From Porticoccaceae bacterium (lineage in GTDB: Bacteria; Pseudomonadota; Gammaproteobacteria; Pseudomonadales; Porticoccaceae): a DNA stretch of 64,000 nucleotides. Location: assembly GCA_021773435.1 (NCBI GenBank), contig JAJFKC010000048.1, positions 1-64,000 of the forward strand, read 5' to 3'. Made by a program: the position numbers and the translations under genes. The notes under the pieces are model-generated. The model did no database searches. It saw nothing but the letters and a program-made list of their open reading frames with translations, and had not been told where the DNA came from. Below are positions 1-64,000 of this stretch, one piece after another (the stretch's first letter is position 1; every line of letters starts with the position of its first letter).

Positions 1-12
1 TGTTCTTTAAGT

Positions 13-1780
13 TTTCTAAGCTGCCTGTGCGGCAGTGAACTGTTTCTTGTGTGGCGTGATTCCCCTATGCTGTTTCTAAGCTGCCTGTGCGGCAGTGAAC
101 GGCTAGTGTTTTGAGTAGATTTTCGCATTGCTTTTCTAAGCTGCCTGTGCGGCAGTGAACTGATTAAAGGTGCCAAAAAGCGATCACTTGAATTTCTAAG
201 CTGCCTGTGCGGCAGTGAACATAGACACGCCTCAATGGCTAGATGAGTCTCTTTTCTAAGCTGCCTGTGCGGCAGTGAACCTCCGCGCCGCATTTACACG
301 GTTCCCACAATTTTTCTAAGCTGCCTGTGCGGCAGTGAACCAATGAATCCCTGCTCCGTCACCGTAATAGCATTTCTAAGCTGCCTGTGCGGCAGTGAAC
401 CAATACCGTTCGTCGGGTTCTAGTCTGGATTCTTTCTAAGCTGCCTGTGCGGCAGTGAACTCTGCTACTTTATCCATCGCTCGTTACCTCCGTTTCTAAG
501 CTGCCTGTGCGGCAGTGAACTATTCATATTGATACGGGCATTTCTGTCCGTATTTCTAAGCTGCCTGTGCGGCAGTGAACATCTTACGCACTTACAACAG
601 CAACGATGAGCTTTTCTAAGCTGCCTGTGCGGCAGTGAACGTACGTCATAATCAGTTACAGGCTGATCAAATTTTCTAAGCTGCCTGTGCGGCAGTGAAC
701 CAATCTTTGGGGGTGCCCCCACGCACCATGCTTTTCTAAGCTGCCTGTGCGGCAGTGAACGGAAAATGACAGAAGCACAGCAAATTGAAGCATTTCTAAG
801 CTGCCTGTGCGGCAGTGAACAATAAACATCTGATAGCATTTTTCCATCATCTTTTCTAAGCTGCCTGTGCGGCAGTGAACTCAGCGCCATTAGGCCCAGC
901 GCCGCTACTCTTTTTCTAAGCTGCCTGTGCGGCAGTGAACAGTATGTATTCTCCTGTGGCTAACATTTTCGTTTTCTAAGCTGCCTGTGCGGCAGTGAAC
1001 TCACAACCACCACGGTGGATACCGATTCGTCATTTCTAAGCTGCCTGTGCGGCAGTGAACCTACTGGGATATGAAAACAGAATGGGACAGGATTTCTAAG
1101 CTGCCTGTGCGGCAGTGAACTGGCGAAGGGCATCCAGTTGATGTTTCCGAGCTTTCTAAGCTGCCTGTGCGGCAGTGAACAGTTAAATCTAGCGAAATCC
1201 TCGCCACCCAGCTTTCTAAGCTGCCTGTGCGGCAGTGAACATTTTCTGCGGACTGGCTCGCTGGGCTAGTCTTTTCTAAGCTGCCTGTGCGGCAGTGAAC
1301 AATTCATTAAACAACAGCAAAAAGAACCTGTTTTTCTAAGCTGCCTGTGCGGCAGTGAACCCATAGAGCCAGCGTCCAATCTATTGCAGCTATTTCTAAG
1401 CTGCCTGTGCGGCAGTGAACAACACCATGGATGCTAGCGGTACGGATATTCTTTTCTAAGCTGCCTGTGCGGCAGTGAACGGTTTGTCGGCAGTAGGTTG
1501 GGCACGGGTATCTTTCTAAGCTGCCTGTGCGGCAGTGAACAATTCCGAATCAATAACGGATTCGTCTTTGACTTTCTAAGCTGCCTGTGCGGCAGTGAAC
1601 ATGAAGTCGACCGTTATCCAGACGACGTTGATTTTCTAAGCTGCCTGTGCGGCAGTGAACAATGGGATCTGCTCCGTAACCGCGTCTATCCATTTCTAAG
1701 CTGCCTGTGCGGCAGTGAACATATCGACAAATACTTTGCGTCGCTCGCGATCTTTCTAAGCTGCCTGTGCGGCAGTGAAC
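13..1780 (-). CRISPR. Type I-F CRISPR array, 30 repeats and 29 spacers visible
   Basis: Thirty copies of a 28-bp repeat recur at an exact 60-bp period, so every spacer is 32 nt. Read on the minus strand the repeat begins GTTCACTGCCGCACAGGCAG, the type I-F form, with a CTGCC/GGCAG stem around a GCACA loop that Cas6f would cleave. All 30 copies look identical, including the leftmost, and bases 1-12 look like the end of another spacer, so the array probably continues beyond the window. The leader-proximal end is at 1780, next to csy4, and transcription runs leftwards away from the cas operon. Open frames within the array are artefacts of the regular period. Confidence 0.98.
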
Positions 1781-1985
1781 CCGAGTATAAATCAAAAAAG
1801 CCCTTCGCAACAAAGACTTATGCCGATATTGATGTTTTCACCAATGTTTAACAGGCGTTCTGCAACTATTTGATTATTATAGGAATTATTAAAGAGCATT
1901 TTTCATTGGTGCTGAGTGGGCAAATAGCTATAAGCCTAGATCACCGAGCACAATGTTTTAGGCCTACTATCAACACTGTCGCCAA
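1781..1985 (-). promoter_or_regulatory. CRISPR leader region
   Basis: These 205 bp separate the leader-proximal repeat from the csy4 stop codon and contain no repeat and no convincing gene. Position and orientation make this the leader, which should hold the array promoter and the sites guiding Cas1-Cas2/3 integration at the 1780 repeat. AT-rich stretches lie around 1858-1905. I could not assign specific promoter boxes or an IHF site. Confidence 0.7.
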
Positions 1986-2552
1986 CTAAAACGCTGGCAC
2001 AGCCACATTACCCAAACTCAAGCCGTAGCTGTTAAACGCCCCCCGCTTCTGTTCTTGCACAACTTGACGACGCACAAATAAGATAAAGGCCTGCCCACTG
2101 CTAACACTGTTTAAACTCACGTGGGGCAGGTGCAAGGGCTGGCTGTATTTACTAGCGATGGCGGTCGCCAGTTCATCCGTCCAGGTGCACGCCGCTTGAT
2201 GGCGACGCTTTAAGCGCTGCAAGCGGCTATTGCCTTTGGCGTGGGCGCGGGTATATCTGGCGTATTGAGTGATGTTCACTGGCGTAGGCTCGATTGGTGT
2301 CAGCAGAGCATAATCGCTGACATCCGCCATGCCCTGTAATTGTTGGTAGAGCCTCTCTACGTCTTTGCACTCACCTAGCACTCGAATAATGCCGCCAAGG
2401 GTACGCTGCTGCCCGTAGGCAGGAAATGCCAAACCAATGCGGCCATCAAATGCTGGCAGCAACTTATGCAATTGCTGCATTAAGTGGGCAACCACCGCCG
2501 ACTGTATGATTTCAGGATTGGGCAAGGCTTTAATATCAAAGTAGCTGTCCAT
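1986..2552 (-). CDS. cas6f: Cas6f (Csy4) crRNA-processing endoribonuclease
   Basis: The 188-aa protein has the usual Cas6f length and is the last gene of the I-F operon, directly before the leader. Cas6f cuts the pre-crRNA at the base of each repeat hairpin and stays bound to the crRNA 3' end in the Csy complex. A histidine at residue 29 sits where the family's catalytic histidine is found. An arginine-rich helix near residues 110-118 matches the one that grips the hairpin, and a Ser-rich segment near 149-152 precedes GQAFILF. The start follows a GGAGT ribosome site inside the end of csy3, with a 3-nt gap, which suggests translational coupling. Confidence 0.96.
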   Translation of the reverse strand: MDSYFDIKALPNPEIIQSAVVAHLMQQLHKLLPAFDGRIGLAFPAYGQQRTLGGIIRVLGECKDVERLYQQLQGMADVSDYALLTPIEPTPVNITQYARYTRAHAKGNSRLQRLKRRHQAACTWTDELATAIASKYSQPLHLPHVSLNSVSSGQAFILFVRRQVVQEQKRGAFNSYGLSLGNVAVPAF

Positions 2553-2555
2553 GCT

Positions 2556-3560
2556 TTACTCCTTACCGCTGGCTCCAAAAACACCACCGCGAATCAACAC
2601 CGCCATCACATAGTGCTGCTGCTCCAGGTCGGGCTTAGTGCCTTTTAAGACCCAATTATCGAGCAGGCTGTAAAAGTCTTGCTTTTGCTTGGGCTGGCGA
2701 AAAGCAGTACCCAAGGTGGTCACGGCACCATAAGGCTCTGCGGCAATGGGGAACTCGGCAGCGTTATACCAAGTGTCTATGGTTCGAATGGCGTTGCCGA
2801 TTTTTTGTGAGTGCATACCAGCGATGCTATTAATGCTGTAGAGCACTTTGCTTTTATCCTCACCTGTTTCGAGGATTAACTCCTGCGAGGGATAAACCTC
2901 TTGCCCGTAACCCACTTTTGCCTCGGCGGTAATGTCGAGAAGAATAAACGCTTGGCCTTTCAAACCCTGCTCAATCCAGGTTGCCAGGGTATTTAGTGCA
3001 TCACTTTGCGCAGTGAAATCCACCAGGCTCAACTGTTTGGCATCTTCAATAACCGCCTCGGCTTGTTTGCCATCAAGGGTGCAAGCAACGGTTAATTTAA
3101 TCGCCTCGGCACCCAGGCGGTTACGCCACAACCAGCGGGCATTGGCGATATTGGCGGCGTAGCGCTTGGCCAGTTCGCTCACGCCTACGTCGTTTAAATA
3201 TTCCTCCACCACAGATACCAACTGGGTTTGATAGGCCTGGTCGTTACACACACTCGGTTTCCCATCAAACGGTAAAACCTTGCAGCTCCACTTCACGCGC
3301 AGGGTGTCTTTATCGTGGTCTAGAGTTGCGACATCGACGGTTTGCGGGTTTGGAGATTCAATTTTTGCATCTAACTTACTAGGGTCACTAGCCATCGCCC
3401 CTTTTAGACGATTACTAATCGTACCGCGCACGGATTTCTCACGAATATCGACGGGGCTGGCCACTGGCTTTTCATCGTTACTATCGAGCTGCCAGAAGAA
3501 GCCATCGGAAATATCAAGCTTGCGGTTAAAGGCCAATACACTTGCTGTTTTTAATGTCAT
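2556..3560 (-). CDS. csy3: Cas7f (Csy3) Cascade backbone subunit
   Basis: The product is a Cas7f family protein of about 334 aa. In type I-F, six copies line the crRNA spacer and form the backbone of the surveillance complex. The N-terminus carries the family hallmark TASVLAFNRKLDISDGFFW. The ATG at 3560 is preferred because a GGAAAG ribosome site lies at good distance; an in-frame GTG two codons upstream (3566) is the alternative. It follows csy2 after about 60 bp and nearly abuts csy4. Confidence 0.96.
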   Translation of the reverse strand: MTLKTASVLAFNRKLDISDGFFWQLDSNDEKPVASPVDIREKSVRGTISNRLKGAMASDPSKLDAKIESPNPQTVDVATLDHDKDTLRVKWSCKVLPFDGKPSVCNDQAYQTQLVSVVEEYLNDVGVSELAKRYAANIANARWLWRNRLGAEAIKLTVACTLDGKQAEAVIEDAKQLSLVDFTAQSDALNTLATWIEQGLKGQAFILLDITAEAKVGYGQEVYPSQELILETGEDKSKVLYSINSIAGMHSQKIGNAIRTIDTWYNAAEFPIAAEPYGAVTTLGTAFRQPKQKQDFYSLLDNWVLKGTKPDLEQQHYVMAVLIRGGVFGASGKE

Positions 3561-3622
3561 GCTCACTTTCCTTGCGTTGATGTTTAAAGGTTGCCTATGG
3601 GTTTAAGTAGGAGTCGGCGGGT

Positions 3623-4534
3623 TTAAGCACAGGTTTGTAGGGTTAGGTACAGATTGTCTTGCTGGCTGTAACGCCAAAAACACTGCGAGAAATCATCGGG
3701 CAGCCGCTGGGGGAACACCCACTTGCCCAAGCTGTATAAGGCCTCAACGTATCGACTGGGGTATTCGGGGTTGCGGCTATGCTCTAGTTCGCCTGCTGCA
3801 AAGGGGGCGACCAAGCCTTGAAAGCCAATGCTGATAGGCACCAGCCAGCCACGGCCTGTTTTCACACTGCGCCCATGCCATTGGTCAATAAGCGCCTTGG
3901 GATGATCTGGCTCCTGGTGCAGGGTTGCCACTTCAATCAAACCGTCTAGCTCGGTAGCTTGAGGGCTTTGCTGCTGTAGGGCTTCGGTAATGCTGATTAA
4001 ATCTTGCCTTGCATCCATAAGCACAAAAGCGGGCAGTAGTGCGCGCTGTATTTCACCGACCTCAGAGCGATCAAACAACTGCACCTCACCCATTTTATGT
4101 ACGCTGCCGCCAGCCACCCGCTGCTGCATGAGGGCTTCGCGGCAGCGTTGGGTGAACGCCTCGGCGCTGTCGCGTATCTCGCGGGTGACTCTGGGTTTTC
4201 CGCTGATTTCAATCACCAGGCTCACGGTTATGTGAGCCCTTCCCTCTTCAATGATGGAGGCGGTTTTACCATCTTTTTTTATGGGGTTGCGACTTTGATT
4301 AAAGCTGTAGTCAGCGTAGGTATGCGGACGAAAACGCTGTACATGGCATTCGTGGCAAGCAACCAGCACACCTGAAAACTCCAGCTCGGTATCGGCAAGC
4401 CGACGATTAAGCGCGTGCATGGCCCCCAAAAAACCCGTAATGGCAGGAAAACCATAGGTAATGGGGCTAGAGATGGTGTTCGCGCCTTCTATTTCCAAGT
4501 TGTTCAACAATAGATAATGGCTAACTGGGCTCAT
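3623..4534 (-). CDS. csy2: Cas5f (Csy2) Cascade subunit
   Basis: This Cas5f family protein, with Csy1, caps the 5' handle of the crRNA and takes part in PAM recognition. The start is placed at the ATG at 4534, giving 303 aa beginning MSPVSHYLLLNNLEIEGAN, the conserved Csy2 N-terminus. The frame is open 45 codons further upstream, but that stretch lies inside csy1 and does not look like Csy2. The start overlaps the csy1 stop by one base (TGATG), a typical coupling arrangement. Confidence 0.95.
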   Translation of the reverse strand: MSPVSHYLLLNNLEIEGANTISSPITYGFPAITGFLGAMHALNRRLADTELEFSGVLVACHECHVQRFRPHTYADYSFNQSRNPIKKDGKTASIIEEGRAHITVSLVIEISGKPRVTREIRDSAEAFTQRCREALMQQRVAGGSVHKMGEVQLFDRSEVGEIQRALLPAFVLMDARQDLISITEALQQQSPQATELDGLIEVATLHQEPDHPKALIDQWHGRSVKTGRGWLVPISIGFQGLVAPFAAGELEHSRNPEYPSRYVEALYSLGKWVFPQRLPDDFSQCFWRYSQQDNLYLTLQTCA

Positions 4535-5898
4535 CAGAAAACTCCCTCTTTCGCGCGCTGGCTCGCCCCTATGGCGGCCTCCATCGCACGTTTCCATTCC
4601 CGAAATTCTGCGTCGCCAAACTCTGCCGTGCGCTTGGGAAATTTGGCGCGCAGAGAAGCATTTAACCAATGGGCAAAAGATTCAATAATTTCTTGCTGCC
4701 AATTAGATGTATCACGAGCCAGCAAGAAAGCTTCTTCGCCTTCTAGCGCCCCTCGGTTGGCGTCGAGCCAATATTTCTCAGCCATTGAGAGTTGATAGTC
4801 CTGGCTCCAGCCAGCGGGATAAGTTCGCTGAATCTGCGCTGCCGCTTTTAACACTTCGGCCAGAATAATCTCCGAACCGTGCTTTCTGGTATCGCGCTGC
4901 TCAACGGTTTTTTTCTCGTTACGCACCACATCAAATAGAGTTTTAAAGCCGAAGCCAGCGTATTGATTTAGGTGACGAGAAAAGAGGCTTTCTTGCTCTC
5001 TGTTTAGACGGTAGGTGCGTTCACCTCCTATTTGAGGTGGTAGTGACTGGAGCAGGTAGTTACGGCCACTTTGTTTGCTGGTAAGGCGACTGATATTCTG
5101 CGGCTTAGTGCCACCCAAGCGCACCACCGCAATATCTGGCACAGCCTTATACGACTGTTGCTCGACACTTTTCTTTTTACGGTTATCCCGCGCTTGTTTA
5201 TTCTCTTCGCTGTAGCGCACCGCGTTCACTCGCCCAAAGAAATCACTGGTGAAAGCACTGGGATAGAGCGGCACTAGCGCTATGTATTGGTCGCCCTTTA
5301 TTGAGTCATTCAGCGGCCACAAAATTTGCTTGTTACGCTCATGGGTGGTTGGCTGGTCGGCGGAATTAGCCAGCACCTGTTTAAACCGTGCCACATACTG
5401 TTGAGCTTGTTCGCCATCGCTCCCAAACGCTTCTGCCAGGGCTGGGCTGCCCGCCTCAATCACATCCACCACTTTGATGTTATCGGCTTCACTCACCCAT
5501 GCATCAAAAAAAGCCGCCAGGGGCAGCGCGGCGGCATTGCCATTAGCGTCTAGCGATAACTTGGCCAATGTTTGTGAACCCACGACACCTTTTGGCAGGG
5601 GAGAAGCGTTGCCAAAATTGACATTATCACCCTTCGAGTCTGGGTGAATACCCTTGGAGATATGTGTGCCAAATTTTAGCTGGCTGGCCATCCGGGTGGC
5701 AGCATCATCCATCCATACGTCCAGCGTGTATTTGTGCTTTAGGGCAGCAATACCCTCTTGTATAAGCACCCTTTTCTCGTCATCTTCGGCTTTGCATTTA
5801 TCCAGTGCCTTTTGCTCCGGCTCCAGTTTTTTATCAAGCTGTTCACTAAGAAAACTGTGTATTGCCGCCGACACTTGTTCGGCTGTTATTTCATCCAT
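4534..5898 (-). CDS. csy1: Cas8f (Csy1) large Cascade subunit
   Basis: This 454-aa protein matches Cas8f in length and position. Cas8f binds the PAM of the target DNA together with Cas5f. Recognisable Csy1 segments include the region HISKGIHPDSKGDNVNF near residue 80 and PQNISRLTSKQSGRNYLLQS in the middle. The ATG at 5898 is preceded by GAGGTGG and is favoured over an in-frame TTG at 5910. The gene starts 33 bp downstream of cas3. Confidence 0.95.
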   Translation of the reverse strand: MDEITAEQVSAAIHSFLSEQLDKKLEPEQKALDKCKAEDDEKRVLIQEGIAALKHKYTLDVWMDDAATRMASQLKFGTHISKGIHPDSKGDNVNFGNASPLPKGVVGSQTLAKLSLDANGNAAALPLAAFFDAWVSEADNIKVVDVIEAGSPALAEAFGSDGEQAQQYVARFKQVLANSADQPTTHERNKQILWPLNDSIKGDQYIALVPLYPSAFTSDFFGRVNAVRYSEENKQARDNRKKKSVEQQSYKAVPDIAVVRLGGTKPQNISRLTSKQSGRNYLLQSLPPQIGGERTYRLNREQESLFSRHLNQYAGFGFKTLFDVVRNEKKTVEQRDTRKHGSEIILAEVLKAAAQIQRTYPAGWSQDYQLSMAEKYWLDANRGALEGEEAFLLARDTSNWQQEIIESFAHWLNASLRAKFPKRTAEFGDAEFREWKRAMEAAIGASQRAKEGVF

Positions 5899-5931
5899 TG
5901 CCCACCTCAATTCCTAATATAAATTTCATAA

Positions 5932-8900
5932 TTATCGCTTCCAAAAACCAAGCCAGGGGTGGAAATTCCAAGCATCCACTCGCCGACGCAAACTCACGGT
6001 GGCGAACTGCCTTGCCACTTTCACTGTGTTGTCGTTGTTAAGGTCTTCTGCCAGCTCGTTGAGCGCTTGGCTTAAATCTAAATTCAGCCACGTTTGCACG
6101 CCTGCACTGGAGTGCTCCAAAGCTATAAAGCTAATCCGTGCATTATGGCTAGTGCACTCTTCCAGGTTATCCCAGGCTTGCTGTGTATCGACAAAACGAA
6201 AACCCGTTGCCTCGCTGTCATCGGGCAGGCACGAAAACTCGTCTTCCGTCCCATCTTTAGCGCGAAATGGGCTAATGCCTTGCAGGTGTGCGGTGGCGTA
6301 ATTACCGCAGTCTTCACGCCAGAAGGCACTGACAAAATTGCTTGAGTTGTTGAGTAGATCTGCAATCACGCCATGCTCTAAATCACTCAAACTGTTCTCT
6401 GTATCCAGTGCGTCAGATCGAGACACCCGCGCTCTAGCATCCACACATGCTAACTGTTCATCGGTAATAATTTCTGAAGTGTGGTGGCTCTTAAGGGCAA
6501 AGCTTGAGGGTGCATCCTGCTCGAAGCCCGGTCGAGTAAATACGGCTTTACCCACCCCCAAACCTGCCCCCTGTTTGAGCGCCTTGATATTGCTATCGAG
6601 AATCATCAAGTTAGCCTCGTCGGCCACGCGCTCAGGCTGATGCCGCCAAATACGCCCTGCCAATTGAATAATTGAACGCATAGAGGATGGCTCGATGATG
6701 CCCCACGAATAGGAGTGGTCTCTGCCAACCTCCGATACGGGGCTAGCCACGACCATGAAAATATGATTTTTTGCTGGGCTTGAGGCTAGGCCCTGTTTGA
6801 TTTCTGGCTGGGAAAACAGTGCTTCTGGCTCGGTGCGCATTAGTATTCTGTCTAATCGTTTTTCAAGGCCACTGCGCAACACTAAGAGCTGGTTAGCGTG
6901 ATAACAGCATAAATGGATTTGCGTATCATCATCACCGCCACCCGCACTCAAGGCCTGCACCAACTGAATAATGGGTTCTACATTGGCCAAGCGCACCAAA
7001 CCAATGCTGACCTTTTTTTCTGTATATGGACAACGCTCATAGTGGCGAGCATGCAAGGTTTTTGCGCCCTTACAGACAATGCTCGCCAATGCGGCCATAT
7101 TGATTTTCTCGCCCTCCGCCGCGGGGGGCAGATCTATCGGCAAAATTTCTGCGCGCCTTCGCACCGGCTGCTGCGCCAAGTGTTTAAGGCGCTTAGTGAC
7201 AAAATGCTGATGGCCGCTGGAGAATTCCTCCTGTGTGGCACAACTTTTTTGGCTTTGTGTGCTTTCATCAAACCACGCACAGGGGATTACCTGCGCTTTA
7301 GCGACCCCCATGTGCTTATGCCAAATAGCTCGCCCTGCGCTATAGGCTTGATACAAGCCCACAATAAGGTCAGGCGGCAGGGTGGCCGAAGACAAAAGCA
7401 CCTTGCTGCCGAACAAACCCGCGAAGTGAACCAGGCGTGTGAGGGCTGGCAAATCGGACTGATCAAAGTCGTCTGGTTCATCGAGAATTAAGTCGCTGGT
7501 GAGCAAGCGTAGAATAGGCGCTATTTGCCGCCCGCCCCGCGCACTTTCAGATGCCTGGATAATATGATCAACGGTACAACTGACCACTGGCGCATAAATA
7601 AGCTCACGGGCTTTCGGGTCGGCCAGTAATGTGCCGAGGCTTTCACTTAATAAACCATCACTTAAACAGTCGCCATCAATATAATCGCTGGCATCGATCA
7701 AACTACTTAGGGATTCACTGCCGCTAGGATCGTCTTCTGGCTCTTCAGGCGATTCATTTTCCGCCAATTCAAACAACTTGCAGTGGGCGCTGCCACCCAC
7801 CAATACCGCCAGCATTTCGCTGCCGAGGGATAGACGTTCACGCAGGGCGCGACCTGTTTGCAGAGTTAGGACTCGCAGGCCCAAAGCAATGGTAAAACGA
7901 GCGCCAACTTCAGGATCCGCCAAGGCGTACATGATGCGGGCATTACCCAGTGTTTTGCCGCGTCCGGTTGAGGCCATATTAACCCCGAAGAAACCCTGCT
8001 CTTTAACCTCTGGCTGAATTTTTCTAGCCAAATCAAAGGCCCGGTTCTGCCAAACAAATTGTTCATGGTGGGTGCGCTGTAAAAAAGGACGATGCCTGGG
8101 TGGTAGGCGAGGCAAACGATCACTCAGGCTTGGCAGTTGGCGCACAACGCGCTTGGTAAACTCCCCCACGCCCAGCAAATGCTCATCAAGTGCTTGCTTT
8201 GGCTGGCGAGTTTTACGGTCGGTATTGGCCAACAGAGTGGCTGTGAATGCCTTGTCGCCCTGCACACGCCTTTTATCATCCGGAGCGAGACTTGAATAGT
8301 TGTGGTCGCCCAACATCAAGCACAAACGAGAAAGATGCATTAACAATGGGTCACTGATGGCTTGTTCAGCCAAAGCTCGCAGCGGGGCATGGTCTCGCGC
8401 TTTGCGCGCCCAACGCGCAAGAGACTGCTGCCACTTTTTGCTGCGCATCACCACCTCTTTTAATTGCCAGAAGTCGGCACCATCCGGCCGCTCGTCACAG
8501 GCTTTGGAGTTTCTTACCCAGCCATCAACAGGAGACAGGTCGACATAGAAATCCTCTAGGGAATATTTCCAGCGGCCCCCTGTTTGCTCAGTAGCGCGTT
8601 GTTTTACGCTTTGGTAACAGCTCTTTTCATACACAGGCAGGCGGTGATGGCTGACAATCAACCAGCTAATGAACTGCGCCAGCGGTAGTCCATCAAGGTA
8701 TTCACGATTCTTTTTGGTCAGGTCATTACCCATCTGTTCTAGCCAGTCGGGTGTTTGATCCATAAAATCGCCAAAATTCATCAAGCGCTCCAACCAGGTG
8801 GTATCGTCACTACAGTCATGAATCATCGCCTGGAACAAACGCAGAGAAATCCACTCGTGACGATAAGGGTCGCCTCGGTGTTTTGGGTTTGCATCTAACA

Positions 8901-9306
8901 ATTTCTTCTGAAAACCCAGCGTGGCCTTGCCTATGTCGTGCAATAGGGCCGCCAGCACCGCACAAATTTGAATACTTGGCGCGTACAACCACTGCCCTTC
9001 CATAGAGGTAATAGGTACAGACCTTGCGGTGGTATTTACCGGTACAATCCCTTGTTCGTTAAATTTCCCCCGATTACCAACAATCCAGACCAACTCTGAT
9101 CTCGATCGACTCCTAATCCAAAAACAACTCACAGCAGTATTCTTACTAGCGGTTTTTCGCAACAGTTTCTTCACCGCCAGTAAGCCTTCCTGGGTAATCA
9201 CCGTTTGCCAGGTGTTATCACCAATGCGATTAGCAAAGGCATCTAGCACTCGCCTGGTTTTATTCAGCGCCTTTTTTTCACACTGTGAAACAAAGGTGAC
9301 CATCAT
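5932..9306 (-). CDS. cas3f: Fused Cas2-Cas3 helicase-nuclease, type I-F
   Basis: This 1124-aa protein has the fusion diagnostic of type I-F. A Cas2-like domain covers roughly residues 1-95. An HD nuclease domain follows (LLHDIGK at 121-127), then an SF2 helicase core with Walker A ASTGRGKT near 445-452, DEPD at about 609-612 and SSAT near 639-642. The Cas2 part joins Cas1 in spacer acquisition; the HD and helicase parts unwind and degrade target DNA recruited by the Csy complex. All key motifs look intact. The ATG at 9306 overlaps the cas1 stop as ATGA, with a second Met immediately after. Confidence 0.97.
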   Translation of the reverse strand: MMVTFVSQCEKKALNKTRRVLDAFANRIGDNTWQTVITQEGLLAVKKLLRKTASKNTAVSCFWIRSRSRSELVWIVGNRGKFNEQGIVPVNTTARSVPITSMEGQWLYAPSIQICAVLAALLHDIGKATLGFQKKLLDANPKHRGDPYRHEWISLRLFQAMIHDCSDDTTWLERLMNFGDFMDQTPDWLEQMGNDLTKKNREYLDGLPLAQFISWLIVSHHRLPVYEKSCYQSVKQRATEQTGGRWKYSLEDFYVDLSPVDGWVRNSKACDERPDGADFWQLKEVVMRSKKWQQSLARWARKARDHAPLRALAEQAISDPLLMHLSRLCLMLGDHNYSSLAPDDKRRVQGDKAFTATLLANTDRKTRQPKQALDEHLLGVGEFTKRVVRQLPSLSDRLPRLPPRHRPFLQRTHHEQFVWQNRAFDLARKIQPEVKEQGFFGVNMASTGRGKTLGNARIMYALADPEVGARFTIALGLRVLTLQTGRALRERLSLGSEMLAVLVGGSAHCKLFELAENESPEEPEDDPSGSESLSSLIDASDYIDGDCLSDGLLSESLGTLLADPKARELIYAPVVSCTVDHIIQASESARGGRQIAPILRLLTSDLILDEPDDFDQSDLPALTRLVHFAGLFGSKVLLSSATLPPDLIVGLYQAYSAGRAIWHKHMGVAKAQVIPCAWFDESTQSQKSCATQEEFSSGHQHFVTKRLKHLAQQPVRRRAEILPIDLPPAAEGEKINMAALASIVCKGAKTLHARHYERCPYTEKKVSIGLVRLANVEPIIQLVQALSAGGGDDDTQIHLCCYHANQLLVLRSGLEKRLDRILMRTEPEALFSQPEIKQGLASSPAKNHIFMVVASPVSEVGRDHSYSWGIIEPSSMRSIIQLAGRIWRHQPERVADEANLMILDSNIKALKQGAGLGVGKAVFTRPGFEQDAPSSFALKSHHTSEIITDEQLACVDARARVSRSDALDTENSLSDLEHGVIADLLNNSSNFVSAFWREDCGNYATAHLQGISPFRAKDGTEDEFSCLPDDSEATGFRFVDTQQAWDNLEECTSHNARISFIALEHSSAGVQTWLNLDLSQALNELAEDLNNDNTVKVARQFATVSLRRRVDAWNFHPWLGFWKR

Positions 9307-10274
9307 AGGTTTTCACCTTCCAAATCGTTGGTTTGATAGTGCTGCAAAGCTAAGATTTTTACCTGCTCAAACATAAAATCGAGTGCTTTATGCTGGGCAA
9401 ATACTTGTAAACATTGTTGTCGGAATTCCTGTTCTGTGGCACCTTCTTTGGCGCAAATAAAGGCCCAGGGTAGTACGAGGGTATCTTTGATGAGGTCGGC
9501 CACATCAAATACCAGTGCGCCGCGACGGGTTTTGCCGTGCATGACAGCAAAACCGTGGGGGATACCCAGCACCCAGAGGGTAGTCGCCGCCAAGCCATAT
9601 GCCAAATAATTGCCGTGGTTTAGAAAGGCGTTGGCGGTATCGACTGAGTCTCTATCGCGTACAAAGTCACCATGTTTAGTACGATTTACCGCTATTTTGT
9701 ACAGTTGTTTTGTGAGCTGGGCTTCGGCTTGCAGCAATTCGCCTACTTTTTTAGCTTGCTCTATCTTTGCACTGGCATTATTGACGGCACGGATTAGCTC
9801 AGGGTCGTCACCGCTAAAACCTTCTGCTTGCAGGTCTTTGTCTTTTGCCCAGATGGTTTGCATGTATTGCAGGCGCGACTCTTGCAGCAGCTTGGCGGCT
9901 TGCAGGCGTTTATCATCGTCAAACCAGAATTGCATCCAGCCTTGCATGTATTCGGTGGGGCGGTATTCGCTTTGCGGGGTCATCCATTCTATTTCGGTAC
10001 CCATAAGTAGCGGCGTGCCACCACTGCCACTAAAACCAACCAGTACGCCCGCTGAGGCGAGCATTCTCATTGCGGCTTGGGTGATGGAGGTTCCAGTACC
10101 CAGTAAGATCACGGTGGTATTGGCGATGGGAATATTCCAGTACTGTTTTTCGGCTTTGGCTTCGGTGAGGTAGAGTACGCGGCCATCCTTTTGCATCACC
10201 CGGCATTTTTCAAGGTAATAGATATTGGCTCGTTTGGAATGGAGGATGGCTTTCAGGTCAGTGAGTTGATCCAT
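9303..10274 (-). CDS. cas1: Cas1 integrase, type I-F
   Basis: The 323-aa Cas1 carries the family block NHGNYLAYGLAATTLWVLG, followed by GFAVMHGKTRRGALVFDVAD, which holds the catalytic His and Asp. Cas1 with the Cas2 part of Cas2-3 integrates new spacers at the leader end of the array. It is the first gene of the six-gene cas operon and its stop overlaps the cas3 start by 4 nt. With all adaptation and interference genes intact and the repeats uniform, the locus appears functional. Confidence 0.97.
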   Translation of the reverse strand: MDQLTDLKAILHSKRANIYYLEKCRVMQKDGRVLYLTEAKAEKQYWNIPIANTTVILLGTGTSITQAAMRMLASAGVLVGFSGSGGTPLLMGTEIEWMTPQSEYRPTEYMQGWMQFWFDDDKRLQAAKLLQESRLQYMQTIWAKDKDLQAEGFSGDDPELIRAVNNASAKIEQAKKVGELLQAEAQLTKQLYKIAVNRTKHGDFVRDRDSVDTANAFLNHGNYLAYGLAATTLWVLGIPHGFAVMHGKTRRGALVFDVADLIKDTLVLPWAFICAKEGATEQEFRQQCLQVFAQHKALDFMFEQVKILALQHYQTNDLEGENL

Positions 10275-10371
10275 AACTCTTTAATCCACTTATTAAATAA
10301 GGCATGCTTCCTTCTTTTTAAAACAAGCACGCACAGCTTTACAATCGAAATTCTTTACGATTATTCAATAT

Positions 10372-10587
10372 CTACAAATACTTCTGATCCGGCACTATCC
10401 ACTTAGTCCCAATTTCTTCAAACTTCACACAAACAGCTTTGCTCCCCTCTCCTATTCTTATCGCGGTGACGAGCCCTATCCCCAACACAGGATTCTCAAC
10501 CGTGTCGCCAGGTTTGTCGAGATCGTCGGGACGAATCAGGCATTTTAGCCCGCCTTCGGTACTATCTGTTTTTGTCTGTCGACCCAT
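10372..10587 (-). CDS. Small Tudor/CarD-like domain protein, function unknown
   Basis: This putative 71-aa protein starts at the ATG at 10587; an in-frame TTG at 10644 would add 19 residues. Its C-terminal half, PGDTVENPVLGIGLVTAI followed by KAVCVKFEEIGTKWI, resembles the small beta-barrel (Tudor-like) modules found at the C-terminus of UvrD/PcrA helicases and in CarD-like RNA polymerase-binding proteins. That resemblance was judged by eye. It lies between cas1 and the WYL regulator on the same strand, 97 bp before cas1. No strong ribosome site is visible. It may be a small cas-linked regulator or an isolated domain of unrelated origin. Confidence 0.5.
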   Translation of the reverse strand: MGRQTKTDSTEGGLKCLIRPDDLDKPGDTVENPVLGIGLVTAIRIGEGSKAVCVKFEEIGTKWIVPDQKYL

Positions 10588-10729
10588 CGTTTGTATTTCA
10601 CGCAGTATTAGCAGTTGGCTAACCGTAACGCCTGGTATGGACAAAACGTGTCCTGCCTGTTTGTACAGTACTCATGTCACGCCATTATTTATAACGCAGA
10701 TATTTTTAGTTCAAGTATTCGTAATTCAA

Positions 10730-11692
10730 CTATGTGTAATGCAATAAGGATTCCTCCAACCGCTTGCGAACCGCTTTCTTGAGGCTTGCGGGCTTAACCA
10801 CCTCAACGTGGGGTAAATGGCGAAATATATCCTGTATGAGTTCACGTTGATCGCTGTAGGGAAAGCTCAGGCAGTAACATTCTTCATGCCATTTGCTTTC
10901 TTGCTGCGGGTGCCATTGCTGGCGCGCTATTTCTACTGCGATAGGCGGGCAGAATTTTAATTCAACCAGATGATTAGTCTCGCCAGAGAAGATCCCGTAG
11001 CCATCTGAAAAATGTGCGGTCAGTTCTGATTGCGAGTAGTTCTTTGCAGCTTGTTGAGTGCTTCGGCACGATGCGATTCGAGCCAGCGAAAATACCCGAA
11101 AGTCATTTCTTTGGTGGCACCAGGCATCGAGGTACCAATTATCGCGATAATAAACCAGGGTTTGTGGGCTGATGATACGGCTGGAATGCTGACCTTGATA
11201 ATCGTTATATTTTAGAGCCACGCGTTCTCTGGCGAGCAGTGCGGTACCGATGGTAGTAAAGATGTGTTGATCGATTTCGCGATAGGCAAGTGGGAGGACT
11301 TTGATGCGGCGGGATAATTCGCTTTGGTCAACACCGCGCGCACTCAAGTTTTTGTTAATGAGTTTTTTGACGGCTTTTAATTCGCTGCCCAGTAAACTGT
11401 TGCCCAGGTTTTCGAGCATGCCCAGCAATAGCACCATCGATTGCAGCTCGTTTGCCGACAACCACAAACCGGGAAGCTCGAACATTTCCCCATCGTCTGA
11501 CAGGTAACGATAACCGTGCTCAGCTTTGATGTATTCGATAGGGGCGTTGAGCTGATCGCGCATAAGCTCAATTGTGCGCGTAACAGTTTTAGTGCAACAC
11601 TCCAGCTCCTCGGCAAGCTGTACCAATGAGCGCCCACGGTGATATTGGGTGAAGAGGCGATGCAGTATTAAAACGCGATCGAACTTGTCCAT
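10730..11692 (-). CDS. WYL-domain transcriptional regulator
   Basis: The product is about 320 aa, with an N-terminal helix-turn-helix (roughly residues 8-60, with SLVQLAEELECCTKTVTRTI) and a C-terminal WYL domain whose WYL triad is in RDNWYLDAW near 185-190. WYL regulators sense nucleic-acid or nucleotide ligands and are often encoded beside CRISPR-Cas and other defence loci. It stands upstream of the small Tudor-like gene and the cas operon on the same strand, so control of cas expression is a reasonable inference. The ATG at 11692 is used; a GTG lies two codons upstream. Confidence 0.88.
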   Translation of the reverse strand: MDKFDRVLILHRLFTQYHRGRSLVQLAEELECCTKTVTRTIELMRDQLNAPIEYIKAEHGYRYLSDDGEMFELPGLWLSANELQSMVLLLGMLENLGNSLLGSELKAVKKLINKNLSARGVDQSELSRRIKVLPLAYREIDQHIFTTIGTALLARERVALKYNDYQGQHSSRIISPQTLVYYRDNWYLDAWCHQRNDFRVFSLARIASCRSTQQAAKNYSQSELTAHFSDGYGIFSGETNHLVELKFCPPIAVEIARQQWHPQQESKWHEECYCLSFPYSDQRELIQDIFRHLPHVEVVKPASLKKAVRKRLEESLLHYT

Positions 11693-11909
11693 GTTCACTT
11701 GAGTTTTGTTTTTGTTTTAGCGGGCCTGGCACTCACCCCACTATTCTATCCGTTTTGAGTTCGGCTCCCATAAAACCGCCGTTGTAGTCATGGCCGATTA
11801 GGCCGCTTTTGTGCCTGGGTTTATCCGCAGCATCCCAGTCTCTTTTTCTTTTTTAAACTTCGTAAGAATCGGGGCTGGTCTCAACACTGAGTTTACTCAG
11901 TAATAGCCT

Positions 11910-13055
11910 TTAATTGCCGTCTCCTATAAAAATAGATAAATAATCTCTAAACCAGTAAATGCGATTCCTCTTTTTTTCCGTTAATTCATGCAGCACACCG
12001 TGAGCAACAAAATCGCTAACCAATGCGGCCGCTGTGTTGTGGCGTAGGCCTAATAATTCAACCACATTTTTTATGCTGATCACCGGGCTTTGATAAAGTT
12101 CTTGCATCAAGGACTGGGCGTTTTGCTGGCGGCGAGTGCTAAAGTGGGGCAGCACCTCTTTGTCTAAGCGCTGCCTCAGAGTCACGATATCTTTGAACAC
12201 TTGTATGGAGTTTTCTGCAGTTTCGCGCACACCATATAAAAAGAACACCAGCCACGGTTTGATTTTGTTGCTTTCTCGGACTGCCATGAGGTGATCAATG
12301 TACTGGGTTTTATTGCGCTCGAAATAATCGGACAAGTACAGCGCGGGCTTGTGCAGTAGGCCAAAGTTAGCAAAGTAGAGTGCAATCATAAGTCGTCCTA
12401 AACGGCCGTTACCATCAAGAAAGGGGTGAATGGTTTCAAACTGGTAGTGAGTAATAGCGATTTTGATCAGGTGGGGAACTTTCAACTCATCGTTGTGGAT
12501 AAACTTTTCCAGATCGCTCATCAACTCGGCTACTTCTTCGTGATGGGGTGGCACGAAGCTAGCATTCTTGAGACTGACGCCAATCCAGTTCTGGCTGTTA
12601 CGAAACTCACCAGGTAGTTTTGTTTCGCCACGCACCCCTTGCATCAGAATCTGGTGGGCTTCCTTAAGTAATCGATTGGCAAGCATTAAGTCGTCCAGGC
12701 GAGCAATTGCTGTGTTAATGGCTTGAGTGTAATTCTGCACCTCTCGCCAATCGTCACGCTGCTCCGGGTCAATGTCTTGTTCGCCCAATAAGGCTTCTTC
12801 CATATTGGTCTGGGTACCCTCAATGCGACTGGACTGCGTAGCCTCTTTGGTAATGTGCATACGGATAAAAAAATCGACATCGGGCACCAGCTGCGAGAAG
12901 GCGTTTAGCTCACCCAGCGCCCGGTCGGCTTCGCTCAACAGGCTTTGTATTTCAATGTCAGAGATTTCCCAGGCATGATTGATGGGCTCTGGAGAAAAGC
13001 TTTGGTACTGGTACTGCTGTTGGTTAAAGCCCGCTTTATAGTCGTCTAAGTTCAT
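11910..13055 (-). CDS. Fic family protein (class II, probable AMPylator)
   Basis: This 381-aa protein has the complete Fic active-site motif HPFLDGNGRLGR at residues 210-221, so transfer of AMP (or another nucleotide group) to a protein hydroxyl is expected. SSRIEGT near residues 75-81 matches the inhibitory-helix motif located before the Fic core in class II proteins. The C-terminal 60 residues form a winged-helix-like segment (NVVELLGLRHNTAAALVSDF), which suggests DNA binding and autoregulation. Its promoter carries a repeated palindromic element. The gene is monocistronic on the minus strand, upstream of the WYL and CRISPR block. The target is unknown. Confidence 0.92.
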   Translation of the reverse strand: MNLDDYKAGFNQQQYQYQSFSPEPINHAWEISDIEIQSLLSEADRALGELNAFSQLVPDVDFFIRMHITKEATQSSRIEGTQTNMEEALLGEQDIDPEQRDDWREVQNYTQAINTAIARLDDLMLANRLLKEAHQILMQGVRGETKLPGEFRNSQNWIGVSLKNASFVPPHHEEVAELMSDLEKFIHNDELKVPHLIKIAITHYQFETIHPFLDGNGRLGRLMIALYFANFGLLHKPALYLSDYFERNKTQYIDHLMAVRESNKIKPWLVFFLYGVRETAENSIQVFKDIVTLRQRLDKEVLPHFSTRRQQNAQSLMQELYQSPVISIKNVVELLGLRHNTAAALVSDFVAHGVLHELTEKKRNRIYWFRDYLSIFIGDGN

Positions 13056-13075
13056 GTTATGCCCAAAACCATTAG

Positions 13076-13177
13076 AGTTTTCGATATATGGGAATCTTAT
13101 GTCCGAAACTTAAACGTTTAGCCTTGTTATGTCAAATACCAGTGTAGTTTTCGATATAAAAGAATCCTTATATCGAA
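13076..13177. promoter_or_regulatory. Repeated AGTTTTCGATATA operator-like elements upstream of fic
   Basis: The 13-mer AGTTTTCGATATA occurs at 13076-13088 and again at 13146-13158, a 70-bp spacing, and similarity continues for about 10 more bases (GGAATC-TTA versus AGAATCCTTA). The second copy is half of a perfect 9-bp inverted repeat, TTCGATATA at 13150-13158 and TATATCGAA at 13169-13177, with a 10-bp spacer. Position just before the Fic start, together with that protein's winged-helix end, suggests an autoregulatory operator. Confidence 0.55.
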
Positions 13178-13415
13178 TTCTGCTCACTATTCGCCGCTCA
13201 TTAGTACCAAAAGGCGCAGAGAACACATCCAGTCTATAGTGGTTTTTTATTTTCTATACGGATCAGCCCCTACACCAAGCTGAAACAAACGCTTCTCGAA
13301 GCACTTCTTAAAACGGGCGGTGCACCTGGAATCCGGATTTGCCTCTAACTATTCAATCTCTGCAGCACTCACAAGCCATTAATGGCCCATGTTGTATTGG
13401 TGCTACTCAAGCTTC
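13178..13415. other. Intergenic DNA between fic promoter and mmsB, nothing recognised
   Basis: About 240 bp downstream of the mmsB stop (minus strand) and upstream of the Fic operator region. Apart from a small palindrome GCCATTAATGGC near 13376 I see no gene, RNA or clear terminator. Confidence 0.5.
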
Positions 13416-14309
13416 CTAATCAAAAAACCGCTGAATACTAGAAAAGTCCAGATCGGTATTGTCTTCATCACTCATGGTCGCATAAAGATTGTATAAATTA
13501 TTCGCCAACGCCCCCATGGGTGTCGCTGACTTGCTTGCCAGGGCCGCCTCCATCGCCAAACCCAGATCTTTTTGCATAAGCTTGACCATAAAGCCGCCGG
13601 TGTAGTCGCGACTGGCGGGGACGCCTTCCATAACGCCGGGGTAGGGGTTGTACTTTTCCAGCGACCAGTTGCAGCCGGAGCTTTTGAGCATAATTTCTGA
13701 CAGGGTGGCGGGGTCGAGGCCGTTATCTACACCCAGTTGCAGGGCTTCGGCGGTGCCGATCATATGCACGGCCAGCAGCATGTTGTTGCAGGCTTTGGCG
13801 ACCTGGCCTGCGCCGCTGGGGCCTGCATGAAAAATATTAGCTCCCATATGCTTGAGGACTTCTTTGGCGGCTTCGACATCGGCAGCTTCGCCGCCACACA
13901 TAAAGGCCAGGGTTGCGCCTTCGGCTCCGGCAACACCTCCAGATACCGGGGCGTCGATGGCGGTGATATTGCGTTTCTTTGCTTCTTCACCGATGCGGCG
14001 AGAACTTGACGCAGCGACGGTGGAGCAATCGATAAGCAATGCAGATGGTTCGACCAGATCGAGCAGACCAGCACCATCTATGTAAAGACTTTCAGCAATG
14101 GCTCCATTGGGCAGCATGGAGATGACGAAATCTGCACCGGCGATGGCTTCTTTTTCGTTCGCTGCGGCAGTGCAACCATCTTCGACTGCTTTTTGCACTG
14201 AGGCAGGAACTAAATCAAATGCGCAAACCTCGAACCCGGCTTTAATAAGATTAGCCGCCATGGGGCCGCCCATATTGCCTAAACCAAAAAATGCGACTTT
14301 CTTTGCCAT
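13416..14309 (-). CDS. mmsB: 3-hydroxyisobutyrate dehydrogenase
   Basis: This 297-aa NAD-dependent enzyme oxidises 3-hydroxyisobutyrate to methylmalonate semialdehyde in valine degradation. The N-terminal Rossmann signature FFGLGNMGGPMAANL, the substrate loop DAPVSGG near 120 and the catalytic-lysine region QVAKACNN near 170 are all present. It is the last gene of the valine operon and supplies the substrate of MmsA, encoded at the head of the same operon. Confidence 0.96.
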   Translation of the reverse strand: MAKKVAFFGLGNMGGPMAANLIKAGFEVCAFDLVPASVQKAVEDGCTAAANEKEAIAGADFVISMLPNGAIAESLYIDGAGLLDLVEPSALLIDCSTVAASSSRRIGEEAKKRNITAIDAPVSGGVAGAEGATLAFMCGGEAADVEAAKEVLKHMGANIFHAGPSGAGQVAKACNNMLLAVHMIGTAEALQLGVDNGLDPATLSEIMLKSSGCNWSLEKYNPYPGVMEGVPASRDYTGGFMVKLMQKDLGLAMEAALASKSATPMGALANNLYNLYATMSDEDNTDLDFSSIQRFFD

Positions 14310-14406
14310 GACTATTCCCTTTTTTACTTTAAGTGCAATGTATTGTAATTAACTTATGACACCATGGAATGACCCGTGCGCCGCCAGCGGCCTTAGCTAC
14401 CACCTT

Positions 14407-14739
14407 TTAATCAATATGCAATACAACTTTTGCCATATACAAACATAGCAGTGATATAAACTGAAGCCAGCCAAGCGATAATACAAACGCTGGAATAATA
14501 GACGAAATTACACTCCCACCACTGGCCTTATGGCGATACAAATAACTTGAACTGAGAAGAAGTGTCAGGAGAGCAATTAGAATCAAAACATTTGTGTTTA
14601 CGTGCTGCCAAACACTGCTTATAGCGCCATACCGATGTGAACCTGCAGCCCAAACCGGTAAAAGAAGACAAATGCTTGCCGTGCTTAGAATAACGCTTTT
14701 GATGCCAAACCGTTCCATGGCTACGGGGAGCTGAGACAA
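14407..14739 (-). CDS. Small membrane protein in the valine operon
   Basis: This putative 110-aa protein starts with TTG at 14739, two bases after the preceding hydrolase stop; an internal ATG at 14718 is the alternative. Three hydrophobic segments (roughly residues 12-34, 48-68 and 77-107) predict an inner-membrane protein. I recognise no family. The tight spacing suggests co-expression with valine catabolism, but no ribosome site is obvious and the reading frame could be fortuitous. Confidence 0.5.
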   Translation of the reverse strand: MSQLPVAMERFGIKSVILSTASICLLLPVWAAGSHRYGAISSVWQHVNTNVLILIALLTLLLSSSYLYRHKASGGSVISSIIPAFVLSLGWLQFISLLCLYMAKVVLHID

Positions 14740-14741
14740 CG

Positions 14742-15863
14742 CTACAAATCCGCTAAGGGACTTTCTCTATCGGCCCAGGGCCAGGTTAGATATTGCTCGC
14801 GCATCTCGCTGGTTAATTCTGCCAGGGTTGCGGGCTGGAATTTTGGGTCGTTGTCTTTTTCGATAATTTGCGCGCGAACACCCTCGCGAAAAACACCGTA
14901 TTTCCCACAGTTAACGGTGCCAGTTAATTCAAGCTTGAGGCACTCATTCAAAGGAAGATCCCGACCGCGCTGATTGAGTTCGTAAGACAGGAACATCGTT
15001 GCCGGACAACCTCGTTTAAGGGTCGCTACAGCTCGGCTCAACCAGCTGTCATCACCTTCATAACTGGTAATGGCATCGACGAGTTCTTCCAGCGTGTTAC
15101 CAGATGTCACCTTTTCTATCCATGACATATGGTGTTCAAGTTGGCCATCGGGAAGCATGGCTTGATGCTGGTTTTGCAGGGCCTCAAGAACTCCACTTAT
15201 TTGTGCGCTATTTTCATCGGCGTTCTCGCCCCAGCTCAGTGCCGCTAGCTGGTCGAGCATGGCGGCCTTTTCACCGTGAGGAATAAAGATATCGGCAAGG
15301 CCTGCATAAAGCGCATCGGTGGCGTTGATCTGCGCGCCAGTTAGGGCTAAAAACAAACCGCTATTGCCACGGGCCTGATTTAAAAACCAGCTGGCGCCGA
15401 CATCGGGTAGTAAACCGATGGTAACTTCGGGCATGGCAATGCGGGTATTTTCAGTGACGATGCGAAAGTCCCCGCCTTCTAGCAGGCCCATACCGCCGCC
15501 CATAACAATGCCATTACCCCAGATGATCATGGGTTTGGGAAAGTTATGCAGGCGATGATTAAGCCGGTATTCACGGGAGAAAAAGTCCGTTAGATACGCG
15601 TTGTAATCATCGCCACATTCCACCATGGATTCGTAGAGCATGCGTATATCGCCACCGGCACAAAGCGCGCGGTCGCCGGCGCTATCGAGCAGGATGGCAA
15701 CGACACTGTCATCAGCTTCCCATTTGTCGGCCTCGGCGGTGATCAGGTCGACCATTTCCAGGCTGAGGGAGTTCAGGGCTTTTTCTGCATTTAATGTGGC
15801 GATGACTATTTTTTTACCATCACTACAGGCCTTCTCACTAAATAATACCGGTTGTTCTGACAC
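14742..15863 (-). CDS. 3-hydroxyisobutyryl-CoA hydrolase (crotonase fold)
   Basis: This 373-aa crotonase-superfamily protein is longer than a simple enoyl-CoA hydratase and matches the hydrolase that frees 3-hydroxyisobutyrate from CoA. The oxyanion-hole and active-site segments GGDIRMLYES, GIVMGGGMGLLEGGDFRI and MPEVTIGLLPDVGASWFL are typical of this subgroup. It starts with GTG behind GGAG. In the pathway it follows the enoyl-CoA hydratase encoded just upstream and feeds MmsB. Confidence 0.93.
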   Translation of the reverse strand: MSEQPVLFSEKACSDGKKIVIATLNAEKALNSLSLEMVDLITAEADKWEADDSVVAILLDSAGDRALCAGGDIRMLYESMVECGDDYNAYLTDFFSREYRLNHRLHNFPKPMIIWGNGIVMGGGMGLLEGGDFRIVTENTRIAMPEVTIGLLPDVGASWFLNQARGNSGLFLALTGAQINATDALYAGLADIFIPHGEKAAMLDQLAALSWGENADENSAQISGVLEALQNQHQAMLPDGQLEHHMSWIEKVTSGNTLEELVDAITSYEGDDSWLSRAVATLKRGCPATMFLSYELNQRGRDLPLNECLKLELTGTVNCGKYGVFREGVRAQIIEKDNDPKFQPATLAELTSEMREQYLTWPWADRESPLADL

Positions 15864-15916
15864 GCTAAGCTCCTAACAGGGGGTCGATTTCATGATGGGC
15901 GATTTCCTAACTAACA

Positions 15917-15944
15917 CTTAAGCACTGATACTTAAGCACTGATA
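15917..15944. repeat. Tandem duplication of a 14-bp unit
   Basis: CTTAAGCACTGATA occurs twice in direct tandem in the gap between the hydrolase start and the hydratase stop. It appears to be a simple slippage duplication with no evident function. Confidence 0.8.
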
Positions 15945-15945
15945 C

Positions 15946-16722
15946 TTAGCCATTTTTCCATTCGGGGCTACGCTTCTCAACAAACGCGGCCACGCCTTCT
16001 TTTTGGTCCTGTGATCCCCACAAATCCATAAAGGCATCACGTTCGAACTGGAAGCCACTGTTGAGTGGACGCTCGCGGGACGACATAGTCAAACCCTTAC
16101 AGATGCGCACCGAGGTGGGGCTTTGGCCGTCGACCTTGGCGGCTAGTTCGAGGGCCTTTTCCAGCGCTTTGCCTGTAGGCACAACTTCCTGCACCAGACC
16201 AATTTGCTCAGCTTTGTCGGCTTTGACATGTTCGCCCAACAAAATCATGCGCTTGGCCCAGCCTTCACCGATCAACCAGGGCAGGTGTTGGGTGCCAAGC
16301 CCGCCGGGCAATAAACCCACGGTGCATTCCGGCAAGGCCATGCGCGCGTGTTCTTCGGCAATACGAATATCGCAGGCCAGCGCGCATTCCAGACCGCCGC
16401 CCATGGCGAAGCCAGTAATGGCCGCAAAGGACACGCCCTGATAATTGGTCAGCGCGCCAAAGGCGATACCGAAGGCCTTAATAAAGTCGTAGGCTTCGCC
16501 GCCATCGTCGTGGTTAAAACGGGTCAGCTCGGCACCAGCGCTGTAGAACTTTTCGCTGTCGCTGGCGAGAATCAGCGAGTAGTTGTCCTTATCGGCATTT
16601 AATTCATCGATGGTCTGCTTTAAATAAGCCAGGCTATCCGGCGTCCAGGTATTAGCCGGCGGGTTATTCATGGTCAAGATCGCGACTGAGCCGCGTTTTT
16701 CTACTTTCAATAAGTCACTCAT
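15946..16722 (-). CDS. Enoyl-CoA hydratase (valine pathway)
   Basis: This 258-aa crotonase-family protein has the oxyanion segment AITGFAMGGGLECALACDIR and the catalytic-glutamate region LPECTVGLLPGGLGTQ. It probably hydrates methacrylyl-CoA to 3-hydroxyisobutyryl-CoA, the step between the acyl-CoA dehydrogenase and the hydrolase that flank it. The family alone does not fix the substrate; the operon does. Confidence 0.92.
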   Translation of the reverse strand: MSDLLKVEKRGSVAILTMNNPPANTWTPDSLAYLKQTIDELNADKDNYSLILASDSEKFYSAGAELTRFNHDDGGEAYDFIKAFGIAFGALTNYQGVSFAAITGFAMGGGLECALACDIRIAEEHARMALPECTVGLLPGGLGTQHLPWLIGEGWAKRMILLGEHVKADKAEQIGLVQEVVPTGKALEKALELAAKVDGQSPTSVRICKGLTMSSRERPLNSGFQFERDAFMDLWGSQDQKEGVAAFVEKRSPEWKNG

Positions 16723-16765
16723 TTCAATCGCCTTCTCTTGTGAGGTTAGTTATCTTGCGCAGCCA

Positions 16766-17938
16766 CTACCTGATGAGCTCAGTAGCCCCTTCTTCAAGAA
16801 TCCGGCGCGCAACGATCACGCGCATGATTTCGTTAGTACCTTCCAAAATTTGATGCACCCGGGTGTCGCGCAAAAAGCGCTCGATGGGATATTCTCGCAA
16901 ATAACCATAGCCACCATGCAGTTGCAGGGCTTCGTTACAGACCTGAAAACCAATATCGGTGGCAAAACGTTTGGCCATTGCACAATAGGTACTTTTATCA
17001 GGATCATCCTGATCCAGCTTGCAAGCGGCCAGCCGCACCATTTGTCGGGCGGCGACCAGCTCGGTGACCATATCGGCCAGCTTAAACTGTAAAGCCTGGA
17101 AAGCGGCCAGTGGCTTATCAAACTGTTTTCTTTCCTGAATATACTGCTGGGCATGGCTCAGCGTAGTCTGGGCCGCACCGATGGAACAAGTGGCAATGTT
17201 GATGCGGCCGCCGTCGAGACCTTTCATGGCGATTTTAAAACCTTCGCCTTCTTCGCCCAGTCGGTAGTGGGCGGGTACGCGTACATCTTCAAAGCTAATG
17301 GTGCGCGTCGGCTGGCTGTTCCAGCCCATCTTGGTTTCGTTTTTACCGTAACTGATGCCGGGCAAATCCGCCGGTACGGCAAAAGCGGTAATCCCCGCTG
17401 CGCCGGAATCCGTGTCACCGGTGCGGGTCATCAGCACCAGCACATCGGTACTGCCAGCACCGCTAATAAAACTCTTGCCGCCGTTAAGGATGTAAGTCTC
17501 ACCATCTGCATCAAGAACCGCTTTAGTGCGAATGGATGCGGCATCGCTGCCGGCATTGGGTTCTGTCAGACAGTAGGAAGCCAATTTTTGCCCGGTGGCT
17601 AATTGCTCACAAAACTCGCTGTGTACGGCTTCGGTACCCCAGGTGCAGGCCATCCAGGTGGCCATATTGTGAATTGAGATAAACGCGGCGGTAGAGCTAC
17701 AGGCCCCGGCCAGTTCTTCGAGAATAATCGAGGCATCAAGCCGGCTCATGCCCATACCACCCAGGGCTTCTGGGCTGTACATGCCACAAAAACCCATCTC
17801 ACCGGCGGCCGCTATCGTTTCGCGGGGGAAGATTTTGTTTTCATCCCACCCAGCCGCTTGCTCAGCCATTTCACCCTGGGCAAAGGCACGGGCAGCATCC
17901 TGAAAGGCGCGTTGTTCGTCGCTGAGATTAAAGTCCAT
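16766..17938 (-). CDS. Acyl-CoA dehydrogenase, probable isobutyryl-CoA dehydrogenase
   Basis: This 390-aa flavoprotein begins MDFNLSDEQRAFQD and carries the family signatures YCLTEPNAGSDAASIRTKA and HGGYGYLREYPIERFLRD. The segment ILEGTNEIMRVI near the C-terminus provides the catalytic glutamate. The operon context points to isobutyryl-CoA dehydrogenation in valine breakdown, passing electrons to ETF. It lies 74 bp downstream of mmsA. Confidence 0.94.
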   Translation of the reverse strand: MDFNLSDEQRAFQDAARAFAQGEMAEQAAGWDENKIFPRETIAAAGEMGFCGMYSPEALGGMGMSRLDASIILEELAGACSSTAAFISIHNMATWMACTWGTEAVHSEFCEQLATGQKLASYCLTEPNAGSDAASIRTKAVLDADGETYILNGGKSFISGAGSTDVLVLMTRTGDTDSGAAGITAFAVPADLPGISYGKNETKMGWNSQPTRTISFEDVRVPAHYRLGEEGEGFKIAMKGLDGGRINIATCSIGAAQTTLSHAQQYIQERKQFDKPLAAFQALQFKLADMVTELVAARQMVRLAACKLDQDDPDKSTYCAMAKRFATDIGFQVCNEALQLHGGYGYLREYPIERFLRDTRVHQILEGTNEIMRVIVARRILEEGATELIR

Positions 17939-17981
17939 AACGACCCGTCCTGTCTTCTAAAATAAACCGCTATTTAAGAGT

Positions 17982-18022
17982 TCTTATTTCAAGGCTCTTT
18001 ATTTCAAGGCCTTTATTTCAAA
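17982..18022. repeat. Three imperfect tandem copies of a 13-15-bp unit
   Basis: The units at 17983-17995, 17996-18010 and 18011-18022 share TTATTTCAA, the first two also GGC. They fill the gap between the acyl-CoA dehydrogenase start and the mmsA stop, and the last copy forms the end of the mmsA coding sequence. Confidence 0.75.
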
Positions 18023-19512
18023 TTAATGGACATATTTGGCCGACTGGCAACGTCGTCATCAAACCAACGTGCGGTAATGGTTTTGGTCTCGGTATAAAAA
18101 CGTACGGCCTGCTTGCCATAAGCATGGAGGTCGCCATGGAAGGAGCCGCGCCAGCCGGTGAAGGAGAAAAATGGCAGAGGCACCGGGATGGGCACGTTAA
18201 TACCGACCTGACCGACCAGAATCTCATGTTGATATTTGCGCGCCGCACCACCGGAAGCAGTGAATATAGAAGTGCCATTACCTCGGAAGTCTTCATTAAT
18301 AGCTGCGATGGCTTCGTCTAGCGTATCCGTGGTCAGCAAGCACAAGACCGGGCCAAACACTTCGTCTTTGTAGACCGACATATCACGGGTAACATTGGTA
18401 AAGACGGTGGGGCCGATCCAGTTGCCGTCGGGATAACCGTCAACCGTGCAGTCAGAGCCATCGAGCAAGCAGGTAGCGCCTTCTTCTTTAGCTTTGGCTA
18501 TAGCGGAAGTAATTTTTTCTTTGGCGGCGGCATTGGTCTGTGGACCATAAGCAGCATCCTTATCTGACCAGATACCGGGACGAATTTTTTCGGCTGCCTC
18601 GGCGATATCACCCGCCCATTGGGCCGCGTCACCGACCAGAATCACATTAGGAATGGCCATACAACGCTGCCCCGCCGCACCAAAGGCGGAGCCAATAATA
18701 TTGTTAATCACCTGGCTTCTATTGGCATCGGGCATCACCACCATATGGTTGTTGGCACCGGTCATGCACTGCATACGCTTGAGGTTCTCGGTACCCTTTT
18801 GATAAATATGCTTGCCGACTGGCACTGAGCCGACGAAGGAGCCTGCACAGATATCCTGATGCTCCAGCAGGTAATCCACCTGATGAGCACCGCCATGAAT
18901 TACCTGTAATACTCCCTTCGGCGCACCAGCTTCTTCAAATAACTCAACCAAACGTGTCGGCGTTAGCGGATCGCGCTCAGAAGGCTTGAGGATAAAGGTA
19001 TTACCGCAGGCGATGGCCAGCGGAAACATCCACAGGGGAATCATCGCCGGGAAGTTAAAGGGTGTAATGCCCATGCATACGCCGATGGGCTGAATAAAGG
19101 AATAAGTATCGATGCTACCAGCGACGTTCTCCACCGTTTCGCCCATCATCAGAGTGGCGACATTGGCAGCGTGCTCGACGACTTCAATGCCACGCCAGAC
19201 ATCGCCCTTGGCATCTTCGAAAGTTTTACCTAACTCAGTGCTGATAATTTCGGCAATTTCGTCGTGATGTTCTTTGAGCAGATGCTGATAATTGAGCATA
19301 ATCCGCGCCCGCTGAGGCACGGGTACTTCTTTCCAGGTCTGAAAAGTTTCTTTGGCCGAGGCAACAGCCCGCTCCATTTCCTCATCGGTAGCCGCTGGCA
19401 CCTGGGAGAGCACCTCCTGGGTCGCCGGATTGATCACCGGAGTGGTTTGTGTGCTGGTACTTTGCACCCATTCACCTTCGATATATAAGGGTACTGTTTT
19501 TGGAAAAGCCAT
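18013..19512 (-). CDS. mmsA: Methylmalonate-semialdehyde dehydrogenase (CoA-acylating)
   Basis: This 499-aa aldehyde dehydrogenase of the MmsA type converts methylmalonate semialdehyde to propionyl-CoA at the end of valine degradation. The catalytic cysteine lies in [14 protein letters not shown], and the N-terminal segment [17 protein letters not shown] is characteristic of CoA-acylating MmsA. It is the first gene of the six-gene minus-strand operon. Confidence 0.97.
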
Positions 19513-19876
19513 TTATTACCTCATGTGCTCAGTGTTAAAAAAGTCTGTTCTAACCGCGACTGTTCGAATTGATGACGAATAGTGATCTCGTCGGTGCTAC
19601 ATACGTCAGCTCTGGAAAATTAGCGTAGGAAAACCTGGTCTTGAAATGCCCGCGAGCGACGTACTTTAACCCGCCTGCGATAACAATTATCCAATAGCCA
19701 AATACCAGGTAGCACTCTCAGTAGTCCTCGTCGCAATTGCCAGCGGGTGCGAATTGTGGCACTTTCTCCTGCGATGACAAGCCTTTAATGCAATCACTTT
19801 TACCGGCCTGATTTGTGGCAGGCAATTTAATATTAAATAGGCCATTACCAACAACTAATAACAAGCGGAGACACCC
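19513..19876. other. Divergent intergenic region between mmsA and a DUF4870-like gene
   Basis: This 364-bp stretch must hold the promoters of the valine operon (leftwards) and the small membrane protein gene (rightwards). A GCGGAGA ribosome site precedes the rightward start. I could not define promoter boxes or an operator with confidence. Confidence 0.5.
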
Positions 19877-20224
19877 ATGAGTGAAATCCAGATCAATGCC
19901 GAGGACCCTGGTTCAGCAAAAATTGTCTATATCCTTTATTTGACCAGCGTCGTGTTTGGCATTACGAGTATTATCGGGCTGATTATGGCTTATATAAATA
20001 AAAGCGATGCCCCAGAATGGCTGCAAAGCCATTACCAGTTTCAGATACGCACATTCTGGATAGGCCTGCTCTACGCCACCATCGGCGCGATCTTGATGCT
20101 GGTGTTGATCGGTTGGGCGATACTTTTGTTCACGTTGGTGTGGCTGATCGTGCGCAGCATTAAGGGCTTACAGGCACTGGACAGAAAAGAAGCCCACCCC
20201 AATCCGACTGGATGGATGTTCTAA
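19877..20224 (+). CDS. DUF4870/Tic20-like small membrane protein
   Basis: This 115-aa protein has three predicted membrane helices (about residues 16-40, 55-75 and 73-95, the last two nearly continuous). The pattern of a short cytosolic start, HYQFQIRTFWIGLL and a polar C-terminal tail resembles the DUF4870 family. Function is unknown. It is followed after 45 bp by an SDR gene on the same strand. Confidence 0.75.
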   Translation: MSEIQINAEDPGSAKIVYILYLTSVVFGITSIIGLIMAYINKSDAPEWLQSHYQFQIRTFWIGLLYATIGAILMLVLIGWAILLFTLVWLIVRSIKGLQALDRKEAHPNPTGWMF

Positions 20225-20269
20225 AAAAATTCAGATAAAGCCCTAAACCAGACTAAACGGGATTGCCGC

Positions 20270-21061
20270 ATGAAGCTCGAACTGGAAAACAAAGTTGCAC
20301 TCGTGACCGGCAGCTATCGTGGTACGGGCGAGATTATCGCCAAAAGGCTAGCTGACGAAGGTGCCACGGTTATCGCCCATGGTCTGAAAGCCAACAGCGC
20401 TGACCATGTACCTGAAACCTCAGCAGTCGCGCATGCGGTCTGGGGTGATATTGTCACCGATGAAGGCGCTGAGCAGGCGGTCGCCCAGGCACTTGAGAAC
20501 GCCGGGCAGATTGATATTCTGATTAACAATTATGGCACCGCAGACGAACAGAACTGGCTAACAGCGGATACTGACGACTGGCTGCATATGTATCAGGTCA
20601 ATGTCTTGTCAGCGGCGCGAATGATTCGCCTGCTGGTACCACAAATGCAAGAGCTGGGCTGGGGCCGGATTATTCAGCTCGGCACCATTGGTTCCACTCA
20701 GCCCAATGCATTGCGGCCGCACTATTACGCAGCCAAAGGTGCGCTGGCTAATATCGCCGTAGGCCTGGCTAAGGAAGTGGCCAACACTGGGATCACCGTT
20801 AATACCATTTCACCGGGTTATATCCGAACGCCAGAGGTCGAAGCGGCTTTTCGTGCCAAAGCCAAACGTGAAGGCTGGAATGACGACTGGGAAACTATCG
20901 AGGCGCGCATTGTCGCCAAACGCTTCCCCAACCCCGTAGGTAGGATCGCCACCCGAGAAGAAGTCGCCGACCTGGTATGTTTTATCGCCAGCGCCCGAGC
21001 CGCATTTATCAATGGCCAGAATATTCGTATCGATGGTGGTCATATCGATATTGTGCATTAA
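20270..21061 (+). CDS. SDR-family oxidoreductase
   Basis: This 263-aa short-chain dehydrogenase has a nucleotide-binding motif TGSYRGTG, a NNYG segment where most relatives have NNAG, and the catalytic YxxxK in YYAAKGALANIAVGLAKEV. The C-terminus ends with the usual ING-DGGH pattern. The substrate cannot be told from sequence. It is probably NAD(P)H-dependent and cytosolic. Confidence 0.88.
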   Translation: MKLELENKVALVTGSYRGTGEIIAKRLADEGATVIAHGLKANSADHVPETSAVAHAVWGDIVTDEGAEQAVAQALENAGQIDILINNYGTADEQNWLTADTDDWLHMYQVNVLSAARMIRLLVPQMQELGWGRIIQLGTIGSTQPNALRPHYYAAKGALANIAVGLAKEVANTGITVNTISPGYIRTPEVEAAFRAKAKREGWNDDWETIEARIVAKRFPNPVGRIATREEVADLVCFIASARAAFINGQNIRIDGGHIDIVH

Positions 21062-21140
21062 CACTGGTCCCGATGTGATAACGGAAACCACTGCTGGCTC
21101 TTCATCAGACACTTATTTGTCAAAAAATACTCCACCAACG

Positions 21141-21530
21141 ATGGCTTCAGTGACGCGCCTGCAACTGCGCTCCATTCGCTTTTTAATCCCTTTTATGATC
21201 GCCGTGCTAAAGATAAGAACCCAGGCGAACGGTGCGCCGGGGAACCTTGGCATCGAAGTCCGCAAAACCCATGGTCTGGCATTCTGGACTAAAACCCTGT
21301 GGCAAAGCGAGTCAGCGCTGATTAGCTTTAGCACTGCTGGCATCCATCAAACCAATAAGCCAAATTTGCAACAGTGGTGCAATGAGGCCGCCCATGCTCA
21401 CTGGCCTGTTGCGGGGGCACGCTTACCGAGTTGGCTGGAAGCGGAGCAGGCATTGATTAAATATGGTCGGCTTGCCGATCTTGACCATCCTTCGCTTGCG
21501 CATCAAGCCGGTACCGTAGTGATTCGCTAG
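21141..21530 (+). CDS. Hypothetical protein, possible monooxygenase-like (dimeric alpha-beta barrel) fold
   Basis: This putative 129-aa product starts at the ATG at 21141. The pattern TRLQLRSIRFL, GNLGIEVRKTHGLAFWTKT and a later CNEAAHAHW resembles DUF3291-like or spheroidene-monooxygenase-like small proteins, judged by eye. The frame is open further upstream, but that part overlaps the preceding SDR gene and looks non-coding. The ribosome site is weak. Confidence 0.6.
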   Translation: MASVTRLQLRSIRFLIPFMIAVLKIRTQANGAPGNLGIEVRKTHGLAFWTKTLWQSESALISFSTAGIHQTNKPNLQQWCNEAAHAHWPVAGARLPSWLEAEQALIKYGRLADLDHPSLAHQAGTVVIR

Positions 21531-21873
21531 TTGAGGCTTTAGTAACGGCGTTAGGCTCTGCAATTTATGCAAACACGGGCTGAGTCAATTCAAACCGCAA
21601 ACAGTCTCGTGGCCCCCTCATTAGTACCGCCCATGGCAAAAACCTTATTCCAATGCATTGTATTGTTGTGAACTTTTAGCATGCGCTCTGCATAACAATT
21701 ATCCTTCGAGCAACGTAAACTAGCGCGGCACTATGGACCCAGCACAATAAACGCGGTGCAATAAATGCGATGCGATAAAAATGTATCGCTCAAAAAATAC
21801 ATCGGCAATTCGAGCCAAGCGACTTATCTAGAAACGAACGACAGAATTCTTCTTTCGTGCAAGGAAACCTTTA
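21531..21873. other. Intergenic region upstream of the SLC13-type transporter
   Basis: These 343 bp contain no convincing gene. Near 21738-21780 there are short degenerate repeats around AATAAACGCGGTGC/AATAAATGCGATGC. AAGGAAACC just before 21874 is the transporter ribosome site. Confidence 0.5.
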
Positions 21874-23643
21874 ATGGATTGGCAGGCCTATTTTTCCATC
21901 GCCTTAACGCTCACAGCTCTGGCAACATTAATACTTTCTCGGCTCAGCCCCCACATGGTGATGGCGGCAGCGATGGCGCTTCTCAGTGTTAGCGGCGTGC
22001 TGACTGCCAGCGAAGCATTAGCAGGTTTCAGCAATCCAGGTCTGGCAACAGTTGCCGCGATGTTTGTGGTCGCGACCGGTATTCACGCCACTGGTGGCAT
22101 CGATATGCTCGTCAACAGCTTACTGGGGCAGCCGAAAACCACTCGAGCCGCGCAACTGAGACTTTGCGGCCCGGTAATACTACTGAGCGGCTTTCTAAAT
22201 AACACGCCGGTGGTCGCCACTTTAATTCCCGCTATTAGCGCCTGGGCCAGGAAGCTCAATATTTCTCCTTCCAAGCTGATGATTCCGCTCAGTTACGCGG
22301 CTATTCTGGGTGGCACCCTGACCTTAATTGGCACCAGTACCAACCTGGTGGTCAATAGCCTTTACCAGCAAATAACCGGTGAGCCGGGGTTTTCACTGTT
22401 TGCAATCGGCATGATTGGTCTCCCCGCCTGCCTCGTCGGTTTCACTTTTATAATCTGGTTTTTCCCAAAATGGCTACCTGATCGCGGTGACGACGGCCTG
22501 TTTGGAGACGTTCGCGAATTCACTCTGGAGGTTGCTGTCGCCCACGATGGCCCACTGGTGGGCAAAAGTGTAGAACAAGCCGGTTTGCGGCAATTGGTGA
22601 AGATTTATCTGGTCGAAATTATTCGTGCCGATTCCGTGATCACAGCGGTGCCATCCGAAGAGCGCCTGCGTGGCGGTGATCGCCTGATCTTTGCCGGCAA
22701 TACGGAAGCTATTTCAGATTTATTGCGTATCAAAGGCATTGTTCCCGCCAGTGAAAGCGGGCGGCCTGCTCTGAGCCAGGCACGTGAGGAGAGACGTTTA
22801 GTGGAGGCGGCTCTGTCGCCCCATTCCGATTGTGTTGGCCAAACGATTCGGGATTCACGGTTTCGCGACCGTTATGGTGCGGTAATTCTAGCTGTGGCTC
22901 GCGGCGGTGAGCGGGTCTCGGGCAATCAGGGCACCATTCGCCTGCACGCTGGCGATACACTGTTGCTCGAAGCCCGCCCGGCCTTCGTCACACGCCAACG
23001 CTACAACAAAGATTTTTTGATTATCAATGACCTTGAACAGGAGCAACCACGTCATGACCGCGCCTATTTGGCCTGGGGCATTTTATTCGCGGTAGTGGTG
23101 GCGGCCACAACAGAAATCACCAGCATGCTTAACGCGGCCCTACTCGGCGCCGGAGCAATGATCGCGAGTGGCTGCTGTTCATTGAATCAGGCCCACAAAA
23201 GCCTGGATGTGAATGTGCTGGTCACTATCGGTGCCTCCTTTGCCCTGGGTGGGGCACTGGTAAAAACTGGAGTCGCCGCCAATATCGCCGACATTGTCAT
23301 TTTGCTCAGCAGCGGTAAGGCCTGGCTGACCCTGGTGTTGGCTTATTTCACCGTATCGTTACTGACCGAATCGATTAACAATAACGCTGCGGCAATCCTT
23401 ATGCTGCCCATTGTGTTGGAAATAAGCCACAAGGCTGGATTACCTGCGGAACCATTTGTCTTCGCCGTGATGATGGCGGCATCGGCCAGCTTCGCTACCC
23501 CCATTGGTTATCAAACCAACCTGATGGTCTACGGCCCGGGTGGCTATCGGTTTCGGGATTTCGTCAAAGTCGGCGCGCCCATGAACCTGTTAATCGGCGC
23601 AGTTTCCATCAGCGTGATTTTGTTTATCTGGCCACTAGCTTGA
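21874..23643 (+). CDS. SLC13/DASS-type anion transporter with two RCK_C domains
   Basis: This 589-aa membrane protein has hydrophobic N- and C-terminal halves flanking a soluble centre (about residues 205-380) with two TrkA-C-like modules, each ending in a DxLLLEA or DRLIFAG strand. FLNNTPVVATLIP and ESINNNAAAILMLPIV are the paired asparagine-rich motifs of the divalent anion:Na+ symporter superfamily. Relatives transport sulfate or other anions; the substrate here is unknown. Confidence 0.9.
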   Translation: MDWQAYFSIALTLTALATLILSRLSPHMVMAAAMALLSVSGVLTASEALAGFSNPGLATVAAMFVVATGIHATGGIDMLVNSLLGQPKTTRAAQLRLCGPVILLSGFLNNTPVVATLIPAISAWARKLNISPSKLMIPLSYAAILGGTLTLIGTSTNLVVNSLYQQITGEPGFSLFAIGMIGLPACLVGFTFIIWFFPKWLPDRGDDGLFGDVREFTLEVAVAHDGPLVGKSVEQAGLRQLVKIYLVEIIRADSVITAVPSEERLRGGDRLIFAGNTEAISDLLRIKGIVPASESGRPALSQAREERRLVEAALSPHSDCVGQTIRDSRFRDRYGAVILAVARGGERVSGNQGTIRLHAGDTLLLEARPAFVTRQRYNKDFLIINDLEQEQPRHDRAYLAWGILFAVVVAATTEITSMLNAALLGAGAMIASGCCSLNQAHKSLDVNVLVTIGASFALGGALVKTGVAANIADIVILLSSGKAWLTLVLAYFTVSLLTESINNNAAAILMLPIVLEISHKAGLPAEPFVFAVMMAASASFATPIGYQTNLMVYGPGGYRFRDFVKVGAPMNLLIGAVSISVILFIWPLA

Positions 23644-23814
23644 CTTATACCTAATATAAGTGCGTACCGATTTATTAGTACATAACCATTCAATCCAGAT
23701 TAAACGCTGATACATTCGCTTCATGAGTATCGCTATCAAATCTTAAAACCAGCTAAATTTAGCGCCCTGAAATTAGTTACAATGCCGCCCCCATTTCGCT
23801 GAGCAACTCTTCTT

Positions 23815-25479
23815 ATGACCCAGTACGTCTATACGATGAACCACGTCGGAAAAATTGTGCCGCCCAAACGCGAGATCCTTAAAGATATTTCGTTGTCATT
23901 TTTCCCCGGCGCAAAAATTGGCGTGCTCGGGCTGAATGGCTCGGGCAAATCGACTTTGCTAAAAATCATGGCTGGCCTGGATACCGATATTCTTGGCGAA
24001 GCCAGGCCCATGCCCGACATTAAGATCGGCTATCTGCCCCAGGAGCCACAACTCGATGCTGGCAAGGACGTGCGTGGTAATGTCGAAGATGGTATGGCTG
24101 AAGCCGTCGAGGCACTGCAGGAACTCGACAGTGTTTTCGCTGCATATGCCGAAGAAAATGCCGATTTCGATGCACTCGCAAAACGACAGGGCCAGCTGGA
24201 AGACATTATTCAAACCTGGGACGCTCATAATCTTGAGCACAAACTTGACGTCGCTGCTGACGCCCTGAGATTACCGCCCTGGGATGCGCGCATCGAAAAC
24301 CTCTCCGGCGGCGAAAAGCGGCGGGTGGCGCTGTGCCGACTATTACTGTCTCGCCCGGATATGATTCTGCTCGACGAACCTACCAATCACCTGGATGCCG
24401 AGTCGGTCTTCTGGCTCGAACAATTCCTTCACGATTTCGACGGCACCGTGGTCGCCGTGACCCATGATCGATACTTTCTCGATAACGTCGCAGGGTGGAT
24501 TTTAGAACTCGATAGAGGTCACGGTATCCCCTACGAAGGTAACTACACCACCTGGCTTGAAACCAAACAAGCCCGCCTGAAACTAGAGCAAAAAACCGAG
24601 CTTGCCCACCAAAAAGCTATTAAAGATGAATTAGAGTGGGTACGAAAAAACCCCAAAGCGCGACAGGCTAAAAACAAAGCTCGGCTCCAGCGCTTCGATG
24701 AAATGAACAGCCGTGAATTCCAGACCCGCAACGAAACCAACGAGATTTATATTCCCCCCGGGCCGCGCCTGGGCGACAAGGTAATCGAGTTCGACCATCT
24801 CTCAAAGGGTTTCGGTGAAGAATTATTGATCGATGACTTTTCTTTGAGTATTCCCAAAGGCGCTATAGTCGGCATCGTCGGTGGTAATGGCGCTGGCAAA
24901 TCGACATTGTTTCGAATGATTGCAGGAACTGAGCTGCCTGACAGCGGATCGGTCACGCTGGGCGAAACTGTCAAACTGGCCTTTGTCGAACAGAGCCGCG
25001 AAAACCTTAACGATGCTAAAACTGTATGGGAGGCTATTTCCGAGGGTCAGGACATTATCAAGATCGGCGATTATGAAGTTAACTCACGATCCTACGTTGG
25101 CCGTTTTAATTTCAATGGCTCTGATCAACAAAAACACGTGGGTAATTTATCCGGTGGTGAGCGGGGTCGACTGCATTTGGCCAACACTTTAAAACAAGGT
25201 GCAAACGTGTTGTTGCTCGACGAACCCTCCAACGATCTAGATGTCGAAACCCTGCGCGCATTGGAGGACGCCATACTGGCCTTCCCCGGTTGCGTGTTGG
25301 TGATTTCCCACGATCGCTGGTTTCTCGATCGGGTTGCCACACACATTCTGGCCTTCGAAGGCAATAGCGAAACAACCTTTATAGAAGGCAATTTCAGCGA
25401 TTACCACGACGACTTTATCGCTCGTCAGGGCCAAAATACTCAACCTCAACGAATGAAATATAAGCCACTAAAACATTAG
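23815..25479 (+). CDS. ettA: Energy-dependent translational throttle protein EttA (ABC-F)
   Basis: This 554-aa ABC-F ATPase has two nucleotide-binding domains and no membrane segments. Walker A motifs are GLNGSGKST (about 39-47) and GGNGAGKST (about 360). The signatures are LSGGEKRRVAL and LSGGERGRLHL, and the Walker B regions are DEPTNHLD and DEPSNDLD. The linker with the EWVRKNPKARQAKNKARL stretch is typical of EttA, which binds the ribosomal E site and gates the first elongation step according to ATP level. Length and start fit the family. Confidence 0.97.
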   Translation: MTQYVYTMNHVGKIVPPKREILKDISLSFFPGAKIGVLGLNGSGKSTLLKIMAGLDTDILGEARPMPDIKIGYLPQEPQLDAGKDVRGNVEDGMAEAVEALQELDSVFAAYAEENADFDALAKRQGQLEDIIQTWDAHNLEHKLDVAADALRLPPWDARIENLSGGEKRRVALCRLLLSRPDMILLDEPTNHLDAESVFWLEQFLHDFDGTVVAVTHDRYFLDNVAGWILELDRGHGIPYEGNYTTWLETKQARLKLEQKTELAHQKAIKDELEWVRKNPKARQAKNKARLQRFDEMNSREFQTRNETNEIYIPPGPRLGDKVIEFDHLSKGFGEELLIDDFSLSIPKGAIVGIVGGNGAGKSTLFRMIAGTELPDSGSVTLGETVKLAFVEQSRENLNDAKTVWEAISEGQDIIKIGDYEVNSRSYVGRFNFNGSDQQKHVGNLSGGERGRLHLANTLKQGANVLLLDEPSNDLDVETLRALEDAILAFPGCVLVISHDRWFLDRVATHILAFEGNSETTFIEGNFSDYHDDFIARQGQNTQPQRMKYKPLKH

Positions 25480-25624
25480 ATCAGGAGCTAGCCGAGGCGC
25501 TGAACAGCCAGCCTTAATTTGTGCATTGAATCAAATAAAAATTACGGTCGTTGTAAACGTTCTTCTATTTAAGACGTTATTAATCCCACACCACCAAAAA
25601 CTGAAATAGGAAAAGGGAATTAAT

Positions 25625-26047
25625 ATGTACAAGCAAACATTAATTTTAACCAGCCTGATCGCGGCGCTATGCCAGCCGGTACTTGCCGAAGATGCGGGAG
25701 ATCGGATTGAAGACCGCCTGGATAATAGAGGTGATCGCATTGAGGATCGCCTGGATCAGCGCGGCGACCGGATTAATGATCGCTTCGACCAACGGGGCGA
25801 ACACATTAACGACAAACTTGATCGCGCCTCAGATCGTGCCGCCGATAACGGCCATGATCGTCGGGCCGCAAAACTCGACCGCAAGGGCGACCGAATGGAG
25901 GCGCGCCTGGATCGTAAGGGTGACCGAATAGATCGACGCATGGATAATAAAGGTCAGCGAATTGATCATCGCCTCGACAGGAAAGGTCAGCGTATTGATC
26001 GACGGATCGATAAACGAAATCACCGTCCCGACCGCCGCCGTCATTGA
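25625..26047 (+). CDS. Secreted protein built of 11-residue DRIEDRLDxRG repeats
   Basis: This 140-aa protein has a signal peptide (about residues 1-22, cleavage after PVLA). The mature part is about nine tandem copies of an 11-residue unit of the form DRI(D/E)xRLDxRG, with a degenerate centre near residues 66-78. It is extremely rich in Arg and Asp and contains no cysteine. An 11-residue period suggests a long helix or hendecad coiled coil, as in LEA-like proteins. I recognise no family. AGGAAAAGGG precedes the ATG and a strong terminator follows. Confidence 0.8.
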   Translation: MYKQTLILTSLIAALCQPVLAEDAGDRIEDRLDNRGDRIEDRLDQRGDRINDRFDQRGEHINDKLDRASDRAADNGHDRRAAKLDRKGDRMEARLDRKGDRIDRRMDNKGQRIDHRLDRKGQRIDRRIDKRNHRPDRRRH

Positions 26048-26095
26048 GATATCTGACCACAGCTAAATTCAAACAATCCAGCACCCTACTTTTTG

Positions 26096-26125
26096 CCGGT
26101 CGAACTTCGTGTCGACCGGTTTTTT
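26096..26125 (+). terminator. Rho-independent terminator
   Basis: The perfect 8-bp stem CCGGTCGA / TCGACCGG has an 8-nt loop and is followed by six T residues. It lies about 50 bp after the repeat-protein gene. Confidence 0.9.
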
Positions 26126-26328
26126 GTGTCGATTAATTTAATTGTTAATTAATGACGAATGTCGGCGGTCGATGACCCAGCACAACATTTTCGAGTGCAG
26201 ATAGACACTCAAAACGTGACCAAATTATCTAATACTCAACAGCACATATTGCTCCAGAATTTAAAACACCCTATGCTTTCCGCGTATTATTTCTAGCTTT
26301 CAGTCCAAATTAGGAAGGGAGAAGCCTT

Positions 26329-26904
26329 TTGACGATTACAACGTTTATTTTACTGGGTGCAGTCGTATTGATGGCTGGCTATCTGGTGATGGTGTACAAC
26401 AACCTGGTGGCACTCAAACACCAAGTTGCCAAAGCCTGGGCCAATATCGATGTATTGTTAAAACAACGCCACGATGAATTGCCCAAACTTGTTGAAACCT
26501 GCAAGCAGTACATGTCCCATGAGCAAGAAACACTGGAAAAAGTTATCGCGGCACGTAATGCCGTCGCAACGGCAAGCGACAACCAGGATATCAACGCCGT
26601 CGGCGCTGCGGAAACACAGTTACGCAGCGGTCTGGGCAGGCTCTTCGCTCTGGCTGAAAATTACCCCGATTTAAAAGCCAACGAATCATTTCTACATCTT
26701 CAGAGCCGTATTACCGATCTTGAAAACGGCATTGCCGACCGTCGCGAGTTGTACAACGATTCGGTCAATATTAATAACACCCGCATCGAGCAGTTCCCCG
26801 ATGTGATTATCGCCAATCGATTCGCCTTTAAAGCCCACGACTTGCTCGAATTTTCCGAGCCTGAAATCAGCGATGTTGATGTGAAGGCCCTGTTTAGTTC
26901 ATAG
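26329..26904 (+). CDS. lemA: LemA family protein
   Basis: This 191-aa protein has one N-terminal membrane helix (about residues 4-24) followed by a helical domain. It carries the LemA hallmark VYNNLVALKHQVAKAWANID, then DVLLKQRHDELPKLV and, towards the C-terminus, YNDSVNINNTRIEQFPD. The start is TTG at 26329 behind AGGAAGGGAG. The next gene encodes a GIDE-domain protein, a common LemA partner, so the two probably act together at the membrane. The exact role is unknown. Confidence 0.94.
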   Translation: MTITTFILLGAVVLMAGYLVMVYNNLVALKHQVAKAWANIDVLLKQRHDELPKLVETCKQYMSHEQETLEKVIAARNAVATASDNQDINAVGAAETQLRSGLGRLFALAENYPDLKANESFLHLQSRITDLENGIADRRELYNDSVNINNTRIEQFPDVIIANRFAFKAHDLLEFSEPEISDVDVKALFSS

Positions 26905-27004
26905 GACTTGATCATAGGTATGATTCGTAAGTTAATTTCGAAATCAATTTATGAGCCGTTCCTTTCAAACTTTATCAAACCGTTCATTTAAAAGCGGCCA
27001 ATAA

Positions 27005-27973
27005 ATGGATAGTTACTTCTGTCGAGAATGCATTGCCGCCGAACCTCTGATCAAGTACCTACTATGGTCGACAGGTTTTATACTGGCCACTTTGTATTGC
27101 CTTTATTTAACTTTTCGGAGTTTTAAAAAGGCTCGCCTGATCGAGGATATGCCCACCTCCCTTATTCGCTCGGCAAGCCAGGGTTTTACTGAATTGATCG
27201 GCATTGCAAAAATAAACCAGCAAGCCTTGATCGGGCCGTTAACCAGTACTCCCTGCCTGTGGTGGAAATATTCTATCGAAAAATACCAGCGCGCCGGTAA
27301 ATCCAGCTCCTGGGTAACTATCGAATCGGATACCAGTGAAAAAGCATTTTATATCGATGACAACTCAGGTTTATGCCTGGTTATGCCCCAGGGCTCCGAT
27401 CTCACCGCACGGCACAAACGTCAATGGCGCGGAAGCCAACGTCGACCTTCGTCAGCGCACAAACAACCGTCCTCGAATTCTAAAGAATCTTTGTTAGGCA
27501 TTTTGGTCACCACAGATATCGGCTTTGGCAGGCGTTACCGGTATACCGAACACTTGATCAGGGACGGCGACCCACTCTATGTACTGGGCCATTTCGAATC
27601 CGACGCCACCGGACAACGCACCATGTCGGTGGAAAAAATAACGGGTAATATACTGCGTTCCTGGAAACAGGATTTCTCTCAATTATTAAAAGATTACGAC
27701 CATGATAAAGATGGTCATCTAGATATTAAAGAATGGAAGATGGTAACCAGTGCCGCAAAAAAAACCGCTCTTAAACAACAGCAGAATACGGTGGCCCTGC
27801 CACCTGAACACCAAATCGGCCAACCGGCTGAAAGTGGCTTACCATTTTTAATTGGCAGCGACGAACAGGGAATACTAAGCAAAAAGTATCGTTTAAAAGC
27901 GTTTTTTTGCTGTGCAGCCTTTCTCGCACTCGGATCGGCAGCAACCTGGTATATCAGTGCTCGGGGAATTTAG
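27005..27973 (+). CDS. GIDE-domain membrane protein with an EF-hand loop
   Basis: This 322-aa protein has membrane helices near residues 17-36 and 297-317 flanking a soluble region. Segments such as LIGPLTSTPCLWWKYSIEKY, the ESDTSEKAFYIDDNSGLCLV region and YTEHLIRDGDPLYVLGHFES match the bacterial GIDE (E3-ligase-like) domain, usually encoded beside LemA as here. Residues about 232-243 (27698-27733) read DHDKDGHLDIKE, a canonical 12-residue EF-hand calcium loop with all ligands present. Ubiquitin ligase activity should not be assumed in a bacterium. Confidence 0.85.
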   Translation: MDSYFCRECIAAEPLIKYLLWSTGFILATLYCLYLTFRSFKKARLIEDMPTSLIRSASQGFTELIGIAKINQQALIGPLTSTPCLWWKYSIEKYQRAGKSSSWVTIESDTSEKAFYIDDNSGLCLVMPQGSDLTARHKRQWRGSQRRPSSAHKQPSSNSKESLLGILVTTDIGFGRRYRYTEHLIRDGDPLYVLGHFESDATGQRTMSVEKITGNILRSWKQDFSQLLKDYDHDKDGHLDIKEWKMVTSAAKKTALKQQQNTVALPPEHQIGQPAESGLPFLIGSDEQGILSKKYRLKAFFCCAAFLALGSAATWYISARGI

Positions 27974-27996
27974 TCGCGTTCAAACGATAACGCTAT

Positions 27997-28734
27997 TTAG
28001 CGGAAAACAGGACGAATCCACACATCAATATCCGCAGCATTTTTTGCCGCAATTCGCCATGCCTTATAAGCGGTTTTTTTATCGGTAAAGCGACCAAAAG
28101 TAATCACATGCCAATGCTTGCCAGCCCTTTCATAAACTTGTTTGACAAGGTTCAGGTGAGCCAGTTGATTATCTCGCAAAAACCTTTCCACCCCCTTGTC
28201 GTTCTTGAAAGCACCTAACTGGACAGTAACACTCTTTTTATCGCTAACTTCAATAGATTGAGACTGCGGGGTAACGTCCACTTTTCGTTGTGCGGGCGTA
28301 TCTGGACTTTGTTTTTGCTCATCGGGAAAAGCAACCTCCGGTATGGGAGCAGGCCGATCCGCCCGGGCGAACAGCTTGTCATCGCCCGTCCGACCTGGAT
28401 CGTCGAGAGTAAATCCAGGCAATTGCTGTCTCCAGGACTTCGGACGACTATTGCCGGTAATGATGACTTCTCGCGGCCTCTGCAACGCGGGCCGAGCTAC
28501 ACTCTCTTCAGTTACCATGGGTACTTGGGGCTTGCCTTCAGGCACTTTCCTGTTAACGGCCACTACAAGTTCGTCAGATACCCGCCCCGACTCACAATAA
28601 GCGCTATTATTGATACTACCTTGCCACATTGATTTCTCACAATTCCGCTCGATGGGCGCATTTTCATAGGCAATAATATTACTGCTGCCCAAGGTAAGAA
28701 CCGTCACCAGGCTAATCAAAATTAATCTAATCAT
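27997..28734 (-). CDS. SPOR-domain protein with signal peptide
   Basis: The start is set at the ATG at 28734, giving about 245 aa with an N-terminal hydrophobic signal (MIRLILISLVTVLTLGSSNI). The frame extends 29 codons upstream but without a signal-like sequence. The middle is proline-rich and low in complexity. The last 70 residues, with VTVQLGAFKNDKGVERFL and WHVITFGRFTDKKTAYKAW, form a SPOR domain, which binds denuded septal peptidoglycan. A cell-envelope role is likely; the partner is unknown. Confidence 0.85.
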   Translation of the reverse strand: MIRLILISLVTVLTLGSSNIIAYENAPIERNCEKSMWQGSINNSAYCESGRVSDELVVAVNRKVPEGKPQVPMVTEESVARPALQRPREVIITGNSRPKSWRQQLPGFTLDDPGRTGDDKLFARADRPAPIPEVAFPDEQKQSPDTPAQRKVDVTPQSQSIEVSDKKSVTVQLGAFKNDKGVERFLRDNQLAHLNLVKQVYERAGKHWHVITFGRFTDKKTAYKAWRIAAKNAADIDVWIRPVFR

Positions 28735-28826
28735 TAAAAATTTTCCGTCAGGTATACCGTGACTGTTTCCGTATGCATTTTTGCCTGGACGCCTCCCTAC
28801 CCAGGTGAACGAGCTAGACACCCTAC

Positions 28827-29111
28827 CTAAATGCCAAGGCTCGAAAGCATGGTGGCGACGCGATTAAGCGCAGAACTGAGCCTTGGGTGCCGAGCCTCAA
28901 GCTCGGCAACCTGCTGTTCAAGGCGACCAACCAAACTTTGCCTCATTTGTTGCTTTGCACCGCTGCCAACCGGTTTGTGATCGCTTAGATGCGCCACCAC
29001 ATCTGTGACAAGGTTGCCAACTATATCTCTATCCTCTGGGTTCAGATCCGCGACTGCATGTAACTCTGCTCGGGCCTGTTCTATATCCTCCAACAACTTA
29101 TCTTTTGGCAT
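28827..29111 (-). CDS. DUF4404 family protein
   Basis: This 94-aa, probably helical and cytosolic protein has the pattern DIEQARAELH near the start and HPRLSSALNRVATMLSSLGI at the end, as in DUF4404 proteins. Function is unknown. It is encoded 92 bp upstream of the SPOR gene on the same strand. Confidence 0.82.
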   Translation of the reverse strand: MPKDKLLEDIEQARAELHAVADLNPEDRDIVGNLVTDVVAHLSDHKPVGSGAKQQMRQSLVGRLEQQVAELEARHPRLSSALNRVATMLSSLGI

Positions 29112-29389
29112 TTGTCTACCTCCGACTGTCTATTTCCGACAACGTGTCTAGATGTAGTATAGCGTGACGACCCGGCCTGGCCACTTAATCTAATACCAAT
29201 TCTACTGCAGCGATATGCTCCGCTTAAAAGCATCAAAAAAGCACGTTTTAGGCTAGAAAATAGTCCGCTTCGCGTATATCCTCGCCTTGCGCAGCGGTGC
29301 TCCACCTTGTTCGACCCGATAATGCACAGTAAACAATGCGAATAATAACCAGCGCAAGCTATCGAAAAAATAATCCACGAGGGAAAACC

Positions 29390-30700
29390 ATGTCGTTCTC
29401 ATCACCTAAACAGTGGTCAGCAATTGCCTTGCTTGGCCTGTTAAGTGTTCCATTAATGGGCCACGCCGACGAAATCAATGGCGCTAACACCGCCTGGATT
29501 CTAACCGCAACCGCGCTTGTGCTATTTATGACAATCCCCGGGCTGTCGTTATTTTACGCCGGCCTGGTGAGGTCAAAAAATGTGTTGTCTGTGGTTATGC
29601 AATGCTTTGCCATTACCTGCGCCGCGTCTATTTTATGGATGGTGTTTGGCTATAGCCTCGCCTTTACGGATGGTGGGGGGCTTAACGCGTTTATAGGCGG
29701 CACCGACCAGTTCATGCTGGCAGCGATGACGGAAGATTCTCTGTCAGGGGATATCCCCGAAAGTGTATTCGCCATGTTTCAGATGACTTTTGCGATTATC
29801 ACCCCAGCACTTATTGTTGGCGCGTTTGCCGAACGGATGAAGTTTGCCGCGATGCTAACGTTCAGCATGATCTGGCTACTGGTCGTCTACGTGCCCATCA
29901 CCCACTGGGTGTGGGGTGGCGGCTGGCTGGGCGAAATGGGTCTACTGGATTTTGCTGGCGGCACAGTTGTTCATATCACTGCTGGTGTCGGTGCGCTCAC
30001 TTGTGCCCTGGTGATGGGTAACAGGAAAAACTTCGGTACGCAGGCCATGCCTCCGCATAACTTAACATTGTCTGTCGCCGGTGCCGGTATGTTGTGGGTG
30101 GGCTGGTTTGGCTTTAACGCTGGCTCTGCACTGGCGGCCAATGGTGATGCGGGTATGGCCATGCTGGTGACCCATATTTCTGCCGCTGCCGGTTCCCTGG
30201 CATGGATGATGATGGAGTGGATCAGGCACGGGAAACCTTCTGTGCTCGGCATCGTTACCGGCATGGTCGCGGGCCTGGGCACCATTACACCCGCCTCTGG
30301 ATTTGTTGGCCCCGGCGGCGCGCTGGTGATTGGCTTTAGCGCTGGCATTATTTGTTACTTTGCCACGCAAGCCATTAAACAGAGATTTAAAATTGATGAT
30401 TCTCTGGACGTGTTCCCCGTGCATGGAGTCGGCGGCATACTCGGCACGTTGTTAGCCGGTGTGTTTGCTTCCAGCCAATTAGGCGTATTTAGCGGCCAGG
30501 GTTATGCCGAAGGCGTCACCATGAGTCAGCAAATGATTGTGCAGGCAACTGGCGTAGCCGCTACCATGCTTTACACTGCGCTAGCGACCTTTCTGATATT
30601 AAAGATAGTCAGTGCCATGATGGGCCTGCGGGTAGATGAAGAGCAGGAAACTATGGGTCTGGATATAACCCTGCATGATGAACGAGGTTATGATTTATAA
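29390..30700 (+). CDS. amt: AmtB-type ammonium transporter
   Basis: This 436-aa transporter has a cleavable signal-like N-terminus and about eleven membrane helices. FYAGLVRSKNVLSVVMQCFA, the first pore histidine in FAGGTVVHITAGVGAL and the second in DVFPVHGVGGILGTLLAG are all intact. It should conduct ammonium across the inner membrane. The ATG at 29390 follows ACGAGGGAAAACC; an in-frame ATG 18 codons upstream lacks a ribosome site. No glnK (PII) gene is adjacent, unlike the usual arrangement. Confidence 0.96.
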   Translation: MSFSSPKQWSAIALLGLLSVPLMGHADEINGANTAWILTATALVLFMTIPGLSLFYAGLVRSKNVLSVVMQCFAITCAASILWMVFGYSLAFTDGGGLNAFIGGTDQFMLAAMTEDSLSGDIPESVFAMFQMTFAIITPALIVGAFAERMKFAAMLTFSMIWLLVVYVPITHWVWGGGWLGEMGLLDFAGGTVVHITAGVGALTCALVMGNRKNFGTQAMPPHNLTLSVAGAGMLWVGWFGFNAGSALAANGDAGMAMLVTHISAAAGSLAWMMMEWIRHGKPSVLGIVTGMVAGLGTITPASGFVGPGGALVIGFSAGIICYFATQAIKQRFKIDDSLDVFPVHGVGGILGTLLAGVFASSQLGVFSGQGYAEGVTMSQQMIVQATGVAATMLYTALATFLILKIVSAMMGLRVDEEQETMGLDITLHDERGYDL

Positions 30701-30738
30701 GGCTAATAATTATTAGTACGCCGTTTATATTCGGCAAT

Positions 30739-30769
30739 AAAAAACACCAGACTTAGCCGGTGTTTTTTT
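30739..30769 (+). terminator. Rho-independent terminator after amt
   Basis: The stem AAAACACC / GGTGTTTT has a 10-nt loop and a T-rich tail, and lies 39 bp after the amt stop codon. Confidence 0.85.
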
Positions 30770-30853
30770 GTCAGCGTTTTCTCTAACACTATTTCTCATA
30801 CACCATTTTTTTGCATTCTTTCTGTAACATTCTCCCTGTAAACACGAACCCAC

Positions 30854-31372
30854 TTAGCTAAGCATCACTTTCTCTTTGACTGCAATCCGCCTCAGGTAGT
30901 ATTCAACACCAAATAATAATGCCGAATAAAATACGGTTGCCAACAGAGTGTTATGGAAAAATGGCCAGGCGGCGGCATAACACAGCATCAATCCTTCAAC
31001 ACTGTATTGATACATGCCGCTCAACCACCACATGCCGGTATTGCTGACCACAAAAAATAGCCCCGAACCAACGATTGCGCCACTCACAAGAACCGCCGGT
31101 TGGCGACGCCTCGCCAATATCTGACCCAATCCGACCACCAGGACCATACCTAGATAAACAAACACCATGGTGTCGTGAAAACCAATAAAAAAATCTGCCA
31201 GCAACATCGCTGCTATCGGAACGATAAAGGCCAATTTTCTATCAGCCAGGGCCGCACCGCCAAATAAAGCAACCGCCACCACCGGGGAAAAATTAGGCGG
31301 ATGCGGCAACAGACGAGTCAGTGCAACGACGACGATGGTCGCTATTAAAATCCACAGTGTTCGAGCTTTCAT
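30854..31372 (-). CDS. DUF6580 family membrane protein, riboswitch-linked
   Basis: This 172-aa protein has five or six hydrophobic segments. The opening TRLLPHPPNFSPVVAVALFG followed by LADRKLAFIVPIAAMLLADF matches the DUF6580 family. It lies 67 bp downstream of the TonB receptor gene on the same strand and so probably shares its cobalamin riboswitch. That suggests, as inference, a role in cobalamin or precursor uptake across the inner membrane, perhaps as a substrate-binding ECF-like component. Confidence 0.82.
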   Translation of the reverse strand: MKARTLWILIATIVVVALTRLLPHPPNFSPVVAVALFGGAALADRKLAFIVPIAAMLLADFFIGFHDTMVFVYLGMVLVVGLGQILARRRQPAVLVSGAIVGSGLFFVVSNTGMWWLSGMYQYSVEGLMLCYAAAWPFFHNTLLATVFYSALLFGVEYYLRRIAVKEKVMLS

Positions 31373-31439
31373 GGCAAATCTCTATTGGAGTTATTTAAAG
31401 GTCGGACGGTCAGTCTCAAAAATCAAAGTTTTTACAGCA

Positions 31440-33482
31440 TCAAAAACTATAGCTCAGGTTTAGCATCACATTTCGCTCGGGCGAGGGATACAGCGCTCGA
31501 GTGCCGAAGAAAGTGACGAATTCGGTATATTCCTTGGCAGTTATATTGTTCAACCTGGCCTGCAAAGTCCAGCGCCGCTGCTGATAAGTCGCGACGACAT
31601 TGGCGATAGTGTAACCGCCCATGCTGCCGGCGCTGTTCGACAAATTCAATGTTTGCGAGCCGGTATAGACCCACTCGGCGCTTACATTTAGCGTGGCGAG
31701 AGCCTGATAATTTACCTGCACTTTAGCCAACTCTCTGGCGACACTGGGAATACGTTTGTCGTCATAGCTCCCTTCGGTAAAGCGTGCGTCCAGATAAGTG
31801 TATAAAACCTGTGAAGACCAACGCCCATCTTTGCCTCCAGCCCATGACGCTGCGAAGGTCACACCACGACGCCGGGTGTCATCAAAGTTAGTGTTGGCCC
31901 CAAAGAACCCTAACGCAGGATCAAAGCCAATTTCGTCATTATTGTCCTGCTGAAACAAAGCCAGGCTCATATCCAACTGCCGCCATTGACCTTCGCCACC
32001 CAGCTCCCACGCCACCCCTCGCTGCACTTTTAGTAGATTTACCATACCAATAAAATCGACGTTCTCATCGGCTAGTGGAAAGCGGAAAGTTTCATCTCGA
32101 TTCAGATAAATGCGCCAGTCATGACCCGTCCAGACTGCACCAAACTGCTGCACGGTCGCACTTCGGTCATAGTCGATATCCGCTGCTCCGCCGACTTCCA
32201 CATCAGTGCCCAAATTAGCGTGGCGGATACCGACCTGCAAGGTGAGTTGTTCGGTAGGCGAATATAAGGCCTGCAAATACTCACTACTTTTTCTGTTTTC
32301 ATGACTGCTGCCCGAAAAGCCAAAACCGAAGTCGATATCAAAATCGTAATCGACACGCTCAATATCGACACCGAGTGTCACACGCCAGTCGTTCAGGGTT
32401 AGGACCAGTCTAGGATCAAAACTTTTAACTCGGCGACTTTGCAGGCTAACCGTGTCGCCAAAACTGGATGAAGCGTTAATAACGACATCTTCATCCCGGT
32501 CACTATAGGCACCCAGAAACCGCAAGGCTTCATTAAATTGATGGTCAACGCCGAAACGGAAAGTTCTCGTATCCGCCGCATAATCGTTAAAGCTTGAGCC
32601 AGCCTGGCGACGATCATCTGCCACCTGACTCGCCAGCAATGCTCCGGTTAAACGATATTCGTTATCGCTCTGTCGTGCCTCGGCAGAGACAGTACCTTCA
32701 CCCAGGGCCCCGCTATAGGCATAACCCAGTTCACCGCTGTAATTTTCATAATTAACACTACTGTCATCCCGGTATCCATCGCTGCGCTCAAGGTCGTTGT
32801 TAAAACCATAGAACCAGCCACTATCCAGCTGGTTACGATAGCTCAGCGAATATTTCTCACGATCGTAACTACCACGGCCCGTAGCAATGCGACCGCCGCT
32901 TGCACCACGGCTAGCGGTAATAATATTAATCACGCCGCCCACCGCCTGATCACCAAATAAGGCGCCGGCACCGCCTTCCAGTATTTCAACGCGGTCAATA
33001 TCAGCAATGCTTACCGCTGTGAGATCCTGCCCGCCTAGATCCGAATTATTGAGCTTGCGGCCATCGACCAGTACCAGAGCATTGGCAGATGCACCAAAAC
33101 CTCTCAGCGACAACCGACTGTCGCGGCCATTGCCCATACTGTCGCGCACCTGCACCGCGCTATAGTTACGCAACAGCTGCGCAACATTGGCAACACCGTT
33201 GCGTGCGATAATTTCACGACTGATGACGCGAACGGTATTGGCGGCCTGGCCCAGGCTATAGGGTGAACGAGTGGCGGTAACAATGATTTCCTCATCAACC
33301 AGATGGTTTCGTGACCCACTTGCTGGTTCTGCTACCAAGTCACTGGCAGCTGACCACGCGATACCCGCAGGCACCATTAAAACAATGGCTAAAGCGCGCC
33401 GAAAGTTAGCTGGCCGAAAAGGACTGAATTGAACGAGCTTTAGACAAGCAAAATGCCCGGCTTTAAAGATTTTTCTTAACAT
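31440..33482 (-). CDS. TonB-dependent outer-membrane receptor, probably for cobalamin (BtuB-like)
   Basis: This protein of about 680 aa starts at the ATG at 33482; an upstream in-frame ATG at 33530 is less likely. A long N-terminal signal region is followed by a TonB-box-like EEIIVTATR and a plug domain (VAQLLRNYSAVQVRDSMG, LSLRGFGASANALVLVDGRK, GGVINIITA). A beta-barrel of about 500 residues then ends in NVMLNLSYSF, with the terminal aromatic residue expected for outer-membrane insertion. The cobalamin riboswitch upstream indicates B12 as the substrate. Confidence 0.92.
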   Translation of the reverse strand: MLRKIFKAGHFACLKLVQFSPFRPANFRRALAIVLMVPAGIAWSAASDLVAEPASGSRNHLVDEEIIVTATRSPYSLGQAANTVRVISREIIARNGVANVAQLLRNYSAVQVRDSMGNGRDSRLSLRGFGASANALVLVDGRKLNNSDLGGQDLTAVSIADIDRVEILEGGAGALFGDQAVGGVINIITASRGASGGRIATGRGSYDREKYSLSYRNQLDSGWFYGFNNDLERSDGYRDDSSVNYENYSGELGYAYSGALGEGTVSAEARQSDNEYRLTGALLASQVADDRRQAGSSFNDYAADTRTFRFGVDHQFNEALRFLGAYSDRDEDVVINASSSFGDTVSLQSRRVKSFDPRLVLTLNDWRVTLGVDIERVDYDFDIDFGFGFSGSSHENRKSSEYLQALYSPTEQLTLQVGIRHANLGTDVEVGGAADIDYDRSATVQQFGAVWTGHDWRIYLNRDETFRFPLADENVDFIGMVNLLKVQRGVAWELGGEGQWRQLDMSLALFQQDNNDEIGFDPALGFFGANTNFDDTRRRGVTFAASWAGGKDGRWSSQVLYTYLDARFTEGSYDDKRIPSVARELAKVQVNYQALATLNVSAEWVYTGSQTLNLSNSAGSMGGYTIANVVATYQQRRWTLQARLNNITAKEYTEFVTFFGTRALYPSPERNVMLNLSYSF

Positions 33483-33682
33483 GATTTTGCCTCTGTAAAT
33501 AAACAACACACAGAAGCCGGTCGAAGGCACTCAAAATATTGATCAAACAATAGTCAACGACACGGCTTCAATTAGCGCGTCATCAACACGAACCAGCATT
33601 TTTTTGCTTTACCTGAATGCAAAGCGGGTTAAAGAAATGCGGTTCGCTCCAACAGTTCACCCGACCATCGGTATACAACGCC

Positions 33683-33860
33683 GCCATAGCAGGTCTCCTG
33701 GCTCCCAGGTCATAGAACTCATCCGCCTTCCCGCCGTAAACAGGCAGTGGCTTTGTGGGTGATTCTCACCGGATACAGTTGCGGGGACAGCTTCAGTTGG
33801 TAGCCACTTTGCAAATCAGGCTACCCTGAATTCCCTCTAGCCCTTTCGGGACTATAGCGG
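33683..33860 (-). ncRNA. Cobalamin riboswitch
   Basis: Read on the minus strand the segment holds the landmarks of the cobalamin aptamer in order: GAAGCTGTCCCCGCAACTGT, CGGTGAGAATCACCCACA, the B12 box AAGCCACTGCCTG at 33741-33754, then GCCAGGAGACCTGC near the 3' end. It lies about 200 bp upstream of the TonB receptor start in the same orientation. High adenosylcobalamin should repress the receptor and the following gene. Exact ends are approximate. Confidence 0.95.
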
Positions 33861-34068
33861 GCGGGATTGTACGTTGCCACACTGGACTACACCAGCCGGT
33901 AATAAACACCCAAGCGGGTAGTACAGTCACGCGATCACTCAGCGTTTAAGTGTTAATTTATCCGTTGTGGAGGTGGATATGGGAACAAAGCGCTTATCAA
34001 ATGATCCCCCATGTTAGAAATCTTTATGGAAGTATTCACTAAGAATAGCGGACACTTCCTGTCAAAAC

Positions 34069-34692
34069 TTACCCATCGTCCCCATCACCCTCTTGATACA
34101 GATGGGGAAAGTCGTCCATTATATATTTTCTAAAGTTTCGATACTGCACACCGAATAAATTACCTCTTTTTACCTCTTCTCCAAAAGACACGGAGTCAAT
34201 TGGGTCAGATTGGTTTTCTGGCCAAGCAGAGAAGCCGTGAATAACCGCTGCAGACGTCGGTTCGATATATACAGTCTGATGACGGCCGCGGCCGTCCCAT
34301 TTATCGCATTTGTAGGACTCTGAACTGCCTATTTCTTGAAGTAGTTTATAGAACTCGTGACGCCAGAATTCTTCATGCTCTTCTCGAAGTCGCCTATATA
34401 ATTTCGTTTTTATGCCTGACTTCATGTCCCGGTAAGATAATAAATGTCGGGAACATGCCAGCCAGGCAAGCCTATCTTGAATTAGTTTTGGGTTGTAGTC
34501 TTCGTTGTCAGGTGCAATGGATTCAAAAGCTCTTTTTAGCGTTAGAGCAAGTTGGTTGAGTAACTCTTTATCGTTTTCCCTCCGTCTCTGAACAATATTG
34601 GATCGTATCGTTACCCACAGACTCAAACCGGCGATGACAATGGCAAAACCGGCGAGCCAATCAGAAGTGTTAACAGCACAGAAATATTCCAC
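34069..34692 (-). CDS. Membrane-anchored hypothetical protein linked to toxin-antitoxin locus
   Basis: This 207-aa protein has one N-terminal membrane helix (about residues 11-29), a basic charged region, then a soluble domain. I recognise no family. Visible features are a helical Arg/Glu-rich region near 100-125 and a SESYKCDKWDGRGRHQTVYI segment. Its start lies 9 bp after the antitoxin stop, so it is probably the third gene of the HigBA-like operon. Confidence 0.65.
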   Translation of the reverse strand: MEYFCAVNTSDWLAGFAIVIAGLSLWVTIRSNIVQRRRENDKELLNQLALTLKRAFESIAPDNEDYNPKLIQDRLAWLACSRHLLSYRDMKSGIKTKLYRRLREEHEEFWRHEFYKLLQEIGSSESYKCDKWDGRGRHQTVYIEPTSAAVIHGFSAWPENQSDPIDSVSFGEEVKRGNLFGVQYRNFRKYIMDDFPHLYQEGDGDDG

Positions 34693-34701
34693 TGGCCCCT
34701 C

Positions 34702-35004
34702 CTACACCGTTCGCGGTTCAAACTCAATCTTTACCTCATAGCCCAAAGCGCGGGCGTAATTCTCCACGGTCGCCAATCGGGGCGAGTTTATCGTATTCAA
34801 ACTTTCAAGCCGAGAAATATTGCTTTTTTTTGTTCCTAAAAGCTCCGCCATTTGCTCCTGTGTCACACCGGCCTGCTTGCGTATCAAAATCATCTGGCGC
34901 TTCATTTCAAAGGCCGCGGATAACGCAGCATACTCGGCGTGAACAGCAGGGTCACTCAACGCTTTAGCTTTGAATTTCTCAAAGGTCGGTCGTTTACTAG
35001 CCAT
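34702..35004 (-). CDS. XRE-family antitoxin, HigA-like
   Basis: This 100-aa protein has a helix-turn-helix in residues 36-70 (IRKQAGVTQEQMAELLGTKK followed by SNISRLE), the usual fold of HigA antitoxins, and a C-terminal strand GYEVKIEFEP. It should neutralise the adjacent toxin and repress the operon. Its ATG overlaps the end of the broken toxin frame (stop at 34997-34999). Confidence 0.88.
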   Translation of the reverse strand: MASKRPTFEKFKAKALSDPAVHAEYAALSAAFEMKRQMILIRKQAGVTQEQMAELLGTKKSNISRLESLNTINSPRLATVENYARALGYEVKIEFEPRTV

Positions 35005-35325
35005 TATCCTGTATCTCCTTCATACGTTTACGTGCCGTTTCAATCTGGTGCTTGGGCATAGTGTTAGCCTTTTTTACAACCGTCATCAAAAGCACCATTT
35101 CCTGATTTCCAACCGTACAAAATACCGAGCGGGCAATACCCTCCTGCCCTTTGCTCTGATTTCAAACAGCCCTTTGCCAAGCGGGGCCGTATGAGGGCGG
35201 CCAAGATCGGGACCAAATTCCTTAATTAGTTCAACTGTGCGCAAGAAGTTCGCCAAAATTCCTGCCGGAATGGCTAATGTTTCAGCCTCTACTTTGTCGC
35301 TGTAAAATGTAACAGTCCATGTCAT
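34997..35325 (-). pseudogene. HigB/RelE-like toxin gene interrupted by a -1 frameshift
   Basis: From the ATG at 35325 the frame encodes 60 residues typical of the Gp49/HigB toxin family, ending GLFEIRAKG. It then runs out of family resemblance and stops at 35086. Shifting to the -1 frame at 35146-35152 restores QEGIARSVF, then MVLLMTVVKKANTMPKHQIE and a stop at 34997, for a normal total of 109 residues. The shift point on the minus strand is A AAG GGC, which fits the X XXY YYZ slippery pattern. Either one C was lost here (mutation or sequencing error) or translation is shifted by the ribosome; I cannot tell which. Confidence 0.75.
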
Positions 35326-35328
35326 ACC

Positions 35329-35378
35329 GGTAAGTTATCAAATATGATATCCTTTGTCTATAAGAAGATATTCTTACC
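35329..35378. promoter_or_regulatory. Inverted repeats upstream of the toxin gene
   Basis: Two nested inverted repeats are visible: GGTAAG at 35329-35334 with CTTACC at 35373-35378, and TAAGA / TCTTA at 35361-35376 around AGATAT. The position directly upstream of the toxin ATG is where HigA-type repressors bind. I see nothing else notable from here to the radA stop at 35604. Confidence 0.4.
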
Positions 35379-35603
35379 TAAGCACTCTCCCCCTAGATAG
35401 CTCTACTTCACATTGATTCATCTGGGATCGTCAGTCCTCCTTTTCCAGGCGCGTTTGACCACTAACTTGCTGTTGATCTACCCTTCTAAATCATAAATCT
35501 TGCCAGGTGGACATGCTTTCGTAGAGCTTCTATCCGGGCTCCACTATGGCGATAAGCTTTTGATGATAAAAAAGAGTTGGGAGCAAGAGTTAGCGCAAAT
35601 TTT

Positions 35604-36992
35604 CTACATCAATGCTTCCAGCGCCTCAGTAATCTTTCGCACAGCAACAATTTCCATGCCCTTTATTTTTTGCCTGGGTACATTGCCCGCGGGCACAATC
35701 GCCCGCTTAAAACCGTGTTTGGCGGCTTCGCGAATACGCTCCTGACCGTTGGGCACTGGGCGGATTTCACCGGCAAGGCCGACCTCGCCAAAGGCCACCA
35801 TATCATCGGGTAGTGAGCGATCACGGAAGCTGGACACCACGGCTAGCAACACTGCCAGATCAGCACTGGTCTCCAGCACTTTGACACCACCGACAACATT
35901 CACATAGACATCCTGATCGCCCACCATCACGCCGCCATGTCTGTGCAGGACTGCCAGTAACATGGCCAGCCGGTTATGCTCCATGCCCACGGTGACCCGG
36001 CGTGGATTACCTAAATGGCTGTCATCGACCAGGGCCTGTAGCTCGACCAACAGAGGTCGAGTACCTTCCCAGACCACCATCACCACACTGCCGGAGGCTA
36101 TTTCCTCGCCCCGCTGCAGGAAAATCGACGAGGGATTGGCGACTTCGCGCAAGCCCTGTTCGGTCATGGCAAACACGCCGAGTTCGTTGACTGCGCCAAA
36201 GCGGTTTTTATTGCTGCGCAAGGTGCGAAAACGGTTGTCGCCGGAGCCTTCGAGCATCAGTGAACAGTCGATCATATGTTCCAGCACTTTCGGCCCGGCC
36301 AGAGAGCCTTCTTTGGTGACATGGCCGACCAGTAAGAGCACGGTGCCGGTCTGTTTGGCGTAGCGCACCAATAGCGCTGCACTCTCTCGCACCTGAGAAA
36401 CACTGCCCGGTGCCGAGGCGATGTCTTCGCAGTGAACGACCTGAATGGAGTCGACTACGAGAATTTTAGGTCGGGTTTTATCCGCTGCCGCCAAAATGGT
36501 TTCGACCGAGGTTTCGGCCATAATACTGAGCTTTTCAGTGGGTAACTCAAGGCGTTTGGCGCGCATGGCAATCTGCTGGGGGGATTCCTCGCCGGTGACA
36601 TACAGGGCCTCGTGATGATCCGCCAGATAACACAGGGTTTGCAGCAACAGCGTGCTTTTGCCCGCACCTGGCTCGCCGCCGATAAGAATGCAGGAGCCGG
36701 GCACCAGGCCGCCGCCGAGAACCAGATCGAATTCCCCGGTGCCGGTGGCGATACGAGGTAACTCATCGAGATCAACATCTGACAACAGCCGGATATCACT
36801 GTCGGCGGCACCGGCAAAACCGCTACGCTTACTAGCCCCCATGCTGGTGGACAAACCGCCACGAGACACTGAGGGCATGCGCATTTCCGCCAGCGCGTTC
36901 CACTCACCACACTCGGCGCATTGTCCCTGCCACTTGGTGTAATCGGCACCGCACTCACGGCAGACAAAGGCGGATGAAGGTTTTTTTGCCAC
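35604..36992 (-). CDS. radA: DNA repair protein RadA
   Basis: This 462-aa protein has a C4 zinc finger at its start (VCRECG and CAECGEWN), a RecA-like ATPase core with Walker A GGEPGAGKST, the RadA-specific KNRFG motif and a Lon-like C-terminal domain (GGVKVLETSADLAVLLAVVS). It promotes branch migration in homologous recombination. The GTG at 36992, behind AAGGAT, yields the normal family length and is preferred over an ATG 17 codons upstream that lacks a ribosome site. Confidence 0.96.
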   Translation of the reverse strand: MAKKPSSAFVCRECGADYTKWQGQCAECGEWNALAEMRMPSVSRGGLSTSMGASKRSGFAGAADSDIRLLSDVDLDELPRIATGTGEFDLVLGGGLVPGSCILIGGEPGAGKSTLLLQTLCYLADHHEALYVTGEESPQQIAMRAKRLELPTEKLSIMAETSVETILAAADKTRPKILVVDSIQVVHCEDIASAPGSVSQVRESAALLVRYAKQTGTVLLLVGHVTKEGSLAGPKVLEHMIDCSLMLEGSGDNRFRTLRSNKNRFGAVNELGVFAMTEQGLREVANPSSIFLQRGEEIASGSVVMVVWEGTRPLLVELQALVDDSHLGNPRRVTVGMEHNRLAMLLAVLHRHGGVMVGDQDVYVNVVGGVKVLETSADLAVLLAVVSSFRDRSLPDDMVAFGEVGLAGEIRPVPNGQERIREAAKHGFKRAIVPAGNVPRQKIKGMEIVAVRKITEALEALM

Positions 36993-37243
36993 AGAATATC
37001 CTTGCTTGGTTGGGGTTCTAGGTGGAGTTTCTTGATTAGGCATCTTGAATTCGGAAAGGGATGACTATAGTAAAATCCCGCGCTGCATCCTACCGCGCCC
37101 CCGTGCCTCTCTCAATCAATCCTTCTTTAATCAAACCGGCCTCAATTGGACAACGGGAACCAAACCGCAAATTTATTCACCAAATTCGCTGATCGGTGCT
37201 ATTCAGCATCCATCCTTCAGAGCGAATCTGCTAGAGTGATGGC

Positions 37244-38485
37244 ATGTCTTTGATCCCCGAAAAACCCCTGCTCTTTTACCCTCAGTTGGCCGTTGCCCTT
37301 GGCCTTGAAGGTGCGGTGATGGTACAGGCGCTGAAGGAGTTAATCGACCAGAGCACTGGTGAAGAGCACAATGGATTTCTTTGGGTCGACATTCATGGCG
37401 ACACGCTTGCCCGGCTGCTGTCATTTTGGACGGAGGCGGACATTCAGCGCATCACTCAGCAATTACACGAGCAAGGCATTTTGCTGATTGGCAGTGGCGC
37501 CTTTCGACAGGACCACACCTTTCGAGTCGCCATTAACGAACGCCTGGAAACTGCACCGGTGCAGTCCCGCAATTCGGGCACTGTTTCGAGCAACGCTGAG
37601 ACAAATAATCCAGTTAGTCTGGATGCAAATATCCTCTCAAATATCCATCAGCAACAATTTGAGCAGCAGTGTGCAAACCCGAGCGCGAACTCTCGTAATG
37701 CTCCCAAACCCATCCCCGACCGCTGGCAACCAGATAAAGACTTGCTCGCCCAGTTGGCCCAGTATGGCATTTCGGCGACATTTGCTCTCGACCAGGTCGG
37801 GGAATTCGTCACTTACTGGACTGAGCGGAATGAGCCGAAGCACAGTTGGGCGGCCCGATATTTAAAGCATGTGTTGCGACTATGGCGAGAACAACAAACC
37901 CGAGAATTCAAGCAAAGTCAGGATATAGCCATGGCGACCACCTGGCGACCGTCTCCAGAGGCCCTGGAGATTTTAACCATTCAGGCAGGCATTAATGGCA
38001 ATTTTGTCGAGGACAGTATCGCTGAGTTTATTCTTTACTGGCAGGAGCGGGGGATTACATCGAACACCTGGAACTCGCGGTTTATCCAGCACGTAAAACG
38101 CCAGTGGGCACGATTTACCAATACCCTGAAGACCGATCTCGAACCGCGACCCATCACCACCGACTGGCGACCGGATGCAGCGGTGTTTGATATCCTCCAT
38201 ATGGCCAATATAGACAAGACTTTTGCCGAGGATCTGATTGCCGAATTTATTCTTTATTGGCAAGATAACGGTCAGGCGCTCAGTTCGTGGAACACCAAGT
38301 TTTTGCAATACGCCAAGCGCCAGTGGGCCTATTTAGGTAATAATGCGATTGGCGCATCTAACAACATTACTCCTACTGACAACGCGAAAAACCACCATGA
38401 AGCACAGCAACGATCTCGTCGGCAAGGCAGTACAAGAAATCGTGACATCGCGGCCGAACTCAGTGACCGAAGCTGGGCAAGCTGA
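37244..38485 (+). CDS. dnaT: DnaT-like primosomal protein with three tandem DnaT domains
   Basis: This 413-aa protein has an N-terminal domain (about residues 5-100, starting LIPEKPLLFYPQLA) and three copies of a 55-60-residue single-strand-DNA-binding module at about 160-215, 234-290 and 308-363. Each copy has the pattern WxPxxxxL-IxxxFxxxxxxEFxxYW-SWxxxFxxxxxRxW. E. coli DnaT has one. It probably helps load the replicative helicase at restart, with the P-like protein encoded by the overlapping next gene. Confidence 0.9.
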   Translation: MSLIPEKPLLFYPQLAVALGLEGAVMVQALKELIDQSTGEEHNGFLWVDIHGDTLARLLSFWTEADIQRITQQLHEQGILLIGSGAFRQDHTFRVAINERLETAPVQSRNSGTVSSNAETNNPVSLDANILSNIHQQQFEQQCANPSANSRNAPKPIPDRWQPDKDLLAQLAQYGISATFALDQVGEFVTYWTERNEPKHSWAARYLKHVLRLWREQQTREFKQSQDIAMATTWRPSPEALEILTIQAGINGNFVEDSIAEFILYWQERGITSNTWNSRFIQHVKRQWARFTNTLKTDLEPRPITTDWRPDAAVFDILHMANIDKTFAEDLIAEFILYWQDNGQALSSWNTKFLQYAKRQWAYLGNNAIGASNNITPTDNAKNHHEAQQRSRRQGSTRNRDIAAELSDRSWAS

Positions 38486-39098
38486 AGCTGGTCAACAAAG
38501 TGACGCGCTTGTCGATAAGCCCCAGACTATCGAAAGCCCCCAGACTATAGACGCCATTACACAGATATTCGCGCTATTTAGGGTCAACTATCACAACCAA
38601 TATTACAGCGCCTTTAGTGATATCGAATTGCTAAACCAGGCCAAGCGGCTGTGGTTAAGCTCGCTGCATCATTACCCTGTCGAATGCCTGCTCAAAGGCG
38701 CACAACAAATTATTGAACAATCCGAATATCTGCCCACCTTAAACAAAATGATTGAGGCCTGTGATCAACAAGTTGGTGAAACCGGCTTGCCAATTGCGCG
38801 AGACGCCTATCTTGAAGCCTGTCTGGCTCCCCACCCAAAGGCGCAGCAACCGTGGTCTCACCCAGCGGTCTACCATGCCGGTGCGCAAACGGGTTGGTAT
38901 GACCTGGACAGCCAGGCTGAGTACATATCCTGGCCGAATTTCAAACGTAATTACGAAGTCTTCAAACGCCGGGTTCTGCAGGGCGAATCGCTGACTATAG
39001 AAAAACAGGAAGCGCTTAGCGAATCGACAGACACTTCATTGAGCAAAGCGGAACGTCAGCAGCAACTGCAAAAACTCCGCGATAATCTTGAGATGTAA
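38397..39098 (+). CDS. Replication protein P-like helicase loader
   Basis: This protein of about 233 aa has a central region (ALFRVNYHNQYYSAF, then WLSSLHHYPVECLLKGAQQI and LPTLNKMIEACD) that resembles phage lambda P-type helicase-loading proteins, which many gammaproteobacteria encode beside dnaT. The ATG at 38397 lies inside the last 90 bases of dnaT in another frame, so the two are coupled. It probably delivers DnaB to restart sites. Confidence 0.82.
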   Translation: MKHSNDLVGKAVQEIVTSRPNSVTEAGQAEAGQQSDALVDKPQTIESPQTIDAITQIFALFRVNYHNQYYSAFSDIELLNQAKRLWLSSLHHYPVECLLKGAQQIIEQSEYLPTLNKMIEACDQQVGETGLPIARDAYLEACLAPHPKAQQPWSHPAVYHAGAQTGWYDLDSQAEYISWPNFKRNYEVFKRRVLQGESLTIEKQEALSESTDTSLSKAERQQQLQKLRDNLEM

Positions 39099-39167
39099 TG
39101 TCATTTGCCGATCCAGAGATTGCGCAGCAAACTTTTCTCTAAACTTTACTAATAAGGAAAACCCATT

Positions 39168-39917
39168 ATGAATACTAAACCGCAAATAGCCCTGGTTACT
39201 GGCGGCGCTCGCGGCATTGGTGAAGCGATCTGCCGGGTGCTGGCAGAGGCTGGCCACACCGTTGTCGTCACCGATATTTCTACTAGCGGTGCCCAGGCCC
39301 TGGCCAAAGAGTTGAATGGCCATGCCTATGAAATGGATGTCACCAAACCCGGTTCCGTCAATAAAGCAGCGGCGCAGATAAATAAAGAAGTCGGCGTGCC
39401 AACCATCGTCGTCAATAACGCGGGTTGGGATAACCTCATGCCCTTTCTCGAAACTGATGAAGCCTTCCAGAACAAAGTTATCGCTATCAACTACACCGGC
39501 CCGGTCCGAGTCTGCCGCGCGTTTTTACCAGGCTTGATTGAGGCCGGGGGCGGCCGGGTGATCAATATTGCCTCCGATGCTGGGCGAATCGGTTCTGCTT
39601 TAGAGGCCATTTATTCTGGCACCAAGGGCGGGTTGATTGCCTTCTCCAAAACACTGGCTAGAGAATTTGCACGTAATCAAATTACCGTCAACACCGTATG
39701 TCCCGGCATTACCAACACCCCGCTGATCCAGGAAATTACGGCTAATAATGAATTAGCGGGCCGAGGTATTGCCTCAATCGAAAAAAATGTGCCGCTAAAA
39801 CGTATGGGGCAACCAGAGGATATTGCCAATGCGGTAGCCTATCTGGCATCGGAAGGAGCTGCCTATGTAACAGGGCAAACCCTGTCGGTAAGTGGTGGGA
39901 TTTCCATGGCGGGTTGA
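39168..39917 (+). CDS. SDR-family oxidoreductase (FabG/BadH-like)
   Basis: This 249-aa protein has TGGARGIG, NNAGWDN, a serine in NIASDAGRIGS and the catalytic YSGTKGGLIAFSKTLAREFA. Its sequence resembles FabG- or BadH-like dehydrogenases acting on 3-hydroxyacyl or cyclic hydroxyacyl-CoA compounds. The substrate is uncertain. AAGGAAAACCC precedes the ATG. It ends just before a strong terminator. Confidence 0.9.
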   Translation: MNTKPQIALVTGGARGIGEAICRVLAEAGHTVVVTDISTSGAQALAKELNGHAYEMDVTKPGSVNKAAAQINKEVGVPTIVVNNAGWDNLMPFLETDEAFQNKVIAINYTGPVRVCRAFLPGLIEAGGGRVINIASDAGRIGSALEAIYSGTKGGLIAFSKTLAREFARNQITVNTVCPGITNTPLIQEITANNELAGRGIASIEKNVPLKRMGQPEDIANAVAYLASEGAAYVTGQTLSVSGGISMAG

Positions 39918-39942
39918 CTACTATAAGGACTAACAAGACAGC

Positions 39943-39978
39943 ACATAAAAAAGGCCGGAGATACCGGCCTTTTTTATG
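39943..39978. terminator. Bidirectional terminator
   Basis: The stem AAAAAAGGCCGG / CCGGCCTTTTTT, extended by ACAT/ATGT, has a 5-nt loop. It lies between two convergent genes and has T runs on both strands, so it should stop transcription from both sides. Confidence 0.92.
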
Positions 39979-39992
39979 TCAATTCAAACTCA

Positions 39993-40241
39993 TCAACTTT
40001 TAATTTTGCGGTAGACAAAAAGTAATAAAAGCGCGCCGCCTACCGCCGTTAAAATACTGCCGACGCTTAAACCACCCGTGGTACCAAGCCCCACTAAAGA
40101 ACCAACAAACCCGCCGACAAAAGCACCGACTATGCCGATCAAGATAGTCACCCACAATCCACCAGGGTCATCCCCTGGCATAATCCATTTGGCCAGCACG
40201 CCAGCAATCAGGCCCAATATCAACCAGGATATAATTCCCAT
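39993..40241 (-). CDS. GlsB/YeaQ/YmgE family membrane protein
   Basis: This 82-aa, very hydrophobic and glycine-rich protein begins MGIISWLILGLIAGVLAKWI. It has three predicted helices and the block GIVGAFVGGFVGSLVG. The family is known as transglycosylase-associated or stress-related, of unknown biochemical role. It lies 12 bp downstream of the mscS gene. Confidence 0.92.
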   Translation of the reverse strand: MGIISWLILGLIAGVLAKWIMPGDDPGGLWVTILIGIVGAFVGGFVGSLVGLGTTGGLSVGSILTAVGGALLLLFVYRKIKS

Positions 40242-40253
40242 CTGTGTGACTCC

Positions 40254-41075
40254 TTAACTTTGTGTTTGATGCACATGCACATCACGCTGGGGATAGGGGA
40301 TCGAGATTCCCTCCTGGTCAAAGCGTTTCTTAACAGCCTCAGTTAGATCACAGTACACACCCCAGTAATCTGCCGTTTTCACCCAGGGCCGAACATTAAA
40401 ATTAACGCTACTATCGGCCAGTTCAATCATCGCGACTGCGGGCGCAGGGTCTTTTAAAATGCGCTCATCGGCGGACATTAATTCTGCCAGCACTGCTTTG
40501 GCTTTATCGATGTCATCGTCATAGCCAATACCCATGACCAGATCGACACGACGCGTATCATTTGCAGAATAATTGGTAATCACACCACCTAGCACGGCTG
40601 CGTTAGGAATAATGACTTTTTTATTGTCGCCGGTTTTTAGCTCGGTAGTAAAAATCATAATGCTCTCCATCACGCCTGCAGTACCGGCCACCTCGACGAA
40701 GTCACCGATGCGAAATGGTTTGAATATAATAATGAGAACCCCAGCCGCAAAATTGGATAATGACCCCTGCATCGCCAATCCGATGGCCAGGCCGGCCACA
40801 CCGACGATGGCCACAAACGAAGCTGTTTGTATACCCACCTGCCCCAGAGCGGCAATAACAACAAAGATGAGTAGCGCGGAATAGCTAAGGTTAGTGGCAA
40901 ATTTGACCAGCGCATCATCAACCTCACGACCAGTCAAAACCTTTTGTACGGTATTACTCAGCTTACGAGCAACCCAACGTCCGACAACAAAAATAACCAC
41001 GGCCACAATGATTTTCACGCCATAAAGGGTGGCCCAGCCGATCAGTGTTGCGACAAGCAATTCCATTTGATCCAT
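40254..41075 (-). CDS. mscS: Small-conductance mechanosensitive channel, MscS type
   Basis: This 273-aa protein has three N-terminal membrane helices, the last being the glycine/alanine-rich pore helix (about residues 90-130, with GVAGLAIGLAMQGSLSNFA). The MscS beta domain with FKPFRIGDFVEVAGTAGVME follows. It should act as an osmotic safety valve in the inner membrane. Length matches E. coli MscS. Confidence 0.95.
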   Translation of the reverse strand: MDQMELLVATLIGWATLYGVKIIVAVVIFVVGRWVARKLSNTVQKVLTGREVDDALVKFATNLSYSALLIFVVIAALGQVGIQTASFVAIVGVAGLAIGLAMQGSLSNFAAGVLIIIFKPFRIGDFVEVAGTAGVMESIMIFTTELKTGDNKKVIIPNAAVLGGVITNYSANDTRRVDLVMGIGYDDDIDKAKAVLAELMSADERILKDPAPAVAMIELADSSVNFNVRPWVKTADYWGVYCDLTEAVKKRFDQEGISIPYPQRDVHVHQTQS

Positions 41076-41123
41076 TATTATTCTCCAAATACCTGTTTAG
41101 TTTTAGAAATGTTGCTTTTACAA

Positions 41124-41156
41124 AAAGGGGAAGGTGGCATCAGCACCTTCCCCTTT
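41124..41156 (-). terminator. Rho-independent terminator after the thiolase gene
   Basis: A perfect 13-bp stem AAAGGGGAAGGTG / CACCTTCCCCTTT has a 7-nt loop. On the minus strand it ends in five T residues. It closes the beta-oxidation operon. Confidence 0.9.
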
Positions 41157-41195
41157 ATTAAGCCTAAGCCAAATTATTATCTATCTAACGTCGCA

Positions 41196-42377
41196 TCAAG
41201 CCACCTCAAACAAACCGGCAGCGCCCATGCCGCCGCCGACACACATAGTGATGACCACGTATTTCTCGCCACGGCGCTTACCTTCACGCAGAGCGTGACC
41301 CACCATCCGTGCGCCACTCATACCATAGGGATGACCGATGGCGATGGCGCCACCGTTGATATTAAGTTTTTCGTTGGGAATACGCAGCTGGTCACGGCAG
41401 TAAATCACCTGTACAGCAAAGGCTTCGTTTAACTCCCAAACACCGATATCGTCAACAGACAGGTTATGCTGCTTGAGCAGTTTGGGAATGGCGAATACCG
41501 GGCCAATACCCATTTCGTCCGGCTCACAACCGGCCACTGCCATGCCACGGTAAATGCCCAACGGCTCGATATTACGTTGCTCAGCCAGTTTTGATTCCAT
41601 CAACACGCAGGCTGCGGAACCATCGGAGAGCTGACTGGCGTTACCCGCAGTAATGCATCCACCTTCAAAAACCGGCTTCAGTGACACCAGCCCTTCGAGC
41701 GTCGTGCTCGGCCGGTTGCCCTCATCCAGCTTCAGGGTTTTTTCTTCCAGCGCTTCTTTACCACTGGCCTTATCGACGTGCTTCATCATCGCCGTCACTT
41801 CAACGATTTCATCGTCAAACAAACCGGCTTCCTGGGCAGCAGCCGTACGTTGCTGTGATTGCAGACCGTATTCGTCCTGAACATCGCGGTCGATGTTGTA
41901 GCGCTTGGCAACAATTTCCGCAGTTTGCAGCATGGCGATATAAATATCTTTGTGCATTTTGATCAGGTTGGGATCCTGAGCGCGGTAACCATTCTGATGC
42001 TCGTTCTGTACCAGGCTGATGTGCTCGACACCCGCACCCACGGCAATGTTCATACCGTCGTGGACGATCTGCTTGGCCGCCGTCGCAATAGACATCAGAC
42101 CCGACGAACACTGTCTGTCCATAGTCATGCCGCTGACGCTGACCGGGCAACCCGCCGATAGCGCGGCCAGGCGACCAATATTGTAGCCGCCGGTACCCTG
42201 GCTCAGGGCACAACCCATCACCACATCATCAATTTCGGCCGGATCAACGCCCGCCCGTTCCATAGCCGCCTTAACAGAAATGCCCGCCATGGTGGGCGCT
42301 TCAGTATCGTTCCAAAGGCCGCGATAGGCTTTGCCGATTGGCGTTCTTGCAGATGAAACTACCAGTGCTTCTCTCAT
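41196..42377 (-). CDS. Acetyl-CoA acyltransferase (thiolase)
   Basis: This 393-aa thiolase has the active-site cysteine in [33 protein letters not shown] and the second catalytic cysteine in [15 protein letters not shown]. It performs the last, cleaving step of a beta-oxidation cycle. It ends a five-gene cluster with dehydrogenases, MaoC hydratase and SDR; the chain type oxidised is not evident from it alone. Confidence 0.94.
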
Positions 42378-42469
42378 AATCGATTTCCTCTATTACCGTT
42401 AAATTTAGTTCTGCTCACTGTTACTGTTGTTATTGCTGCTACTTAATTAAGTTAGGTACCGACCCAAAA

Positions 42470-43390
42470 TCAGGCTTTACTATCCTGATCAGCTAACGCG
42501 GCTTTAATAAATTTTCCTGTCTGCTGCAAGGCCTGAGTAATTCTTTCCTCGTCAGTATCGTCATCCAGAGCTGCCCAGTTTTCCAGTATCTTCTCTGGCG
42601 TCTGATCTTCGGCAGTCAAATAAATACCCTTAGTTTCATACAGGTGTGAACTGGCATAACCGCCGGCGCCAGCACATAAAATGAACTTGTTGGGCGCGTC
42701 TTCCGTACACAGGGCCAGTACGCCCGCACTCACAGGCTCCGGCACCAGAGCAGCGGCAGCTCTAGGATCGGGAATGATATCCTCGGTCATGCGGGTTAAC
42801 GCGGCAGGTGCTAGAGCATTCACGCGGACATTATATTTTTCACCTTCCTGGGCCAGAGAATTCATCAAACCCACCACCGCTAACTTGGCAGCACTGTAAT
42901 TGGATTGACCGAAATTACCGTAGAGGCCACTGGAGGAAGAGACCATCACAATGCGGCCGTAATTCTGCTCCTTCATGATTTCCCACACCGCTTTTGTACA
43001 GTAGGCAGCGCCCATCAAATGCACATCGATAACCAGTTTAAAATCATCCATGGTCATTTTAGAAAAGGACTTGTCCCGCAGAATACCGGCGTTATTGACC
43101 AGAATATCAACCCGGCCCCAGGCGTCCATAGCTTCCTTCACCATGGCTTGTACCTGTTCAAAATCTGCCACATTGGCACCGTTGGCAATGGCTTCACCGC
43201 CATTGGCCTTAATCTCTGCCACAACTGCCTGCGCCGCTTGGCTTGAACTACCCGTGCCATCGCGAGCACCACCCAGATCATTGACCACCACTTTTGCACC
43301 CCGCGTGGCAAATGCCAGGGCATGGGAACGCCCCAGGCCATTACCAGCTCCGGTGACAATTGCTACTTTGCCATCAAATCTAACTGTCAT
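42470..43390 (-). CDS. SDR, probable (3R)-hydroxyacyl-CoA dehydrogenase
   Basis: This 306-aa protein begins with TGAGNGLGRSHALAFATRGA and VVNDLGGARDGTG, the pattern of the dehydrogenase part of multifunctional enzyme type 2 (17-beta-HSD4-like). NNAGILRDKSF and the catalytic YSAAKLAVVGLMNSLAQEG follow. Next to a MaoC hydratase, this gives a complete R-specific hydration and oxidation pair. Confidence 0.92.
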   Translation of the reverse strand: MTVRFDGKVAIVTGAGNGLGRSHALAFATRGAKVVVNDLGGARDGTGSSSQAAQAVVAEIKANGGEAIANGANVADFEQVQAMVKEAMDAWGRVDILVNNAGILRDKSFSKMTMDDFKLVIDVHLMGAAYCTKAVWEIMKEQNYGRIVMVSSSSGLYGNFGQSNYSAAKLAVVGLMNSLAQEGEKYNVRVNALAPAALTRMTEDIIPDPRAAAALVPEPVSAGVLALCTEDAPNKFILCAGAGGYASSHLYETKGIYLTAEDQTPEKILENWAALDDDTDEERITQALQQTGKFIKAALADQDSKA

Positions 43391-43425
43391 TGTTCTCTCT
43401 CCCGTAAATAGTTATCGGTTGATAC

Positions 43426-43893
43426 TCAACCCGCAAATATCATGGTTAAAGTTTCAGCTATCAGTGCAGGTTTCTCCTGCCCCTCAATTTCCACCGTCAC
43501 TTCCAGTTTGAAAAGATACTGACCCGGACTCTTCTCTGTCGCCTCAGCTAATTTGGCATGAGCGCGAACACGGGCACCGGATGGCACCGGTTGCAGAAAC
43601 CGTAATTTATCTAGGCCATAGTTGACACCCATGGTCCGGTTCGGCACATCGACACCGACGCCACCGGACTGCATAAAATAGGCCAGCAAGGACAGCGTCA
43701 GATAACCGTGGGCTATGGTGCCGCCAAAGGGTGATTCTTTGGCGCGCTCTGGATCAACATGAATAAACTGGTGATCAAGGGTAGCATCAGCAAAATCGTT
43801 GATGCGTTGCTGACCTATCTCTAGCCAGTCCGAAGTGCCGCAGTCTTTACCTACGCTTGCCTGTAAATCACCGGTGTCAATTTTAAGTGCCAT
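43426..43893 (-). CDS. MaoC-like (R)-specific enoyl-CoA hydratase
   Basis: This 155-aa hot-dog-fold protein has the hydratase motif DATLDHQFIHVD, with the Asp and His of R-hydratases, and SPFGGTIAHGYLTLSLL. It should hydrate trans-2-enoyl-CoA to (3R)-hydroxyacyl-CoA, handed to the SDR encoded 35 bp downstream. Confidence 0.93.
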   Translation of the reverse strand: MALKIDTGDLQASVGKDCGTSDWLEIGQQRINDFADATLDHQFIHVDPERAKESPFGGTIAHGYLTLSLLAYFMQSGGVGVDVPNRTMGVNYGLDKLRFLQPVPSGARVRAHAKLAEATEKSPGQYLFKLEVTVEIEGQEKPALIAETLTMIFAG

Positions 43894-43940
43894 ATGTCTG
43901 TCTCCTCGAATACATGCTATCGCTATAGCTTGTTTAAATT

Positions 43941-43972
43941 TGCCTGTTGTTCAAACCTGCTTGTTGTTCAAC
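43941..43972. repeat. Imperfect 15-bp direct repeat
   Basis: TGCCTGTTGTTCAAA and TGCTTGTTGTTCAAC (13 of 15 identical) lie two bases apart between the MaoC gene start and the acyl-CoA dehydrogenase stop. It is similar in style to the microduplications in the valine operon. Confidence 0.65.
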
Positions 43973-43993
43973 TAGACCTGATTAACCTTTACC

Positions 43994-45148
43994 TCAATAC
44001 CCATTAATCGCCGCAAAACGATTCATGTGAAAACGCTGGTCACCCAATAGTTGTTCGGCTACCCGTGCTCGCTTCATAAAAAAACCTATATCCAGCTCGT
44101 CAGTCATACCGATGCCGCCGTGGAGCTGGACGCCTTCATTGGTGGCCAGTGTCGCCACTTCGCTGGCTTTAGCTTTCGCTAAACTGGCGAGCAAGGCCAC
44201 ATTGCTGTCACGGGATTCGCCGTCATCTTCATCCAATGCCTGAAGCACTTTAAGTACCACTGATTTCGCCAGCTCGATTTCACTGAACAGGTGCGCAGCG
44301 CGATGCTGCAAACCCTGGTAGGAACCTATCAGGGCACCGTATTGTCGACGCTCTTTCATATAGGTCACGGTACGTTCAAGCACTTCCTGGGACAGGCCTA
44401 ATAGTTCAGCGGATAGATGGGCGTTACCGATATCCAGCACCTGTTGCAATACTGCCAGGCCCTTATCGGCTTCACCTAGTATATTTTCTGCGGTGACAGC
44501 AACACCGCTAAAACAAATAATGGCAGAATTGATGCTGTCCGCCATAATCACCCGTTCGATTTCGAGACCCTGGGTATCCACGTCAATAATGAACAAAGTA
44601 ATGCCATCAGTATCACCCTCATTACCACTGGTACGCGCCGAGGCAATTATCTTGTCAGCGACATGGCCGTCGATAACAAATTGCTTCTCACCGCTTAAAC
44701 TGTATCCGTCCCCAGACTTTTCCGCTGTCACCCCGGTTCGGGTCGGCTTATGACGGGAACCGCCATCAACCGCCAATGCCGTTACCAGTTTGCCCTCGAC
44801 GATGGCTGGCAACAACGCGGACTTTTGTGCTTCGTTACCACCAATCGATATGGCCGAGGCACCGAGTACGGCGGTAGACAACAAGGGTGAAGCCGTCAGC
44901 GTACGACCGTTTTCCTCCATCACCTGACCCATACCGACGTGGCCAAATTCAAGGCCGCCATGAGCTTCATCGACAAGAATACCGGCCCAGCCCATCTCGG
45001 CCATCTGTTGCCACAAATCTTTCGAGTAACCCGTCGCATCACGTTCGTCACGTAAGCTACGCAGCGCCTCTACCGGCGCGTTTTCCTGTAAGAATCCTTT
45101 GGCGGACTCTTTTAGCATTTGCTGCTCTTCGTTTAATACCAATGCCAT
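43994..45148 (-). CDS. Acyl-CoA dehydrogenase family subunit lacking the usual catalytic Glu
   Basis: This 384-aa protein of the acyl-CoA dehydrogenase fold begins MALVLNEEQQMLKESAKGF and retains LHGGIGMTDELDIGFFMKRA. The C-terminus reads VAEQLLGDQRFHMNRFA where active members have an EGT-EI block, so the catalytic base seems absent. Adjacent dehydrogenase pairs with one such subunit form alpha2-beta2 enzymes in steroid side-chain and related degradation. That is inference here. Confidence 0.88.
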   Translation of the reverse strand: MALVLNEEQQMLKESAKGFLQENAPVEALRSLRDERDATGYSKDLWQQMAEMGWAGILVDEAHGGLEFGHVGMGQVMEENGRTLTASPLLSTAVLGASAISIGGNEAQKSALLPAIVEGKLVTALAVDGGSRHKPTRTGVTAEKSGDGYSLSGEKQFVIDGHVADKIIASARTSGNEGDTDGITLFIIDVDTQGLEIERVIMADSINSAIICFSGVAVTAENILGEADKGLAVLQQVLDIGNAHLSAELLGLSQEVLERTVTYMKERRQYGALIGSYQGLQHRAAHLFSEIELAKSVVLKVLQALDEDDGESRDSNVALLASLAKAKASEVATLATNEGVQLHGGIGMTDELDIGFFMKRARVAEQLLGDQRFHMNRFAAINGY

Positions 45149-45234
45149 ATCATAAAAACCTTTTACTTTTATCTCTGTTTACATTGCCCAAATCGCAATT
45201 CTCACTGTTAGCAGACGCCATTTTTTACCTAAAC

Positions 45235-46419
45235 CTACTTCTCACCAAGGCCAAGGATGCGCTTGCTAATAATATTCAGCTGAATCTCTGAGGTGCCGCC
45301 CTCAATGGTGTTGCCTTTGGTACGCAACCACACGCTGGCCATCTGTCCGTCCTTGAACGCCTCACCCTCCCAGGCCAGAGCCTGGGTGCCATGTATCCCT
45401 AGCATCAATTCATGACGGCGCTTGTTGTTTTCGGTGCCAGCGTACTTGAGCATTGACGAAGCCGCACCTGTTCCCGTTCCGGCCTTGGTCTCATCGCCCA
45501 GGCGTTCAGCGGTGAGCTGGAAGGCCATATCATCCATCAACCAGCTGGTAATATCGGCGCGTAGGGCGCTATCAGCGAGGATGCCGTTTTCCAGGCCGAC
45601 CTGCTCGACGGCATGCTCGTTGAGACTCTTAACAATCGCGGTTGATTGACCCATATTACCGATCATGGCCCTTTCGTGGGTGAGCAGATAAGTGGCTAAT
45701 TCCCAGCCTTTATTCACCTGACCCACTAACTGATCTTTATCCGCCCTGACATCATCGAGAAAAGTCTCGCAAAAAGGCGATTTACCGGAAATCAGAGGGA
45801 TGGGTTTGACTGTCACACCAGGCTGACTCATATCAAACAGCACCAGGCTGATACCCGCGTGTTTGGCGGCATCGGGATCGGTGCGCACCAGACAAAACAT
45901 CCAGTCCGCCATATTGGCGTAACTGGTCCAGACCTTCTGCCCGTTGATGATGTAGTGGTCGCCCTTATCTTCTGCGCGGGTTTGCAGGCCAGCAAGATCA
46001 GAGCCGAAATTAGGCTCGCTATAACCCTGACACCACCAGATTTTGCCCGCGACAATATTAGGAATATGTTGTTGCTTCTGTGCCTCGGTGCCGTATTTAA
46101 GCAGGGCTGGACCAATCATCGACAGCCCCATACTAAATAGAGGTGTGCGAGCGCCGATACGAGCCATTTCCTGATAGAGGATTTTTGCCTGTTCACGATC
46201 CAGCCCGCCACCACCGTATTCCGCAGGCCACTCCGGTGCCGTCCAGCCTCGTTCGGCCATCACATCAAGCCAGGTTTTTTGTTCCGGGTTGGTAAAGCGC
46301 CACTTGGTACCGCCCCAGCAGGTATCTTCAAATTCCTCAGATGGCGTACATTGCGTCGGCGGGCAATTCGCATTCAACCAGGCGCGAGTTTCTGTTCTGA
46401 ATGTGTCTAGATCCGCCAT
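45235..46419 (-). CDS. Acyl-CoA dehydrogenase, probable catalytic subunit
   Basis: This 394-aa protein has GYSEPNFGSDLAGLQTRA for flavin binding, INGQKVWTSYANMADWMF and a C-terminal IEGGTSEIQLNIISKRILG with the catalytic glutamate. It is the first gene of the beta-oxidation cluster and lies 86 bp upstream of the dehydrogenase-like partner. It probably makes the enoyl-CoA used by the MaoC hydratase. Confidence 0.92.
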   Translation of the reverse strand: MADLDTFRTETRAWLNANCPPTQCTPSEEFEDTCWGGTKWRFTNPEQKTWLDVMAERGWTAPEWPAEYGGGGLDREQAKILYQEMARIGARTPLFSMGLSMIGPALLKYGTEAQKQQHIPNIVAGKIWWCQGYSEPNFGSDLAGLQTRAEDKGDHYIINGQKVWTSYANMADWMFCLVRTDPDAAKHAGISLVLFDMSQPGVTVKPIPLISGKSPFCETFLDDVRADKDQLVGQVNKGWELATYLLTHERAMIGNMGQSTAIVKSLNEHAVEQVGLENGILADSALRADITSWLMDDMAFQLTAERLGDETKAGTGTGAASSMLKYAGTENNKRRHELMLGIHGTQALAWEGEAFKDGQMASVWLRTKGNTIEGGTSEIQLNIISKRILGLGEK

Positions 46420-46737
46420 GCATGAACCTCTGTGTTATTTTTCTTCACTTTGTTTATTAGCCACCCAGTCGAATGGCTGTCTTTGCAACCCTTGTTCAAA
46501 ACTCGCAACGAATCCCGAAACGAATCTATTGGATAAGCGCAAGCACTGCCGCGCTAGCAAGAACAGGAGACGCCAAACTAAAACAACCGTGTCAGGTTCG
46601 TGACCCAACGTAAGGGGCCAGCAACTATAAAGGATGCGTCTTGGGCGGTAAACCGGCGATTATCGACTAACCCGCACAAGATCAAACCTGGCTCATTCGT
46701 CGCCAGCAAGAAGTTAAAAACAGAGCAACTAATCCAA
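46420..46737. other. Intergenic region between the beta-oxidation cluster and parC
   Basis: This 318-bp stretch lies downstream of parC (which reads leftwards) and upstream of the leftward dehydrogenase gene, so it should carry the promoter of the beta-oxidation cluster. I see no gene, terminator or operator I can support. Confidence 0.5.
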
Positions 46738-48987
46738 CTAACTCTCGACAGTCATTCGATCTACTCTTTGAAATCCTCGGGGTAATTTATTACCACGCCG
46801 ACCGCGCTCGCCCCGATAATGTTCGAGATCAGCAAACTTGAGCGCATGGTGACGCTTGCCGGAATAAACTAGCAGTTGCTGACCGGGTGATATCACCGCA
46901 ACCGCCATCATCCATTCTTCCCGAGCCTGTAGGCGAGATGAAGGGATATTTATAATTTTATTGCCCTTGCCCCGGGCCAGTTCAGGCAAATCGCTAATCG
47001 GAAAACTCAGCATCCGGCCTTCATTGCTGACCGCTACCACCATCGCGTTCTCAAGTGATTCAACCGTTACTGGGGCCAATACCCTGGCACCTTTAGGTAC
47101 GCTAATTGCCGTTTTACCGGAGCGGTTTTTGGTATGCAGGTCTGCCAGTTTCGCGACAAAGCCATAACCGGCATCGGTGGCCATCAATATGCGTTGGTCT
47201 TCGTCGCCCAGTAATATCCCGCAAAATGTCGCACCCGATGGCGCATTTAAGCGGCCGGTAGCCGGTTCACCTTGGCCTCGTGCCGACGGCAGAGTGTGGG
47301 CGGACAGGGCATAGGAGCGCCCAGTTGAATCCAGCAAAACAGCCTGCTGACTACTCCGCCCTTGAGCCGCTGCTAGAAAACTGTCACCCGCTTTGTAGCT
47401 GAGTCCCTCTACATCAACCTCGTGACCTTTGGCAGCACGGATCCAGCCTTTTTCTGAGAGCACCACTGTGACCGGCTCGGAGGTGACCAGATCAGCCTCG
47501 CTATAAGCCTGAGCTTCATCTCGTTTGACGATGGGTGAGCGCCGATCATCGCCAAACTCTTCAGCGATGCTTTCCAGCTCCTTTCGCACCAGGGTTTTCA
47601 AACGCTGCTTTGAACCCAGTGTTTTTTGCAGGGCATCTCGCTCTTCACTCAGCGCATCCTGCTCAGTACGAATTTTCATTTCTTCAAGCTTGGCCAACTG
47701 ACGCAAGCGTAAATTCAGTATCGCTTCGGCCTGAATATCCGTCAGACTAAAGCGCTTGATCAGTTCGGCCTTCGGGTCATCCTCGTGGCGAATAATGGCG
47801 ATCACCTCGTCGATGCTGAGAAAAGCGATCAACAAAGCATCGAGAATATGCAAGCGTGCCAGCACCTGTTCGAGACGATATTCGAGGCGGCGCCGCACCG
47901 TGACCTTACGGAATTCGAGCCACTGCCCGATAATTTGATTTAACGCCTTCACACCGGGCCGACCATCCATGCCGATGATATTTAGATTGACCCGAGCCGA
48001 GCGCTCAAGATCAGTGGAAGCAAACAGATGACTCATCAGCACTTCACCATCAATCCGGTTCGAGCGGGGCACAATGACCAGACGGGTAGGATTCTCGTGA
48101 TCCGATTCATCCCGCAGATCCGCCACCATAGGCAGCTTTTTAGCCAACATTTGAGCGGCGATCTGTTCGAGTATTTTCGCAGGCGAGGCCTGATGAGGCA
48201 GTGCGGTGATAATAATGTCACCATCTTCCCTCACCCAACGGGCGCGCATCCGCACCGAACCTCGACCCGTGGTATAAGCTGTTTTCAATTCTTCCGGTGA
48301 AGAAATAATCTCCGCATCGGTGGGGAAATCCGGCCCCGGAATAAATTCGATCAGGTCTTCAACTGTAGCTTTAGGCTTATCGAGCATATGCACACAAGCC
48401 TTGATCACCTCACGTAAATTGTGTGGCGGAATATCTGTCGCCATGCCCACGGCAATCCCCGTCGTGCCATTAAGCAAAACATGGGGCACCTGGGCGGGGA
48501 GAATGGTGGGTTCATCCAACGAACCATCAAAATTGGGCTGCCAGTCCACCGTGCCCTGACCCAGTTCAGTCAACAACAAATTAGCAAACGGTGTCAGGCG
48601 AGATTCGGTATAGCGCATAGCCGCAAAGGACTTGGGATCATCAGGAGAACCCCAATTGCCCTGACCATCCACCAATGGGTAGCGGTAGGAGAATGGCTGG
48701 GCCATCAAAACCATAGCTTCATAGGCTGCGGTATCACCATGGGGATGAAACTTGCCGATCACATCACCCACCGTGCGCGCTGATTTTTTATGCTTGGCCG
48801 GCGCCCTGAGACCCAGCTCACTCATCGCGTAAATAATGCGCCGCTGCACTGGCTTAAGCCCATCGCTGATATGGGGCAGGGCGCGATCAAGGATCACGTA
48901 CATAGAGTAATCGAGGTAGGCCTTCTCGGCATAGTCTCGCAGCGGGGTGGATTCTTCGGCGTCCGCTATTAGTGTTGCATCTGACAT
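46738..48987 (-). CDS. parC: DNA topoisomerase IV subunit A
   Basis: This 749-aa protein is the breakage-reunion subunit of topoisomerase IV, which decatenates daughter chromosomes. [20 protein letters not shown] lies near the start. The quinolone-resistance region reads [12 protein letters not shown] (about 81-92) and the active-site tyrosine is in [10 protein letters not shown] (about residue 126). The C-terminal beta-pinwheel follows from about residue 490. Position 86, equivalent to E. coli Ser80, is threonine. Confidence 0.97.
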
Positions 48988-49402
48988 AAAGGTGATTTTT
49001 ACCTAATCGTATGTATATGCCGCAGTTTACTGGCAGCTATGCAACTATAGCGAGATTAAAATAAACGGTTTTAGCGGGTTGAAATACTCAGATCTAAACA
49101 TTACCAACTTCGACATGACTTTACACTGCCAGGCCAAGTACAAAGAGTATCGACTGCCGTGGAAGAATCATTTCAAAACACTAATGACAGCGTTCAAATG
49201 AGAGCGCATATGATATAACAGATTTACTCGTTCGAGACGGCATATTAGGCTTCTAATTGGCGAGCGTCAGGGATCGACATAACGACCGACCTGTTTATCC
49301 GGCTAATTTCTAGCACCTATACCGACGTGTTAGATTTTAATTCCATGCAGAGGAGGCCTTGACTAATAATTATGTGCTTTAATGCAAACTGGAGGTTCGC
49401 CT
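48988..49402. other. Intergenic region at the start of the parC-parE accessory island
   Basis: These 415 bp separate the parC start from the toxin-antitoxin genes. They contain the parC promoter (leftwards) and, on the right, the antitoxin ribosome site GGAGG. I see no gene, RNA or attachment-site repeat that I can support. Confidence 0.5.
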
Positions 49403-49591
49403 ATGAGTACAGCTAAAAGTGAAGTGCAGTCGCTGCTGGAAAACTTGCCAGATGACTGCACACTGGAGGATATTCAGTACCATTTGTATATCGTTGAGAA
49501 AGTCCATCGCGGTATCGATAGGGCGGAAAAGGAGGGGACAGTCTCACATCAGGATGTTGAGAAACGGCTAAGCAAATGGACTACCAATTAG
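49403..49591 (+). CDS. Antitoxin of a ParE/RelE-type module
   Basis: This protein of about 62 aa begins MSTAKSEVQSLLENLPDDCT. The pattern LPDDCTLEDIQYHLYIVEKV and a C-terminal HQDVEKRLSKW is typical of small antitoxins paired with RelE/ParE toxins. The ATG at 49403 has a good GGAGG site; the longer frame starting at 49382 is less likely. The stop overlaps the toxin start by 16 nt. Confidence 0.85.
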   Translation: MSTAKSEVQSLLENLPDDCTLEDIQYHLYIVEKVHRGIDRAEKEGTVSHQDVEKRLSKWTTN

Positions 49592-49881
49592 CGTGGTCAC
49601 CCGAAGCAGCTGAAGACCTTGAAGCTATCGCTAAATACATAGCAAGAGACTCTTTGTTCTATGCGCAATCTGTTGTATCGAAAATTCTTGAAACATCGAT
49701 AACCATAGGAGAATCCCCGTTAGTTGGCCGCGTCCTGCCGGAAATCGGTGATAATAATATCCGAGAACGGTTTGTTTACAGCTATCGCTTAGTATACGTA
49801 ATAAGGCAGCGGAAGGTTCTTATCATTGCCATTATTCACGGAAAGCGCTTGCTTGAAAACATTGAGGACAGGTTCGGGTAA
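49576..49881 (+). CDS. RelE/ParE-family toxin
   Basis: This 101-aa protein matches the plasmid-stabilisation/ParE fold: WSPEAAEDLEAIAKYIARDS near the start, SPLVGRVLPEIGD with RERFVYSYRLVYVI in the middle, and IIAIIHGKRLLEN near the end. The family includes gyrase poisons and mRNA-cleaving enzymes; which type this is cannot be judged by eye. The frame is intact, unlike the other toxin in the window. Confidence 0.9.
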   Translation: MDYQLAWSPEAAEDLEAIAKYIARDSLFYAQSVVSKILETSITIGESPLVGRVLPEIGDNNIRERFVYSYRLVYVIRQRKVLIIAIIHGKRLLENIEDRFG

Positions 49882-50040
49882 GCACCTGGATATTCTTGAC
49901 TACCCATCGCACCCGCTGAAAAGTATCGAAAATCAAATTGATCGCGGCGTAACGAGGGAGACAACGGAGTAAGAACCCAACAGCCCATACAATTGATCAT
50001 TCAGTATATCCAAATTAACTTCCCCATGCATTGGAACTAA

Positions 50041-51499
50041 GGAGCAGACCAGCCTACCCGACCTTGGATCACCAAGAGTAAAAAAGTATCTAGTCTTCAT
50101 CTGGATCCAAAGAACCCGAGACTAGGACGGGAAACACGCTCGAGAGCACCAAGAGAGATTATTCAGTATCTCTTCGATCACGATAAGGCAATCGATATCG
50201 CTCACAGCATCTCTACTAGGGGCTATTTTCCTAACGAACCGCTGTTAGCCATCGAGGAAGATGATCAACTAGTTGTGGTAGAAGGAAACCGACGTCTTGC
50301 GGCTTTGAAAGCTCTTCGTGAACCGGGACTACTGGAAGGGAAGTATCAACGTCAGGTAGAGCGCCTTTCGCGGCAACTTGAAGGTCTGGAGTCTATTTCT
50401 TCTATTCCTGTAACAATCGCTCCGAGTCGCAGAGCTACAGACCGCCAGATCGCAGGTAGACACGTAGGTACGCCGGTACTAGCGTGGCAAGCCGAGAACC
50501 GCGCTAGCTTCATACTTGACAAGCTTGCGGAGGGCTATAGCAACGATCAATTGCGGGACCAGTTAGGATTTAATTTGTCTGATATACAAGCAGCAAGGCA
50601 AACAAGAGCCATAGCTGACATGGCTAGGTCCCTTGACCTGCCGGAGGAAATCGCGGCGAAGCTTGATAGTCCGAGAGCGAAACTCTTTTCCACCGTTGAG
50701 CGGGTTTTCGACTCAACAGTTGGCAGAGGGTTTCTTATGGTTGAGCCTGACCCCGAACATGGAATAAGAGGAAAAACAACGAAGAAAGAATTTCTTTCGG
50801 GGGTTTACACAATTGGTTACTGACATAGCGCTAGGGCGCCAATCATCACGCTCTTTGAATACAAATGAAGACATCACCCAGTACTTCAATTCTTGGGGCG
50901 ACAACGAAAAGCCGGTTAAGCGCCGAGGGTCGTTCTTGCCATCAGATGTCGTCAGTGGGAAAACTATTGCAAGCAAGAAAAAATCCCCTAAACCAGAGGA
51001 ATTAAAGAGAACAAAGCCTGAGCAAAAAACTGTATTCCCGTCTGACTTTAAAATCCGGAGTGGGACACCGAGACTGATCGACATTAGGCGGGAGTTGGTT
51101 AAACTCAAACGTGAGGATTTCCCCAACGCAGGGGCTGTATTGCTTCGTGTATTCTTCGAGCTATCTGTTTTGCATTACTTCGAGCAAACAGGTGAACTCG
51201 CCGATATAAAAGAAAAACTCAAAAGCAAGAACAAGCTTCAACACGATACTCCAACTCTACGCCAGCTATCAGTAGAGATTACACACCTAGCCAAGAAAAG
51301 ATTGCCAAAACAGCAAGCGACAATGGTGGAGAAAGCTGTTCGTTACGACCGTTCTGCCCCATTCACCGTTAGTGAACTCAACACTTTTGTGCATCAGCAG
51401 GATTTTCCTAGTGCGCGGGACATACAACAATTTTGGATTCGAATCGAACCATTGCTTCGACTTATGTTGGAGAACACGGATGAAGGAGGCTCTAGTTGA
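50041..51499 (+). pseudogene. ParB-like nuclease-domain protein, frameshifted and without a start codon
   Basis: The frame opens right after a TAA at 50038. It encodes WITKSKKVSSLHLDPKNPRL, the N-terminus of a ParB/sulfiredoxin-type domain, then the VVEGNRRLAALKAL box, but has no ATG, GTG or TTG before the conserved part. The only near ATG (50026) is followed by a stop after four codons. At 50797-50805, a five-G run (TCGGGGGTTT) shifts the frame. The +1 frame continues without loss of sense (FTQLVTDIALGRQSSRSLN) through a helical C-terminal domain to 51499. Both defects suggest decay; sequencing error is possible for the G run. Confidence 0.72.
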
Positions 51500-52347
51500 A
51501 TACCGCCAGTCCGCTTAGATACCCTGGAGGCAAAGCGACTTTTTCTAATCTGCTTGCAAGTGTTCGCCGACTAAATGGGTTTGGTCAACTACCGTTTGGA
51601 GAGCCATTCGCGGGAGGTGCCGGTGCAGCTTTAACGTTGCTATTTCGTGAGGAAACGCCCCGAATCGAGATAAACGATGCAGACGAATCAATATTCTCAT
51701 TTTGGTGGTCTTTACTAAATAGAAGTGACGAATTCCAGAAGAGACTCTCCAGCAAGCGTGTAAGCATGGCAGAGTGGAGGCGCCAAAAAGAAGTGTATAG
51801 AAAACGAAGTCAGCTGACTCGGCTGGATCGAGGGTTCAGCGCATTCTATCTGAATAGAGCAAATCGTTCGGGAATCATTATGAATGGGGGTCCTATTGGG
51901 GGAACCCAACAACAAGGACGATGGAAAATCGATGCACGTTTCAATAAACCTGATTTAGCGGAACCATGTCGAAAAGTGACCGAGTATAGAGAGCGAATAC
52001 GAGTTTCCAATTTGGACGGTATTGATTTTATTAAATCCGTTAACAATATTTTCCTCTTTATCGATCCGCCATACTACGAGAAAGGACCCACTCTCTATCT
52101 AAACGCTCTGAATCATTCATATCATGAACAACTTGCTGAAACTCTCCGTTCACGCCAGGATTCTTCGTGGGTTTTGACTTACGATGACTGCATTGAAGTG
52201 CGAGCTTTATACGAAGAGTGGGCAAACGTCCGTCCATTTTCTCTCAGATACTCAGCCTCAGGGCACGGACAAGGCGGAGAGCTATTCATCTCACCGAAGT
52301 CGCTTGAGCTTCCTGAATATCAAAAATCAAAATCCATTCAATGGTGA
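51496..52347 (+). CDS. D12-class adenine-specific DNA methyltransferase
   Basis: This 283-aa Dam-like enzyme has RYPGGK at 8-13, the SAM-binding motif FAGGAGAA at 38-45, the conserved FYLNRANRSGI region near 117-127 and the catalytic DPPYY at 190-194. It should transfer methyl groups to adenine N6. The TTG start overlaps the stop of the ParB-like gene (TTGA), so the two formed a coupled pair. No restriction endonuclease is recognisable nearby, which makes this an orphan or regulatory methyltransferase, or part of an undefined module. All catalytic motifs look intact. Confidence 0.9.
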   Translation: MNTASPLRYPGGKATFSNLLASVRRLNGFGQLPFGEPFAGGAGAALTLLFREETPRIEINDADESIFSFWWSLLNRSDEFQKRLSSKRVSMAEWRRQKEVYRKRSQLTRLDRGFSAFYLNRANRSGIIMNGGPIGGTQQQGRWKIDARFNKPDLAEPCRKVTEYRERIRVSNLDGIDFIKSVNNIFLFIDPPYYEKGPTLYLNALNHSYHEQLAETLRSRQDSSWVLTYDDCIEVRALYEEWANVRPFSLRYSASGHGQGGELFISPKSLELPEYQKSKSIQW

Positions 52348-52437
52348 GGTATCCGGCTTCTATCCAGCAAACTGAAGTATCAAGGATTGTAGCGCTGTCT
52401 AATTCCGCTCAAGACTCATCAATCAATACGAAATAGC

Positions 52438-54913
<2,476 letters not shown>

Positions 54914-55045
54914 AGCTCAGTTCAAGACCAGGTTTTGTGTTCAATGTAGGAGTGAGATTATAGCGAGTCACATCAGGCCATGGATAGCACTGACTGGTAC
55001 TCAACTCCAGTTAATCAATACCCTATTTAACCAAACCTTTAATCA

Positions 55046-55840
55046 CTAGTAATTCTGGACTTGATGATCGACAGCGAAATCAGCGATATCTAAACGACAT
55101 ACACCCGTTTCGAGATATCCATCAGGGTGCAGATCAATCCACCGGTAGCCAGGGCAATCATTGCTCAACGCAAAATCTGCACTGTTGGCCGCAAACTGAA
55201 AACAAGTCGAGGGGCTGGTATAGATACGACTACCGGCCCAACGGGTTTCAGTTTCCTGATGGACATGACCACAAAATACAGCGCGAACGTTACTGGCTGA
55301 AGCGACAATAGTCTCAAACTCATGAGCATTACTGATTTTTTGCTTATCAAGCCACTTGCAACCAACCGATACCGGCGGATGATGGGTAAAGATAATAATC
55401 GGATGACCACTTTCACTGCGTAAGGTGGTGGCGAGGAACTCTAGCTCGGCTTCAATCAAGGTGCCGCCGACCTGGCCACTCACAGCTGAATTTAAGGAGA
55501 TAACGCGCCAGTCTCCGAATTCAAGCAACGACCAGTAAGGTGCCGATGTGACACTAGTTTGCATCACGTCAAAATCATCATGATTACCCGGCAGCCATGC
55601 ATAGGGGATATCGACAAAGCGAATTTGTTCAGCAAAAAGCTTGTAGGCTTCCTGCTTACCCAGGGCTGCTATATCCCCCGTCACCATCAACATATCGGGC
55701 ACATCCCGTCGAGCCGCAATATCTGCCAGCACTTGACGAAACGTGTCATAGGTGCATATACCAGCCAGGCGGTGGTGGCGATCCTCACCAATATGGGCGT
55801 CTGTTAGCTGAATTAAACGATGGGTTTGCGGCTGTGACAT
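55046..55840 (-). CDS. cpdA: 3',5'-cyclic-AMP phosphodiesterase CpdA
   Basis: This 264-aa calcineurin-type metallophosphoesterase has its metal-binding blocks in order: LTDAHIGED, MVTGDIAAL, LPGNHDDF, FTHHPP and FCGHVHQE. It hydrolyses cAMP to AMP and so tunes CRP-dependent regulation. It lies in the conserved tolC-yqiB-cpdA-yqiA-parE order. Confidence 0.95.
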   Translation of the reverse strand: MSQPQTHRLIQLTDAHIGEDRHHRLAGICTYDTFRQVLADIAARRDVPDMLMVTGDIAALGKQEAYKLFAEQIRFVDIPYAWLPGNHDDFDVMQTSVTSAPYWSLLEFGDWRVISLNSAVSGQVGGTLIEAELEFLATTLRSESGHPIIIFTHHPPVSVGCKWLDKQKISNAHEFETIVASASNVRAVFCGHVHQETETRWAGSRIYTSPSTCFQFAANSADFALSNDCPGYRWIDLHPDGYLETGVCRLDIADFAVDHQVQNY

Positions 55841-55891
55841 AAATCGATCTTAATTGGGTTAGAGCAAAGTCGAACACAACAGCAGCGGGCC

Positions 55892-56362
55892 TTATTCAAC
55901 ACCTCCGTTCAGCAATACCAGGCCTGACTCAGAGACATAACCATACTCAATACAAACCACTAACCATTCTTCTAGAAAGCGGTTCCACTGAGCTTTTTCA
56001 TCGCGCTGCAGCATGTTTTTATTAGGGTACTCATTTTTAGGTTTTGCGTTGCGCATTCCGTCACAACTCACAACTTCCGCCAATTTGGCATCGTGATATA
56101 TGCGCACAGTCAACAACAGCGGCTTGAACCAATCGGTATTTGTCGTGGGGTTAGCCGCATTTTTTAATTTTTCTTCAACGGCCAGTAATGTCGTATAGGG
56201 CGTTCTTTCGAGGACAGTGAGCACCACCTCTCGATTATCGACGGTGGTGAGACCCAGGCAACGCTCCTGATCCACCGCCATATCCGGGAACACCTGATGC
56301 AGTCGTCGATAATTGGACTCACAACGAGCCATGAAATTTTTCAGGTCAACCTTGTAACTCAT
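55892..56362 (-). CDS. yqiB: DUF1249 family protein YqiB
   Basis: This 156-aa protein opens YKVDLKNFMARCESNYRRLH and has VRIYHDAKLAEVVSCDGMRN and PNKNMLQRDEKAQWNRFLEEW, all typical of the YqiB/DUF1249 family encoded next to cpdA. Function is unknown. It is probably the first gene of the yqiB-cpdA-yqiA-parE run. Confidence 0.94.
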   Translation of the reverse strand: MSYKVDLKNFMARCESNYRRLHQVFPDMAVDQERCLGLTTVDNREVVLTVLERTPYTTLLAVEEKLKNAANPTTNTDWFKPLLLTVRIYHDAKLAEVVSCDGMRNAKPKNEYPNKNMLQRDEKAQWNRFLEEWLVVCIEYGYVSESGLVLLNGGVE

Positions 56363-56546
56363 ATCACCCTATTTGCAATTTAGTGCCTGGAGGCCTTGTG
56401 CCCGGAAACCAATGACGCTCACCCGTGTAGATAAAACTGATCATTATCTTCTTCAGGCCAAACTATACCTTGCAGAGATTGATTTTGCAGGTACCGCTTG
56501 TTATTTGAAGCTTGAATTAGCAGTTTTGTCGTTTTGATGTAGCATT

Positions 56547-56768
56547 TTAATACTTCAAGATAGCAGCCAAATCACGGTGTATGTCCTCTGTTATCTCAAA
56601 GCCAACCGGGACTTTTTTATCCGTCCACACTATAAACTCCGCTAAAACTGATCCTTCATCAATCAAGTCTTTTAGGAAATATATCGACACATCTGCTAGA
56701 ATTTCCCGGTTGTAAATTACCCATGGATTATCAAATGAACAAGCTTTCAAAAATGGCGTGTGCAGCAC
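56547..56768 (-). CDS. Doubtful small ORF opposite the tolC start
   Basis: A 73-codon frame has a protein-like end (LIDEGSVLAEFIVWTDKKVP, then EITEDIHRDLAAILKY), but its only upstream start is a GTG inside the tolC coding region on the other strand, without a ribosome site. It could be the remnant of a gene between yqiB and tolC, where many relatives have nudF, though it does not look like NudF. I recognise no family. The rest of the 56363-56722 gap shows nothing else. Confidence 0.25.
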   Translation of the reverse strand: MLHTPFLKACSFDNPWVIYNREILADVSIYFLKDLIDEGSVLAEFIVWTDKKVPVGFEITEDIHRDLAAILKY

Positions 56769-58153
56769 TGTTTTCGATCACGGCGGTCATGCCGGTTACG
56801 GCTGATACGCTATCCGAAATATATCAGCTGGCACTAACCAATGATCCCACCTTGCGCGCTGCAAATGCCGCCTTGAAGGCGGGCAAGGAAGCCATTCCGC
56901 TTGGTCGTTCAGGAATACTACCCAAAATCACTGCTGGCCTGGAGTTCACCGATGGCGATGGTGATCGCTCTAACCTTAGAACCCTCAACTTTGGTGGCGG
57001 ATTCGAAGCAGGCGCGGCCGGTGACAATGATGATGAAACCGAGTTTTATTCAATCTCCATCAGCCAACCACTGTTTGATTTACCTGCCTGGTTTACCTTT
57101 AAACAGGGCTATGACCTGGATCAACAAGCCGAAGCTCAGTTTGCTGCTGATCAACAAGAGACTATTCTCAGAGTGACCGAGGCCTATGTAGGCGTTCTAC
57201 GCGCTAGCGAGAATCTCACCACCTCGCTCGCCGAGCAACGTGCCATTGGCCGCCAGCTGGAGCAAACCAAAGAGCGTTTTGAAGTTGGTTTGCTGCCCAT
57301 CACTGATGTTCACGAAGCCCAGGCCGCCTTTGATAGCGCGTCGGTAAATACTCTGGAAACTCAGGCCGCACTTGATATCGCTTTTGAAGGGCTAGAAGTG
57401 TTAACCGGTCAGCGTCATCAAGAGCTGGCCGGACTCACCGCAGAATTTCCTATTCAACCCACCGAACCGACCGATAGTGCTTCATGGGTAGAATTCTCGC
57501 AAAAAAATAATTTTAAGCTGGAGGTGGACCGCCTGGCCATGGTGGCAGCAGAAAAAAATGCCAAAGCCAAGAGGGCAGAGCATTTACCGACCGTCACCGC
57601 GAGCCTGGGCTACTCCAATTTTCATCGAGACGGCCATTTTGTGCGAAACGATAATGGTGATGTCCAGCCATTTTCCGAAGACGATGAGCCCACAGTATTT
57701 ACTGTTAGGGTTGATGCGCCCATTTTCACTGGCGGTATGATCAGCGCCGAACGAAGAAAAGCCTCGCAGGAGTATATTCAGGCTCAGGAACTACACATTC
57801 TCACTCAACGCAAGACCACCCAGCAGGCTCGGTCTCAACATCTGCTGGTAAAAACTAATGCGGCACGCGTGCAAGCCCGCAAACAGGCCATCACTTCGGC
57901 AACCAGCGCACTTGAGGCGACGGATGCAGGCTACGAAGTTGGCACGCGAAACATCGTCGATGTATTGATATCACAGCGAGTTTTGTATCAGGCTCAGCGG
58001 GACTACGCCAACTCCCGCTATGACTATATTGTCAGCTTGCTAAAATTGAGAGAGGTGGCAGGGCAATTGAGTCCAGAACATCTTGCTCAGCTGGACAAGT
58101 GGCTTGACCCGGCAATGACCGTCAATCGAGCAGCTTCGCGAGGCTCTGAGTAA
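56723..58153 (+). CDS. tolC: TolC-family outer-membrane efflux channel
   Basis: This 476-aa protein has a signal peptide (cleavage after about residue 27, ending PVTA) and two outer-membrane-efflux repeats. Features are YQLALTNDPTLRAANAAL near the mature start, EQLEQTKERFEVGLLPITDV-like helical hairpins, and in the second half ATDAGYEVGTRNIVDVLISQ. It forms the trimeric channel for drug efflux pumps and type I secretion. An internal ATG at 56735 is a possible start. The 3' end overlaps waaA by 32 nt on the opposite strand. Confidence 0.95.
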   Translation: MDYQMNKLSKMACAALFSITAVMPVTADTLSEIYQLALTNDPTLRAANAALKAGKEAIPLGRSGILPKITAGLEFTDGDGDRSNLRTLNFGGGFEAGAAGDNDDETEFYSISISQPLFDLPAWFTFKQGYDLDQQAEAQFAADQQETILRVTEAYVGVLRASENLTTSLAEQRAIGRQLEQTKERFEVGLLPITDVHEAQAAFDSASVNTLETQAALDIAFEGLEVLTGQRHQELAGLTAEFPIQPTEPTDSASWVEFSQKNNFKLEVDRLAMVAAEKNAKAKRAEHLPTVTASLGYSNFHRDGHFVRNDNGDVQPFSEDDEPTVFTVRVDAPIFTGGMISAERRKASQEYIQAQELHILTQRKTTQQARSQHLLVKTNAARVQARKQAITSATSALEATDAGYEVGTRNIVDVLISQRVLYQAQRDYANSRYDYIVSLLKLREVAGQLSPEHLAQLDKWLDPAMTVNRAASRGSE

Positions 58154-59537
58154 GTCTTAATAGCGCGCCTCGGTTGCCCTCAGCGACCGAGTGCGCTGCA
58201 TCAGCCATCAGCTTGTACTGTTTGTTGTTTTGAATATGAGCTGCTTGGTAGTTTAAATTAGCGGCTGCAATGCCAGTCTGCCCGATAGCTGGCTCCTCAG
58301 CGTTACCAAGCAAATCAATCAACGCTGCGCCTAATTGCGCGGCGTTTTCACAAATCTGCATAGCCCCCGCCTCTGTTAACTTTGCAGCGACCTCAGCAAA
58401 GTTAAACAGGTTCGGTCCGGTCAGTATTGGGATACCCCAGGCGGCTGGCTCAATCAAATTATGTCCGCCAACGGGCACCAGGCTACCACCGATAAAGGCA
58501 ATATCGCTGGCCCCAAAAAATGCCAGTAACTCGCCCATGGTGTCGCCGAGTAGTATCTGCGATTGAAGCCCAGGTTCAACGCTGCCCGCTTTATCCAAAC
58601 CCGTACGTTCCAGGCAATGCTCACTGCGGCGAACCAGACTAAAACCTCTGTCAACGCAAAGTGTAGCGACATCGTTAAAACGCTCTGGATGCCGGGGCAC
58701 CAACACTAATAAAGTATCCGGAATTCGCGTTAACACTTGCGCAAAGGCATCGAGAATTATTTCATCCTCACCCTGGTGGGTACTTGCCGCCAACCAGATG
58801 AGTCTTTGACCAGGCGTCTGCCATTGCGCTTTCAGCGCTGCCGATTTATCAACTAATGGCGCATCAAGTTGGAGATCGAACTTGATATTACCGGTAACGA
58901 CTAATTTATCCCTGGATAGACCAAGATTAATAAAACGCTCGCCATCATCGATAGATTGTGCGGCCACAAAACTGATGTCTGCCAACATGCCGCGCATCAG
59001 CCAGGCAATCTTTCGGTAGCCCGCTGCGGACTTTTCCGACAATCGCGCGTTGGCGATCACTACGGGGATTTCCGAACGCCGACATTTGCTGAGTAAATTC
59101 GGCCACAATTCCGTCTCCATAATAATGACAATAGATGGCCGAACGCGGGCAAAAAAACGGGCCAACACATCGGGTAGATCGTAAGGCGCGTAAACATGGG
59201 CAACGCTGTCGCCAAATATTTTGACTACCTGCTCAGAACCGGTGGGCGTAGTAGTGGTGACCACCAGCTGCGCGTCGGGATAATCACTCTGTAACGCCTT
59301 GATCAGAGGCACGGCCGCCAGGGTCTCACCAACTGACACGGCGTGAACCCAGATAGTTTTTTGCTTGCTAGCGGACGAGGCCAAATCCGGTTCGTCTCGA
59401 CCAGGAGTGGGGACAAAGCCAAACCTCTCTGCCCAACGCCGTGCATAAGCCGGCGCGCGACGAGACCGCCATAACAAGCGCCCCAGGATCAGAGGCGTAA
59501 TAAGATATAACAGTAGGGTGTACATCAGTCTTGCCAA
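58122..59537 (-). CDS. waaA: 3-deoxy-D-manno-octulosonic acid (Kdo) transferase
   Basis: This 471-aa GT30 glycosyltransferase has an N-terminal membrane anchor (about residues 5-23), YARRWAERFGFVP, WVHAVSVGETLAAVPLIKAL and IIMETELWPNLLSKC, all WaaA hallmarks, with GGSLVPVGGHNLIEPAAWG near residue 350. It adds Kdo to lipid IVA at the inner membrane. The TTG at 59537, behind AAGGA, is favoured over the ATG four codons later. Confidence 0.95.
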   Translation of the reverse strand: MARLMYTLLLYLITPLILGRLLWRSRRAPAYARRWAERFGFVPTPGRDEPDLASSASKQKTIWVHAVSVGETLAAVPLIKALQSDYPDAQLVVTTTTPTGSEQVVKIFGDSVAHVYAPYDLPDVLARFFARVRPSIVIIMETELWPNLLSKCRRSEIPVVIANARLSEKSAAGYRKIAWLMRGMLADISFVAAQSIDDGERFINLGLSRDKLVVTGNIKFDLQLDAPLVDKSAALKAQWQTPGQRLIWLAASTHQGEDEIILDAFAQVLTRIPDTLLVLVPRHPERFNDVATLCVDRGFSLVRRSEHCLERTGLDKAGSVEPGLQSQILLGDTMGELLAFFGASDIAFIGGSLVPVGGHNLIEPAAWGIPILTGPNLFNFAEVAAKLTEAGAMQICENAAQLGAALIDLLGNAEEPAIGQTGIAAANLNYQAAHIQNNKQYKLMADAAHSVAEGNRGALLRLTQSLAKLLD

Positions 59538-59723
59538 GGAGATTCCTTATTTAGCTCTCATTCACTGTGTCTTACGGAGACAAGTTACCCGTCTCAAAAT
59601 ATTTTTGGCACAAAAACCTATGCTGATTCACCATTACTGAAAAGACTTTTCTCCCAAATGTTGCGATCGAAAACGCTATACTTATCGCTCCTTCCACTGC
59701 ACCGACGACCGGCCAGATAAACT

Positions 59724-60962
59724 ATCACTGCTTCGCCCAACAAAAATATTGATGTAGACATTACCATTATCGGTGGCGGAGGCGCGGGCCTATGGCTACT
59801 TAATCGTCTGCGCAACGAAGGTTATAGCGTTCTGCTATTCGAACACAAGGCGCTTGGCAGCGATCAAACCGTTGCCAGTCAGGGCATGATTCATGGCGGC
59901 ATAAAATATACCCTGAGCGGCGCACTGTCGGGAGCTTCGGAGGCCATTGCCGGTATGCCCGCCCATTGGCGAAGCTGCCTGCGCGGCGAAGGCGATGTCG
60001 ATCTGCGTGGCGGCTCAGTGCTTAGTGATCATTTTTATCTATGGTCTGCCAATAATACCGCAGCAAAATTAACCACCTTTCTCGCCAGCAAGGCAACCCG
60101 AGGCCGGGTCGGTAAAGTCGCCAAAAAAGACCTACCCGCTATTTTGCAAAATCTGGGTTTTAAAGGCTCCGTCTATAAGTTAGTCGATATGGTTCTGGAT
60201 GTACCCGGCATTTTGCGGTTATTGGCCGCTCAGGCAAAGGAGCAAATCTATAAAATCGACTGGCAGCATGCCCGGCTCAATTCGTCGGGGAACTCAGCGG
60301 CACCGGCCCTGCAAATTGACATCGGTAGCGACACCTTGAATATTAATAGCAAGGCCATCATTTTCGCTGCTGGCCAGGGCAACGAGGCGCTACTGCAAAA
60401 TATAGGTGCAACTGCGCCAACCATGCAACGACGACCGCTGCATCAGGTCATGGTGAAACATCACCATCCACATACTTTTTACGGCCATTGTTTGGGAACC
60501 GACACCACACCTCGCCTGACCATCTCCAGCCACTTTTGTGAAGACAGCAGCCGGGGTGAAGACGGCAGCCAAATTTGGTATCTAGGTGGCAGTCTTGCTG
60601 AAAAGGGTGTTGGAATGTCGCCCGGACTACTTATTGATCAGGCGAAAGCCGAACTCAATACGCTGCTGCCCTGGGTTAATCTCGAAAAAGCCCAATGGGC
60701 GACGCTCGCTATCGACCGTGCCGAGCCGAAACAGCTGAACTTTGGCCGCCCCGATCAAGCCCACGCGAGCTGGGCGGAGGGCTGCAAGAACGTTATTGCC
60801 GCCTGGCCCACCAAATTGACCCTGGCTCCAAATCTAGGCAATACCGTGGTTGAACTATTAGACCAGGAGAGTATTAAACCCAGCCATCAAGAGACGCCAA
60901 ATCTATCGCTGCCGGCACCGCCCATAGCGGCTTCGCCGTGGCAAGTAGCCCTTGGCGACTAG
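59724..60962 (+). CDS. FAD-dependent oxidoreductase with no canonical start codon
   Basis: An intact frame of about 412 codons encodes a DAO-type flavoprotein. The Rossmann motif DITIIGGGGAGLWLLNRLRN is followed by ALGSDQTVASQGMIHGGIKY. From the upstream TAA to the Rossmann motif there is no ATG, GTG or TTG; the best candidate is ATC at 59724, giving MTASPNKNIDVDITIIGGGG if it initiates. The first ATG (59886) lies after the FAD-binding motif and would give an inactive protein. Function is unknown; its place between waaA and an aldo/keto reductase gives no clue. Confidence 0.78.
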   Translation: MTASPNKNIDVDITIIGGGGAGLWLLNRLRNEGYSVLLFEHKALGSDQTVASQGMIHGGIKYTLSGALSGASEAIAGMPAHWRSCLRGEGDVDLRGGSVLSDHFYLWSANNTAAKLTTFLASKATRGRVGKVAKKDLPAILQNLGFKGSVYKLVDMVLDVPGILRLLAAQAKEQIYKIDWQHARLNSSGNSAAPALQIDIGSDTLNINSKAIIFAAGQGNEALLQNIGATAPTMQRRPLHQVMVKHHHPHTFYGHCLGTDTTPRLTISSHFCEDSSRGEDGSQIWYLGGSLAEKGVGMSPGLLIDQAKAELNTLLPWVNLEKAQWATLAIDRAEPKQLNFGRPDQAHASWAEGCKNVIAAWPTKLTLAPNLGNTVVELLDQESIKPSHQETPNLSLPAPPIAASPWQVALGD

Positions 60963-61002
60963 GTTAAAAGCCGCGAACCGATGGAAAATAGTTTAATACG
61001 CC

Positions 61003-61818
61003 ATGAATAAAATCCCTTCGCGGCGCCTTGGCCAAACCGATATGGAAGTCGGCATTCTCGGTCTGGGAACGGTAAAACTTGGTCGTAATGAAGCGGTGAA
61101 ATATCCCCAGAATTTTACCTTGCCCGAAGATAAACAGGTCAGCGAGCTATTAGCGCTCGCGAAAGATCACGGTATTAACCTACTCGACACGGCACCGGCC
61201 TATGGCTCCAGCGAAGAACGGCTCGGCCAGTTGTTGGTTGGGCAGCGCAATGACTGGCTGATCTGCTCTAAAGTTGGTGAGGAGTTCTCGAACGGTGTTT
61301 CAAGCTACGATTTTACGCCCGGGCATACCCGCTTCAGTATCGAACGCAGCCTCAAGCGGCTAAACACCGACGTGCTTGATATCGTTCTGGTGCATTCAGA
61401 CGGTAATGATCTCGATATCATTAATAACTTCGGAACTCTCGATGTCCTCACCGATTTGAAACAACAGGGCAAATTGCGCGCTTTTGGCATGTCCACCAAA
61501 ACCGTGGAGGGTGGCCTGTTAGCCGCACAAAAGTCTGATGTGGTAATGGTGACGTGGAACCTTCAATATCAGGAAGATGTGCCGGTTATTGATTATTGCC
61601 AACAACAAAGTGTGGGTGTGTTAATTAAGAAAGCATTGGCCAGCGGCCATTTGTCGGGTGACACACAAACCAAACAACAGGCACCACATGCTCAGTCGGC
61701 CCAACAGATTGATCAGAGTCTAAAGATGCTTTTTGCCCATGAGGGTGTAAACAGTGCCATTATTGGAACGATAAATACCGAGCATTTGCTGGCTAACATA
61801 AACTGCGTAAACCACTAA
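61003..61818 (+). CDS. Aldo/keto reductase
   Basis: This 271-aa protein has the AKR landmarks RRLGQTDMEVGILGLGTVKL, the catalytic region LLDTAPAYGSSEERLG (Asp and Tyr), a lysine in ICSKVGEEF and a histidine in IVLVHSDG. It probably uses NADPH to reduce a carbonyl, but the substrate is unknown. It lies 40 bp after the FAD oxidoreductase gene on the same strand, so the two may be co-transcribed. Confidence 0.9.
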   Translation: MNKIPSRRLGQTDMEVGILGLGTVKLGRNEAVKYPQNFTLPEDKQVSELLALAKDHGINLLDTAPAYGSSEERLGQLLVGQRNDWLICSKVGEEFSNGVSSYDFTPGHTRFSIERSLKRLNTDVLDIVLVHSDGNDLDIINNFGTLDVLTDLKQQGKLRAFGMSTKTVEGGLLAAQKSDVVMVTWNLQYQEDVPVIDYCQQQSVGVLIKKALASGHLSGDTQTKQQAPHAQSAQQIDQSLKMLFAHEGVNSAIIGTINTEHLLANINCVNH

Positions 61819-61839
61819 TACAGCTATATGCCCAGACAA

Positions 61840-63276
61840 TTAATCATTTTGAATTTTTTCTACGATTGCGCTGGTTGAACAATCATCGAGAAAATCCAGC
61901 GCCTTCACTTCACCGCCATAGCCTTCAACAATCTCCCAGCCAACGACTTCTTCTTTATTGTAATCACCACCTTTAACGAGGATTTCCGGCTTGATCAACT
62001 CAAGAAGCCGCTCTGGCGTATCGTCGGCAAAACTCAGCACCCAATCCACTGACTCCAGACCTGCCAGCACCGCCATGCGTCGATCCTCTGGATTGATAGG
62101 GCGACCGACACCTTTGAGCTTTTTAACAGATTGATCGGCGTTAACTGCAACGATGAGCCTGTCACCCAGCTTGCGGGCCTGCTCCAGATAACCGACGTGG
62201 CCAGCATGGAGGATGTCGAAACAGCCGTTGGTAAATACAACCTTCTCACCTTGCGCACGGGCATCGGCAATATCGACTAGCAATTGTTCATCGTTGACCA
62301 CACCGCGCTCGGATCCCTGTTCATGTAATACAGCGCGGCGCAGCTCCGGACCACTGATAGTCGCTGTACCCAGTTTGCCAACCACAATGCCAGCCGCTAA
62401 ATTTGCCAGAGCGATGGCATCGGCCAAACTTTGATCAGCGGCCAGGGCACTAGCCAACACCGCAATCACTGTGTCACCCGCACCGGTAACATCGAATACT
62501 TCCCGCGCCCGCGCTGGCAAATGCAGCTCAGCATAGCCTTTGCGCAGAAGCGTCATGCCTTGTTCGCCTCGGGTAATTAGCAGGGCTTCGAGTCGTAGCT
62601 CGTCAAGTAGTGCAAGACCACGGCTGACTAGCTCGGTCTCGCTGGCACAAACTCCCACCACCGCTTCGAACTCAGCGATATTAGGCGTCAGTAAAGTCGC
62701 GCCGGCATAACGGGAAAACTCATCGCCTTTGGGGTCCACCAATACTTTGACGCCATGCTTGTTAGCTTCGGCAATCAATGCCTGCGGTGCCTGCAAAACA
62801 CCTTTTGCGTAATCTGAAAGCAACAGCACCGATGCGTGGGGCAGCAGAGCGATGGTTTTGGTCAATATCTGGTCGGTATCATCACCGTCAAATGGCTCTT
62901 CGAAATCCAGCCTGAGTAGTTGTTGTTGACGACTAATCACCCGCAATTTTGTGATCGTGGGTTTATCTTTGGCCTGCTGAAAATCGGTTTGAATCCCGGC
63001 GGAATGTGAGCGTTCAGCTAACGTCTGGCCCGCTTCATCCTGACCGACTACCCCAACCAACGATGCGCCCGCACCTAAAGAGACGATATTAAGGGCCACG
63101 TTAGCGGCACCACCAAGCCGATCTTCCAGCTGATCTACTTTGACCACGGGTACTGGTGCCTCCGGAGATATCCTTGAAGTATCACCATGCCAGTAGCGGT
63201 CGAGCATTAAATCGCCGACTACCAGGACATTAGCGCTGTCAAAACGTAGGTTTTTGCCCTTCAAGGAAATCTCCAT
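61840..63276 (-). CDS. hldE: Bifunctional heptose-7-phosphate kinase / heptose-1-phosphate adenylyltransferase
   Basis: This 478-aa protein has an N-terminal PfkB-type sugar kinase domain (GDLMLDRYWHGDTSRISPEA, with DVTGAGDTVIAVLASAL near 270) and a C-terminal nucleotidyltransferase domain with TNGCFDILHAGHVGYLEQ. Both active sites look intact. It makes ADP-heptose for the LPS core. It lies 19 bp downstream of the heptosyltransferase gene, so supply and use of heptose are encoded together. Confidence 0.97.
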   Translation of the reverse strand: MEISLKGKNLRFDSANVLVVGDLMLDRYWHGDTSRISPEAPVPVVKVDQLEDRLGGAANVALNIVSLGAGASLVGVVGQDEAGQTLAERSHSAGIQTDFQQAKDKPTITKLRVISRQQQLLRLDFEEPFDGDDTDQILTKTIALLPHASVLLLSDYAKGVLQAPQALIAEANKHGVKVLVDPKGDEFSRYAGATLLTPNIAEFEAVVGVCASETELVSRGLALLDELRLEALLITRGEQGMTLLRKGYAELHLPARAREVFDVTGAGDTVIAVLASALAADQSLADAIALANLAAGIVVGKLGTATISGPELRRAVLHEQGSERGVVNDEQLLVDIADARAQGEKVVFTNGCFDILHAGHVGYLEQARKLGDRLIVAVNADQSVKKLKGVGRPINPEDRRMAVLAGLESVDWVLSFADDTPERLLELIKPEILVKGGDYNKEEVVGWEIVEGYGGEVKALDFLDDCSTSAIVEKIQND

Positions 63277-63295
63277 AACCAGCCCGAGCGGGCGA

Positions 63296-64000
63296 TCAAT
63301 TTACCAGATCAAGGGCCTGCTTATCCATCATAGCGGCGAGACTGTCCCACACCGCCTCAACACTTAAGGTTTTCATGCACTGAGCTTCTTCACCCTGATA
63401 ATCGCCGACCTGACAATATCTTTTGTAGCAGGGTGTGCAGCGATAACCATCGACTGTGAGATGAGTGGATTTTGTTCCCGTCGCACCGATCAGATTTGAG
63501 TCCGTCGCTCCGTAGAGTGTTACTGTCGGTTGGTCCAAGGCAGCACTTAGGTGAGCCAGGCCGGTATCAACACAAATAGCGCCTGCGCTGGCTTTCATTA
63601 GCGCAGCTAAATCACTCAAGGACAGTCGGGGTAATACCCGGGCGTGACTGTAACCATCGACCAGGCTTTCTGCCTGAGCCTTTTCGATATCCAACCCCCA
63701 GGGCATAAGCACCTGGTAACCACGCTGCCCAGCCCGCTCGATCAACTGTTGCCAATGGTCATCATGCCAACGCTTATTTGGCCAGCTGGCATTTTGCACA
63801 AATACTAAAAAGGGCGCTTCGGGGAATTCGATGGTCGGCTCTGGCCAGCGGACATTGGTTAAACCAAAATCGGGGGCGTCAGCGGGCAGAGCATAACCCA
63901 GAGACTCGGCAAACAATTGTCGGTAACGGTCAACGGCCAGTTGCCGTTTCGCAATCGCGTGTCGCTTCCCGTAGACCAGATGAGCACCCCATTCGCGCAC
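63296..64000 (-). CDS. waaC: Lipopolysaccharide heptosyltransferase (GT9), 5' end outside the window
   Basis: The visible 234 residues are the C-terminal part of a GT9 heptosyltransferase. WPNKRWHDDHWQQLIERAG, then GAICVDTGLAHLSAALDQPT and VTLYGATDSNLIGATG are typical of the ADP-heptose-binding half. WaaC (heptosyltransferase I) is favoured over WaaF from the pattern near HLTVDGYRCTPCYKRYC. The gene continues past the window edge. Confidence 0.85.
   Translation of the reverse strand: MREWGAHLVYGKRHAIAKRQLAVDRYRQLFAESLGYALPADAPDFGLTNVRWPEPTIEFPEAPFLVFVQNASWPNKRWHDDHWQQLIERAGQRGYQVLMPWGLDIEKAQAESLVDGYSHARVLPRLSLSDLAALMKASAGAICVDTGLAHLSAALDQPTVTLYGATDSNLIGATGTKSTHLTVDGYRCTPCYKRYCQVGDYQGEEAQCMKTLSVEAVWDSLAAMMDKQALDLVN

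Follow-up and report, generated by a model that had tools for sequence, protein, structure and literature searches.

CarD combines a Tudor domain with a C-terminal helical DNA-binding domain. The small protein described here is closest in fold to a different Tudor domain, that at the C-terminus of the PcrA/UvrD helicases (PF21196; PDB 5dma, 6yi2, 7egs, 7egt), with which its barrel aligns. In PcrA this domain docks onto the TGE hairpin of RpoB and UvrB, as given in the available part of the source (PMC8318588), and mutating any one of the residues H681, W684, K712 and L714 severely cuts RNA polymerase binding, likewise according to an excerpt (PMC5397179). PcrA-like Tudor domains also occur outside helicases: in the accessible portion of its description, the DinX/DUF3553 domain is fused to a polymerase rather than standing alone (PMC6511836), and PA2504 of Pseudomonas aeruginosa appears, in the part available, as a bacterial protein that has a Tudor-like domain but is no helicase (PMC8466066). 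PA2504 differs from the protein described here in having a second C-terminal domain, and the two are likened by description, not by sequence. BrxR and Sll7009 provide a second kind of precedent, as WYL regulators of defence loci; the available part of that account mentions no Tudor ORF (PMC9122601).

We examined a minus-strand open reading frame of 71 codons, ATG to stop (positions 10372 to 10587), in a 64,000-nucleotide stretch of Porticoccaceae DNA (hereafter, the window). Translation confirmed the original prediction of a 71-aa protein (P0001) between cas1 and a WYL regulator: the ORF lies 97 bp upstream of cas1 (9303 to 10274; Cas1f, 489 bits) and downstream of a gene for a WYL-domain transcription regulator (10730 to 11698; PF13280, 1.5e-19; WYL and WCX over the Pfam cut-offs, HTH under), all three on the minus strand. 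The same strand carries a cas2/3 fusion (5932 to 9306) and csy1/cas8f (4534 to 5910), whose products, like Cas1, score as I-F proteins in a profile scan, followed by three ORFs (1986 to 4669) that we take, from their place in the operon, to be csy2, csy3 and cas6f. Past the I-F operon sits a CRISPR array (312 to 1780, no strand assigned; 300 to 2000 searched) with a 60-nt period, at least 24 units and a 28-nt repeat, presumably of I-F type. A Fic-family protein (PF13784, PF02661) is encoded upstream of the WYL gene, at 11910 to 13055. The frame of the small ORF is open for 99 codons, and a TTG at 10644, within the conserved element at 10639 to 10653 (discussed later), could lengthen it. No clear Shine-Dalgarno sequence was seen by eye upstream of the ATG, and a sigma-70 consensus scan of 10200 to 10800 found no minus-strand promoter between the WYL gene and the ORF, its sole minus-strand site falling within the ORF.

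That the ORF encodes a stand-alone homologue of the PcrA/UvrD helicase C-terminal Tudor domain is well supported. A UvrD-Tudor HMM built from 27 sequences without the ORF, run on 1553 six-frame ORFs, recovered it at E=4.2e-9, and a five-sequence UvrD-Tudor model run against the whole 3.4-Mb genome returned UvrD (3.4e-29), the ORF (1.8e-6) and nothing else; by these scores the 71-aa ORF is more than a chance frame. Alignment of the ORF with the UvrD Tudor domain by hhalign gave 95.7%, with 44% identity across 48 columns, and G27, G36, G38, F56, G60 and K62 are common to all eight other aligned sequences. When the protein was searched against 390 genomes of the order at E 0.05, it matched 66 places in 62 genomes. 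At 53 of those places the frame spans 718-837 aa and was read as UvrD, and the ten best matches of this length class are 46-50% identical over 41-47 aa. The remaining places include four frames of 324-487 aa (G414, G256, G321, G082). Matches dropped were the tail of a UvrD where a contig stops (G163:C32) and two frames within other genes (G340:C2, G188:C3).

Unlike the domain in PcrA/UvrD, the window protein is free-standing, without a helicase: no SF1 helicase is fused to it, the frame consisting of the 99 open codons only. Neither Pfam nor PADLOC has a family matching the protein alone. The curated PF21196 cut-off was not reached, so that no match was reported, and two other stand-alone Tudors, at 21.0 and 17.9 bits, likewise missed the threshold of 23.9. 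NCBIfam matched the UvrD C-terminus weakly (0.021), and the two hits from PHROGs, both weak (0.028, 0.27), are of unknown function. Even at E 10, a single-sequence search with the ORF misses the UvrD of its own genome, so the ORF is probably no recent copy of that gene. A phage or plasmid origin was rejected: tblastn searches against plasmids (E 0.01), phages (E 0.1) and IMG/VR (E 1e-3) had no match, and neither did a first scan of a set of genome contigs. Other UvrD-type Tudor ORFs of 87-118 aa, stand-alone or, by eye, membrane-anchored, were seen away from recognised CRISPR genes (L058, L059, L062, L061); two of them were scanned, and both were under the PF21196 cut-off. In the stretch listed around the stand-alone UvrD-type Tudors of G454, G112, G430 and G179, no WYL or cas gene was recognised by eye.

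The protein had also been proposed to be a small beta-barrel of the Tudor/CarD type, related to helicase- or RNA polymerase-binding domains. The UvrD-Tudor profiles bear this out, and comparison of folds supports a small Tudor barrel at modest significance. The model, built from three aligned rows, is itself of modest confidence (mean pLDDT 60.5; 59-75 per block over residues 21-70). A single-sequence model (pLDDT 53) was set aside, and a UvrD-Tudor search of viral contigs, meant to deepen the alignment, found nothing. Foldseek placed PcrA/UvrD Tudor domains from the PDB at all of ranks 1-8, with CarD lower, the best E being 7.3e-3 and no match reaching 0.001 or better; the best VIA-align Z, 5.6 to UvrD bound to an RNA polymerase lobe, is middling and not decisive alone. 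The RNA polymerase-binding domain of CarD/CdnL shares the Tudor-like barrel, and CdnL (2lqk) matched at E=0.005 with the A3 profile, but the window protein is closer to UvrD in sequence and, at 71 aa, ends with the barrel, without the C-terminal helical domain.

The classic docking target exists in this genome, since its RpoB has the TGE helicase-interaction motif (IIDEETGEVL) and its UvrD retains a normal Tudor end. In our own alignment, PcrA H681, W684, K712 and L714 correspond to N32, L35, K62 and I64 of the 71-aa protein. Two of the four contacts, the histidine and the aromatic of the docking face, are therefore altered outright, to N and L, and one is altered conservatively (L to I64), with only the lysine kept. 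These altered residues suggest that the protein has a changed, rather than an identical, target.

The original prediction asked whether homologues recur next to I-F cas1. They do not: only two of 87 cas1 loci, the window and Gammaproteobacterium F7, contain the Tudor ORF. These loci comprised the best 80 of 252 relatives (five already collected) together with the window, L019, L025, L091, L093, L104 and L106; five of the 87 have less than 600 bp upstream of cas1, and many relatives less than 4 kb. The Tudor ORF is absent from all six relatives whose cas1 is at least 85% identical to that of the window (L111-L116); in one of them (L114, on the same contig as L110) a WYL gene lies upstream, at 36% identity. 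The count of 2/87 agrees with the view that the ORF is no standard I-F component, and on this count I-F cas1 was rejected as the main association. The idea of an accessory or regulatory gene survives as a possibility, but a specific link to I-F cas1 is not supported. It is correspondingly improbable that the protein serves the I-F adaptation or interference complex as a partner of Cas1 or Cas2/3, as first suggested. The ORF is on the same strand as cas1 and adjoins it in the window, and it precedes I-F cas1 in F7 too; against this stand the scarcity of such loci, its absence beside the six most similar cas1 genes, and a relative that precedes a probable I-C cas3. Moreover, no TGE docking motif was found in the window frames for Cas1, Cas2/3, Csy1, Csy2, Cas6f or WYL, and the one TGE of Csy3 is in a context unlike the docking motif.

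The link that did recur was to the WYL regulator. The window ORF and its counterparts in two relatives, G008 (of the window's genus) and F7, make up a clade distinct from both UvrD and the other stand-alone Tudors, the C-halves of the three grouping with support 0.999 on 22 columns. A related WYL gene stands immediately upstream of each of the three, in a search that began from the window copy. At E 0.01, a search of 369 genomes of the class added no member: its matches, in 19 further genomes, are in frames of 478-1040 aa, whose length led us to assign them to UvrD. Nor did the collected loci yield a fourth member, whether scanned with a Tudor profile or with one made from the three C-halves (L191-L214 being covered by the latter only). 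We do not lean on the enrichment of stand-alone Tudors in this slot (3/7), which depends on an assumed placement rate and on a search biased to relatives of the window copy.

WYL orthologues are present in 13 of 116 relatives and in 35 of the 390 genomes of the order, the window's genome being counted in each. Within the window's genus, WYL genes sharing 63-65% identity stand before I-F genes (window, G006) and before I-C (G008) and I-E (G007) genes, the latter two being probable assignments taken from the PADLOC model that best fits the first 199-272 residues of Cas3; a more distant WYL gene (34%) precedes Cas9 (L108). The regulator thus appears, from these arrangements, to stay put while the CRISPR system differs. 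The Tudor ORF, which lies behind the WYL gene in all three clade members, appears to go with the regulator, not with cas1. Its presence in a WYL cassette is supported by three loci but irregular: it occurs in 3 of 53 WYL loci (five duplicates, and WYL matches below 30% identity or short of residue 300, having been dropped) and in 2 of 32 WYL-to-cas1 gaps. A Tudor ORF beside a CRISPR WYL regulator is real but rare. Related WYL regulators of the window (10730-11698) and of L018, L003, L019 and L108 precede I-F, probable I-E, probable I-C or Cas9 genes.

Non-conservation of the frame between relatives had been named in advance as grounds for abandoning the prediction, and it was encountered in part. 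Only the window copy is intact. In G008 the frame behind the WYL gene retains just the C-terminal half (58% over 33 aa), before the probable I-C cas3; in F7 the N-half and C-half, between WYL and I-F cas1, are in different frames (loci L060 and L137 treated as one contig). Between the window and F7, differences at codon positions 1/2/3 number 10/4/15 over 22 codons (position 2 versus 3, p=0.002), a bias that points to constraint on the protein. The comparison with G008 (9/7/12 over 31 codons) yielded no significant constraint (p=0.27). This bias, and a domain recognisable over its whole length, make it very improbable that the transcript alone matters, with an ORF between operator and cas1 that is read only to set translation or RNA stability, as the disrupted frames of the relatives and the unclear ribosome-binding site (judged by eye) might otherwise lead one to suppose.

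Between the WYL gene and the Tudor ORF lies a conserved element, GGACAnGTTTTGTCC, which is probably the WYL operator, judging from its recurrence. The window copy, GGACACGTTTTGTCC (10639 to 10653, minus strand), is the genome's only exact match to GGACANGTTTTGTCC; allowing one mismatch added a single site, among unrelated genes. With up to three mismatches, the element was found within 250 bp behind the WYL gene in 17 of 53 loci, window counted, compared with 1 of 52 in the control interval of 250 bp before it; it was absent by this measure behind WYL in the other 36. At three mismatches the whole window contains no excess (5 found, 4.95 expected), and what carries the argument is the exact site, together with its recurrence behind WYL. 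A repeat search revealed no inverted repeats at the element in the window, L018 or L003, and the inverted-repeat pairs of L137 are others than at the element; 'operator' thus rests on conservation and position. Alignment of the 17 loci revealed a second conserved block, CTGTACAAAC (10659 to 10668, minus strand), its CTGTA beginning 15 nt before the operator-like element; this is possibly a -10 region or an outer operator arm. At L022 (about 9750-10430), two copies of the element, the second noted by eye, lie on either side of a small ORF that looks membrane-bound, one behind WYL and the other immediately upstream of cas1.

The repeat boxes to which BrxR binds are close to promoters of its defence island, and in the available part of that source they lie upstream of brxR and PbrxA (PMC9122601); here the element lies between the WYL gene and the Tudor ORF or cas genes. 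By analogy, the WYL protein may act at this element as BrxR does at its boxes. Given the position of the element, the Tudor ORF, as the first ORF behind the probable operator, would come first on a WYL-regulated transcript, and its product would be made together with the Cas proteins once WYL repression lifts. We tentatively postulate, at somewhat short of even confidence, that this free-standing Tudor module, part of a WYL regulatory cassette fronting different CRISPR-Cas operons, is an accessory adaptor of that cassette, predicted to bind RNA polymerase or a helicase partner. The Tudor face would be the contact by which the 71-aa adaptor docks, whether on RNA polymerase, on UvrB or on a different helicase partner; once docked, the protein could either (i) tune transcription of the cas operon, or (ii) keep UvrD off the locus. 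If the protein does work in this way, a CRISPR regulator would have its own RNA polymerase/helicase docking module, tying CRISPR expression to the transcription-repair machinery. The conserved element is, in addition, a directly testable operator candidate, and the WYL family concerned stands before several CRISPR subtypes.

The contents of the WYL-to-cas1 slot bear on whether the Tudor ORF is an adaptor at all. We surveyed 32 same-strand intervals, the window and 31 others, having dropped five duplicates, four weak, partial or unrelated loci (L105, L139, L175, L189) and two on opposite strands (L178, L185); 17 of the 31 are shorter than 260 bp. Besides the two Tudor ORFs, the slots contained HIRAN over the Pfam cut-off in two (L157, L119) and a partial HIRAN piece under it in L123, SWIM (L091, with L092 alike by eye), Bro-N (L118), and small ORFs that look membrane-bound by eye (L022, L167). 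Such unrelated inserts are the main support for a serious rival, doubtful on balance but with a real share of likelihood: the interval tolerates small genes and accumulates them, and the Tudor ORF is cargo being lost, with no role in CRISPR immunity. The two broken copies among three fit this well. Less readily expected of a mere passenger are a single small clade that recurs at this position across two families and ahead of two CRISPR subtypes, a complete domain retained in the window, and the codon-position bias against F7. Even as cargo, the Tudor ORF would mark a variable insertion slot before cas operons.

Two kinds of small helicase-related barrel in the slot also keep the accessory reading alive. 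An extension of it, which is unlikely, is a transferable control cassette: a WYL repressor would come with its operator and with a slot taking small helicase-partner barrels, a UvrD-type Tudor in this case and HIRAN elsewhere, and the whole would front I-F, I-C, I-E and even Cas9 operons. A single regulator module, equipped with an RNA polymerase or DNA-end adaptor of its own, would then serve many CRISPR types. Among the matches listed from the open-access literature, titles and abstract openings named no Tudor or HIRAN accessory of CRISPR loci. The small HIRAN ORFs lie between WYL and I-F cas1 in L157 (before cas1 at 3563), L119 (before 4001) and L123 (before 4001); by eye, those of L157 and L119 have a Tat-like N-terminus, and the L123 copy looks broken.
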